Positions 1 to 38,972 of a stretch of DNA of 38,972 nt are shown piece by piece. The notes beneath the pieces are model-generated. The model did no database searches. It worked only from the letters and a program-made list of their open reading frames with translations, and was not told the origin of the DNA. This stretch comes from a virus. The DNA lies in IMG/VR virus record IMGVR_UViG_3300042923_000399, positions 1-38,972 of that record; one strand, 5' to 3'. The first letter of the stretch is position 1; each line of letters opens with the position of its first letter. The translations under genes and the position numbers were made by a program.

Positions 1-87
1 GGCCGGCTGGTCCCCAACATCCCGCCGACCCCCATGCTTCTTCGCCACATTGCGAACATGGGGGTCGACTCGGGAGACTTCTTCCGG

Positions 88-237
88 TCAGTTGATGTGC
101 GTGCTGCTGCCCTGAGCAACTAGCGCGGTGTCGTGGTACCAGCGTGCGAGCTCTATGGGCGTCGGGCATGCACCGCCGATGTTGAAGACGGGACAGTAGG
201 CGGCGCATTCGCCGCCTGTGCAGACGCGGTCGATCAT
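88..237 (-). CDS. small Cys-rich protein (49 aa), unknown function
   Basis: I do not recognise the family. The ATG at 237 is preceded by a good ribosome site (GGGGAGAA, five bases upstream), which decides the start. The protein has four cysteines in a CTGGECAAYC...GGAC arrangement followed by PTPIELARWYHD, which suggests a small metal-binding or redox-insensitive fold. It is leftward, like the early operon that ends at the right edge of the window, so in a circular phage it would lie upstream of the exonuclease gene. That placement is inferred. Confidence 0.65.
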   Translation of the reverse strand: MIDRVCTGGECAAYCPVFNIGGACPTPIELARWYHDTALVAQGSSTHIN

Positions 238-271
238 GTGGTTCTCCCCGAGTGAAGCGTTGGACCGTTGG

Positions 272-307
272 GCTATAGGCGAGGTAACTCACTGGGTCCA
301 GGTGAGT
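272..307 (-). promoter_or_regulatory. candidate leftward promoter with dyad over the -35
   Basis: Reading leftward, TGGACC (300-295), a 17-bp spacer and TATAGC (277-272) resemble sigma-70-type boxes, matching 4 of 6 bases in each. An inverted repeat ACTCAC-N9-GTGAGT (287-307) covers the -35 box, as an operator would. It would drive the small gene at 88-237 and perhaps the early genes beyond the window edge. The boxes are weak and this is inference. Confidence 0.35.
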
Positions 308-456
308 ATGAGGGCACTCTAACCTGAGCCGGGGACAACGGTTGCCGCGATTTCACGGATTCCGCGCCCAGAAACCTCTGGGTGAGGTAAAGATTCGGTA
401 AAGGCAGTCGGATTGTCCCCCGAAGTACCACTACCCTCTCTTGGGAATCTGTGCTA

Positions 457-903
457 CTAGCTGGCAGTGCCCGACCGATGCCGCCCTTTCGCGACCATGT
501 CGCGCATGTTGTCAGTGTGCGTCCCGGTCCAGAGGTGCGCCGGGTTCATGCACGGCGGGTTGTCGCAGGTGTGACAGATCAGCATCCCGTCCGGGATGGG
601 TCCGTTGTAGGTCTCGTAGGAGAGTCGATGCGCGGCGGCGGTGCCGTACGCACGACCAACCTTCACCCAGCCATACCCGCGGTTGTCCTTCGGGCCGTTG
701 AACTCCCAGCAGCCGGTCTCGGTGACGGTCCACCCGTAGTACTCGAGACGCTGTGCAGGTGTGAGCTTCTGGCGGTAGATGCGGACGCCGGCTCGCTGTA
801 GCTGCTTGCGGTGCTTCCAGCAGAGGCTGAGCTTCTTGGCGTCGCTGCCGCACTCCGCGATTGCACATTTCTCGTCGGTCAGACGGCCTGTAGGGTTAAC
901 CAC
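457..903 (-). CDS. HNH homing-type endonuclease (copy A)
   Basis: A free-standing HNH nuclease of 148 aa. The N-terminus has a small zinc-ligand motif (CAIAEC...CWKH). The C-terminal half carries the HNH_3 signature: GCWEFNG, RGYG, AHRLSYE, then GPIPDGMLICHTCDNPPC, and NPAHLWTGTHTDNMRDM. It should bind DNA and nick or cut it, and such genes usually spread as selfish elements within phages. The GTG at 903 is chosen because GGAG lies six bases upstream; the longer TTG start at 915 has no such site. It is a relative of the genes at 17402-17878 and 37581-38165. Confidence 0.85.
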   Translation of the reverse strand: MVNPTGRLTDEKCAIAECGSDAKKLSLCWKHRKQLQRAGVRIYRQKLTPAQRLEYYGWTVTETGCWEFNGPKDNRGYGWVKVGRAYGTAAAHRLSYETYNGPIPDGMLICHTCDNPPCMNPAHLWTGTHTDNMRDMVAKGRHRSGTAS

Positions 904-930
904 ATCGAACTCCAATCCAGTTCGGTCGAT

Positions 931-959
931 CCCCGGCCTGTTAGCGCAGGTGCGGGGGC
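931..959 (-). promoter_or_regulatory. 5' leader hairpin (copy 1 of a repeated element)
   Basis: Read leftward, CCCCG-ca-CCTG-cgctaa-CAGG-c-CGGGG forms a compact two-part stem 28 bases upstream of the HNH gene start. A 27-base copy with one mismatch sits at 4078-4106 in the 5' leader of a rightward gene, in the same orientation relative to the downstream gene. It may be a start-associated regulatory hairpin or an attenuator. Confidence 0.55.
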
Positions 960-1041
960 TTCTTCATGTTAGGGGGTACCTCCGACATCGCCGGAGGCTG
1001 AAGCCTCGACGGCGTGTGGTGAGGTGCACCAAATCTGACTC

Positions 1042-1252
1042 GGGTACAGGAACGGGTACACCTTGGGAGTCCAGGTGGACCCCGTTCCTTACTCTCTATT
1101 GCGCCCCCGGACAGAATCGAACTGTCGACCTTTGGTACCGGAAACCAACGTAAACCGGTAGACTGGTGTTAGAAACCGCGGGAATCTCGCGGAAACTACT
1201 GTGTCCACCTGGACACAACAGAGGGGCCAGGGGTACACTAGAGAGGTACACC
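1042..1252. other. attP-like site 1: tRNA-Arg core with flanking arm-type repeats
   Basis: The tRNA-Arg fragment at 1102-1148 is flanked on both sides by repeated motifs. On the left are GGGTACAGG (1042-1050), GGGTACACC (1054-1062) and GTCCAGGTGGAC (1069-1080). On the right are GTCCACCTGGAC (1203-1214, inside a 16-bp palindrome at 1201-1216), GGGTACACT (1231-1239) and AGGTACACC (1244-1252). A tRNA core, arm repeats on both sides and an integrase gene about 0.8 kb away fit a tyrosine-integrase attP. Some right-hand repeats could also be promoter boxes: TGGACA (1210-1215), N18, TACACT (1234-1239). Confidence 0.6.
1102..1148 (-). other. 3' half of tRNA-Arg(CCG), attachment core
   Basis: Read leftward, the segment gives a perfect anticodon arm TTGGT-TTCCGGT-ACCAA (anticodon CCG, T33), variable loop AGGTC, T arm GACAG-TTCGATT-CTGTC, acceptor strand CGGGGGC and G73. 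The 5' acceptor strand and D arm are absent, so this is not a working tRNA. It is what a phage carries to rebuild a host tRNA gene after integrating into it. The anticodon stem-loop supplies the inverted core sites that tyrosine integrases use. Confidence 0.75.
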
Positions 1253-1270
1253 AACAACAAGGGGGCAGGC

Positions 1271-1855
1271 ATGATGACCGATCTCACGGCGATGGACGCG
1301 GACGAAATCCTGGTGCACGCGTTGAAGCTCGCGTCAAAGGGTGTGCAGGCCGATGACGGGCAGAAGTACCTCGTCCCCGCGGCCGACCTCGTTGACTATG
1401 CCGAAACCATCAGTGCACTCGTCGCTGACCACAAGGCCCTACGTAGCATGCACAACGAACTGCGGACGGTAGCCAACGCGCACATTGCCGAGTTGGAGGC
1501 CGAGGTCGCGCGCCTTAGCGAAGACGTGCTCGTAGAGGGATCGTTCATCCCGGTCAAGGATTGGCCCACGATCCTGGGTAGATACATGCGGGACTCGGCT
1601 GAGTATGCGCGTGAAGCGAAGGCGGCAGTCATTCAAGCCGAGAAGCCCGCCCCGGTCAAGATGCTTGATGACGCAGGCGTGGGGGCGCTCGTAATCGATG
1701 AGCACAAACGTCGGTACCAGAAGGGCGAGGACTCCCTCTGGTACCGCCTGTATGGCGACATGGGCTATCGAGGCGAGCCAGGCATTGCGTCGGCCGATCT
1801 CCAGGACTCCATCAATGGGGCTTATCTCTGGCCTGCCGACAGGAGTGAACGGTGA
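1271..1855 (+). CDS. hypothetical protein, 194 aa, coiled-coil segment
   Basis: Not recognised. AAGGGGG lies five bases before the ATG at 1271; a second ATG follows directly. Residues of about 60-85 (LRTVANAHIAELEAEVARL) look like a short coiled coil. The C-terminus ends PADRSER and overlaps the next gene by GTGA. That junction sequence recurs at two other gene joints in this arm (see findings). It is the first gene of the rightward integration operon, downstream of attP-like site 1. Confidence 0.7.
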   Translation: MMTDLTAMDADEILVHALKLASKGVQADDGQKYLVPAADLVDYAETISALVADHKALRSMHNELRTVANAHIAELEAEVARLSEDVLVEGSFIPVKDWPTILGRYMRDSAEYAREAKAAVIQAEKPAPVKMLDDAGVGALVIDEHKRRYQKGEDSLWYRLYGDMGYRGEPGIASADLQDSINGAYLWPADRSER

Positions 1856-2052
1856 GCGAGCGAATCGAGTACTACGACGCGCCAGCAGGCAACCTGCGCG
1901 TAGAGATGCCTGTCGCTGAGGTCCGTGCAACAGACTTCAACGCGTTTCAGGAGGAGTTCGAGCAACTAGCGCGACGGTACTCGCAATGGGGCATCAGCAT
2001 GAGCGTGAGTGCACCCCGGCAGCGTTCACGGATCGTCGACGACGATGGCTAG
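1852..2052 (+). CDS. hypothetical protein, 66 aa
   Basis: A small acidic protein of unknown function that starts with GTG in the overlap GTGA. Its own RBS (GACAGGAG) lies inside the preceding gene. The N-terminus MSERIEYYDAPAGNLRV continues a repeated MSER start shared with the gene at 4434. It overlaps the integrase start by eight bases. Position directly before int makes an excision or regulatory role possible, but nothing in the sequence shows a DNA-binding fold. Confidence 0.6.
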   Translation: MSERIEYYDAPAGNLRVEMPVAEVRATDFNAFQEEFEQLARRYSQWGISMSVSAPRQRSRIVDDDG

Positions 2053-3283
2053 GGCTAAGGGTGAGGGTGGCCTGTTCTACTCGGAGGCCCGCGGTTTATG
2101 GATCGGACGCATACAACTCCCACCCGGACCAGACGGGAAACCCCGCCGCAAACAAATCACCGCGAAAACGCAAGCCGCGCTACAGAAGAAACTGTCAGAC
2201 CTTCGCCGGCAGCTCGAGAAGCAAGGCGACCTGCACACCGCATCATTCAAGGTTGACGACTTCCTTGACTACTGGATGCGTGAGATCGTGACACCCACGC
2301 GCCGGCCGAAGACTGCGGCGACGTATCGGTCGAATCTGAAGTGGGTGTCGCAGGCGATTGGGCGGATGCGGTTGCCGGATGTGAAGCCGGAGCATGTGCG
2401 GCGTGTGTTCACCCTCATGCGTGAAGCCGACCCGCCCAAGTCCTCCACCTACCAACGCAACGTGCACTCGGTGATGGCGGCAGCGTTCATGGACGCCGAA
2501 CGCGAAGGCCGCATCCCCCGCAACCCCGTCGACCTCGTACCCGCACCCAAAAAAGCCGTCACCGACCTCCACGCCCTCACAGCACGGGAAGCCATCGACC
2601 TCCTCGAAGTGTTCTCCCAATCCTCCGAAGGCGCACTCTGGGCGACGTTCATCCTCACCGGGGCACGCAGGGGTGAAGTGCTCGGGTTGCAGTGGGACCG
2701 GGTCACAGATGTTCTCGACCTGTCATGGCAGTTGCAGCGCATCACAGACGGCCAACAACTCCCGGACGGGTTCGAATACCAGCACCTCACCGATGGCCTC
2801 TACCTCACTCGTCCGAAGACGCGGGCAGGGTGGCGCATCGTGCCCCTCGTAGACCCCCTAGCGTCCATCCTCACGCGTTACCGGGACCAATCCCCCACCA
2901 GCCCCTACGGCCTCGTTTTCGCGCGCCCTAACGGCGTCCCCTTCGACCCCGACTTCATCACCAAACAGTGGATCAAGATCCGCGACGACGCGAACATCAA
3001 ACGCAACGTCCGCGTCCACGACCTCCGACACACCACCGTCGACCTCCTCTACGCAGCCGGAGTCGATGAAGTCACCATCACCGCCATCATCGGCCACTCA
3101 TCCCGCGTCATGTCCAGGGCGTACAGGTCCCGGTCCGACATCGCCGCCCTCCGCAAAGGGATGCTGCAACTATCCGCATCCCTCGCCCCACCGTCTGGGG
3201 TGGCTGTTAATGTGAACGTAGAAGCCCCCGACCCGATTGCGACGGGCCGAGGGCAAGAGCCGACTACAGAGGAGTCGACATGA
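2045..3283 (+). CDS. int: tyrosine-family site-specific integrase
   Basis: This is a 412-aa tyrosine recombinase that would integrate and excise the phage at a host tRNA gene. An N-terminal arm-binding-like segment (MARAKGEGGLFYSEARGLW) is followed by a SAM-like core-binding domain (VDDFLDYWM...RPKTAATYRSNL). The catalytic domain shows the conserved residues: Arg in TGARRGEVLGLQW, HDLRHT, the second His in IIGHSS, and the nucleophile Tyr in MSRAYRS. The start at 2045 overlaps the upstream gene and lacks a clear SD, so coupling is likely; an ATG at 2009 is the alternative. Two candidate attP sites lie about 0.8 kb upstream and 0.5 kb downstream. Confidence 0.95.
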   Translation: MARAKGEGGLFYSEARGLWIGRIQLPPGPDGKPRRKQITAKTQAALQKKLSDLRRQLEKQGDLHTASFKVDDFLDYWMREIVTPTRRPKTAATYRSNLKWVSQAIGRMRLPDVKPEHVRRVFTLMREADPPKSSTYQRNVHSVMAAAFMDAEREGRIPRNPVDLVPAPKKAVTDLHALTAREAIDLLEVFSQSSEGALWATFILTGARRGEVLGLQWDRVTDVLDLSWQLQRITDGQQLPDGFEYQHLTDGLYLTRPKTRAGWRIVPLVDPLASILTRYRDQSPTSPYGLVFARPNGVPFDPDFITKQWIKIRDDANIKRNVRVHDLRHTTVDLLYAAGVDEVTITAIIGHSSRVMSRAYRSRSDIAALRKGMLQLSASLAPPSGVAVNVNVEAPDPIATGRGQEPTTEEST

Positions 3284-3480
3284 AAGAGTCTACCGACGTC
3301 AACCTTTACGCGCAGAACGAGGGTGCTCTCGCGCTGTACAACTTTGACAACCGCGCGAACCTCGACACGTTCGAGGCGGTCCCCCTCGACACGGTGCTTA
3401 GGTATCGCGACAGAGCAGCCGCGGTGATTCGCGCCTACGCGATCGCCAGTGTCGTCGGCCCCGATGGGGGCGAGCGATGA
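3280..3480 (+). CDS. hypothetical protein, 66 aa
   Basis: ATGA overlap with int and a strong site (GAGGAG, six bases before the ATG) make this a confident coding gene. It is an acidic protein with TFEAVPLDTVLRYRDRAAAVIRAYAIAS, probably helical at the C-terminal half. Function is unknown. A position directly behind int would suit an excisionase, but no winged-helix or HTH motif is visible, so I do not assign one. Confidence 0.65.
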   Translation: MKESTDVNLYAQNEGALALYNFDNRANLDTFEAVPLDTVLRYRDRAAAVIRAYAIASVVGPDGGER

Positions 3481-3767
3481 CCGAGCGTTGGATCTTCAGC
3501 AAGAGGTTCCGGGAGGCGGCTAAGGCGTGGCGGGAGTACCGCGCCGTAGCTCAGGTGCCGGACGAGCAGGCGCCTACCCTTTTCCAGGCCGGGTTCAGTA
3601 TGGGTGTTACGGCGGCGCAGCGTGGTGCCCTTGCCGGCGACATGCTCCTTCTTGAAGCGGATTTCCTAGACGACCTCGGAGAGCACGACGAGGCTGCGGC
3701 GGTTCGCGCCCGCATTCCGCTCCTCACCGAAGCGGACCCGGCAAAACCGCCACTAAATAGCCACTGA
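3477..3767 (+). CDS. hypothetical helical protein, 96 aa
   Basis: Starts in an ATGA overlap with the preceding gene and ends seven bases before a strong terminator, so it closes the int operon. It is predicted mostly helical (FREAAKAWREYRAVAQV; AAQRGALAGDMLLLEADFLDDL), with no recognised domain. Its last codons (AKPPLNSH) lie within the left GCCACT arm repeats of attP-like site 2, so coding and recombination signals overlap. Confidence 0.65.
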   Translation: MTERWIFSKRFREAAKAWREYRAVAQVPDEQAPTLFQAGFSMGVTAAQRGALAGDMLLLEADFLDDLGEHDEAAAVRARIPLLTEADPAKPPLNSH

Positions 3768-3773
3768 CGCAGA

Positions 3774-3811
3774 AAACCGCCCCGCCAGTCCGAAGACTGG
3801 CGGGGCGGTTT
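3774..3811 (+). terminator. strong intrinsic terminator after the int operon
   Basis: A perfect 17-bp stem (3774-3790 with 3795-3811) and a CGAA tetraloop, followed by a T-rich run (tttcgttgatttt). It separates the int operon from attP-like site 2 and the next rightward genes. Confidence 0.9.
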
Positions 3812-3836
3812 CGTTGATTTTCCGGGCCTGTGGGGT

Positions 3837-3877
3837 TGGTGGCGAGTGAGGGATTCGAACCCCCGAATGCTGAGCAG
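3837..3877 (-). other. 3' end of a class II-type tRNA, attachment core 2
   Basis: Read leftward: variable-arm-like CTGCTCAGCATTC, T arm GGGGG-TTCGAAT-CCCTC (one G-T pair), acceptor strand ACTCGCC, discriminator A and an encoded CCA. No matching GGCGAGT 5' strand exists upstream, so only the 3' end is present. The long variable region suggests a Tyr/Ser/Leu tRNA (Tyr is my guess). It differs from the tRNA-Arg fragment at site 1. Confidence 0.6.
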
Positions 3878-4077
3878 TCTGGTATGCAGTCGCGGTTACC
3901 TGGGCCTACTTCCGTCTACCGGTTCCCGCGTTTTTGCGGGGAAGTAGTCACAGGGAGTCACAGGTAAGCCCCGAAAACAGCCACTAAACCGCCACTGGGT
4001 GTTATCGCATCCGATACCAAGGCTCCCGCGTAGTCTCACTACCGCATGGCAACCCGAACCGTTAAGATAGAGGAAGA

Positions 4078-4106
4078 GCCCCGCACCTGCGGTAACAGGC
4101 CGGGGC
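4078..4106 (+). promoter_or_regulatory. 5' leader hairpin (copy 2 of a repeated element)
   Basis: GCCCCG-ca-CCTG-cggtaa-CAGG-c-CGGGGC lies 25 bases before the ATG at 4132. It matches the leader of the HNH gene (931-959, opposite strand) at 26 of 27 bases. A TAAGAT sequence at 4063-4068 could be the -10 box of the transcript, but no convincing -35 box is visible. Confidence 0.55.
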
Positions 4107-4131
4107 GATGGCCAACTAACAAGGAGTTGAC

Positions 4132-4437
4132 ATGAGCCAGTCTACCGAAGCTCGCGGCTTCGACGAGCATCCGTACATCAGCGAGGACCGCCAGACGGTT
4201 CATGCGGAACTCTGGTACCCGCGCAACGGCGACAACCCCACGGAGATCCGTGTCGGATTGATGGATGTGCGCGCCGCTGACGACATCGTGATCCGGTACG
4301 ACTTCGACCGTGACGGATGGGTCGTCCTCCAGGACGAGACCGAATGGCGGGACGAACGTATCGAACGGCTGCGTGAACTGGTCGAGGTTGCGTTCATCCC
4401 TGCGTGGAACATGCCCGCCGACAGGAGCGAGTCATGA
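4132..4437 (+). CDS. hypothetical protein, 101 aa
   Basis: AAGGAG six bases before the ATG fixes the start. It is an acidic protein with a beta-rich middle (IRVGLMDVRAADDIVIRYDF) and an aromatic DGWVVLQDETEWRDERIERL segment; no family is recognised. It is the first gene of a four-gene overlapping set reading away from the attachment region. Its C-terminus MPADRSES shares the repeated junction sequence with the genes at 1271 and 4434. Confidence 0.7.
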   Translation: MSQSTEARGFDEHPYISEDRQTVHAELWYPRNGDNPTEIRVGLMDVRAADDIVIRYDFDRDGWVVLQDETEWRDERIERLRELVEVAFIPAWNMPADRSES

Positions 4438-4610
4438 GCGAGCGCGAATGGACGAGCGACGCCGAACTGCTGGCTCGGGCGCTTGAAGCCGGTTCCGGTC
4501 CTTCATGGGGCGGGTACCAATCACCCGACGCGAACGTGGTCACCATCGACGGAGCTTACGACGCCACCGCGGTCCTCAACTTCATCCGCGCCGCCGACAG
4601 GAGTGAGTGA
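4434..4610 (+). CDS. hypothetical protein, 58 aa
   Basis: ATGA overlap with the preceding gene; GACAGGAG inside that gene serves as RBS. It begins MSEREWTSDAELLARALEAG and ends AADRSE. Function is unknown. It is bracketed on both sides by near-identical junction sequences (4418-4443 and 4591-4616), as if it arose or moved as a cassette. Confidence 0.65.
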   Translation: MSEREWTSDAELLARALEAGSGPSWGGYQSPDANVVTIDGAYDATAVLNFIRAADRSE

Positions 4611-4870
4611 TGAGCGAGACGGATTATGGCGTCGCGATTGGCAAGCGCGTGCCCGTGGGCGACATTGTTATCGGGGAGCCCCCGCTCCTCACGATCCATC
4701 CGGACGGGACCGTTGACGGACGGATCGAGGACGCGGGCGAGGCCGGGCGTGCACTCGTCGAGTGGGTGCAGGGCTCCATCGCCGCCATGATGCGAGACGC
4801 CAAAGCTGAGGCGTGGGATGAGGGCTACGAGCAGGGCGGCGCAGGCCACGCTTTCAACCCGTACCGGTGA
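4610..4870 (+). CDS. hypothetical protein, 86 aa
   Basis: The ATG at 4610 sits in a TGATG overlap, with GACAGGAG upstream; the GTG at 4607 is less likely. PPLLTIHPDGTVDGRIEDAGEAGRALVEW resembles the middle of small phage and Streptomyces proteins without assigned function. The C-terminal helix is rich in Ala and acidic residues. No catalytic motif seen. Confidence 0.65.
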   Translation: MSETDYGVAIGKRVPVGDIVIGEPPLLTIHPDGTVDGRIEDAGEAGRALVEWVQGSIAAMMRDAKAEAWDEGYEQGGAGHAFNPYR

Positions 4871-5058
4871 TGTATCAGGGGAGCGTTTACCGTCCTCACA
4901 CGGGTATGGAAACCCACCGCCCCACCGTCACACCAGCCACCGACGTCACTCCCCCAGGTATCCCCTACCATGCTGACGACGACACCCCCTGTGACTCCCC
5001 CGGCCCATGCTCACACCTGCGACTCATCTACTGGCGAACAATACCGTTCCAGTACTAA
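4870..5058 (+). CDS. small protein with DDDT-C-SP-x2-C motif, 62 aa
   Basis: Starts at the ATG of a TGATG overlap. The last 30 residues (YHADDDTPCDSPGPC...LIYWRTIPF) match the layout of the leftward small protein at 7593-7733 (HLDDDTECTSPDVC...TVYWVGGAP). The two are probably distant paralogs of a small Cys-pair phage family. An internal ATG at 4909 is an alternative start. It is the last rightward gene and ends just before a bidirectional terminator. Confidence 0.6.
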   Translation: MYQGSVYRPHTGMETHRPTVTPATDVTPPGIPYHADDDTPCDSPGPCSHLRLIYWRTIPFQY

Positions 5059-5067
5059 CGCAGAAAG

Positions 5068-5106
5068 CGCCCCCGGACCTGACACCGAAGTGCAGGCCCG
5101 GGGGCG
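5068..5106. terminator. bidirectional terminator between convergent operons
   Basis: CGCCCCCGG-a-CCTG-a-CAC-cgaa-GTG-CAGG-c-CCGGGGGCG forms a long stem with a CGAA tetraloop. It lies between the rightward arm (stop 5058) and the leftward lysis operon (stop 5113), and is close to symmetric. Confidence 0.8.
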
Positions 5107-5112
5107 TGAGTG

Positions 5113-5181
5113 TTAGAACCAGTAGAACAGGAACCCGAACGCGAGGCGGATCGAGTTCCCCTTGAACGGTGTGCGGATCAT
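5113..5181 (-). CDS. tiny membrane peptide at the end of the lysis operon (22 aa)
   Basis: The ATG at 5181 overlaps the holin stop (ATGA). The peptide starts MIRTPFKGNSIRL and ends AFGFLFYWF, a basic N-terminus followed by a hydrophobic, aromatic end. Such micro-ORFs behind holin genes may help lysis or be non-functional. The overlap and composition argue for translation, but the length makes it uncertain. Confidence 0.45.
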   Translation of the reverse strand: MIRTPFKGNSIRLAFGFLFYWF

Positions 5182-5414
5182 CCGGCGCTGTTCGTGTTCG
5201 CGACTGCGAGGGTGCCGACAGGGACACCCAGATAGGCGAGGACCGCGACAGCCGCGACAAGGATGTCAGGCTGTCCGAGCTCGAGTGACGCATAGGCGAC
5301 CTGTGCGGCGCCGGCGACGATGATGGCAACCACGTAGGTGCCGTAGATGATGGCGCGTGCTTTCGCGTTCTTCACGATCACGCCAAGCTGTGCGGCGTTG
5401 GGAATGTCAGACAT
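5178..5414 (-). CDS. holin-like protein, two membrane segments
   Basis: 78 aa. A short polar N-terminus (MSDIPNAAQLGVIVKNAKARA) precedes two hydrophobic helices: about residues 22-42 (IIYGTYVVAIIVAGAAQVAY) and 50-70 (DILVAAVAVLAYLGVPVGTLA). Size, topology and location after the endolysin fit a class II-type holin that permeabilises the membrane to time lysis. The RBS AGGAGA lies just before the ATG. There is no family-level proof. Confidence 0.7.
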   Translation of the reverse strand: MSDIPNAAQLGVIVKNAKARAIIYGTYVVAIIVAGAAQVAYASLELGQPDILVAAVAVLAYLGVPVGTLAVANTNSAG

Positions 5415-5423
5415 GGGGTTCTC

Positions 5424-5735
5424 CTAGCGAAGCAAGTTGGGGAGTAGGGCGATGGCTGCGAGGACGAGCGCGGCGAACCCTGCGAGGCCGCTACCGATCT
5501 GATACCAGGGCGTTCGTGACGGGATGCGCTGAGCCACCATCTCGGTCTGCGACAGTGCCCGGTCAGCGGTCGACTGGGCCTTCTCGATGCCCGCCCGAAA
5601 CGAGTTGTTCAGGTCCGCCTGCGTGCTTGTGTTCGACTCCACAGACGACTGCAACGAACCCACCTGACCGGTCAACTGTCCGAGGAGGAAGTTGGTTTGG
5701 TCCTGTGGCCGCATCGGGGGTGCGTCCTCGGTCAC
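5424..5735 (-). CDS. membrane-anchored coiled-coil protein of the lysis cassette (holin or spanin-like)
   Basis: 103 aa, started at the GTG at 5735, which overlaps the endolysin stop (GTGA) and has GGGAGG seven bases upstream. A long helical region (QTNFLLGQLTGQVGSL to DRALSQTEMVAQRI) precedes one C-terminal membrane helix (QIGSGLAGFAALVLAAIALL) near the end. This is a tail-anchored topology of the kind seen in second lysis proteins of actinophages. It may be a holin partner. Exact role not established. Confidence 0.65.
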   Translation of the reverse strand: MTEDAPPMRPQDQTNFLLGQLTGQVGSLQSSVESNTSTQADLNNSFRAGIEKAQSTADRALSQTEMVAQRIPSRTPWYQIGSGLAGFAALVLAAIALLPNLLR

Positions 5736-7333
5736 GAGGCACCTCCCAAAGCCTCGAGCGCAGCGGTGAGGTTCGCGCGGATCTTGTCGAACGCCTCGCG
5801 AGTGAGGGTGACCGTATCCACCGGGTCGGGGTCGGGCGCGGCGGCGAGCTCTACGGCGCGCGCCACGATTCCATCCAGATTCATCGACGGGCCGGGACAC
5901 GCGGTCGCGTTCACGCCAGCCTCGTTGTGACCGATGATGTGCGTCCGGTCGAGTTTGATGTCGACGGTGAACGCACCGAACGTCGTCTGCTTCGACAGCC
6001 ACGCCGCAATACGGGCGATCGTCTCGTGAGAGTCCTGCGAGATGCCCCACGTAGGCGAGCCGGAGGTGTTCTGCGTCTCGATCGCCACCGAGTAAGTGTT
6101 CGCGGAGCCTGTCGCGCTCGGGCGCTTCTCCGGCGCAATCATCTCGATCACGTCACCGTTCGCCTTCACATACCACGTCGGGCAGGATGAGCGGTCGTTC
6201 TTCGTCTTGAAGTACGGCTCCTCGTCTCCGGTGTTCGTGGTGTGGTGGATGATGAGCCGGTTGATGACGGAACCTGCTGCGCGGTCGCTGGAGAGCGGTA
6301 CGGTCCACCCGCGGATCGCGTCAGGGTAGACGGGTGTGCGAGGTTCCGCGGGTGATGCGACGGGCTCAGTGGGGAGTGTGACCTTCGTCCACCCCCTGCG
6401 CGCGTTCAGGTGCTCCTGAAGCTTCTTCACGGTCTCCGGACCGAGAGCCCCATCAACCGTGGCCCCGACATTCATCTGAAGCGCCTTGTACGTCTGCGGA
6501 CCGGGGATGCCGTCCGCTGTGATGCCTACGGCGGTCTGGAATGCCTTCCATGTGATCGGCCCCAGTTCGCCATCGGCTGTGACACCCAGGCTCTTCTGGA
6601 ACGCGGTCGTGGTGGCCGGCCCCCATGAGCCGTCAACGACGAGCGCTCCCGAGGGGGCGGGGGGTGGGGTGGTTGCGCCGAACGTGCCCCCGTTGTTCAG
6701 GTACGTCTGGAGTGCCTTCACCGTGTTGGGGCCGAGGATTCCGTCTGCGAGCGACCCGACCACCCGCTGAAGCGCGGCGATCGTTTGCGGCCCCATCTGT
6801 CCGTCTACGCCGACACCGAGGCGTCCTTGCAGTGCTGAGATGGTCTGCGGCCCGAGCTGGCCGTCGACTGTCACGCCGAGGACGGACTGCAACTTCGAGG
6901 TGGTCGCTGCACCCCAATCGCCGTCTACTACGAGCATGCCGTTTCCTCCCGCGGTCGAACCGGCGCCGACTACGCGGCTGCGGTCAAAGAACTGCCAGTA
7001 CCCGGAAGTGGTCGCGTGACCAGCGACTTCCGAGTGGAGGTGTGGGCCGGTTGAGTTGCCGGTGTTGCCGACGAATCCCAGTCGGTCACCCTCGCCGCCG
7101 CTTGACCCCACGGGCGGACAGCCAGCGTGGGAATCCATGTGGTGGTAGCCGACGAGTGGCCCGCCGTGGTACTGGACCCAGATGTAGAACCCGCCGCTGC
7201 CGTTTCGTGACAGTGTCTTGACTGTGAACGGACCGGATGCGCGGATGACCGCACCGCGCGGTTGTGGGTAGTCGACCCCCGAGTGGCCCGGGTAGGTTGC
7301 CGGGTTACTGAACGGCATAGGCAGCTTAGCCAT
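5732..7333 (-). CDS. endolysin with M23 peptidase, PG-binding repeats and amidase
   Basis: 533 aa with two cell-wall-cutting domains. Residues about 10-125 are an M23/LytM-type zinc endopeptidase: HSGVD (H17, D21) and GPHLH (H98, H100). Residues about 134-310 hold eight units of about 21 residues with the PG_binding_1 pattern DGxxGPxTxxALQ, in two blocks of four. Residues about 345-490 are an N-acetylmuramoyl-L-alanine amidase (amidase_2): LIIHHT (H363/H364), IIGHNEAG (H469) and ACPG (C479). The start MAKLPMPF is chosen for AAGGCGGG upstream; an ATG 42 bases earlier lacks a site. The order peptidase-binding-amidase is less common than a single catalytic domain. It degrades the host wall at lysis. 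Confidence 0.92.
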   Translation of the reverse strand: MAKLPMPFSNPATYPGHSGVDYPQPRGAVIRASGPFTVKTLSRNGSGGFYIWVQYHGGPLVGYHHMDSHAGCPPVGSSGGEGDRLGFVGNTGNSTGPHLHSEVAGHATTSGYWQFFDRSRVVGAGSTAGGNGMLVVDGDWGAATTSKLQSVLGVTVDGQLGPQTISALQGRLGVGVDGQMGPQTIAALQRVVGSLADGILGPNTVKALQTYLNNGGTFGATTPPPAPSGALVVDGSWGPATTTAFQKSLGVTADGELGPITWKAFQTAVGITADGIPGPQTYKALQMNVGATVDGALGPETVKKLQEHLNARRGWTKVTLPTEPVASPAEPRTPVYPDAIRGWTVPLSSDRAAGSVINRLIIHHTTNTGDEEPYFKTKNDRSSCPTWYVKANGDVIEMIAPEKRPSATGSANTYSVAIETQNTSGSPTWGISQDSHETIARIAAWLSKQTTFGAFTVDIKLDRTHIIGHNEAGVNATACPGPSMNLDGIVARAVELAAAPDPDPVDTVTLTREAFDKIRANLTAALEALGGAS

Positions 7334-7401
7334 GTGGTCCCGCCTTCCTGGGGGCATGAGAAAAGCCCCCGACACTGCGGGGGCTTGAGGGGTTGCGGCG
7401 G

Positions 7402-7596
7402 TTAGCGGCCGTCGATGATCTTGCGGATGGTGTTCGGTGCTAGGCCGGTGAACGCGGCGAGCTCACGGATCGACGCATCGTCGTTCGCGGCTGCCGTGAT
7501 CGCGTCCCGGTACGCCCGGTCAGCACGTTCCTTCGCCGCCTCGGCACGCCTGATCGCGGCCTGATGTTTCGCGGGAACGGTGCCCCTGACTGTCAC
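7402..7596 (-). CDS. small HTH DNA-binding protein (64 aa)
   Basis: Starts at GTG in a GTGA overlap with the upstream gene. Residues of about 8-40 form a charged helix (IRRAEAAKERADRAYRDAI). The C-terminal RELAAFTGLAPNTIRKIIDGR is a good helix-turn-helix. A regulator of the lysis genes or of lysogeny is plausible, since tandem palindromes lie directly upstream of its two-gene operon. It could also be the missing Cro- or excisionase-like factor. Target unknown. Confidence 0.7.
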   Translation of the reverse strand: MTVRGTVPAKHQAAIRRAEAAKERADRAYRDAITAAANDDASIRELAAFTGLAPNTIRKIIDGR

Positions 7597-7733
7597 TCGC
7601 CCAGTGTAGGGAACTCGTGCAGTGGGGCACCGCCCACCCAGTAGACGGTTCGACCGCACACGTCGGGTGACGTGCATTCGGTGTCGTCGTCGAGGTGGAT
7701 TGCGCCGACCGGGTAGGTGGTTGTGGTGGTCAT
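7593..7733 (-). CDS. small protein with DDDT-C-SP-x2-C motif, 46 aa
   Basis: The ATG at 7733 has GAAGGG seven bases upstream; a closer ATG at 7739 leaves too little spacing. HLDDDTECTSPDVCGRTVYW repeats the pattern seen in the protein at 4870-5058. Two cysteines could bind metal or form a bond. It overlaps the HTH gene (GTGA) and is first in the transcript behind the paired palindromes at 7750-7800. Confidence 0.6.
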   Translation of the reverse strand: MTTTTTYPVGAIHLDDDTECTSPDVCGRTVYWVGGAPLHEFPTLGE

Positions 7734-7749
7734 TGTCATGCCCTTCACT

Positions 7750-7800
7750 GTGTCACTGATTGATACAGTGTGCAAGAGGGACCGTATCAACCAGTGATAC
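7750..7800 (-). promoter_or_regulatory. tandem operator-like palindromes
   Basis: Two copies of one dyad: GTATCA-N5-TGATAC (7784-7800, perfect) and GTGTCA-N5-TGATAC (7750-7766, one mismatch), with centres 34 bp apart (about three helical turns). TTGATA and TATCAA boxes lie inside the two dyads on the leftward strand but 19 bp apart, a poor promoter spacing. The arrangement suggests a dimeric HTH repressor site controlling 7733-5113. The nearby 64-aa HTH protein is a candidate ligand. Confidence 0.65.
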
Positions 7801-7805
7801 ACACC

Positions 7806-8861
7806 TCAACCGGAAGTTGCCGCCGCGATCTGCGCGCCAGTGCCGGCGAGCACATCCGCCAGGCCGAGCGCCGCCGTGCCCACCGTGTCGTCCGTGGGGA
7901 CACCGGCAGCAACTGACGCGGCAGGCGGGACTGCGAGGGTCCCCTCGAGCTGGTCCGAGATGCCGTAGATCACTCCCGCGCGCACGTCCTCGATCGCCGG
8001 GTTGCTGGTCCCGTACCGGGTCAGCACGGTCTGCGACCCGTTGTTGCCTGACGGGTAGTTGTCGTCGTTGTAGAGGTGAATCCTTATGTCCTCACCGTCG
8101 ATGACGGTCCAGGTTCCCTGGATGGGGAAGAAACCGTTCGGGCCGGTCGATGCAGCCATGCCCCCTGAGTAGACGTCGCCTGAGACTCGGAGAACGCCGA
8201 GCGAGACGACAGCGGGAGCCCCCGCACCACCAGTCGAGTACGTTCCAGGGCGTACATCGCCGCGCACTGTCGCCGCGGCGCCGGCCGAAACCTGTACAGC
8301 AGCGGCTGAGGGGTCCGACCCCCCCGTCGCTGATCCATTGACAGTCGCCTCGCCTGCGCTGACCAGGACGCCGTAGGATGTCGAGGCCGACCCGCCCAGG
8401 ACGTCGCCATTGATCTCAATCGCGCCGCCAGTGACCACGACGCCGCGCGACTGAGCCGCCGCCCCACCCGTCACGTCAGCGGTGACCACATGACTGCCGC
8501 CAGTGCAGTTGATCGCGGGAGGCTCGGTTCCGGTCGTGCTCGAATCGGACGTGATCGTGGAGGCGACGGTGAGCGTAACGGCACCGGCCGTCAGTTCGAG
8601 GACCGCGGTCGATGTGCCCGTGTGCGCTCCGACCGCCAGTTCCTGCAACGCGACCGTACGCGTGGTCGAACAGGTGAACTTGCCACCCGCGACCGCCGTC
8701 GAACCCGCGTTGATGCGGAGACTGTTCGCCACCACATTCTGGTCGATCGTGACCGTGAAGTTGTTCGCGTAGACGTCATCGCCGGAGGCGGGGAGCGTGC
8801 CGCCGTTCCACGTTCCCGTCGCAGACCAGTTGCCCGTCGCTACAGCCCATCGTTCAGCCAT
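7806..8861 (-). CDS. beta-rich tail fibre or receptor-binding protein
   Basis: 351 aa, poor in charged residues and rich in Ser, Thr, Gly, Ala and Val. Many short strands repeat in the pattern of a right-handed beta helix (for example GVVVTGGAIEINGDVLGGSAS and GVLVSAGEATVNGSATGG). Its place after the collagen-like fibre gene and before lysis is where actinophages keep receptor-binding proteins. AAGGGGC precedes the ATG. Host receptor and exact role cannot be read from the sequence. Confidence 0.7.
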   Translation of the reverse strand: MAERWAVATGNWSATGTWNGGTLPASGDDVYANNFTVTIDQNVVANSLRINAGSTAVAGGKFTCSTTRTVALQELAVGAHTGTSTAVLELTAGAVTLTVASTITSDSSTTGTEPPAINCTGGSHVVTADVTGGAAAQSRGVVVTGGAIEINGDVLGGSASTSYGVLVSAGEATVNGSATGGSDPSAAAVQVSAGAAATVRGDVRPGTYSTGGAGAPAVVSLGVLRVSGDVYSGGMAASTGPNGFFPIQGTWTVIDGEDIRIHLYNDDNYPSGNNGSQTVLTRYGTSNPAIEDVRAGVIYGISDQLEGTLAVPPAASVAAGVPTDDTVGTAALGLADVLAGTGAQIAAATSG

Positions 8862-8871
8862 GCTCTGCCCC

Positions 8872-9465
8872 TTACGAGTAGCTCAGGCCCGCGCGGCCCG
8901 TCCAAGTCCCCGAACCCGTCTCAACGACGACCGGGGAGGTGAGTGTGATGCGGGTGACCGTCCACCCGGACGAACCCTCAGCGGTCCCGTTCGCCGCGGT
9001 ACCGGTGTAGTCGTAGATGCCGTCATTCGAGTGACGCACCTCTTGGGCTGCACCACCGCCGCCACCCTCGGGCGGGTCGATCCACTCCGTGTCGTAATCG
9101 GTGCCGGAGTTCTTCGCGAGCACCTGCCCAGTCGTGCCACCAGCAGCCACACCGGGACCGGTAGCGCCGGTCGCTCCCGTTGCACCAGTCGCACCCGTAG
9201 CCCCCGTAGCGCCAGGGTCACCCTGCGGACCTTGCGGTCCCGTATCTCCGGTCGGCCCAGTGGCACCCGTCGCACCAGTTTCACCAGCAGGACCGGTAGC
9301 GCCGGCCGCGCCAGTCTCGCCCTGTGGACCCGCGGGACCAGTCTCCCCCTGCGGGCCGGCCGCACCAGTCGCCCCAGCAGGCCCCTGCGGACCCGTAGCG
9401 CCAGTCGGCGTAACCCCCACCTCGATGGCCGGCTGAGCGGTGACCGCTACGGTGATATCACTCAT
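8872..9465 (-). CDS. collagen-like minor tail fibre protein
   Basis: 197 aa. After a 20-residue head, residues 22-105 are uninterrupted Gly-X-Y triplets ([14 protein letters not shown] and similar), which should form a trimeric collagen helix. Next comes the phage-fibre linker [20 protein letters not shown], then a short beta C-terminal domain ([17 protein letters not shown]). Part of the tail tip, probably a flexible fibre. Overlaps the upstream gene by eight bases. Confidence 0.88.
9151..9402 (-). repeat. collagen triplet-coding repeat
   Basis: About 250 bp of 9-bp-phased repetitive DNA encoding (G-A/P-T/Q)n inside the fibre gene. Such tracts expand and contract by slippage and are prone to assembly errors. 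Confidence 0.85.
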
Positions 9466-9811
9466 CGCGGCTCACCTGCCCCGACAACCGAATCTTCCCC
9501 GCAAGATACGTACGATCCAGGTCCGTGTTCTCCAAATCCCAGAACACCGGCCCCTCCAACTCAGCCGTATCCGAACCCACAACCGACAGACCAATAACCC
9601 CGGTCGCAGCATCCGACGCGTCCACCGTCAACGAGAACAGAACCTCGCTCGTCACAGCAGTGTCCAGACGCACCTGCGCACGCCACCCCGACGTCGGCAA
9701 CACCAACGGGTCACCAGACTCCGTGTCCGTCATCGTCACCTGAAAGTTCGAGTCATCACCCCGGTAGATGCGGAGATCCAACACCCCAGGCAGTTGAGCC
9801 AGCTCAGCCAT
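9458..9811 (-). CDS. baseplate upper protein (BppU-like) small tail protein
   Basis: 117 aa of alternating strands: [28 protein letters not shown], and a C-terminal [19 protein letters not shown]. This is the layout of BppU N-terminal-type domains that anchor fibres to the tail tip. GAGGGG precedes the ATG. It lies between the S74 fibre and collagen fibre genes, consistent with an adaptor. Family assignment is by pattern only. Confidence 0.6.
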
Positions 9812-9814
9812 TCG

Positions 9815-10558
9815 TCAGCCCCTCAGTTCGTTCTGGAGCGCGGTGATCTCCGCGCGCATCTGTGCGACCTGCACAACCAGCAGGCCGAGGTAGTCGATCC
9901 CAGCCGGGCGCCCGTCTTCGTCGAACGTCACGAAACGTTCCGCGTCGGTCCCGACAAGTTCGTCAGCGATGTACCCGAGCCGACGCCGGCCATCCCCGTC
10001 GATGTACTCCCACTCGGTGAGCTCCGGGAAAATGTCGCTCAGGACCGGCGCCGGAATGATGTTCGTCTTCAAATGACGGGCAGACGGGTTCGAGAACGTC
10101 CCCACCACCGTCAAATTCCCAGGCACCCGAACAGTGTCCTCAGCCCGGCCAAGCATGACCTGATGCGTCGCCGACGTAACCGCCTGATGCCCGACAGCAG
10201 TAGAGAACTCGTGCCCCGCGAACGCCAACCACCCAAGCGCCATCGCGTTCTCATACTGCGCATACGACCGCCCACCCAAGGCGATCGCACCGAACCCATC
10301 AGCAGTCGCCGCCGTACCAACCGCAACAGCCTCATCCGCATCCGTGTCGGTGATCGTAGAAGCCTTCGCCTCAAACCCGACCGCAACCGACGCGTACCCG
10401 TCCGCTAGACCATCGGTACCCAACAGGATGGAATCGCCACCTGCACCAGGATGAGAACTATCCCCAGGAGCGTCCGCAGTGCCAGCCTCGAGCCGTTCAA
10501 CACGCTTCTTCAACCTGCGAGTCTCAGCACTCGGGTCCGAAGGATCATCAAGCGGCAT
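9815..10558 (-). CDS. tail fibre with S74 intramolecular chaperone
   Basis: 247 aa. An N-terminal coiled coil (ETRRLKKRVERLEAG) is followed by YadA-head-like units (YASVAVGFEAKA, GAIALGGRSYAQ, NAMALGWLAFAG, STAVGHQAV). The C-terminus is a peptidase_S74 chaperone with the self-cleavage site around NPSARHLKTN (Ser159 and the following Lys). It should trimerise, fold the fibre and then cleave itself off. GGAGG is placed best for the second of two ATGs. A compact version of the endosialidase-type fibre. Confidence 0.85.
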   Translation of the reverse strand: MPLDDPSDPSAETRRLKKRVERLEAGTADAPGDSSHPGAGGDSILLGTDGLADGYASVAVGFEAKASTITDTDADEAVAVGTAATADGFGAIALGGRSYAQYENAMALGWLAFAGHEFSTAVGHQAVTSATHQVMLGRAEDTVRVPGNLTVVGTFSNPSARHLKTNIIPAPVLSDIFPELTEWEYIDGDGRRRLGYIADELVGTDAERFVTFDEDGRPAGIDYLGLLVVQVAQMRAEITALQNELRG

Positions 10559-11627
10559 CATGCACCTCCGGAGTCACCGTCATACCCATGGAACCCGACA
10601 AAGCCACCACCCGAAGATGCTTCGTGCCAGCCGACAACCGCTCATGCCCAGACTCGACCGTCGCCCCCAGCAGACTCCCCGGCGCCGCGAACTCCGGCCC
10701 ACCCGGGAAGATGCTCAACCCGAGCGACCACGCCGATGTCGGAAATTGCAGGGCCGCGAAGGTGTGATCCGCTGCGGCCTGCAACCGGTCAGGGTCAGTG
10801 ATGTCAGCGAAGTCAACCCACGTATCGCGGACACTGATCGCAGCGGGACCCTCGATACCACCCGCGAACGCAGCCGCAGAAATCGCAGACTTCCCACCAC
10901 CGCTGAACGCGGCAACACCAGTCATCTGCCTGACCACGTCACGCGTGACCTTCAAGTCGAGCACCGGAGACGAATCCCCACGAATCGGGAACGTCGTCTC
11001 CGTGCCGATCTCCACCACCGGAGAACCAACAAGCGTCTCAAACCGCAGGTTCCCGCCAGTCAGATACGGGCGCAGGAACGTCTCGCAACCATCGTCCTCA
11101 ACCTGCTGAAGATGGTCCTCGATCTTCAACCGCTCGTTGTACTTCCAATCAGCGGAGAACCCACCCGACCCGTCAGCAGGCCGGTCGATAGGCAGGTACG
11201 CAATCGCGAACAACGGGTCGAAGATGGCACGCACAGCGCCCGCATGTGACTTGTTCGTGACGGTCAGCACGGAGTTCGTTGGGTGGTACGCGGACACCGG
11301 CCACATCATCCGGTCGTTGAAATACGCACCCCGCAGCTCCACGCTGGACAGACGCACCGACCGAGACTTGTCGTCCCACACATCCCGCTGGATGACCCCC
11401 GCATACGCCACGTGATCGGTAGCCGCCCACTCCTGAGTGACCGTGTACCGGTTCCCAAGCGTCAGTTCTTCAACGTCCGCCTGAGACAGACCAGACCCGA
11501 ACGCACGCACCGTATGGACCGCCGAACCCTGCCCAGTAATCCGCGTCTGCCAGTCGGCATCGCTGCACGGAAGCGTCCCCGCGTAGGTGCCGTCATGCGT
11601 GTAGTAGACCTTGTTCACCCACGTCAC
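10548..11627 (-). CDS. minor tail protein, tail-tip (Gp37/Tal-like)
   Basis: 359 aa starting at GTG in a GTGA overlap with the upstream Dit-like gene, with AAGGTG nine bases upstream. The order tape measure, Dit-like, this gene is the standard siphovirus tail-tip order, which makes it the tail-associated hub protein. Sequence features: beta-rich with AYAGVIQRDVWDDKSRSVRL and KIEDHLQQVEDDGCETFLRP, resembling the Gp37-like fold of actinophage tail proteins. No peptidoglycan hydrolase motif is seen. Confidence 0.75.
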   Translation of the reverse strand: MTWVNKVYYTHDGTYAGTLPCSDADWQTRITGQGSAVHTVRAFGSGLSQADVEELTLGNRYTVTQEWAATDHVAYAGVIQRDVWDDKSRSVRLSSVELRGAYFNDRMMWPVSAYHPTNSVLTVTNKSHAGAVRAIFDPLFAIAYLPIDRPADGSGGFSADWKYNERLKIEDHLQQVEDDGCETFLRPYLTGGNLRFETLVGSPVVEIGTETTFPIRGDSSPVLDLKVTRDVVRQMTGVAAFSGGGKSAISAAAFAGGIEGPAAISVRDTWVDFADITDPDRLQAAADHTFAALQFPTSAWSLGLSIFPGGPEFAAPGSLLGATVESGHERLSAGTKHLRVVALSGSMGMTVTPEVHDAA

Positions 11628-12049
11628 GGGAGCAACACCTTCGTCGGATCGGGAGCCCACAACTGCAACCGGTACCGTGCTGACTGCCCGTACACCTCGA
11701 TGTCGACCTCCGGGGAACCATGCCGGCGAACCTCCGACGTGTACGTCCCCGTCGCCTGCTCAACCGTGAACGTGTCAATCCCGCCATCCGCAAGCAGATC
11801 CTCGAGCGCCTTCATAGCAACCTCAAACGCCTCAGGATCGTCGTCGGTCAGGATGAGTCCCGTGAGAGTGATGAGCCTTGGCCCGAGGTATCCGGGAGCA
11901 TCGAAGTCACCGTCACCGTTCGGGCGTGGGATGGTCTCGCGACGCATCTCCACACCCTCAAACCAGCCCTTCAACCCGTCGTCCTCGATCGTGTACGTAG
12001 CCGCACCCCCACCGCCAACGAACGTCAGCCCACCAAGAGTCGCGTTCAT
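11624..12049 (-). CDS. distal tail protein (Dit-like)
   Basis: 141 aa directly after the tape measure gene, overlapping its stop (TGATG), with AGGGGG upstream. FEGVEMRRETIPRPNGDGDF followed by GPRLITLTGLILTDD and a C-terminal RYRLQLWAPDP segment fit the N-terminal half of siphophage Dit proteins, which cap the tail tube and anchor the baseplate. It is shorter than Gram-positive Dit proteins of about 250 aa, so it is probably only the ring domain. Confidence 0.75.
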   Translation of the reverse strand: MNATLGGLTFVGGGGAATYTIEDDGLKGWFEGVEMRRETIPRPNGDGDFDAPGYLGPRLITLTGLILTDDDPEAFEVAMKALEDLLADGGIDTFTVEQATGTYTSEVRRHGSPEVDIEVYGQSARYRLQLWAPDPTKVLLP

Positions 12050-14727
12050 CAGTTCCCCCTAGCTGCGAACGCCATCCGCTCCGCAGCGATACGAGCGATC
12101 TGCGCTTCACTCATGCCCTCAGCGGGATAGATGTTCTGATTGACCTGCACAGACCGCCCCAACCCGCCACCCCCACCGGAATGCAGGTCATCACGGAACG
12201 CGTACACGGCATGCTGACCACCCATCGCATCAACATCAGCCGAAGTAAGTACGTGCTCGTTGTCCGACAGCGCATACACCCCGGCGCCGTCGTCTGTCGG
12301 CCCACCAGGACCAGAGATCGCACCGCCGCCAGCGCGACCCGGAAGCAGGACCGTCCCCGTACCGACCGGAGCCGACTGCCCCGTGACCGCCGCACTGAAC
12401 GTGACCTGACGGCCATTGAACGACCGCAACCAATCGTTCAGCTTCGTGGACGCCGCATCAGTGTGCACATTGACGAACGTCTCGATGTTCTCCGGAATCA
12501 GCCCAAGCTCATCCGCATAGTCCTCCGCGGCCTGCCCCGTAAGACCAAACTGCTCCAACTGTCGGATCAGTTCCTCACGGCCCTCCTGAACAACCCGTCG
12601 CGCCTCTTCCTCAGAACCCGTGAGCTCATACGTGGACGCCGAGAGTTCCTTCGACGCCTCCGCAAGATCAAGAAGCGCATCCTGGTTATCCCGGCCCGCC
12701 TGCTCGTTCAGATCGAGCGTTGCACCGTTCTCCGCCACCGACGCCGTCAGGTCATCAAGAGACTGCTGCAACTGCGACTGAGCCTCCTTGACGCTGATAG
12801 TCACAGCCCCGAAGTTGCGGATCTGGTCCGCCAGCCCGTCAACCTCTTCACCCGTCAACTGAGCCTGACCCGCAAGGGCGCGCAATGCGTCCTCGTTCTC
12901 CTTGGTGGACTCCTCAGACTGACCAAGAGCAAGGTCAAGAAGTTCCTGCCCATCAGCAGCAACACCCGCAGCAGTCGCCTGCTCAGTCAGAGCCGACTTG
13001 AACGCTGGCATCTGATCCAGCAGAAGCAACTGCTGCTCCTCGGTCAGGTTCGCCGCATCCGCAAGCAGACGGAACTGTCGCTGCGCCGCAGGCAGGTCCG
13101 AATCGGCGATCTTCCCGAGCTCGGTACCCAGCAGTTGCAGGTTCGAGATCGTCGAGTTCCCAATGATGTCCTCAGCACCGGTAGCACCGCCACGGTCCAG
13201 CACGGCACCCAACTCTTCGAGCTGCTTCGTAGCGAGCTCAATCCCGGACCCGCCGAACTTGCCAGCGGAGGAAGCCAGCAGATCCACGGCGTTCCTCGCG
13301 GACGTCACCTTGTTGGCAACTTCCTCAGCCTCGGGACCGATGTCCTTCAACGCCTGCGTGAGAGCATCCAGCGCCACAACACCGACCGCTAGACCCGCGA
13401 TCGCACCGCCGCCGACCTTCGCAATCGTGCTGAGACCCTTAGCGACAGACTGAGTCCGCGGGCTCATAAGTTCCAGAGCCGCGTTGAACTCAGCAACCTT
13501 CGGAATCAGCAACAGATACGCGCCATACGCGATCCCGGCCGCACTACCGACAGCACCAAGCCAGAACACTGCCTGCTGACCAGCGGCAGGCATCTCGTTG
13601 AACTTGTCGACGAGATTCGTGAGGCCCTGCGTGAAGAACCGCAGAGGCCCGTCCGCGGCCTCACCCATCGAGATCAGGGCAGTGTCAACGGCGCCGTTCA
13701 GCGCTTCCCAGTCGCCCTTCAGGTTGTCGAGCTTGGTCGCCGCAGTCTCAGCCGCATACCCGGCGTCATCAACCTTGGTCGTCCAGTCCTTGATGCCCTC
13801 CGCGCCCTCTTCGTAGAGAACCGTCGCACCACGAATCGCGTCCTGACCGAAGATCATCGCCAGCGTGGTCTGCTTCTGCTCGTCCGTCATCCCTGCAAGG
13901 GACGTTTCGAGCTCGCCGGCCAGACCAGACAGACCAATGAACTGGCCCTGAGTGTTGTACGCCTCGAACCCGATCTCCTTCATGAGATCGCGGACCTCAC
14001 CCGTAGGGTTAGCGAGACGCAGAAGCATCGTCCGGAACGACGTACCAGCATCGGAACCAAGCAGGCCCGCCGACGCGAACGCCGCCAAAGAACCCACCGT
14101 CTCCTCAACGGACACACCAAACTGGTCCGCAACCAGACCCGCCTGACCAAGCGCCTGCGAGATGTCGCCCACGTTGCCCATGGCCTTACCTGCACCTGCC
14201 GCCAGAAGGTCAGCCACATGCGTGGCATCGCTACCGTCCAGGCTGAACTGCTGGAGGGTAGTGGCCGCGATCTCCGCAGCCTCAGCCACACCGATACCAG
14301 CAGCCGCAGCAAGGTCCAGAGACCCCGTCAGCGCACCACCCAGAATCTCCGACGCCCCAAGACCAGCCTTCGCCAGCTCCTCAATCGCGTTCGCAGACTC
14401 GGTCGCAGAGAACACTGTCGTAGCGCCAGCCTCGAGCGCCGCATCACGCAGCCCCTCAATGTTGTCGCGCGCATCCTCACCCGTCGCAGCGACATTCGAC
14501 ATCGCCTGGTCGAACTCTCCGAACTTCGCGACCGCAACCCCAAGCCCCGCAGCAATGACCGCGCCCGACGCAAGCGCCGTCCGGCCAAGAAGGGTGAACG
14601 CTTCCCGCTGCTCCGCAAGCTTCTGAGCCTCAGTAGCCGTCTCACGGGTCGCCGCAGCGGCCTTCTTCATCCCATCGACGTACTGCTGGTACCCAATCGA
14701 CAGTTCAGCCTTAACCTGCCTAGTCAT
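12049..14727 (-). CDS. tail tape measure protein
   Basis: 892 aa. The start at 14727 follows GGAGGG. Residues about 40-400 are the TP901-type tape-measure core (FGEFDQAMSNVAATGEDARD; AAEIAATTLQQFSLDGSDA; FASAGLLGSDAGTSFRTML). A membrane-like stretch follows (about 410-480), then long helices. By the usual 1.5 angstrom per residue the tail should be near 130 nm. The last 100 residues contain GGAISGPGGPTDDGAGVYAL and DVDAMGGQHAVYAFRDD, a module also found alone in the gene at 16592-16951. Confidence 0.95.
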   Translation of the reverse strand: MTRQVKAELSIGYQQYVDGMKKAAAATRETATEAQKLAEQREAFTLLGRTALASGAVIAAGLGVAVAKFGEFDQAMSNVAATGEDARDNIEGLRDAALEAGATTVFSATESANAIEELAKAGLGASEILGGALTGSLDLAAAAGIGVAEAAEIAATTLQQFSLDGSDATHVADLLAAGAGKAMGNVGDISQALGQAGLVADQFGVSVEETVGSLAAFASAGLLGSDAGTSFRTMLLRLANPTGEVRDLMKEIGFEAYNTQGQFIGLSGLAGELETSLAGMTDEQKQTTLAMIFGQDAIRGATVLYEEGAEGIKDWTTKVDDAGYAAETAATKLDNLKGDWEALNGAVDTALISMGEAADGPLRFFTQGLTNLVDKFNEMPAAGQQAVFWLGAVGSAAGIAYGAYLLLIPKVAEFNAALELMSPRTQSVAKGLSTIAKVGGGAIAGLAVGVVALDALTQALKDIGPEAEEVANKVTSARNAVDLLASSAGKFGGSGIELATKQLEELGAVLDRGGATGAEDIIGNSTISNLQLLGTELGKIADSDLPAAQRQFRLLADAANLTEEQQLLLLDQMPAFKSALTEQATAAGVAADGQELLDLALGQSEESTKENEDALRALAGQAQLTGEEVDGLADQIRNFGAVTISVKEAQSQLQQSLDDLTASVAENGATLDLNEQAGRDNQDALLDLAEASKELSASTYELTGSEEEARRVVQEGREELIRQLEQFGLTGQAAEDYADELGLIPENIETFVNVHTDAASTKLNDWLRSFNGRQVTFSAAVTGQSAPVGTGTVLLPGRAGGGAISGPGGPTDDGAGVYALSDNEHVLTSADVDAMGGQHAVYAFRDDLHSGGGGGLGRSVQVNQNIYPAEGMSEAQIARIAAERMAFAARGN

Positions 14728-14777
14728 GCACCCTCCAGGGATGTATCTCGACCGGCAGTCCGGTACTGTTCGGTTGC

Positions 14778-14972
14778 ATGAGGGCAAAGACCGTCACGGG
14801 CGCAGCACTAATAGCGGTCGCCGTGCTGCTCGCCGGCGTGACGGTCTACATGACCCTCGGACTGGACCTGCTGCGAACCTTGTGGCTCTACATGCCCTCG
14901 TTGGTGCTACTCGCGCTCGGGGTGTTCACGATCGTTTCTGCACGTCCCACACCAGCGAACCCAGATCGGTAG
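14778..14972 (+). CDS. opposite-strand two-TM membrane protein (moron candidate)
   Basis: 64 aa on the strand opposite to the whole tail operon, filling the 200-bp gap between chaperone and tape measure genes. It has a basic start (MRAKTVTG), hydrophobic helix VTGAALIAVAVLLAGVTVYM, a short loop, a second helix LWLYMPSLVLLALGVFTIV, and a polar end. No clear RBS is seen. A lone reversed membrane gene is typical of morons expressed from a prophage (superinfection exclusion, for example). It may also be a chance ORF. Confidence 0.45.
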   Translation: MRAKTVTGAALIAVAVLLAGVTVYMTLGLDLLRTLWLYMPSLVLLALGVFTIVSARPTPANPDR

Positions 14973-15701
14973 CCTTCGGGTTCTCCGCCTCGTAAGCCGC
15001 GCGCGCCTGATTCATCGCACGCAACGCCCAGTCCTGACGCGGCTTAGCCACGAAAGCGAACTGGTTGTCCGGGTCAGTCGCCTCCGCAACCGTGTACCCG
15101 TGCGGGCCACGCCGAACCCGTGCACGACGACGCGCCTCGAGCAACGCAGCAACATCCAGGGGCGAGAACTCCGCCTCACGGATCGTCACCGAACTCACCA
15201 GACGGTCGCCGTCATACTCGTAAGTCGTCACCTCGGCAGGCTCCCAGCCAGAGAGCCGGCGCGGTGAGACACCTATCTCGAGGGCTAGTTCCGCTTCTTC
15301 CTGGAACCGGCCCCCGAGGAAGCTTTTCCCAGTGTGAGGATTCTCGCCGCAGGCCCCTGCTGGTTCAGTCCCCACAGTTTCAGGGCGATGGTCTCCCGCC
15401 ACGGGGAATCCAGAAGCCCGTACAGTTCAACCCACTCCGCTGCGGTGGGATGCTCACCCGCCACCGTCAGCTTGTCGACCGGGTAGGCACCAGCTGCAGC
15501 GTCAAGGTTGTAGCCCAGGTTCGAGTCGAGCTGTGCACCCTTGCGCGGCGGGTTGATAGCCGTAATCGCGGACCATTCCGCGCCCAGCAGTTTCGTGAAC
15601 GTCAGCGCGACCATCTCGCCGCCAACGACCACGTTCGCCGAATCGGTGACGGGTGTAGCCGCCTCCGCCCGGGCCTTCTCAATCAGATCCTGAATGCTCA
15701 T
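14926..15701 (-). CDS. tail assembly chaperone, -1 frameshift fusion (GpGT-like)
   Basis: The first 126 codons are those of the gene at 15285-15701. A -1 slip at GGGAAAA (15330-15324) then reads on through SFLGGRFQEEAELALEIGVS to the stop at 14926, giving about 258 aa. The extension has no start or RBS of its own, as expected for a frameshift product. It carries LSPRRLSGWEP-type and NQFAFVAKPRQDWALRAM segments typical of second tail chaperones, which bind the tape measure during tail assembly. Its C-terminal part is related to the gene at 15701-16018. Confidence 0.85.
15285..15701 (-). CDS. tail assembly chaperone, unshifted product (GpG-like)
   Basis: 138 aa from the ATG at 15701 (TGATG overlap with the upstream gene). 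It has the usual features: an acidic N-terminal half with EWSAITAINPPRKGAQLD, then PTAAEWVELYGLLDSPWRET, and a basic end (SRKKRN) after the slippery site. Position between major tail and tape measure genes and the frameshift signal make the role clear. Confidence 0.88.
   Translation of the reverse strand: MSIQDLIEKARAEAATPVTDSANVVVGGEMVALTFTKLLGAEWSAITAINPPRKGAQLDSNLGYNLDAAAGAYPVDKLTVAGEHPTAAEWVELYGLLDSPWRETIALKLWGLNQQGPAARILTLGKASSGAGSRKKRN
15324..15330 (-). promoter_or_regulatory. programmed -1 ribosomal frameshift site
   Basis: Leftward strand G GGA AAA in the zero frame, an X XXY YYZ heptamer of the lambda type. Slipping to GGG AAA opens the frame of the chaperone extension. GC-rich sequence downstream could form a stimulating stem. 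Confidence 0.85.
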
Positions 15702-16018
15702 CACGCACCCCCGATGTCGCGGCGGAGGGCCTTCATTGCCGCGTCAGCGACCGCCTGCGCGTCCATACTGTTGTGGCCGATAGCGATGCGAAGGGTCGGG
15801 TCTTCGTGCCCGCCGACCTTTTCGATACGCCACAGCAGCGAAGAGGCGCGCTTGCGCTCCTCGGGCCACTCGGCGAAGTAGGCGTCCTGTGCCGCCTTCA
15901 GAGCCGTCTCAGCCCAGTCCCGTACCGGGAGGGGGGAGACAGAGAATGCGAACTGGTTCTCAGGGTGAGTCGCGTCGGCCTGGGAGTAGGCGTGACGCTC
16001 TCCTGTGCGTACGTACAT
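15701..16018 (-). CDS. stand-alone copy of the chaperone C-terminal module (105 aa)
   Basis: HAYSQADATHPENQFAFSVS and RDWAETALKAAQDAYFAEWP align with HGYTVAEATDPDNQFAFVAK and QDWALRAMNQARAAYEAENP of the frameshifted chaperone, followed by matching SLLWRIEK / SLVWDVQK. An added C-terminal helix (DAQAVADAAMKALRRDIGGA) is unique to this copy. GAGGA nine bases upstream supports the ATG at 16018. It probably acts in tail assembly, perhaps as a regulator or partner of the chaperone. Duplication is inferred from the match. Confidence 0.75.
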   Translation of the reverse strand: MYVRTGERHAYSQADATHPENQFAFSVSPLPVRDWAETALKAAQDAYFAEWPEERKRASSLLWRIEKVGGHEDPTLRIAIGHNSMDAQAVADAAMKALRRDIGGA

Positions 16019-16064
16019 GTTGAAGGTTCCTCATCGTCGTCTGGAACTCTCCACCGCGAATGAA

Positions 16065-16102
16065 CCGGCATGGGTGGACGGTGGAGAACCCACCCATGCC
16101 GG
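16065..16102. terminator. hairpin directly after the major tail protein gene
   Basis: A perfect 13-bp stem CCGGCATGGGTGG / CCACCCATGCCGG with a 12-base loop, five bases past the stop of the major tail gene. There is no T run, so it is more likely a partial terminator or mRNA 3' stabiliser that sets the excess of major tail protein over tail chaperones. Confidence 0.65.
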
Positions 16103-16107
16103 ACCAA

Positions 16108-16590
16108 TCACGCAGCGATCGCGACGTCGTCCTCAGTGATGTCGATCACGAACAGCGTCTGCGTAAGGGTCTGCACACCGTTCTCAACGGGCGAGTCCTT
16201 ACGCTGCTTGCCACACTCAACGGTGATGACATCGACAACCTGAGCCGCAGCCCAAACCGTCGAGTTCGGAAGCGAGTACCGAAGCGTCAGATGCCCCTTC
16301 GTGCCCTGGATCAGGGTCGCCGCTGCAACATCCGCGTCGTCACCGAACACGTACTGCACCTCGACGGTCTCCGTGATCTTGCCGGGACGCTCAAGGATCT
16401 GCTTCAGCGTCAGCCGCGGGTCCTCGATCCGGGCCTCGTTGATCGTGCGCGTGAGCGTCTTCAGCGAGTACGTCAGGTCGACGCCCGCAATAAGGTCCGC
16501 AGCGGACTTCGCGTCGTCAGCCTCCGCAGTCCAAGTGATCCGCAGGTTGTCGTCCCAGTTCACGGACTGGGGAACGTCCTCAAGAGCCAT
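16108..16590 (-). CDS. major tail protein
   Basis: 160 aa, the expected size for a siphovirus tail tube subunit. The ATG at 16590 follows GAGGAG. Beta-rich: VNWDDNLRITWTAEADDAKS, ITETVEVQYVFGDDADVAAA, KGHLTLRYSLPNSTVWAA, and a C-terminal TLTQTLFVIDITEDDVAIA. Location between tail terminator and chaperones, and the flanking hairpin, support the call. Identified by position and composition rather than by a named motif. Confidence 0.82.
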   Translation of the reverse strand: MALEDVPQSVNWDDNLRITWTAEADDAKSAADLIAGVDLTYSLKTLTRTINEARIEDPRLTLKQILERPGKITETVEVQYVFGDDADVAAATLIQGTKGHLTLRYSLPNSTVWAAAQVVDVITVECGKQRKDSPVENGVQTLTQTLFVIDITEDDVAIAA

Positions 16591-16591
16591 G

Positions 16592-16951
16592 TCAGTTCTC
16601 CTCTGTCTTGTCGCCCGTGGGCGGCTCAATGGACACGGTCGTGTCCGGTGTCTCCGCCACGGGGCGGAAGGTCTGTGAAAGCGCCGCCATCCAGCGACGC
16701 CAATGCGCTTCGGTCACCGTCACCCGGTTCCCGTGCACGTCCTCGAGCACGATGTGACCCGGTGCGGGCGGGGGCTCAGGTGAACGCTTCAGTGCGTCCC
16801 GGAATGCGTAGATGGCATCCCGACCACCCATCGCTTCCACATCAGCCGCGGACCACACCGCCTCGCCCGGACTCAGCCGGTATAGGCCAGCCGCGTCATC
16901 ACTCGGCCCACCCGGACCGGAGATCGCACCGCCAGACTTTCTGTTGCCCAT
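16592..16951 (-). CDS. small protein carrying the tape-measure C-terminal module (119 aa)
   Basis: Residues 7-50 (GGAISGPGGPSDDAAGLY, then VWSAADVEAMGGRDAIYAFR) closely match the end of the tape measure protein (GGAISGPGGPTDDGAGVY, then LTSADVDAMGGQHAVYAFRD). The rest (HIVLEDVHGNRVTVTEAHWR) is unique. AAGGGGG before the ATG at 16951 decides the start; an ATGA-overlap start at 17014 would add 21 residues. It may compete with or mimic the tape-measure end that meets the tail terminator or chaperones. Function not established. Confidence 0.75.
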   Translation of the reverse strand: MGNRKSGGAISGPGGPSDDAAGLYRLSPGEAVWSAADVEAMGGRDAIYAFRDALKRSPEPPPAPGHIVLEDVHGNRVTVTEAHWRRWMAALSQTFRPVAETPDTTVSIEPPTGDKTEEN

Positions 16952-17010
16952 GCGGACCCCCTTAACTGGAGAAACCCCCGCACGCGGCGAGGGCTCCTGC
17001 GAACTAGTGG

Positions 17011-17421
17011 TCATTCGGGGTCAGCGGACCAACCCACCTCAACAACCGCGTAAACGATCGTCGGCTGCGGGTCCGTCTGCACCTGAATAGGCAACGGCGA
17101 CGAGAACCAGAGAGGCTTCGACCGCTCCCCCGCCACAGTGAGGGTGATACCCCGACCGCCCGGGAACAGCTTCGTCTCGAGCAGATCCAGAAGAACCTGA
17201 ACCTGATCCGCGTCGTCGCCCACGATGTGCCCGGTGAACCGGGGGGACTTCCGCACGCGCGGGCCAGTGATACCGGTCTGCTCGTTCTCGCCCTGCGCCG
17301 GATGCCACACGATGTACGGCGCGGCCGTCTCATGCGGTGCTAGCGTGATGAACGTCTTCGTAGCGAACGCCGTAATCTCCTGCGTCTTCGCCTTCAACGC
17401 ATCAGTGTGTCTTTTCGCCAT
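17011..17421 (-). CDS. tail terminator protein
   Basis: 136 aa starting MAKRHTDALKAK. Composition and strand pattern (PYIVWHPAQGENEQTG; FTGHIVGDDADQVQVLLDLL; PIQVQTDPQPTIVYAVVEVGW) fit the minor tail or tail terminator proteins placed just before the major tail gene, which cap the tail tube. The start lies inside the end of the HNH gene (20-bp overlap), which shows how tightly that gene was inserted. Confidence 0.72.
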   Translation of the reverse strand: MAKRHTDALKAKTQEITAFATKTFITLAPHETAAPYIVWHPAQGENEQTGITGPRVRKSPRFTGHIVGDDADQVQVLLDLLETKLFPGGRGITLTVAGERSKPLWFSSPLPIQVQTDPQPTIVYAVVEVGWSADPE

Positions 17422-17878
17422 TAGAGGTCGCCTTCTCCTTAGCCCAGCGCGCTTTTCCGTACGCGTGGTCACACGCCAGGCACGTTCGGCTTCCCCTGCC
17501 GTTCACTCGCGTGTTCTCCGGGGAATACTCGTGTCCGCGAGGGCAGTGCGTCTTGCGCGCGTTTGCCTTGTTTGCGCGGCCCTTCGCATGCATGTCGCGG
17601 GTGTTGTCGCTGTGCGTTCCCAGGAACAAGTGGTCCACGTTGCAGCACGGAGGGTTGTCGCAGCGATGGCACACGACCAGACCGTCCGGAATGGGGCCGT
17701 GCGCCAGTTCCCACGCCACGCGGTGCGCCTTGCGATTCTGGTAGTTGACCTTGATCTGACCGTATCCCTGGGGGAAACGCGACGCTCCCCATTCGATGCA
17801 GCCGTTAGCAGCGGGGACCAACTTCGATGCGAAGCGCTCCTCGAGCGACATGCTCCGCGCGGACCGGGTACCATTCAC
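17402..17878 (-). CDS. HNH homing-type endonuclease (copy B), inserted in the head-tail operon
   Basis: 158 aa from the GTG at 17878, with GGAGGG six bases upstream. HNH_3-type core: GCIEWGA, GYGQIKV, AHRVAWE, GPIPDGLVVCHRCDNPPC and DHLFLGTHSDNTRDM. A C-terminal zinc ribbon (CPRGHEYSPENTR...CLACDHAYG) is typical of free-standing phage HNH proteins. It interrupts the connector and tail terminator genes, with about 105 bp of apparently empty DNA on its upstream side. Same family as 457-903 but not a recent copy. Confidence 0.88.
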   Translation of the reverse strand: MNGTRSARSMSLEERFASKLVPAANGCIEWGASRFPQGYGQIKVNYQNRKAHRVAWELAHGPIPDGLVVCHRCDNPPCCNVDHLFLGTHSDNTRDMHAKGRANKANARKTHCPRGHEYSPENTRVNGRGSRTCLACDHAYGKARWAKEKATSNGEKTH

Positions 17879-17984
17879 GGTAGCCCTCCAATCAACTGAC
17901 CTTGATGGATGGTTAGGCCCCGGCGAGTGTTTCCGCACTCGGTTTGGGGCCGTCCCCATTCTATCGTCGGCCTCTGACATCGAC

Positions 17985-18410
17985 TCAGAGTCCCGCCTTC
18001 CGCAGCGAGTCATCGACGGCCTTCTCTATCCCAGAAACAAAGTCGGGTTCCTCTTCATGGAGGGTGGTGACGAGCTCGTTTCCCGGCGTCAGCGCGTTCG
18101 GCGAACCCGGCGCCCCGTATTCGACCAAGTTGCCCAGGCGTCCCTCGTCTTTGTCCTTGTTGTAACCGATCTCGGATTGGATGACCTCAGCCCCGAACCC
18201 CTTGAAGTGCTTCACGTCGAAGTCGATGGCCGCAGCCGCCTGCTTGAAGTGCCGACGCCTACCGACCTTCCGGGCCGCACCACGCTTGATACGCACCGAC
18301 GTGAACTTGACCGCGGACTCGAGGAACGGCCCGATGTTCTTCGGCACCGACTCAAGATCCGCAGCGAGACGGTCCAGATCATCGAAGTTGAACGTGATCC
18401 CGTCCGCCAT
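17985..18410 (-). CDS. head-tail connector / tail completion protein (HK97 gp10-like)
   Basis: 141 aa. DLDRLAADLESVPKNIGPFL, SVRIKRGAARKV and the C-terminal SGIEKAVDDSLRKAGL follow the pattern of HK97 gp10 neck proteins, with a central GNLVEYGAPGSPNA segment. It overlaps the upstream connector by TGATG. Acts at the neck when tails join heads. Confidence 0.75.
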   Translation of the reverse strand: MADGITFNFDDLDRLAADLESVPKNIGPFLESAVKFTSVRIKRGAARKVGRRRHFKQAAAAIDFDVKHFKGFGAEVIQSEIGYNKDKDEGRLGNLVEYGAPGSPNALTPGNELVTTLHEEEPDFVSGIEKAVDDSLRKAGL

Positions 18411-18808
18411 CAGGTGACCCGCTCAACCGGATACCGTGACGCGGTAACCTGCCCCGCCTGCGCCTCACCCATCGTGCGGAACACCCGCCCAACAAGCGAC
18501 GCATCCGCAGTGGACGCCGTCACCCGCCACAACACGTTCACAACCACATTCGGCGTCGAACCCACCGCAACATGAACCTGAACATCCTGAACGGCAGGGA
18601 CTTGTGACCCCTGCTCCCGTTCAGAAACCGTCAGAGTCGGGTACTTCACCCGACCCGCAACAGCCGCATAAACCGTCACCTCGGTATCGGTGTACAGCCC
18701 ATCAGCATCCGGCCCAGTACGCGTGACCGTGTACGCCTTCAACGTCTCCGTGAACCGCGCCTCAGCCTGCGCGCGACCCATGCCAAGCGCCCCGCTAAGG
18801 ATGCTCAC
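18410..18808 (-). CDS. head closure / connector protein (DUF6093-like)
   Basis: 132 aa from a GTG in a GTGA overlap. ARFTETLKAYTVTRTGPDAD and VYAAVAGRVKYPTLTVSERE, then HVAVGSTPNVVVNVLWRVTA, match small beta-barrel connector proteins of actinophages that follow the head-tail adaptor gene. Role inferred from position and strand pattern. Confidence 0.72.
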   Translation of the reverse strand: MSILSGALGMGRAQAEARFTETLKAYTVTRTGPDADGLYTDTEVTVYAAVAGRVKYPTLTVSEREQGSQVPAVQDVQVHVAVGSTPNVVVNVLWRVTASTADASLVGRVFRTMGEAQAGQVTASRYPVERVT

Positions 18809-19362
18809 CTTGTGTCCACCACCCACGCCGAACGCCCGTACCGGGTCGTCAGGTACTCCCGCACGTGCGCCGGCATCGTCATGCCAGCCGCCGCCCCGCC
18901 ATCAGCGAAAGCGAACCGGAAGTCATCAATAGACACCGAACTAAGCCCCCCGGCGCCAAGTCCCAACCCAGCCTCAACCGTCACCAAAGCGCTCGAAACA
19001 AGAACACAGTTGATGCTCTTCAGGTCGGGAGGAACCACGCTCAGCCCGTGCGAGAACGTCACATCAACAGGCTCGTCACAGTCCACGGTGATCGTGTCCT
19101 CACGGAGCGTGTACTCCACCGCTTCCCCGTCACGCTCCACAGCGTCAACAGAGACGATGAAGTCCTGGGGCAGGTCCACCCGGCCCCCAGTCGGGTACGC
19201 AACGTACGTCGACTGGGAAACCGGGTAGACCTGACTGCGCATTACACCACGCATGAGGGCCGCAGCGTCGTCCAGCAACGCCTCAACCATCTCTTCCTCC
19301 TGAACCGAGAAGGAACGCATCAGACGCGCCCCCAGGTCGGAGGCGGTGGCGAATGCGACCAT
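18805..19362 (-). CDS. head-to-tail adaptor (gp6-like)
   Basis: 185 aa placed right after the major capsid gene. The N-terminal helices (LGARLMRSFSVQEEEMVEAL; DAAALMRGVM) precede strands (YVAYPTGGRVDLPQDFIVSV) and a C-terminal helical part, the usual order of gp6-type ring proteins that bind the portal. The RBS is weak, and the start is four bases past the capsid stop. Confidence 0.78.
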   Translation of the reverse strand: MVAFATASDLGARLMRSFSVQEEEMVEALLDDAAALMRGVMRSQVYPVSQSTYVAYPTGGRVDLPQDFIVSVDAVERDGEAVEYTLREDTITVDCDEPVDVTFSHGLSVVPPDLKSINCVLVSSALVTVEAGLGLGAGGLSSVSIDDFRFAFADGGAAAGMTMPAHVREYLTTRYGRSAWVVDTR

Positions 19363-19365
19363 GGC

Positions 19366-20559
19366 TCAGACCGCCAGGCCGCGGTACACGCCGTGCGCGA
19401 GCGGGTTGCCGTACTTCAGGCCGATCTCGCCGTAGATCTGCGACTTGATCGACGCACCCGTGCGAGCCAGCTCCTCCTCGAAGAGGACACCCTTGCCGGG
19501 GATCTCGAGGAACACCGGGTCGACCTGCTCGAGCGACACAACCGCGATCGTGTCAGGAGCCAGCGCCCGTTCGATGACGACGTTCAGCGTGCCGAAGTCG
19601 GTCTCGATGGTCTGCACGTTCACACCTCCCACGTTGCGGCTGCCGGCGAACAGGTCCGACTTGCCGAACGAGTCAGCGAAAGCGGACGAGATCGCACGCT
19701 TCTGACGCGAGCTGACGAACAGCGTGGCAGTCTCCTGCTCGCTGATGCCGCCGTTGTCGAAGATGCCCTGCATGAACGAGGAGAAGTTGTCCCACGTCAG
19801 TGCAGTGCCAGCCTCGATGACGGTGATCGCCGACGTCCCAAGTGTGATCGCCGAGCCACCGAGGGTGGCCGAGATCTTGAACGAGACGGTGGTGGAGATC
19901 GAAACCACGTAGTAGACGCGGTCGGTGCGGAGACCGGTCGAACCCGCGTCGGTGATGACGATCTTGTCGCCGTTCGAGAACGCGTGCGTACCAGTCGCCG
20001 TGTCGGTCGCAGTGGTCGCGGAAACCTCGCCCACAGCCACACGGTTCGTGGTGACAGCCTCGAGGAGGCCACCCATCTGACGCGCGGTGGCGTTGGTCGT
20101 GGGGTTCGCCTCGACGCCGTGCCAGAACGCATAGTTGACGTCGCGCGCGATCGTCTTCAGCGCGTTGCTGACCTGGTGTCCATGCTCGTCCGCAACCGGG
20201 TTCGGCACACCATCGGCCGACGTCCACGGAGCCGCCTCAACGGTCTTGTACTGACCCGTCGCAGCCTGCTTCGTGTAGGAGGTGCTGACCGACTCGTGGA
20301 AGATCTGAACCACGTTGTCGAGGTTGTCCCGCGAACGCTCCTCCGACGCCGGGGCGTCGGCACCCTCGAGGCGCGACTTGATCTCCGGGTCACGGAGATC
20401 CTCGGTCTGCCACTCGAACCGGGTCGAAGAAGTCGACTTGCCGCCGCCGATACCGCCCGAGAGCGAGAGGAGCGGGGTGTCAGTCGGGGTGATGGCGATC
20501 AGTTCGCCGTGATAGTTCGGGAGGTTGAACGTCGTCCCGAGACCAGAGACAGTAGCCAT
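19366..20559 (-). CDS. major capsid protein (DUF5309/SU10-type HK97 fold)
   Basis: 397 aa. The N-terminal motif GTTFNLPNYHGELIAITPTD-TPLLSLSGG and the E-loop-like FEWQTEDLRDP are those of the DUF5309 major capsid family; the C-terminal GEIGLKYGNPLAHGVYRGL also fits. Residues about 178-252 (HAFSNGDKIVITDAGS, VYYVVSISTTVSFKIS, LGGSAITLGTSAITV) form an inserted beta domain that probably projects from the capsid surface. Scaffold and connectors flank it. Confidence 0.9.
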   Translation of the reverse strand: MATVSGLGTTFNLPNYHGELIAITPTDTPLLSLSGGIGGGKSTSSTRFEWQTEDLRDPEIKSRLEGADAPASEERSRDNLDNVVQIFHESVSTSYTKQAATGQYKTVEAAPWTSADGVPNPVADEHGHQVSNALKTIARDVNYAFWHGVEANPTTNATARQMGGLLEAVTTNRVAVGEVSATTATDTATGTHAFSNGDKIVITDAGSTGLRTDRVYYVVSISTTVSFKISATLGGSAITLGTSAITVIEAGTALTWDNFSSFMQGIFDNGGISEQETATLFVSSRQKRAISSAFADSFGKSDLFAGSRNVGGVNVQTIETDFGTLNVVIERALAPDTIAVVSLEQVDPVFLEIPGKGVLFEEELARTGASIKSQIYGEIGLKYGNPLAHGVYRGLAV

Positions 20560-20562
20560 GGT

Positions 20563-21186
20563 CTAGCCTTTCTGCGCAGCCTTCTGCGTCTTGAGAGTTG
20601 CCGCGAGCGCAAAGTTGCGCGCCGCGGTTGCAGCCTTGATCGCGTCGTCGATGTCATCAGCGGCCGGTTTGGCGGGCGCCTTGGCCCCACCGTCACCGCC
20701 GCCCTGGAACCTGCCCTGCTGAGCTGCAAGGTGCGGCTTCTTCGCAAGGAGTTCGTTGACTGCGTCCGCGAGAGTGTCAGAGTCGACATTCCCGTCTTCA
20801 TCGACCTCGAAAGATCCGGGGTCAACGATCGAGGGGTACGCAAGGATGTCGGTCGGATCGGCGAGTTTGCCCGTCGCAGCAGCGCGAAGGTTGGCCTTCA
20901 CAACCCGAAGGTTGGCGGCACTGGTCGCTTCGGCACGCGCCTCAGCCTTTGCGGCCTCAAGCGCCTGCTCCTCAGCGGGCTTATCTCGCAACGCCAGTTC
21001 GGCACGGATTCGCTCGAGCTCGGTCTTCGCATCGCGCGCTTCGGCCTTCGCCGCTGCACGTTCCGCCTTCATCCGATCAAGCGCCTGCTTACCGGCGTCC
21101 CCAAGTGCATCCTCACCCGATTCGAGCTCGTGTGCACCATCCTGCGTTTCGTCATCCACCGTTGCGGTGGTCTCCTGCTCTGACAT
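20563..21186 (-). CDS. capsid scaffolding protein
   Basis: 207 aa, rich in Ala, Glu and Lys, with a long coiled coil (about residues 30-95: LDRMKAERAAAKAEARDAKT and on). A Gly-rich linker (RFQGGGDGGAKAPAKP) precedes a C-terminal helical capsid-binding-like segment (ARNFALAATLKTQKAAQKG). Position just before the capsid gene and composition are typical. GAGGAG before the ATG. Confidence 0.88.
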   Translation of the reverse strand: MSEQETTATVDDETQDGAHELESGEDALGDAGKQALDRMKAERAAAKAEARDAKTELERIRAELALRDKPAEEQALEAAKAEARAEATSAANLRVVKANLRAAATGKLADPTDILAYPSIVDPGSFEVDEDGNVDSDTLADAVNELLAKKPHLAAQQGRFQGGGDGGAKAPAKPAADDIDDAIKAATAARNFALAATLKTQKAAQKG

Positions 21187-21260
21187 GAGAAATTGCTCCT
21201 CGGTTGAGTTGGTGCAGCGTTGCGCTGCGGCCTTCCGCCCATAAGGAGCGGGAAGAATTT

Positions 21261-22280
21261 TCAGTACAGGTACCCGTACTGTTTGAGAAGTTCTGCGATG
21301 CGTTCCGGATCGGTCGACATGCGCATGATCTGCTCAGGCATAAGGCGGAGCGTCTTCGTTCGGCGATACCTGTCCGAACCGCTCCGGTAGAGGTCATCGT
21401 TGGAGCGCGCCCATGCTGAACGCGCCGTCGTGCCCTCCGGGGTCGCGTAGACCATGAGCGGCGATCCGTCAGCCTTCCGACCGATCTGAACCGGCCGCAA
21501 CGATGCGCGGGAATACGACCCGTCAGGACGCTTCACGGCAGTGAGAGCACCACGGCGGGAGTTGACCACCTTCACAGGGTCTGCACCCGCCCTGATCGCC
21601 TCGGCGCCCGCCTTCGTAAACACCCGCTCCTGCTCCGCAGAAGACAGCGACTCGAAATAGTCGGACGGGGACGAGAAGAACCCATCTGGCGTCTCGTTCT
21701 CGTACAACGGCATTGACGTACACCGGCACCCCGGATGCCTCTTGAAGTCCGTCCGGTATCCTTTGACGCCGGCGAGGATCGCGCATCTCGAACACGCCCC
21801 CGGGTTCACCACCCGGATGCTGAACAGAGACCCGCGCCCGACCGCGGCCGTCTTATCGGCCATCCGTCCCGCGTCGCGTACCAGCGTCGCAGCCATTACG
21901 TGCATCAGTGCAGCGCCAGCCCTGAACGCTTCCCCGACGCCACTACCGCGACCAATCAGCAGTTTCGTGGTGGTCACCGCCGCGTACAATTCCGGGGCGA
22001 CCGAGCGGCCCTCACGGGTTACCCCGCCGAACGCCTCCGGAACCACCTCCGGCCCACTGGACCCCAGCGCCCGAGTGGTGAACACCGACGCCATCCGCGC
22101 CGCGTTCACCTGCCCCGCCGAAACCGCAGCCTCCAGCTCGGGGGCAATCGCAGACCATCCGGCCTCAAGCGACCCAGCAGACATACGGCCCCACAACAGA
22201 GACGCCTGTGCGGCCGTGCGCTCAGATTCCGCTACGAGACGGTCCTGATGGCGGGAAGCAACCTCAAGCAGTGTCGCCAT
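21261..22280 (-). CDS. MuF-like minor capsid protein
   Basis: 339 aa between portal and scaffold. Helical N-terminal two-thirds, then the zinc-ligand cluster PGACSRCAILAG...HPGCRCTSMP that marks actinophage MuF-like (SPP1 gp7-type) proteins carried in the capsid. The C-terminal TTARSAWARSNDDLYRSGSD and a run of helices may be an extra domain; I see no toxin or protease catalytic signature. It overlaps the portal gene by 17 bases. Confidence 0.85.
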   Translation of the reverse strand: MATLLEVASRHQDRLVAESERTAAQASLLWGRMSAGSLEAGWSAIAPELEAAVSAGQVNAARMASVFTTRALGSSGPEVVPEAFGGVTREGRSVAPELYAAVTTTKLLIGRGSGVGEAFRAGAALMHVMAATLVRDAGRMADKTAAVGRGSLFSIRVVNPGACSRCAILAGVKGYRTDFKRHPGCRCTSMPLYENETPDGFFSSPSDYFESLSSAEQERVFTKAGAEAIRAGADPVKVVNSRRGALTAVKRPDGSYSRASLRPVQIGRKADGSPLMVYATPEGTTARSAWARSNDDLYRSGSDRYRRTKTLRLMPEQIMRMSTDPERIAELLKQYGYLY

Positions 22281-23745
22281 CAGCGGTGTCCGCCTCTAGC
22301 TCATCCTGCAACGCCGCCTGAACACCAACGCCCATCGCGACATCGGATTCTTCCTTGAGCATCCGCTTGATACGCGCCATGTCATACGGGTCGATGCCGT
22401 CCCGCTCCATGATCCACTCCAGCGGATACCCGGTCTGCCGCTTCTTCAGAAGCGCGTCTGCAAGCTGCGACTCCGAGCGGATCTCCGGGTTCTTCCACAC
22501 AATCGTGGACATGCGAACCTCATCAGCGAGAGAGTCTTCCCCCTTCGCGAGAGCGATCAGACGGAAGATCTCCTGAATACCGGGGTTCGCATACGTCTGG
22601 AACTCGTATTCCTTGTTGACAAGACCAAGCTCGGACTTCTCCAGCCCATCGCCGCCCACGTTCGACATCCCCACCTTGGAAATGAGGTACGTCGGAGGCG
22701 TGCGGGTCTGAGAGAAGATGTGCCCCACCAGAATGTCGATCACATCAGTGAAAACATCCAGCTTCGCCGCATCCCACTGGTCAACCTTCGCGTTCTCGCC
22801 CGAGAACACAGCAAACCGCGTCTCGTTGAGCTCCTTCATCGTCAACGGCTGCTCGAGGAACGTGCCATCCGACTGAGGGATACGCCGCATCGGAGGCTGA
22901 GCACCAAGAAGCACACGCGCCGGCATAGAAGCATAGTCCGCAGCGAAGAACAGGTAAGCCCACAGGAGGTTCACCGCATTCTGCTTCGGGATCACCGCCT
23001 CAATCTCAGAGACCGGTTCACCACGCAACATAGGACGGTTCGGGATCTCCACAATGGGCACAACGCCCATGGGGTTCCGCTGCGGGTTCGGCTCGCCAGG
23101 AACCTCACGCAGTTCCCACGCACCCCAAGAACTCGACGACAGCGACGCCATCTGCACCGACTGAGGCTCGTTCCCCATTGCCGCAGCGGACGAACGGGGA
23201 CGCGCGAACTTCCACAACTGGTCGGGCGTGTACAGGTTCGCGTACTCGTGGGTCTCATCAACCCACGTCTTCAGCGCCGCTTTCCGCTTACGCGGATTCA
23301 TCCAGTCGTACTCGATCTCAACGTTCGACGGGTGCTCCCATGTCACCTCAGCGTCGTCACCCCACACCATCACGTAAGAACGCTTGGCATTGAACGACGT
23401 AAGGAACCCCTGAGACGACTGCGCGTCCATCTGATTCCGCAACCAGTGATCCCACAGACCCGACGCGCGGCGCTGTGTAGCAGCATCCCGAACCATCGGA
23501 TCTTCACCACGCAGCTTCACGCCCAGAACCTTCGTACGCTCCCCAATAGCGTTCGTCACAGACGCACACCAGTTGTCCGAGAACTCCGAATAACGGGCAC
23601 CATTGGCCTTCAGCCACTCGTCCGTGGCAAATGTCAGCTTCTGGTGACCCGCGTAATACTGCTCGAACATATCGATCTGTGGCCTACGGGCCACAAGCCG
23701 CTTGTTGATCTTGTTGACAAGCGCGAGAGCTTCTTTCGAGTCCAT
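22264..23745 (-). CDS. portal protein (SPP1 gp6-like)
   Basis: 493 aa, the usual length. Residues 45-110 (KANGARYSEFSDNWCASVTN, AIGERTKVLGVKL) and the helical RRIPQSDGTFLEQPLTMKEL region, followed by PPTYLISKVGMSNVGGDGL-EKSE, are typical of gp6-type portals, which form the dodecameric DNA gate. The C-terminus is acidic (DELEADTADGDTA). GGGAG precedes the ATG. Confidence 0.92.
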   Translation of the reverse strand: MDSKEALALVNKINKRLVARRPQIDMFEQYYAGHQKLTFATDEWLKANGARYSEFSDNWCASVTNAIGERTKVLGVKLRGEDPMVRDAATQRRASGLWDHWLRNQMDAQSSQGFLTSFNAKRSYVMVWGDDAEVTWEHPSNVEIEYDWMNPRKRKAALKTWVDETHEYANLYTPDQLWKFARPRSSAAAMGNEPQSVQMASLSSSSWGAWELREVPGEPNPQRNPMGVVPIVEIPNRPMLRGEPVSEIEAVIPKQNAVNLLWAYLFFAADYASMPARVLLGAQPPMRRIPQSDGTFLEQPLTMKELNETRFAVFSGENAKVDQWDAAKLDVFTDVIDILVGHIFSQTRTPPTYLISKVGMSNVGGDGLEKSELGLVNKEYEFQTYANPGIQEIFRLIALAKGEDSLADEVRMSTIVWKNPEIRSESQLADALLKKRQTGYPLEWIMERDGIDPYDMARIKRMLKEESDVAMGVGVQAALQDELEADTADGDTA

Positions 23746-23764
23746 GAAACTCCCAATCGAAAGG

Positions 23765-25420
23765 TCAAAGAATCCAGGTGTACTCGGGCGGTGCTACAGC
23801 GAGCGCCCCATCAGCGATAGCGTCCATGCGCGCCTCGTGTGCAAGTACGGATGTCATAGCGAGGTCGATCTTCTGCGGGTCGGTAGGTTTGCCGATGAAG
23901 TACCGGTTGATACCCGTCGCCGGGTCGACCCCGCGCGCACGGAGGATCGCGTTACGCAAATGCGCTTCGACATCCACGTCCCCGTCATGCCGGAAGTCCG
24001 ACTCCGAGTTGTAGACGTCCGTGCGGAACCGCTCGAGCGCCGCATGCATCGGATTCAGACGGTTCGTAGCCCACTTGATGAACACCTTGTCGCCATGCTC
24101 AGCGGCAAGAGTGTCGGCCTCGGACTCCCAGAACGCAGGGTCAAGGTAAGCGCGCACGATCTCGAACCCTGATGCGAGCTCCGACCACGCAGCCATCACC
24201 TCAGCACGCGGGATACGACCATCCCAGTCCTGCGGGCGCCAATGCGTCTTCCGACGCTTGTCGCCATAGGTGGGAGTGAACTGGTACCCGTCAAGAGTCT
24301 CCAGGCGGATGCCGGTGTGGTCGTCGTTGTTCGACCCGTCGAACCCGGCACACACCTTCGTCCGCGGCGAAACTACGATCGGGGTTTCAACCTTCCGGTC
24401 AGCCCACTTCGTCATCTCAAACCACGAACCCGAACCAGCAACAATCCGGTTCCCAAAGAACCGCTCCGCCTCAGCAGGATTCGCCTCCGCCAACGCCTGC
24501 GACTCAGCCTCAATCGACCGCTGATCCACCCACGGCGAACCGCCATAGTTGAACGCAAAGATCAACGCCCGATCCTTCTTCAGATCAAACCGAAGAGTCG
24601 ACGGCGGCGGGAAGTAATGCTTGAGAACATCCTTACGCTTCGACTCATGCGTATCCTGCGCCTGAGAAGCCTCAGCAGGGTCATACGGGTTCGTCGTCTC
24701 CGACACCCGCCCACCCATACCCGCAGCACCACGCCGCAAAGTACGCATGAACTTCTTCATCTTGTTCGAATCAGTCCACAGACCCGTCTCATCACACTTC
24801 CCCGCAGAAATACGCGCACCAAGCTTGCCGTCAGCCTTCGACGTCACAATCTCAACCCGCGAATCACGGTTCCCGTTCGGATGACGAATGAACGCCTCAC
24901 CGGTACGGATCATGTTCGACAGCGGACCCGAGTCGATCATCGGGATAAGCGCACCCCAGGTGTTCTCCACCTGATCCTCAACGACAGCGGCAAGCTGGAT
25001 ACGCGGGGTAGGCCAGTGGCGGCCCTTCGGCTCACCCACCTCGTAGAAGTACACGCCACCGCACGGGCAACCATGATCAGCGCACGCGTAATAGTCGCCC
25101 TCAACCGCCCACCCATCGAACAGCGCCGGCCCCACGAACTCGAGGCACGTCTCAGCAGCCACACCAGGCGACTTACCAACCTTCTGAGCGGCCATCCACT
25201 GCCCCGTGCGGTACCGGAACGCGACGTTACGCTCACCCGGCTTCGCAGTCGGACGAACCTCATACCAATTCGCCAACCACACACGGTGGTCCAACGTCGG
25301 CTGGAACGGGTCGCCAGCAGTGTCGCCCTCCGGGACAACACAGTGGTTCTCAATCCACCACATGCCGAGGTAGCCAAGGGAACGTGTACGAGGCGGGATC
25401 TTGTAATCAGGCCCCTTCAA
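23765..25420 (-). CDS. terminase large subunit
   Basis: 551 aa packaging motor. The ATPase has a Walker A-like AAQKVGKSPGVAAET near residue 75, an acidic box GKCDETGLWT, and the coupling motif ETTNPYDPAEASQAQDTHES. The nuclease domain starts at VCAGFDGSNNDDHTG (first Asp) and ends at KIDLAMTSVLAHEA (C-terminal Asp). The best start is the TTG at 25420, which overlaps the small terminase gene; an ATG 57 bases downstream is possible but would cut the domain edge. Confidence 0.93.
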   Translation of the reverse strand: MKGPDYKIPPRTRSLGYLGMWWIENHCVVPEGDTAGDPFQPTLDHRVWLANWYEVRPTAKPGERNVAFRYRTGQWMAAQKVGKSPGVAAETCLEFVGPALFDGWAVEGDYYACADHGCPCGGVYFYEVGEPKGRHWPTPRIQLAAVVEDQVENTWGALIPMIDSGPLSNMIRTGEAFIRHPNGNRDSRVEIVTSKADGKLGARISAGKCDETGLWTDSNKMKKFMRTLRRGAAGMGGRVSETTNPYDPAEASQAQDTHESKRKDVLKHYFPPPSTLRFDLKKDRALIFAFNYGGSPWVDQRSIEAESQALAEANPAEAERFFGNRIVAGSGSWFEMTKWADRKVETPIVVSPRTKVCAGFDGSNNDDHTGIRLETLDGYQFTPTYGDKRRKTHWRPQDWDGRIPRAEVMAAWSELASGFEIVRAYLDPAFWESEADTLAAEHGDKVFIKWATNRLNPMHAALERFRTDVYNSESDFRHDGDVDVEAHLRNAILRARGVDPATGINRYFIGKPTDPQKIDLAMTSVLAHEARMDAIADGALAVAPPEYTWIL

Positions 25421-25934
25421 CGGAGACAGCCTTCAGCCAGTCACCCGAGGAAGTCTTACGGGCAGACGGTGCGGTCGTAACGGGCGCAGCAGCAGTCCCG
25501 TCAGAGATCCGCCAGCCGTTCGCACGCATCCCGGCGATCGACAGACCGAGCTCCGTTTCCATCCGAAGCACAGCAGTCTTCAACCCGGACACCGCGTCAG
25601 CCTTGACGGACTCGAGGAACGCACGCACATAGGCGGCGACCTGATACTTCAGCCCCAGCGACGCCCACGCAGCAGCCTGCGGCTTCGCCCACAGATCCGA
25701 CCACAGATCGAGCTCAGCATCCCAGACAGATTCGGTCTCGCCATCATCCTTCTCGGTGACCTTCTTGCCATCCTCGAAGAACGTGTTGAACTGGATCGCG
25801 CGAGGCAACGGAAAGTCGGGAACATCACCGGCGTAACCGCCAGCAGGAAGGTCAATCCACTCACGATCCATCGACCGATACGAGTTCGGATCAGGTGCAG
25901 GGCCACTACGGGCACGGGCTCCACCAGAAGGCAT
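25407..25934 (-). CDS. terminase small subunit
   Basis: 175 aa directly upstream of the large subunit with a 14-base overlap, and GAGGAG before the ATG. Pro/Gly-rich N-terminus, then helical SLGLKYQVAAYVRAFLESVK and TAVLRMETELGLSIAGMRAN, as in actinophage small terminases, which recognise the packaging site. A DNA-binding motif is not obvious. Confidence 0.82.
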   Translation of the reverse strand: MPSGGARARSGPAPDPNSYRSMDREWIDLPAGGYAGDVPDFPLPRAIQFNTFFEDGKKVTEKDDGETESVWDAELDLWSDLWAKPQAAAWASLGLKYQVAAYVRAFLESVKADAVSGLKTAVLRMETELGLSIAGMRANGWRISDGTAAAPVTTAPSARKTSSGDWLKAVSVEGA

Positions 25935-26120
25935 AACATCAACTCCTCAGCATTGCGCTGGCCTCATTGCGAGACACGGAACATCGAACAGGCGTTCGAA
26001 TCGGCGGCTTTCAGAACGTTTTGAACCCGTCTGAGGTTTTTTTCACCTCCCCGGCGGTCCTTTGCCGGGTTCGGATGAAGGGTCTCCCCCACCCCTCGAC
26101 GTGGTCGGTCGAACATCTGT

Positions 26121-26468
26121 TCAGGTGTTCCATCCACCTGGCTGATGCTGTGACGTCTCACTGTCATGGTGTGGCTTACACAAGCCGCGTCCATGTGCTG
26201 GGTCGTTGGGGTTGAGTCCACGTTCTTGGAGTTCGCGTCTGCTCAACGGGTAGTGGTCAGCTACTGTGCTGAAGTTGATGCACCCGGGTATGACGCAGAT
26301 GGGGTCGCGTGTGAGTACGTGGTTGCGGAAGGCTTGGTGTCCACGTGTGTTGTAACCCCGGTCCCGTGCTGTACCCCTAGCCCTGTCCGCTTGGGTGGTG
26401 CATGTGGGGCAGCGTCCACCCTTCCCCTCGTACAGGGTTGGGCATCCGGCCACGTTGCACACGCGCAT
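26121..26468 (-). CDS. HNH endonuclease next to terminase
   Basis: 115 aa from the ATG at 26468 (GAGG six bases upstream). Two CxxC-type pairs (CNVAGC, CPTC) and the HNH core: HQAFRNHVLTRDPICVIPGC, VADHYPLSRRELQERG and CKPHHDSET. HNH proteins of this type beside terminase genes (HK97 gp74 type) assist terminase cutting in other phages; a packaging role is therefore likely here. The 186 bp down to the terminase gene hold no ORF I trust; a GAGGT-tttttTc-ACCTC stem lies at 26032-26048. Confidence 0.88.
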   Translation of the reverse strand: MRVCNVAGCPTLYEGKGGRCPTCTTQADRARGTARDRGYNTRGHQAFRNHVLTRDPICVIPGCINFSTVADHYPLSRRELQERGLNPNDPAHGRGLCKPHHDSETSQHQPGGWNT

Positions 26469-26608
26469 GGTGTACCTCGGAGGTTCAGGTGTCGAAGGGA
26501 ATCGGAAATCTGTGTGCACGCCTTATTCGGAGCGTGCGTGAGTGCCGTTACAAGCACACCGCCAGAGCCTTCTCCTGTTTGGAGTCCGGGTAGCCCTGTT
26601 ACATCGAC

Positions 26609-26699
26609 TCGTGGAGCTGCCGGTAATCGAAACCGGTGTGTCCGTATTAGAGAAAGCGCGAAACGCGCGGACTCTAATACGGGCCTTCCTGTCAGCCCC
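26609..26699 (-). ncRNA. tmRNA-like tRNA-like RNA without a message domain (candidate)
   Basis: Read leftward, GGGGCTG (26699-26693) pairs with CAGCTCC (26619-26613), the same acceptor stem as canonical tmRNA, including the G3-U70 wobble that alanyl-tRNA synthetase reads. A73 follows, then CGA instead of CCA. The T arm is perfect: CCGGT-TTCGATT-ACCGG (26636-26620). In place of D and anticodon arms there is a 10-base ACAGGAAGGC and an 11-bp helix CCGTATTAGAG / CTCTAATACGG (26682-26672 with 26652-26642), capped by GCGCG-TTT-CGCGC. This is the layout of a tmRNA tRNA-like domain with a closed P2 helix and no tag message. Could be a decayed tRNA. Confidence 0.6.
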
Positions 26700-26751
26700 G
26701 TGGTGTGGTTTGCGTCGTCACCGCGACGAGATAGACGAGAACCCCCTCAGA

Positions 26752-26922
26752 TCAGTCGTCTTTCCTGACATGCTCGAGCATCCGGTTCAACGCTTGTGCT
26801 TCCTTGCGTGCGAAATACGCGGCCTGGGATGCGAGGATGCGGTACGTCTCAGCTTGCTCGAGGTCACCACGATCCGCGGCGGCTTCGGCTTTGTCTTGCA
26901 GCCGTGAGACGCGGTCATTCAT
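26752..26922 (-). CDS. small helical protein, 56 aa
   Basis: Reads MNDRVSRLQDKAEAAADRGD then LEQAETYRILASQAAYFARK, almost wholly helical and probably coiled coil. It starts in an eight-base overlap (ATGAATGA) with the gene before it, so it continues a chain of coupled micro-genes. No family recognised. It ends 53 bases before the tRNA-like RNA. Confidence 0.65.
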   Translation of the reverse strand: MNDRVSRLQDKAEAAADRGDLEQAETYRILASQAAYFARKEAQALNRMLEHVRKDD

Positions 26923-27073
26923 CGAATCGCACCGTCCGTCTGAACCATCGACGCCACGGTTTCTTCGCGGCCCCGTTCACACACCGGTCACAGTCCGCTG
27001 CGGGGCATCGTTTGGCGTGTTCACCGTCACGGATGGGTTCACCAAGGTAGTTGCGGCGCCGGGTGTCACTCAT
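26915..27073 (-). CDS. small basic Cys protein, 52 aa
   Basis: ATGA overlap with the preceding gene. HAKRCPAADCDRC is a likely zinc site; the C-terminal KKPWRRWFRRTVRF is strongly basic and may bind nucleic acid or membrane. Unknown family. Confidence 0.65.
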   Translation of the reverse strand: MSDTRRRNYLGEPIRDGEHAKRCPAADCDRCVNGAAKKPWRRWFRRTVRFDE

Positions 27074-27201
27074 CTGGCGTAGTCCCACCAGAGATTGCCA
27101 CCCTCACCCGCGCATTTGTGTGGGCCGGCGTGACCAGCGTTCAGGTAGCAGTCCACAGAGTCGTAATCGAGGACCAGTGTCATCGTGCAGGTTTCGGTCA
27201 C
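27070..27201 (-). CDS. small Cys/His protein, 43 aa
   Basis: GTG start with GAGGG five bases upstream. MTLVLDYDSVDCYLNAGHAG then PHKCAGEGGNLWWDYA: the H...C...H...C spacing resembles short phage zinc peptides. It lies three bases after the preceding gene's stop and overlaps the next by ATGA. Unknown role. Confidence 0.6.
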   Translation of the reverse strand: MTETCTMTLVLDYDSVDCYLNAGHAGPHKCAGEGGNLWWDYAR

Positions 27202-27203
27202 TG

Positions 27204-27341
27204 TTAGCCCTCACCCTCAACATGCGCAACGTCAGCCTCACCGCTTACGGGGTCGGCTTGTGCTGCGACGAGACGCCCAATCCGCGAATCCACGTACTCC
27301 GCGACAGCTTCCCCGCACTCGTCCGTGTCACACCGGCACAT
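27204..27341 (-). CDS. small Cys-rich protein, 45 aa
   Basis: TGATG overlap with the preceding gene. N-terminal MCRCDTDECGE holds three cysteines, followed by an acidic helix (AVAEYVDSRIGRLVAAQAD). Unknown family; one of a run of such genes here. Confidence 0.6.
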   Translation of the reverse strand: MCRCDTDECGEAVAEYVDSRIGRLVAAQADPVSGEADVAHVEGEG

Positions 27342-27523
27342 CAGGAGTCCTCCGCGATCAGGTACCGGAAATCGAACACCCGGTCAGCTACCTCGTGGAG
27401 ACGGGCCCAATACTTCGTGCCGTGATGGCCGCAATATCCGAGCTCGTGTTCACCAATCTCGACGAACACGTACGCTTGCGCGCCGCACTCTTTCCCGTCA
27501 CACCGTCTGGTCGCATCAAGCAT
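27341..27523 (-). CDS. DUF7455-like small zinc protein, 60 aa
   Basis: RRCDGKECGAQAYVFVEIGE and LGYCGHHGTKYWARL follow the DUF7455 pattern (C-x4-C-GAQAYV ... CGHH) common in actinobacteria and their phages. Four ligands should bind one zinc. Function of the family is unknown. Starts at the ATG at 27523. Confidence 0.75.
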   Translation of the reverse strand: MLDATRRCDGKECGAQAYVFVEIGEHELGYCGHHGTKYWARLHEVADRVFDFRYLIAEDS

Positions 27524-27539
27524 GGCGACACCGCCTGTC

Positions 27540-28196
27540 CTAGAGGACGGGCAGATCGTCGAGGCCGATACGGACTCGCCAGACCCGCCATTCCGTCACA
27601 GTCTTTGTGTGCTTCTGTAGGTTGCACTCGGCACAGGCGAGGACCATGTTCCCGATCCCGTGAGAACCGCCTCGGACCAGAGGCACGCGATGATCCCAGT
27701 GCTCTCCGGGGCGAACTTGGCAGTAGCCGCATTCGCTACCACGGCGATTCACCTCGCGTCGGAGATCGTCAGGCGTGAGACGGTAAGCGGTGCCGCCTTG
27801 CGTTGCCGCCCGACGCTTGCTCTGCGCTAGGCGTCGCGCGTCCGGATTCGCACGAGCACGCTCGGTCGCCCGCGTGATGACCCTTTCGCGGTTACGTGCG
27901 TACCACGCTTGCCACTGCGCCGACTTCGTCACCGGGTCGCGGAATCTGGCGTTGCGTTCCTCGCGGTGAGCGGCTTCATATCGCCGGGACCGTTCGAGTT
28001 GCTTCTCCGGGTTGGCCTGACGCCAGCGCTGATCCTTCTCGCGGATCTTCTCGCGGTTTCGCTGCTGGTACTCGCTGGTCCACGCACGCTTGCGTTCACG
28101 CGCACACTCGCTCGAGCACGTCTTAGCGGTGCTCGAGCGAGCCGCGAAGCTTGCGTTGCAGACTGCACACTGGCGAGTTCCATAGGTGACGGACAT
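27540..28196 (-). CDS. HNH endonuclease with N-terminal zinc finger
   Basis: 218 aa. N-terminal CAVCNASFAARSSTAKTCSS-EC is a four-Cys finger. A long, highly charged helix (EKIREKDQRWRQANPEKQLE onward) links to the C-terminal HNH domain: CGYCQVRPGEHWDHRVPLVR, GNMVLACAECNLQK. This is the McrA/HNH_5-type core, unlike the three HNH_3-type copies. Free-standing phage nuclease, possibly homing or packaging linked. Confidence 0.85.
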   Translation of the reverse strand: MSVTYGTRQCAVCNASFAARSSTAKTCSSECARERKRAWTSEYQQRNREKIREKDQRWRQANPEKQLERSRRYEAAHREERNARFRDPVTKSAQWQAWYARNRERVITRATERARANPDARRLAQSKRRAATQGGTAYRLTPDDLRREVNRRGSECGYCQVRPGEHWDHRVPLVRGGSHGIGNMVLACAECNLQKHTKTVTEWRVWRVRIGLDDLPVL

Positions 28197-28217
28197 AAGG
28201 CCCGCCTTCCAGCCGGC

Positions 28218-29360
28218 TCAAAGGATGGTTAGGGAGCTCAGATCGAAGCCTTCTTCGGTGATGTCGAAGACGAGCAGGCCAGCGTCGCTATCACCCGCGC
28301 CGATGTTGCGGAACCACGAGGAACCGTTATCGGTGGTGCACGCTTGCAACCACCACTTCTGGCGTCCCGTTACGGCGTTACGGCCTGAGGGGAGCACGGT
28401 GAGGTGGTGGTAGTGGCCGGTGAGGAGGATGTCAGCGGTTGCGGTGGGCATGCCACCGTGCTGCTGCTTCTGCCACCATGTGACCGCCTGGCCAGTGTTG
28501 AACTGGTTCCCGTGGACCACACCCAAACCGGTGCCGAGGACGTCGATGACGACGGACTCGTTGTACATGTCGGGGAACGTCCAGTGCGCGTCGATACCGG
28601 CCGCGTTGGCCAGTTTCTCAACCTGACGGTGCACGAAAATACCGAGGTCATCACCGGGGCGTCCGAGCTGCTGCTTACCGGAACGCCACTGGGTGTGGTT
28701 CGACGGGATCGACACCACATCAACACGCCCATGCCGTTGCATGACCTCGATGAACCGGTACACCTCGGTACCGGCAAGGTCCATCTGCTGCGCTAGGGAC
28801 AGGTCGTTGGTGAACATCGGGTTCCCACCCGACTCGAACCCCTCGAACAGGTCACCAACCTCAGCGAGCACCGTTGACTGCGGCTTACATTTGGCGAGGT
28901 GCTTTGTAAGTTTCTCGCGCATCGCTTGCAGTCTGTCGATGAGTTCGGGTGTTCCACCCCGATGGTCTACCTTGCCCGCTTGAACGTCCGAAAGGGCGAC
29001 GACAGTTACTCGGCTCGAAGCCGTACCCCTGACGGGGTTTCGTGGTTTGCGTCTCGCCTCGGCGTAGAGGGCAGGGAGGTCGATAGCTTCTTCACCAGCC
29101 GTGAGGGCTTCAAAGGTGAAGAAGAAACTGTAGGTGTCTTCCTTGTCGTGGTGTGTCTTGGACCACTGGGACACTTTGCCAACGATGCGGAAGGCGTCAG
29201 GGTCGAGGCCGGCGAGTGTGAGCAGTTCCCGGTAGTCGGTGACCATGCGACGAACCGGGCCGGTAGCCGCTGTACCGCCGTTCTCGTCGAACTCGGCGTG
29301 CTGCTGGTACTGCTTCGGTACCACGACGGGCGGGTTGCTGAGGGCTTCTTCAAGAGACAC
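28218..29360 (-). CDS. Mre11/SbcD-like metallophosphoesterase
   Basis: 380 aa from a GTG at 29360 (AAGGGG seven bases upstream). The calcineurin-type metal ligands appear in order: VVALSDVQAGKVDH (Asp, His-like), AEVGDLFEG (GD), IPSNHTQWR (NH), VVHGNQFN and LLTGHYHHLTV (GHxH). Actinophage proteins of this kind are usually called Mre11-like nucleases. It may process DNA ends in replication or packaging. The N-terminal 120 residues (VTDYRELLTLAGLDPDAFRI) are phage-specific. No SbcC/Rad50 partner is in the window. Confidence 0.85.
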   Translation of the reverse strand: MSLEEALSNPPVVVPKQYQQHAEFDENGGTAATGPVRRMVTDYRELLTLAGLDPDAFRIVGKVSQWSKTHHDKEDTYSFFFTFEALTAGEEAIDLPALYAEARRKPRNPVRGTASSRVTVVALSDVQAGKVDHRGGTPELIDRLQAMREKLTKHLAKCKPQSTVLAEVGDLFEGFESGGNPMFTNDLSLAQQMDLAGTEVYRFIEVMQRHGRVDVVSIPSNHTQWRSGKQQLGRPGDDLGIFVHRQVEKLANAAGIDAHWTFPDMYNESVVIDVLGTGLGVVHGNQFNTGQAVTWWQKQQHGGMPTATADILLTGHYHHLTVLPSGRNAVTGRQKWWLQACTTDNGSSWFRNIGAGDSDAGLLVFDITEEGFDLSSLTIL

Positions 29361-29607
29361 GGGGAAGCCCCTTCTTCCGACGCCACGCCCCGAAGGATGT
29401 GTCCGCCATCTCGGGGGCGCCGTACTTGCGCAGCTTCTCGAAGAGGTCGGTGTGGCCCCATTCGCGGTTGCGCGCGGCGGTGAGGACGGCTTCACGCCGC
29501 TCCTCGGGAAGAGTGTCAAGCCACGCGTCCATGCGGGACTTACCGGTTGTTGCTCTCACCCGCGGTTCCGCGAGCTCTTCAATCATCGGGTCCACGGTCG
29601 CTCCCAT
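29350..29607 (-). CDS. small possibly DNA-binding protein, 85 aa
   Basis: Starts at one of two close ATGs (29607 or 29586); the only nearby RBS-like stretch (GGGGGAG) is rather far. RRKKGL at the end and a helical DTLPEERREAVLTAARNREW / HTDLFEKLRKYGAPE middle suggest a helix-turn-helix-like fold. It overlaps the phosphoesterase gene by 11 bases and is first after the regulatory block at 29.67-29.9 kb. Confidence 0.6.
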   Translation of the reverse strand: MGATVDPMIEELAEPRVRATTGKSRMDAWLDTLPEERREAVLTAARNREWGHTDLFEKLRKYGAPEMADTSFGAWRRKKGLPRVS

Positions 29608-29667
29608 GGTTGGGTGCACACTCCCCCGGATTACGCAGGGGCGCGTGCACAGGGAAAGTGAAAGGGT

Positions 29668-29702
29668 GAGAGCCTGACCCGGTTGTGTCGGGCCAGGCTC
29701 TC
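29668..29702 (-). terminator. perfect stem-loop in the early/late junction
   Basis: GAGAGCCTG-a-CCCG-loop-CGGG-c-CAGGCTCTC, followed leftward by a T-rich stretch (accctttcactttccc). Terminator or attenuator in the leader of the gene at 29607. Confidence 0.65.
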
Positions 29703-29792
29703 GCACGCCACGGCGTGTTTGTTGATGCGGCCGGCTGCTACGTCGGCCTTCTCGAACCCGTTTCGGCGGTGGTCTCGCTCAGCGGGGAGATG

Positions 29793-29825
29793 AAAAACCC
29801 CCATCAGGCCCGGAGGACGATGGGG
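29793..29825 (-). terminator. intrinsic terminator with T tract
   Basis: Reading leftward, CCCCATC / GATGGGG (29825-29819 with 29805-29799), then GTTTTT. It lies about 75 bases after the early operon's last stop and only about 40 bases downstream of the promoter start expected from 29867-29895. Confidence 0.75.
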
Positions 29826-29836
29826 AGCAAGGAAGC

Positions 29837-29895
29837 GTGTAGAGACACTTCACCTAGGCAAGTGTCATTCTACACACGGATCAACGAAATTACAA
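29837..29895 (-). promoter_or_regulatory. leftward promoter with overlapping dyad operator
   Basis: TTGTAA (29895-29890), 17-bp spacer, TAGAAT (29872-29867). The -10 box lies in a large inverted repeat GTGTAGA-GACACTT-N9-AAGTGTC-at-TCTACAC (29837-29875). A further GTGTCATTC copy lies just upstream, inside the end of the gene at 29901. This is the best promoter in the window and looks repressor-controlled. Confidence 0.7.
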
Positions 29896-29900
29896 GCGTG

Positions 29901-30545
29901 TCATTCAACTTTCTCTTCGGAGATGAGTGCGGTCGTGTCGAACTCGATTCCGAGCTCACGCCCAAGGCTTTTTAGCCCCTCCGCACCCACCCACACGGCG
30001 GTGCAATCGCCGGCACGACAGACGGCGGTGGGTTCCTGCCCGTACCGCTGCTCGAGGACCAGAGCATCCGTCGTTTCGCCGCCCTCGTTCTCCGCCTTCG
30101 CCGCCCCACAGCGGGGACACGGTGAGTCGCGGAGGGGGCGTTGCAGGGGCGGCTCGAGGAGATCCCAGATGCGGGATGCCCACGTGTCCGGGTACGAGGT
30201 GAGACGTTCCCAGTCGCCCGTTTCGATGGTGCCGGTGTCGTGGAGCGTGTCGGCGTGGACACGGAACCGGATGATGTCGCCCCGCGTAGTCCCTGTGGCT
30301 GGCAGAAGCCATTCACTCAACCATGCGCGGGACACGTCCTGGATGTGGGTGAGGAGATCGAGTGCCTTCACGTCGATCAGGTTCCTCGTGGACGGCAACC
30401 CTCCCCCACCGCGGGCGTTCATCGACGGCCGCACCATGTCAGTGAGCTCGTCGATCAGCGGCCGGAAGGTCTGGATGTGAGGCTCACCCGCCACTTCCAC
30501 CTCCATTGACCATTCGTTTATGAGCCGGTTCAAACCATCGCTCAT
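29901..30545 (-). CDS. conserved phage protein with zinc ribbon (DUF7341-like)
   Basis: 214 aa, last gene of the early operon. Start at 30545 by AAGGGC. Helical N-terminal part (LNRLINEWSMEVEVAGEPHI; LDLLTHIQDVSRAWLSEWLL), then a C-terminal zinc ribbon CPRCGAAKAENEGGE...CRAGDCTAVWVG. Similar proteins occur near replication genes of actinophages; function unknown. Confidence 0.7.
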   Translation of the reverse strand: MSDGLNRLINEWSMEVEVAGEPHIQTFRPLIDELTDMVRPSMNARGGGGLPSTRNLIDVKALDLLTHIQDVSRAWLSEWLLPATGTTRGDIIRFRVHADTLHDTGTIETGDWERLTSYPDTWASRIWDLLEPPLQRPLRDSPCPRCGAAKAENEGGETTDALVLEQRYGQEPTAVCRAGDCTAVWVGAEGLKSLGRELGIEFDTTALISEEKVE

Positions 30546-30562
30546 CGTCTGCCCTTTCGCGG

Positions 30563-30730
30563 TCATAGTGGTTTCCCGTGTCCCTTCTGCCCACACGACG
30601 GCAACACGGCACCATCCACATCCCGTGCTGTCCCCCGCATCGGCTGTTCACCACACCACGCACACGTCAACGTTCTAAACGCCATACCCCGCACCGCATC
30701 ACCAATCGGGGTCTCCGGGATCTCAGTCAT
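30563..30730 (-). CDS. small zinc-ribbon protein, 55 aa
   Basis: ATGA overlap with the methyltransferase gene, with GAAGGAG upstream. LTCAWCGEQPMRGTARDVDG then LPSCGQKGHGK gives a C-x2-C ... C pattern. Perhaps a regulator or adaptor; no family recognised. Confidence 0.6.
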   Translation of the reverse strand: MTEIPETPIGDAVRGMAFRTLTCAWCGEQPMRGTARDVDGAVLPSCGQKGHGKPL

Positions 30731-31443
30731 GCTGCTGCTCCTTCGCGGGTGAGGTGGTCGATCAGTTGCCGGCCGATGTGATCCGTGTACGCCGGGGGTA
30801 TGGCCTCGGCGCATCCGGCCCAGTCAGCCCACGGCATGCCCATGGCGTCGCGTGCGTCGTCCACCGATGTCGCTTTCGCGCCGCGTGACGTACCGTTCGG
30901 GCGGAGAACCTGTCGCGCGTCCGGATGATCCCCGTACACCCCCACGGGTTGACCTTGGGTGGCGTGCTGGCAGGGCATCGTCATGATGGGTGTGTTGGAC
31001 TCGAACCAGCGGTGCCGGCGGACCCTCAACCCGAATGACGACCCGCACAACATGACCGGGTCGATGAGTTCCCGTTTCGCCCCGTCCACGTTCTCGATGA
31101 CATACGGGAGCCCCGATTCGATGAGGAACTCCCGCACCGGTTCGATCAGCTCCGGATGTTTCGACTTGTCCGGGGTGATCGTCGAATACGCCTGACACGG
31201 GGGTGAGGCGTGGATGGCGTCGAAGTCCTGCAACACGTACTCGACCCCGCCGAGGATGACGGGGGTTCCGAGGATGTCAGACAGCAGCAGATCCCGCAGC
31301 ACTTGGAGCGCGTCGCCCTGGTGGAAGGCGTACGGGTACAGGGGTTGCGGGTCAATGTCGACCCCGACAACGTCGAAGCCGGCACGGGCATATCCCGTAC
31401 CGGCTCCGCCCTGACAGCAGAAGAGATCAAGTATCCGCGGCAT
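30727..31443 (-). CDS. DNA (cytosine-5) methyltransferase
   Basis: 238 aa. Motif I DLFCCQGGAGTGYARAGF with VVGVDIDPQP (AdoMet binding), motif IV ASPPCQAYS with the catalytic Cys, motif VI VIENVDGA, and motif VIII-like RVRRHRWFES. It is shorter than Dcm-type enzymes (over 320 aa), so the target recognition region is reduced, as in many phage enzymes. It should methylate phage DNA, likely against host restriction; no partner nuclease is present. The start MPRILDL follows AGGAACG. Confidence 0.9.
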   Translation of the reverse strand: MPRILDLFCCQGGAGTGYARAGFDVVGVDIDPQPLYPYAFHQGDALQVLRDLLLSDILGTPVILGGVEYVLQDFDAIHASPPCQAYSTITPDKSKHPELIEPVREFLIESGLPYVIENVDGAKRELIDPVMLCGSSFGLRVRRHRWFESNTPIMTMPCQHATQGQPVGVYGDHPDARQVLRPNGTSRGAKATSVDDARDAMGMPWADWAGCAEAIPPAYTDHIGRQLIDHLTREGAAA

Positions 31444-31771
31444 AGTGTCTCGTTCCTGGGTCGTTTCGGCAGGGGATGGCGGACCGCCCATACGGCCCGT
31501 AACAGACCCCGCAGCGGTGTTGTGGGGGTTCGGGTGCAGGGTTCCGGACGGCGTCAATGACCGCCTGCTGAGCCTTCGACGGGTTCCACCAAGGACGCGG
31601 CTGGCCCATCAGATCTCCGTCAACGTCGAACACGATGTGGCGCACGATCTCAGCAACCTCGTAGTCGGTTAGCGGCTCGCCGTCGCGGTCCTCTTCGTCG
31701 CGCGCCTCTACGAGTTCGCGGACGAGGCGGTCCCATGACTCGGAGGCGACGAGACTTTCAAATCGGCTCAT
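31427..31771 (-). CDS. hypothetical protein with C-terminal Cys motif, 114 aa
   Basis: Start by AGGCGG before the ATG at 31771. Acidic helical N-terminal half (WDRLVRELVEARDEEDRDGE), middle DLMGQPRPWWNPSKAQQAVI, and HRCGVCYGPYGRSAIPCRND as a likely zinc site. Overlaps the methyltransferase start by 17 bases. Unknown function. Confidence 0.65.
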   Translation of the reverse strand: MSRFESLVASESWDRLVRELVEARDEEDRDGEPLTDYEVAEIVRHIVFDVDGDLMGQPRPWWNPSKAQQAVIDAVRNPAPEPPQHRCGVCYGPYGRSAIPCRNDPGTRHYAADT

Positions 31772-31784
31772 GTCACACCGCCTT

Positions 31785-32246
31785 TCAGAAGGGCGAATCG
31801 TCGCCGTAGCTGCCGGGGGTGGACCACGCGTCGGCAGTAGCCGCGGGAGGTGCGCTTTCCCGCGGCGCTCCTCCGCCGCCGCCTGCTGCACGGGTGACGG
31901 TCGCAGTCGCATACCGAAGCGACGGGCCGATCTCGTCAACCTCTAGCTCGATCGCGGTCCGCTGGTTCCCGTCGTTGTCCTGGTAGGACCGCTGCTTGAG
32001 TCGCCCGGTCGCGACGACACGGGAACCCTTCGTCAGTGAGCCGGCGACGTGCTCGGCGTACTCGCGCCACACGGACGCGCGGAGGAACAGTGCCTCACCG
32101 TCCTTCCACTCGTTCGCCTGACGGTCGAAGTTGCGCGGCGTCGACGCGATCGTGAAGTTCGCGACGGGGAGGCCGTTCTGCGTGTACCGCAGCTCGGGAT
32201 CAGCCGTGAGGTTTCCGACGACGGTGATGATGGTTTCGCCAGCCAT
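31785..32246 (-). CDS. ssb: single-stranded DNA-binding protein
   Basis: 153 aa OB-fold [54 protein letters not shown] and [20 protein letters not shown] are the standard blocks. A Gly/Ala/Pro linker ends in the acidic tip GDDSPF, the SSB tail that recruits partner proteins (usual form DDDIPF). The start is in a TAATG overlap with the RusA gene, with GGAG upstream. Confidence 0.96.
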
Positions 32247-32650
32247 TAGTTGCTCCATTCGGTGACGTCGATTCCGACGCCGGTAGGGTCTCCGGGGTTT
32301 GGGTAACGCTTCGTCGCGACAAGGGTCACGACCAGTGAGTCGTCGGCAAGTAGTCCGCCATCGGTGAGACCGTCTAGGACGGCCCTGGAGAGCTTGTCGA
32401 CGTCGGGACGCACGCCCGGTGCGCCCCAGCGGGGTTTCTGGGGGCGTGGGAGGACAAACGAAAGGGTCACGATGACTGGACAGTCGAACGTGACCCCAAG
32501 GTCCGCATGAGTGGCGATAACATGCCGCCACGGTTTCAGTCGGGCGGCGTTCGCATCCCGCAACCACGCCCGACCCTTCGCCTGCGAAACGGTCTTCGAC
32601 CCTTGAGGAACTGGGACACCTTCGATGAAGAACGACACGGTGTCAGTCAT
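32246..32650 (-). CDS. RusA-like Holliday junction resolvase
   Basis: 134 aa. [16 protein letters not shown] at the start, then [20 protein letters not shown] and [10 protein letters not shown], the aspartate-rich RusA active-site region, and a C-terminal VGIDVTEW. Dimeric nuclease that cuts Holliday junctions in replication intermediates. ATGA overlap with the HTH gene. Confidence 0.92.
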
Positions 32651-33576
32651 GCTGCTAACGTCCCGTTCCTGTGGTGGGTGCTGTTTGCGAGGTAGATCGG
32701 CAACCCGAGCTCGGCCCGCACCCGCTCCACCGTCTTCACGTTGCAGCCGATGTGGTTCGCGATCTTCTTGCCTGACCAGCGGCGTTCGTTGAGGATGCTG
32801 ATGACTTCGCGGCGTTGTTCCGGGGTGAGGTCGGGTTGTTCCCCAGCGATCGCGGAGTCCACGGTGGATGCCCAGAGTTCTTCGACGGTGGGCAGTTCTG
32901 GTTCCGCGCCCGGGTCGTCGATGGTGTCGTCGTCCCATGCGAGGGGCGACGCCCAACCGTGTCTCTGTGCGATGCCACGCGACCGGGTGTACGACTGCTT
33001 CTGCACAGGCGTGTCACGGGGTGGGAGGGTGTTCCACATTTCGTCGTAGAGGCGGGCGATGAGGTCGCGGGTGGGTGATGTGACGACGGTGGAGCGGGTG
33101 ATGTTGTACGCCCACGTTTTCGCGTGCCCGGCGCGTGCACTGATGGCCCAGAACGTCCACCCGACTGCAACGAGGGCGCGGATGCGGCGGACTGTGCCGG
33201 TCGCGTCGACCTTGCGGGGTTCGGGTGCACGGTGCCGCATCTTCGGGTGGGTGCCGAGGAGTGCGTCAGCGGTCTCCCGTTCCACCCGCACGGTCACACC
33301 GCGCATGATGCGGGAGATGGTGGGAACGGACACACCTGACACCGCTTCGATATCGGCATACGTCCAGTCCTCACGCATGAGCTGCATGATGCGGGGGACG
33401 GTGATGATCGCGTTGACGTATTCCTGTGTTCGGCCGGCGCGGGCTCTTGCTTCACGGTCGCGTTCCTGCTTCGCGCGGTGTGCCCTGCAGTCGGCGCAAC
33501 GGCAACGGTGCTTCTGGTAGCAGGTGCCTGTGGCGCCGTGCTTGTGGGTGGGGTCGCAGACGAACGGTGCGGCCAT
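32647..33576 (-). CDS. HTH DNA-binding protein with Cys-rich head
   Basis: 309 aa, started at 33576 for CAGGAG six bases upstream. The head HKHGATGTCYQKHRCRCADC is the actinophage HG-x-CRCxxCR motif. Two or three HTH segments follow: MREDWTYADIEAVSGVSVPT-ISRIM, VGWTFWAISARAGHAKTWAY, and the C-terminal EVISILNERRWSGKKIANHI-GCNVKTV. Probable regulator or replication accessory. Common in actinophages without known target. Confidence 0.82.
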   Translation of the reverse strand: MAAPFVCDPTHKHGATGTCYQKHRCRCADCRAHRAKQERDREARARAGRTQEYVNAIITVPRIMQLMREDWTYADIEAVSGVSVPTISRIMRGVTVRVERETADALLGTHPKMRHRAPEPRKVDATGTVRRIRALVAVGWTFWAISARAGHAKTWAYNITRSTVVTSPTRDLIARLYDEMWNTLPPRDTPVQKQSYTRSRGIAQRHGWASPLAWDDDTIDDPGAEPELPTVEELWASTVDSAIAGEQPDLTPEQRREVISILNERRWSGKKIANHIGCNVKTVERVRAELGLPIYLANSTHHRNGTLAA

Positions 33577-33653
33577 GTGGGTCTCCTGGTATGCAGTGAG
33601 GGCCACACCATTACGGTGTGACCCTCGAAAAAGTGGACTGGGATGGCTGAGTG

Positions 33654-33911
33654 CTAGGCAGTCGATTCACTGCGCAGCTCGGACTGTCGCCGGTTGTTCG
33701 CAACGTTGGCGTCGCCCATGTTCTTCATCGACTCTCCGTCGAGCGCGAACAGTGCCATGCGGAGGCGCTGGGCTTCAACGTCGTGTGGCACCACCGCATC
33801 TTGCAACGACTTGAGCACGCGTTCGGCGTCCTTGATGTGACGCCAGCCCGCCGCGGATGCAAGCAACTCCTGGTCGAGCCTTGCCTCAATTGCCTCGCGA
33901 ACCTCGCTCAT
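33654..33911 (-). CDS. hypothetical helical protein, 85 aa
   Basis: GGAG seven bases before the ATG at 33911. EVREAIEARLDQELLASAAG and LKSLQDAVVPHDVEAQRLRM form helices; the Asn/Arg-rich NMGDANVANNRRQSELR end may be flexible. No family recognised. Confidence 0.65.
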   Translation of the reverse strand: MSEVREAIEARLDQELLASAAGWRHIKDAERVLKSLQDAVVPHDVEAQRLRMALFALDGESMKNMGDANVANNRRQSELRSESTA

Positions 33912-34045
33912 GTCTCGCTCCGTTCGTTGTGGTTACAGTCGGTGCAGGTACACGACGCACGCTCACACCCCGCATGTTCGGGTGTTGACGGGTGCTGGCA
34001 GTACCCGGACATGGTCATAGGGACACGAACACGAGGAACGTTCAT
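33908..34045 (-). CDS. small Cys-rich protein, 45 aa
   Basis: Both ends overlap neighbours by ATGA, which argues strongly for translation. YCQHPSTPEHAGCERASCTC then TDCNHNERSE contains six Cys/His-type ligands in a compact stretch, likely one or two zinc sites. Unknown function. Confidence 0.65.
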   Translation of the reverse strand: MNVPRVRVPMTMSGYCQHPSTPEHAGCERASCTCTDCNHNERSET

Positions 34046-34422
34046 GCCGACGCCTCGTTCCTTTGCTGATCCGTCCACGGCAAGTGGAGCCCGTCGCCTT
34101 CAGAGCGCGGCACGATATGAATGTGCAGGTGCATGACGGTCTGCGTTGCTGGTGCGCCGACGCTGGTGATGAGGTTCACGCTCTTGTAGCGGTCATCGAC
34201 GTGGCGAACCATGTCGACCAGTGCGGCGGCGTCGTACATGGTCGCGGCGGTCACGCTGGGATTCTCCAAAGCGTCCCGGACGTGCCGACGCGGCGCGACC
34301 AGCAAGTGCCCCTCCGTGACCGGGTTCAGCGGCTCGAACGCGATGGATGAGATCCAAGTACCCCGATGCTTGGCCGGGGCTTTCCCGGCGGCGATGTCAC
34401 AGAAGACACACGGCTCGCTCAT
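34042..34422 (-). CDS. HIT-family nucleotide hydrolase/transferase
   Basis: 126 aa. N-terminal zinc-like SEPCVFCDIAAGKAPAKHRG, then NPVTEGHLLVAPRRHV and the histidine triad MHLHIHIVPR near residue 100. HIT proteins hydrolyse or transfer nucleoside phosphates (Ap4A, AMP-lysine and similar). A complete copy in an early phage operon is unusual; it may clear nucleotide alarm signals or modify nucleotides. AAAGG seven bases before the ATG. Confidence 0.88.
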   Translation of the reverse strand: MSEPCVFCDIAAGKAPAKHRGTWISSIAFEPLNPVTEGHLLVAPRRHVRDALENPSVTAATMYDAAALVDMVRHVDDRYKSVNLITSVGAPATQTVMHLHIHIVPRSEGDGLHLPWTDQQRNEASA

Positions 34423-34655
34423 TCCCGCACCTTTCGGTAGTACCTGTTGAAGTTGGTTTCGTTGATCCACCTGACCGGGACACGCCCAGACGCCCCCGGT
34501 TCTGCGTCGACACGCGCCCACCCCAAATAGTTCGGGGTGTTCCGTCGTGGGCGGGCGTCCACAATCCGCACCGGGATATCGAACCTGACCCATGTGTGGG
34601 GGTGACCGTACTGTTCAAGCAGCACACCGCGGGCCGTTAGCAGCGCTTCCGACAT
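34419..34655 (-). CDS. hypothetical protein, 78 aa
   Basis: Overlaps the HIT gene by ATGA. LLEQYGHPHTWVRFDIPVRI and RPRRNTPNYLGWARVDAEPG, ending VRWINETNFNRYYRKVRE; beta-rich with a basic end. No family recognised. RBS modest. Confidence 0.6.
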   Translation of the reverse strand: MSEALLTARGVLLEQYGHPHTWVRFDIPVRIVDARPRRNTPNYLGWARVDAEPGASGRVPVRWINETNFNRYYRKVRE

Positions 34656-34660
34656 ACGCC

Positions 34661-34786
34661 TCACGACGCCTCCTCCGGCAGGTAAACCATCCCGATTGGC
34701 TCCAGGTAGTCGCACGCGCGGCACTTCTGCCACTTGCCTGCTCGGTAGAACTCATGTCCCGGGCAGTCAGACTCGGGCGGTCTCAT
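34661..34786 (-). CDS. small zinc-finger-like protein, 41 aa
   Basis: ATGA overlap with the preceding gene. DCPGHEFYRAGKWQKCRACD gives C-x2-H ... C-x2-C, a classic four-ligand zinc knuckle, followed by EPIGMVYLPEEAS. Too small to assign a role. Confidence 0.65.
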   Translation of the reverse strand: MRPPESDCPGHEFYRAGKWQKCRACDYLEPIGMVYLPEEAS

Positions 34787-35124
34787 GACTCCCCCTCCGC
34801 CTTCGCTGCTTTCAATTCCCGCACTGTTGCCCAGTACGCGGCTATCCCCTCTTCGGAGAACTCCCGCTTCTCGGGTTCCAGTTGCCGGCGCAACCGTGCG
34901 GTGCGTTCCCGGGCCTCGCGGACACGGCGGGCGTTACGGATCACATGGGCGGGCATGAGCCAATCCGACGACTCCCGGTAATGCAGGGTCGCGGCCTCCA
35001 CAGCAACATCAAGATCCACCCGGGCGAGATCCCCAGCCCACACCTTCGCCACAGACGGCGACACCTTCCGGCCATCCCTAGCCGACGCCAGGGTCAAGAG
35101 CTGGAACGCTTCCGGCTCGTTCAT
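34783..35124 (-). CDS. replication-associated protein (helicase-loader-like candidate), 113 aa
   Basis: FQLLTLASARDGRKVSPSVA, then LHYRESSDWLMPAHVIRNAR, a pattern shared with actinobacterial and phage proteins next to replication initiators. Position after the initiator gene is like lambda P or DnaC-type loaders, but no ATPase motif is present, so the loader role is only by position. Strong site GGAGGAAA. Overlaps the initiator by 47 bases. Confidence 0.6.
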   Translation of the reverse strand: MNEPEAFQLLTLASARDGRKVSPSVAKVWAGDLARVDLDVAVEAATLHYRESSDWLMPAHVIRNARRVREARERTARLRRQLEPEKREFSEEGIAAYWATVRELKAAKAEGES

Positions 35125-35917
35125 CGTTTCCTCCGTAGTAGCGGTAGTAGTCGGCGGCGTTCTCATCCGCACGGGACTGCTTCGTTCCGCCCGCCGTCCG
35201 TGTTGCGGCGAGGCGGAGTTGGTCGTACTTCTCACGCAGCTTCGACATGCTGAGGATGTTTGCTCGCCAGAACTCGTCGGCCTGACACCAACGGATCGCC
35301 TTAGCGATCTGGTCGACGCTGCGTCCGTCTTTGTCGATGAGGAGGCGGGTGGCGTCGATGTTCCGTTTCGTCCTAGCGGGTGTTTTGCCGCCGTTGGCTC
35401 GGATCTCGGAATCGAGTAGGTCGAGGAGTTCGGTGATCTCGGGTCGGTCGGTCGCGTTAGCGACTGCCGACGAGACGTAACCATCTACTTCGTTACCTTC
35501 CCCTGTCCCTATCCCTATCCCTTTCCTTGCATCGGGTTGCATAGGTTTGCTTTGCACTTGCAATGCACTTGCATTACCCCAGCGCTTCTCCGCGGCTTCC
35601 TTCCGCTTCTGAGACAGGCGGTCCCGGTCATCCTTCGTGAACTGGTGTTCTGCGTAGTCCCGGAGCACGTAGTTGCCGTCGTCGTCCTTGAACATCAGCG
35701 GGCGTGACGGGTGCGAGCGGACAAGCTCTTCGAGGACATCCGGCTTCCACAGGAACTCGGCATCGTCAGGCTCGAGCACCCCGTCTGTCTCCCTCATGCG
35801 GGACTGACCGTTGGACTCCACGAACGCCCGGAACGCGGCGTCACTGAGGCGTGACACTTTCGGGTGGGTCCAGAAGTCGATGGGGAACGTCATGTATAGA
35901 CGTGCGTCACGTGGCAT
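35078..35917 (-). CDS. replication initiator / replisome organiser
   Basis: 279 aa. N-terminal winged-helix-like MTFPIDFWTHPKVSRLSDAA and FRAFVESNGQSRMRETDG (DnaD/lambda O-like phage initiators). Basic linker FTKDDRDRLSQKRKEAAEKR precedes a low-complexity stretch (KGIGIGTGEG) encoded over iteron DNA. The C-terminal domain is helical (ATRLLIDKDGRSVDQIAKAI). It should bind its own gene to open the origin. Confidence 0.8.
   Translation of the reverse strand: MPRDARLYMTFPIDFWTHPKVSRLSDAAFRAFVESNGQSRMRETDGVLEPDDAEFLWKPDVLEELVRSHPSRPLMFKDDDGNYVLRDYAEHQFTKDDRDRLSQKRKEAAEKRWGNASALQVQSKPMQPDARKGIGIGTGEGNEVDGYVSSAVANATDRPEITELLDLLDSEIRANGGKTPARTKRNIDATRLLIDKDGRSVDQIAKAIRWCQADEFWRANILSMSKLREKYDQLRLAATRTAGGTKQSRADENAADYYRYYGGNDERAGSVPALDPGVG
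35527..35574. other. candidate replication origin: TTGCA iterons in the initiator gene
   Basis: On the plus strand TTGCAT (35527), TTGCAT (35537), TTGCAC (35552), TTGCAA (35558), ATGCAC (35563) and TTGCAT (35569) crowd into 48 bp, richer in A and T than the surroundings. A tract of near-repeats (CCCTATCCCTATCCCTTT) follows at about 35506-35524. Iterons inside the initiator's linker region are the lambda O arrangement. Confidence 0.65.
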
Positions 35918-36139
35918 TCAGTCCCCTCTCTCGGGTCTGCTGATCGGGTGGTGGTTGAGTGCCCACCGGATGATGTCGAGCCCCACAGAACACACCTCGT
36001 TGATGTCGTCGACCGTCCACCCGTGGTTGATCCAGAGGGCACGGATGGCGGCGTCACGGGCGGGTGCTGCGGGACCGGATGCCATGGTGATGAGGTTCAT
36101 AACCCACGGGTCGCCGCGCGAATATGACTCTGACGACAT
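35918..36139 (-). CDS. small HTH-like protein, 73 aa
   Basis: GGAGG upstream of the ATG at 36139. PARDAAIRALWINHGWTVDD then INEVCSVGLDIIRWALNHHP, compatible with a helix-turn-helix. Its stop abuts the initiator start, so the two may be co-translated. Role unknown. Confidence 0.65.
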   Translation of the reverse strand: MSSESYSRGDPWVMNLITMASGPAAPARDAAIRALWINHGWTVDDINEVCSVGLDIIRWALNHHPISRPERGD

Positions 36140-36150
36140 AACTGGCCTCC

Positions 36151-36483
36151 CTAAAAGATCGGGTCAGGTTTGACGTCTACGACTCGCCCGTCCGGGGTGA
36201 GCCAGGACATGACTCCCCGGTATAGGACGGGTACGTGTGCGGGCTTGTCCCACGAGTGGACTGACCATCCGAGCTCATGACCCTCAGCGGAATGAGCAAC
36301 CCCGTGGTCTCCCGTGTGGTTTCCCCATCCGCATAAGTGGAGTCCGTTTTCGACCGTCGAACGCCCCCCACGCGAGGCGAACTGACGGTGATGCATCTCC
36401 GTGGCGGGTTGGGTTCCGCATCCTTCGCAGACGCCGCCTGAGCGTTCCCGGATGGTGTCAGCAACCTTCGCCGGCCACCTCAT
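36151..36483 (-). CDS. HNH endonuclease, 110 aa
   Basis: ATGA overlap sets the start at 36483. CEGCGTQPATEMHHRQFASR, GGRSTVENGLHLCGWGNHTG and DHGVAHSAEG form an HNH core with CxxC zinc support. Likely a nicking or cutting enzyme in the early operon; the gene is compact and fully overlapped with its neighbour, so it looks resident rather than recently inserted. Confidence 0.85.
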   Translation of the reverse strand: MRWPAKVADTIRERSGGVCEGCGTQPATEMHHRQFASRGGRSTVENGLHLCGWGNHTGDHGVAHSAEGHELGWSVHSWDKPAHVPVLYRGVMSWLTPDGRVVDVKPDPIF

Positions 36484-36770
36484 ATCGGGTTCGTTCTGAC
36501 GACGAGCTCGAACCGGGTCCAACCGAACCTGTGACCGCAGCGGGCGCACGTGATGTAGCACCCGTCTGCTACCTTCCGTGCCTTACCTACGCACGGGTCG
36601 CAGAGGCTCGCACTGTCGCCGCAGCACCGCATCACACACGACCATTCGGCGGTCCTGTCGCACCCGTATGCGGCCTGGCAGGACGGCTCGTCGTCGAGGA
36701 TTGTTTCGTCGAGGATGATCGTGTCTACCCGGGGTGCATCAAGAACAGTCACGATGCCCACCGCTTCCAT
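36480..36770 (-). CDS. Cys-rich zinc protein, 96 aa
   Basis: Ten cysteines in the C-terminal two-thirds: SCQAAYGCDRTAEWSCVMRC, SLCDPCVGKARK, YITCARCGHRFG. Two or three zinc sites are likely. Start in a 22-base overlap with the upstream gene and no strong RBS. Unknown family. Confidence 0.65.
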   Translation of the reverse strand: MEAVGIVTVLDAPRVDTIILDETILDDEPSCQAAYGCDRTAEWSCVMRCCGDSASLCDPCVGKARKVADGCYITCARCGHRFGWTRFELVVRTNPI

Positions 36771-37027
36771 GACGGGAACGTGGTCGTCGGCGGTGTTGTC
36801 GTTACCCCGTGGCGGGCCATGGCCTCACGGAGCCGTCGCGCACCCTCGGTGGATGCTTCGTGCACGGCGGTGTCCATCGCTTCCCACAGGAACGCGTAGA
36901 AGTGGATGAGTCCTTCACGCGGGTAGTCGCGTTCGTGCTGCGGTTCCCATGTGTCGGGCCATTTCTGTTTCCATACCCCGTACATGCGGCATCCGCAGGG
37001 GCAGAGGCGAACGAATGGTCTGTTCAT
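36749..37027 (-). CDS. hypothetical protein with Cys cluster, 92 aa
   Basis: AAGGAG five bases before the ATG in a TGATG overlap. RLCPCGCRMYGVWKQKWPDT (three Cys) then HERDYPREGLIHFYAFLWEA and helical AVHEASTEGARRLREAMARH. Unknown function. Confidence 0.65.
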   Translation of the reverse strand: MNRPFVRLCPCGCRMYGVWKQKWPDTWEPQHERDYPREGLIHFYAFLWEAMDTAVHEASTEGARRLREAMARHGVTTTPPTTTFPSWKRWAS

Positions 37028-37578
37028 CACGACTCCTTGGTGAGATCGGTCTTGCGCGCCTCTTTCGCGGCGACGACGTCGGGGTGGTTCTGGACGCCAC
37101 GAGCGGCGGCGAGATCCCATGCGGCCTTCAATGCCGGGATTGAGTCGGCAGTCTCGATGTCATCGAGTGCGAGGCCGACAACGCCGCCATCCGGGACGAG
37201 GGGCTGCACGGTGAACGGTGCACGCTTGCCGCGGGTCACGGTCAGCGCGACGGTGAGGGGTTCGGTGATGTGTGACAGAGCATGAATCCTGATGCCACCC
37301 ACCGCGTCTTTCCCAAACTTGATGGTCGGGTCGCCGTAGAGAGTGATGCGCCGGCCAACGTACGCCGACGCCTCTGCACTCCACGCCGCTATCAGAACGC
37401 GCCTCATGGACTTCCCGGGCTTGTAGGGCCTGCCCGGGAACTCGGCGTTATGTAGCTCCACCGGTTGATCGGGCGGGCCTTGCCTCACCTCGGTGACGGT
37501 GATCGTCAACGGCGCCGAGGCGACATCGTCGTAGTTGAGTTGCGAGGAATCGGGCTCTGTGGTCTTTCTGATGTCCAT
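37027..37578 (-). CDS. conserved recombination-operon protein, 183 aa
   Basis: Starts two bases after the HNH gene stop. LTITVTEVRQGPPDQPVELH, NAEFPGRPYKPGKSMRRVLI and GRRITLYGDPTIKFGKDAVG-GIRI suggest a beta-rich OB-like fold, then an acidic helical C-terminus. Related proteins follow the exonuclease in many actinophages; a ssDNA-binding or annealing role (replacing RecT) is a reasonable guess, not shown. Confidence 0.65.
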   Translation of the reverse strand: MDIRKTTEPDSSQLNYDDVASAPLTITVTEVRQGPPDQPVELHNAEFPGRPYKPGKSMRRVLIAAWSAEASAYVGRRITLYGDPTIKFGKDAVGGIRIHALSHITEPLTVALTVTRGKRAPFTVQPLVPDGGVVGLALDDIETADSIPALKAAWDLAAARGVQNHPDVVAAKEARKTDLTKES

Positions 37579-37580
37579 GG

Positions 37581-38165
37581 CTACTGTCGCCCCTCTTGGT
37601 CTTGCAGCGAGACGGGCATGTTCACGCGCCGCCATTCCGTGATCGCACATTCCGCGTCAGCGAGATCATCGAATCGACCGACCTCGATCGTCTCGGGTCC
37701 GATGCACGCTCGGGCAATCCATTGGTTCTGCGCCCAATACACACCTCGCACACCTGACTTGCTGTTGGCGTTCGCCCCCGCCCGGTTCTGTCCGTTCTCC
37801 TGATGAGTCAAGAGCCGAAGATGCGAGGGATTGACGCAAGAACGGTTGAAGCAGGTGTGGTCGACCTCGTATCCGGGGGCCACGGGTCCGTTCGCCCATA
37901 TGTAAGCCACACGGTGCGCGACCATGTTGCGCGAGTCGATCCGAAAGATGCCGTATCCCCCGGTGTTGTTTCTCGCCGCTGTCCAAATCCAGCAATCCTG
38001 CGACTTGTCCACCTTCGCCCAGAAGCGCTCTTCGTCCGTCGCATCTTGCTTTCTGACGGGCTTGTCCATGTCGTGTCCACGCAGATTGCGTGTGTAGTGC
38101 GCGTTGCACCACCCCAATGCCTTTCCCTTGGGGTTGCCGCAGCCGAAGTGTTTACATATCTCCAT
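37581..38165 (-). CDS. HNH homing-type endonuclease (copy C) with AP2-like domain
   Basis: 194 aa from the ATG at 38165, one base past the exonuclease stop, with AGGA upstream. N-terminal finger CKHFGCGNPKGKALGWCNAH, HNH core (CWIWTAARNNTGGYGIFRI, AHRVAYIWANG, YEVDHTCFNRSCVNPSHL), then an AP2/ERF-type DNA-binding domain (SGVRGVYWAQNQWIARACIG, VGRFDDLADAECAITEWRR). HNH-AP2 fusions are typical mobile endonucleases. It sits between exonuclease and its partner gene, probably inserted there. Confidence 0.9.
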   Translation of the reverse strand: MEICKHFGCGNPKGKALGWCNAHYTRNLRGHDMDKPVRKQDATDEERFWAKVDKSQDCWIWTAARNNTGGYGIFRIDSRNMVAHRVAYIWANGPVAPGYEVDHTCFNRSCVNPSHLRLLTHQENGQNRAGANANSKSGVRGVYWAQNQWIARACIGPETIEVGRFDDLADAECAITEWRRVNMPVSLQDQEGRQ

Positions 38166-38166
38166 G

Positions 38167-38972
38167 TCAGATCCTGATTTCTGAGCTGAGTGCGTAGCGT
38201 TCTTCGTGTGCCATTGCCGCCCACACGGGAGGCTCGAGGGTTTGTACGTCTTCGGGGTGTCCGGGCCACGTGTTCGTCGCTTCACAGTCCGCGTAGAGGG
38301 TGCGGGCGACCTTTGCGAGCGTCTTCCCCATGTCCTTGTAGGCGAGTCCGAGTTCGTGGACTGCGACGAGGTAGGGGGCGGTGGACTCGACGACAACAAA
38401 GGCGAAGCGGATGTCCTGGCCGAGGGTTTCGCGGTACCACTGCTCTTGCAGGAAATACCCGTACTTCACGACCGTCTTGGTGAACGTGTCACCGTCAGCG
38501 GAGTCGGAGGTGGTCTTCAGGTCGATGCCGAACACACCCTGCGGGGTTTCGTCGGTGAGTGCGTCGAACCGTGCCCGAACCTTCACCCCGTCAACCTCAC
38601 TGAACACGGACACTTCCCTGTGACCGGGAAGCTCGAACAACGCCCGCGCGGTCGGATGCTTCAACACGGCTTCTGCCATGCCGGTGATGGGTCGCAGGTC
38701 GGCGGCTTTCATGGGAATCTTCCCCTCGAACCGCACACTGTCAGCCCAGTCCTTTGCGGCTTTCGTGGATGCGGCGCCGTTCGACGCGAGCACATCTTCC
38801 GGGTATGCGACGGCTTCAGCACCAACCCCGAGGACCGCTGCGTGGACTGCTTTGCCGACGTCGAACGCGGCCGACGTGTATTCGCGTCCTTGCCGGTACT
38901 TGAACTTCGCCGGCGACCCACCGAACTCGGGGAGAAGCAAACGCGCCCCGGTGCTGGAAAGCTCGGGGCGCG
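38167..38972 (-). CDS. RecE-like PD-(D/E)XK exonuclease (5' end cut by window)
   Basis: Reading frame stays open through the right edge; in-frame residues RPELSSTGARLLLPEFGG show that about 20-40 N-terminal residues lie outside. ELSSTGARLLLP and FDVGKAVHAAVLG are hallmarks of the exodeoxyribonuclease VIII-like (DUF3799) family. Catalytic VRARFDALTD and GVFGIDLKTT give the D...DxK metal site. Should resect phage DNA ends for recombination. A CGCGCCCC...GGGGCGCG stem at 38942-38972 lies in the coding region. Confidence 0.9.
   Translation of the reverse strand, partial: RPELSSTGARLLLPEFGGSPAKFKYRQGREYTSAAFDVGKAVHAAVLGVGAEAVAYPEDVLASNGAASTKAAKDWADSVRFEGKIPMKAADLRPITGMAEAVLKHPTARALFELPGHREVSVFSEVDGVKVRARFDALTDETPQGVFGIDLKTTSDSADGDTFTKTVVKYGYFLQEQWYRETLGQDIRFAFVVVESTAPYLVAVHELGLAYKDMGKTLAKVARTLYADCEATNTWPGHPEDVQTLEPPVWAAMAHEERYALSSEIRI

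Follow-up and report, generated by a model that had tools for sequence, protein, structure and literature searches.

A message-less tmRNA-like RNA with a conserved alanine identity pair in a phage packaging region and in unrelated phages

A virus record of 38,972 bases, analysed over its whole length and called the window here, carries on its minus strand an 88-nt element (26699 to 26612) with the build of the tRNA-like domain of tmRNA but without the message. The phage packaging genes lie on the same strand. Judged from sequence, the form is recurrent and structurally conserved in phages of very different backgrounds, with its alanine pair under selection; the kind is already known from one phage, DS6A (PMC4131195). 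The sequences themselves supply the fold, its compensatory conservation, a near-invariant G3-U70 pair with A73, the lack of an anticodon or tag frame, and the exchange with tRNAs in one genomic slot. Our preferred explanation, to which we give about an even chance, is that the phage makes a message-less RNA that is trimmed, CCA-tailed and charged with alanine, and that competes with and damps host tmRNA during infection.

An earlier note on this DNA had proposed a tRNA-like domain of tmRNA without a message at 26609-26699, and both the fold and a covariance-model match (R1, see below) confirm that anatomy. Read 5' to 3', the element is GGGGCTG-ACAGGAAGGC-CCGTATTAGAG-(TCC-GCGCG-TTT-CGCGC-TTT)-CTCTAATACGG-ACACA-CCGGT-TTCGATT-ACCGG-CAGCTCC-A; positions 26609-26611, on the CGA side, are its 3' trailer. 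Its parts are as follows.

26612..26699, minus strand: whole element, message-less tmRNA-like RNA (tRNA-like domain); fold z -5.7; R1 72.7 bits, E 3e-14
26693..26699, minus strand: acceptor stem, 5' strand GGGGCTG, G1-G7, with G3 as half of the alanine identity pair; sequence, and covariation in relatives
26683..26692, minus strand: stemless D-loop ACAGGAAGGC, 10 nt, GG kept, UUCGAC motif absent; sequence and alignment A3
26672..26682, minus strand: P2-like helix, 5' strand CCGTATTAGAG; fold
26653..26671, minus strand: inner loop with the GCGCG/CGCGC hairpin that closes P2, hypervariable among relatives, no tag frame; fold
26642..26652, minus strand: P2-like helix, 3' strand CTCTAATACGG; fold
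26637..26641, minus strand: linker ACACA, from P2 to the T arm; sequence
26620..26636, minus strand: T arm CCGGT-TTCGATT-ACCGG; T-stem pairs covary, with 100% of cells paired in relatives
26613..26619, minus strand: acceptor stem, 3' strand CAGCTCC, with U70; G3-U70 in 19/19 aligned relatives
26612, minus strand: discriminator A73, CCA unencoded; sequence, A73 invariant across A3

The acceptor strands with G3-U70 and A73, and the perfect T arm, that the note had pointed out are thus present in both sequence and fold. The D arm is indeed absent, its place being taken by the stemless 10-nt loop. The sequence holds no anticodon, and there is no room for a tag frame: only 19 nt separate the two P2 strands, and 10 of these are paired together. 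The helix described as 11 bp with a closed loop does have 11 bp, but P2 also contains an internal 5-bp hairpin. In L240, the closest relative, this P2-closing hairpin shows a compensatory change from G-C to A-U.

The minimum-energy fold consists of the acceptor stem, the P2-like helix and the T arm (-43.5 kcal/mol, z = -5.7), and none of 200 shuffles folded as stably. A descriptor that requires a 7-bp acceptor in which six or more pairs are Watson-Crick, together with a T stem of 5 bp and a TTCRA loop, matched once on the two strands of the window and never in 100 dinucleotide shuffles. A chance fold is ruled out by these two comparisons. The note had suggested ARAGORN and an Infernal search with the tmRNA model among its checks; neither ARAGORN nor Rfam called anything in the window. 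ARAGORN reported neither a tRNA nor a tmRNA at the element, and Rfam gave no match, even at E values up to 10 over the 501 bases around it.

The MRE11 region of the window is 78% like Microbacterium phage Footloose, its terminase region is 71% like Brevibacterium phages, and the cellular relatives of its TerL are from Mycetocola, Arthrobacter and Brevibacterium. Upstream of the element are an MRE11-like exonuclease gene and a few small ORFs, and an HNH gene comes just after it. A location near a packaging HNH gene had been proposed, and the HNH gene is downstream as claimed; the position can now be refined: the element follows a 56-aa ORF, and some 145 nt separate it from the likely HNH start codon.

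28218-29519: MRE11-like exonuclease gene (phrog_284)
26922-26752: 56-aa ORF preceding the element
26702..26719, minus strand: conserved leader motif GACGACGCAAACCACACC, directly upstream of the element, which marks the RNA slot in relatives; leader scan
26491..26501, minus strand: conserved TTCCCTTCGAC, which closes the slot ahead of the HNH gene; relatives
26121..26519, minus strand: HNH endonuclease gene, downstream of the element and ahead of the terminase genes, likely ATG at 26468; phrog_589 (E 2e-17) and sequence
2009-3283, strand opposite to the element: tyrosine integrase gene, 23 kb from the element

No promoter was found upstream of the element, and a leader hairpin has no energy support (z 0.09). 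Relatives were gathered by means of the gene preceding TerL and by means of the conserved leader GACGNCGCAAACCACACC, the acceptor not being a criterion in the leader search; a search with the pattern GGGGCTGAN{2,5}GGNAANGCCC added L240. In these relatives, the slot from the leader to TTCCCTTCGAC is occupied by RNA genes, usually a single tagless RNA directly 3' of the leader, which ordinary tRNAs sometimes follow or replace. The slot yielded 26 distinct complete tagless RNAs, the window's included, plus one incomplete copy (L165). They are 79-105 nt long, P2 is nearly free in sequence and length, and most give the same three helices as the element when folded without constraint.

Other armless RNAs, with non-alanine acceptors, occupy the slot in some relatives. 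About 100 nt after its mini RNA, L172 has a second armless tRNA-like RNA of 58 nt (~881-824, minus strand; TGGTCAG..CCGGG-TTCGAGT-CCCGG-CTGACCA), with a non-alanine acceptor and a weak Rfam mascRNA match. Another armless tRNA-like class replaces the tmRNA-like RNA in L009/L202, L010/L151 and L153 (for example, GAGGCG..CGCCTC, with a 6-bp T stem, so that acceptor and T stem total 12 bp), and between the leader and HNH gene of L155 and L198 lie odd tRNA-Glu-like and long acceptor-paired sequences with large insertions. Arthrobacter phage Sue2 (L340, 1454-1527) has a tRNA-Trp upstream of its right-end HNH gene, where phage Elezi has a tmRNA-like RNA; tRNAs and mini RNAs therefore share the slot in named phages as well.

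The stretch 26500-26610 (minus strand), made up of the roughly 110 nt that follow the mini RNA and common to the window and L190, has GGTGTGC..GCACAC arms and is possibly a further RNA with structure. In the window, the P2 hairpin (CGTATTAGAG..CTCTAATACG, 26642-26682) recurs free-standing in relatives (L015 at 3493, L004 at 72 and L010 at 1111), in the opposite orientation and with GCGTGGGCG arms, and is possibly a mobile palindrome or a terminator. In different phages, the tagless RNA has an MRE11-like exonuclease gene just ahead of it or nearby, and in L048 and L084 the mini RNA abuts a phrog_284 gene.

Alignment A3 comprises 19 relatives and excludes the window. The covariance model built from it, R1, of the kind that the earlier note had proposed building from relatives, recovers the window with a score of 72.7 bits (E about 3e-14, with 0.53 Mb searched). 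Standard pairs fill 96.5% of the paired cells of A3, compared with 31-46% in slid-partner controls. Two-sided changes occur at all five T-stem pairs and at two acceptor pairs: pair 4-69 flips between G-C and C-G in six sequences, and pair 6-67 changes on both sides in five. A lack of conservation of both acceptor strands in relatives was one of the two outcomes that the note had named as refuting its reading; these compensatory changes show that it did not occur.

Within this variation, the alanine pair stays in place. In A3, G3-U70 is found in 19/19 sequences and A73 is invariant; across the slot, the pair is kept in 24 of the 26 RNAs, over six different acceptors. The exceptions are L154/L158 and L161, with GGGGTG/CATCCC, while U70 is present in L174, L201, L203 and L204. 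As a control, the viral-contig search pattern was altered at a single base, U70 to C70, and both sets of matches were classified alike. Among the matches listed for the U70 pattern (GGGGCTG..CAGCTCCA), 71 of 99 were tRNA-Ala and 27 were tagless RNAs. The C70 pattern (GGGGCTG..CAGCCCCA) gave 34 matches, of which 30 were tRNAs and between none and two were tagless candidates, both resembling tRNAs missed by ARAGORN. For the U70 matches listed, Fisher's test gives p = 1e-4 if no C70 candidate is counted and 8e-3 if both are. This is strong but not conclusive evidence for a link between the tagless form and the alanine identity pair, with shared ancestry contributing. Selection on G3-U70 is evident from these sequences.

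The form extends beyond the slot. A scan of viral contigs with GGGGCTG..TTCGA..CAGCTCCA returned, among the matches listed, tRNA-Ala genes and many tagless RNAs in unrelated contigs, and several of these tagless RNAs have the canonical tmRNA D-loop UGGUUUCGAC. The Rfam tmRNA model, RF00023, also gives tRNA-sized matches of up to 39.6 bits in ordinary bacterial genomes; therefore, only scores above the Rfam cut-off of 47 were counted, and a 31.5-bit match in L172 was dropped as support. Nine of the 12 contigs tested scored 50-72 bits, and each match spans only about 80 nt, so the message is missing in those nine RNAs. With a targeted pattern, 43 viral contigs were obtained, in which P2 and the T arm covary very strongly, the acceptor being fixed by the pattern. 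The genes beside tagless RNAs vary, and include those for head proteins, an MRE11-like exonuclease, ParB-like proteins, methyltransferases, a Cas4-like exonuclease and integrase. Named phages also carry such RNAs: the cultured Arthrobacter phage Elezi (R1, 32.5 bits), Stenotrophomonas virus Jojan60 (72.9 bits, GGGGCAT/ATGCTCC, overlapping an annotated hypothetical protein in part) and Streptomyces phage Riptide (53.7 bits, GGGTTTG/CAAATCC, unannotated). All three keep G3-U70 in differing acceptors, and none of the RNAs is annotated as such.

With bacterial tmRNA (ssrA, RF00023), the element shares the G3-U70/A73 acceptor, a stemless D-loop with GG, P2, the T arm and the lack of an anticodon, but it has no message domain, resume codon, tag frame, stop codon or pseudoknots. 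The tmRNA D-loop motif GGUUUCGAC, present in L030, Jojan60 and others, is absent from the window's loop (ACAGGAAGGC), and whereas unrelated tagless RNAs exceed the RF00023 cut-off, the window is recognised by neither ARAGORN nor RF00023. G3-U70, A73 and the T arm are also common to tRNA-Ala, although of the two only tRNA-Ala possesses the D and anticodon arms. Full tmRNAs encoded by phages (mycobacteriophages, phage G, Melnitz) are likewise phage-borne alanine acceptors but, unlike the element, have the message domain. Organellar message-less tmRNAs (mitochondrial, and the ~65-bp plastid genes of Mallomonadaceae) share the tRNA-like domain without a message; unlike the element, they are reduced from a resident gene and are not phage cassettes.

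The closest precedent is Mycobacterium phage DS6A, listed as a 'TLD only' tmRNA (tmRNA Website tmID 11587; PMC4131195, PMC11915505); a 2025 tmRNA database paper repeats this entry and adds message-less plastid genes (PMC11915505). Compared by description, DS6A likewise combines a tRNA-like domain carried by a phage with the lack of a tag frame. It is the single reported case, and the window subgroup differs from it in its diverged D-loop, hypervariable P2 hairpin and fixed slot before the HNH-terminase genes. We did not find the breadth, slot, variable P2 or G3-U70 selection of phage message-less RNAs described in the papers searched.

Model R2, built from canonical tagless RNAs, scores the window at 30.1 bits and tRNA-Ala at 33-44 bits, and so does not separate them. 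Four bridging RNAs (L040, L083, L087 and L059) score 40.6-50.2 with R1 and 50.2-54.3 with R2, compared with at most 36.4 and 44.1, respectively, for tRNA controls. These bridging sequences and the shared architecture link the subgroup to tmRNA-type RNAs; however, given the R2 result, tmRNA descent is unproven for the subgroup, and the D-loop without the tmRNA motif makes both descent and SmpB binding uncertain. That the element is built, and probably works, like the tRNA-like domain of tmRNA is therefore a firmer statement than that it descends from tmRNA.

Simple capture from a host tmRNA was rejected: tmRNA acceptors are GGGGATG in Mycetocola and Arthrobacter and GGGGCCG in four other Microbacteriaceae. 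The 5' part of the window's element has no significant match in host tmRNA. Over 200 Mycetocola-family genomes, R1 found only four matches, all within full host tmRNA genes; R2 over 296 actinobacterial genomes found none at E 1e-7, a weak result from a run without a positive control. In three other mini RNAs (L192, L159 and L178), the first ~18 nt (GGGCCGAGYAGTAACGCC) resemble a Microbacteriaceae tmRNA segment, GGGCCGAGYAGAACGCC, which is internal, near the tmRNA 3' end (host tmRNAs in L395, L396 and L398). For L192 and L159, the likeness has an uncorrected p of about 0.01 or below; it is absent for the window. In these hosts, a 3' fragment of tmRNA might by itself adopt a mini-RNA fold.

Taken together, these properties suggest that the element probably interferes with, or short-cuts, host rescue of stalled ribosomes. 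In the explanation we prefer, the transcript would be trimmed by host tRNA enzymes and given CCA, AlaRS would charge it with alanine, and EF-Tu, possibly with SmpB, would bring it to stalled ribosomes. An RNA lacking a resume codon could not complete trans-translation there, and would thus compete with and damp host tmRNA. The DS6A TLD-only gene lends such a decoy outside support, as does an inhibition experiment: according to PMC4131195, which cites Mao et al. 2009, a molecule similar to the DS6A TLD is a strong inhibitor of tmRNA, in chargeable and unchargeable form alike, perhaps through titration of SmpB. That the reported inhibition is independent of charging, yet G3-U70 is kept, counts against our explanation. 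Simple titration of SmpB would not need G3-U70, and the strict retention of this pair suggests that charging matters. A charged dead end or a tagless rescue factor thus fits the conserved alanine pair better than plain titration does.

The second of these, a working tagless rescue RNA, we regard as rather unlikely. Here, the alanyl-RNA with SmpB would enter stalled ribosomes and take the nascent chain, and drop-off and peptidyl-tRNA hydrolase would resolve the complex; phage-occupied ribosomes would be freed and phage protein left untagged for degradation. Retention of G3-U70 is far stricter than a mere decoy requires, which speaks for this possibility. We know of no mechanism that completes rescue without a message, and the window subgroup lacks the tmRNA D-loop motif. 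Some mitochondria keep message-less tmRNAs together with SmpB and are thought to benefit (PMC11915505), but the sole experiment cited is one of inhibition (PMC4131195).

It is unlikely that the element is instead a charged tRNA mimic aimed elsewhere, either luring away host enzymes or defences directed at tRNA or aminoacyl-tRNA, or supplying alanyl-RNA to a reaction outside the ribosome. The slot is common to ordinary tRNAs and to armless RNAs of other acceptor types, and the hypervariable P2 suggests recognition of the acceptor and T half only; against this, other phages have many tagless RNAs with the canonical tmRNA D-loop, which points towards the tmRNA pathway. We consider it improbable that the fold is a processing mark at which RNase P and the 3' tRNA enzymes cut, separating the upstream transcript from that of the HNH-terminase genes and releasing an RNA with no role. 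Throughout this phage group the element has the same flanking sequences and can be replaced by a tRNA, as such a mark would allow, but cutting needs no G3-U70, which is the most constrained pair, and unrelated phages have such RNAs elsewhere in their genomes. A copy of the host tmRNA 3' end serving as attachment site, which many actinophages carry as attP (PMC10865867), or a decayed tRNA is very improbable, as those copies hold the 3' half only and lie beside the integrase, the element has both acceptor strands, conserved, with the integrase 23 kb away, and the covariation in A3 excludes decay.

To our knowledge, ribosome rescue by tmRNA is nearly universal among bacteria. We tentatively propose, at somewhat under even chances, that several unrelated phage groups encode small message-less alanine-accepting tRNA-like RNAs that depend on charging and, on entering host ribosomes or the rescue pathway, act either as a charged dead end or as a factor for rescue without tagging, amounting to a largely unannotated, RNA-based control of trans-translation. 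The family has been overlooked by ARAGORN and, in the window subgroup, by Rfam. The near-exclusive retention of G3-U70 predicts that charging is needed for function. If these RNAs do control trans-translation, the pathway would become a recognised phage target, and natural RNAs of 75-105 nt would provide tools for studying a charged, message-less tmRNA on the stalled ribosome.
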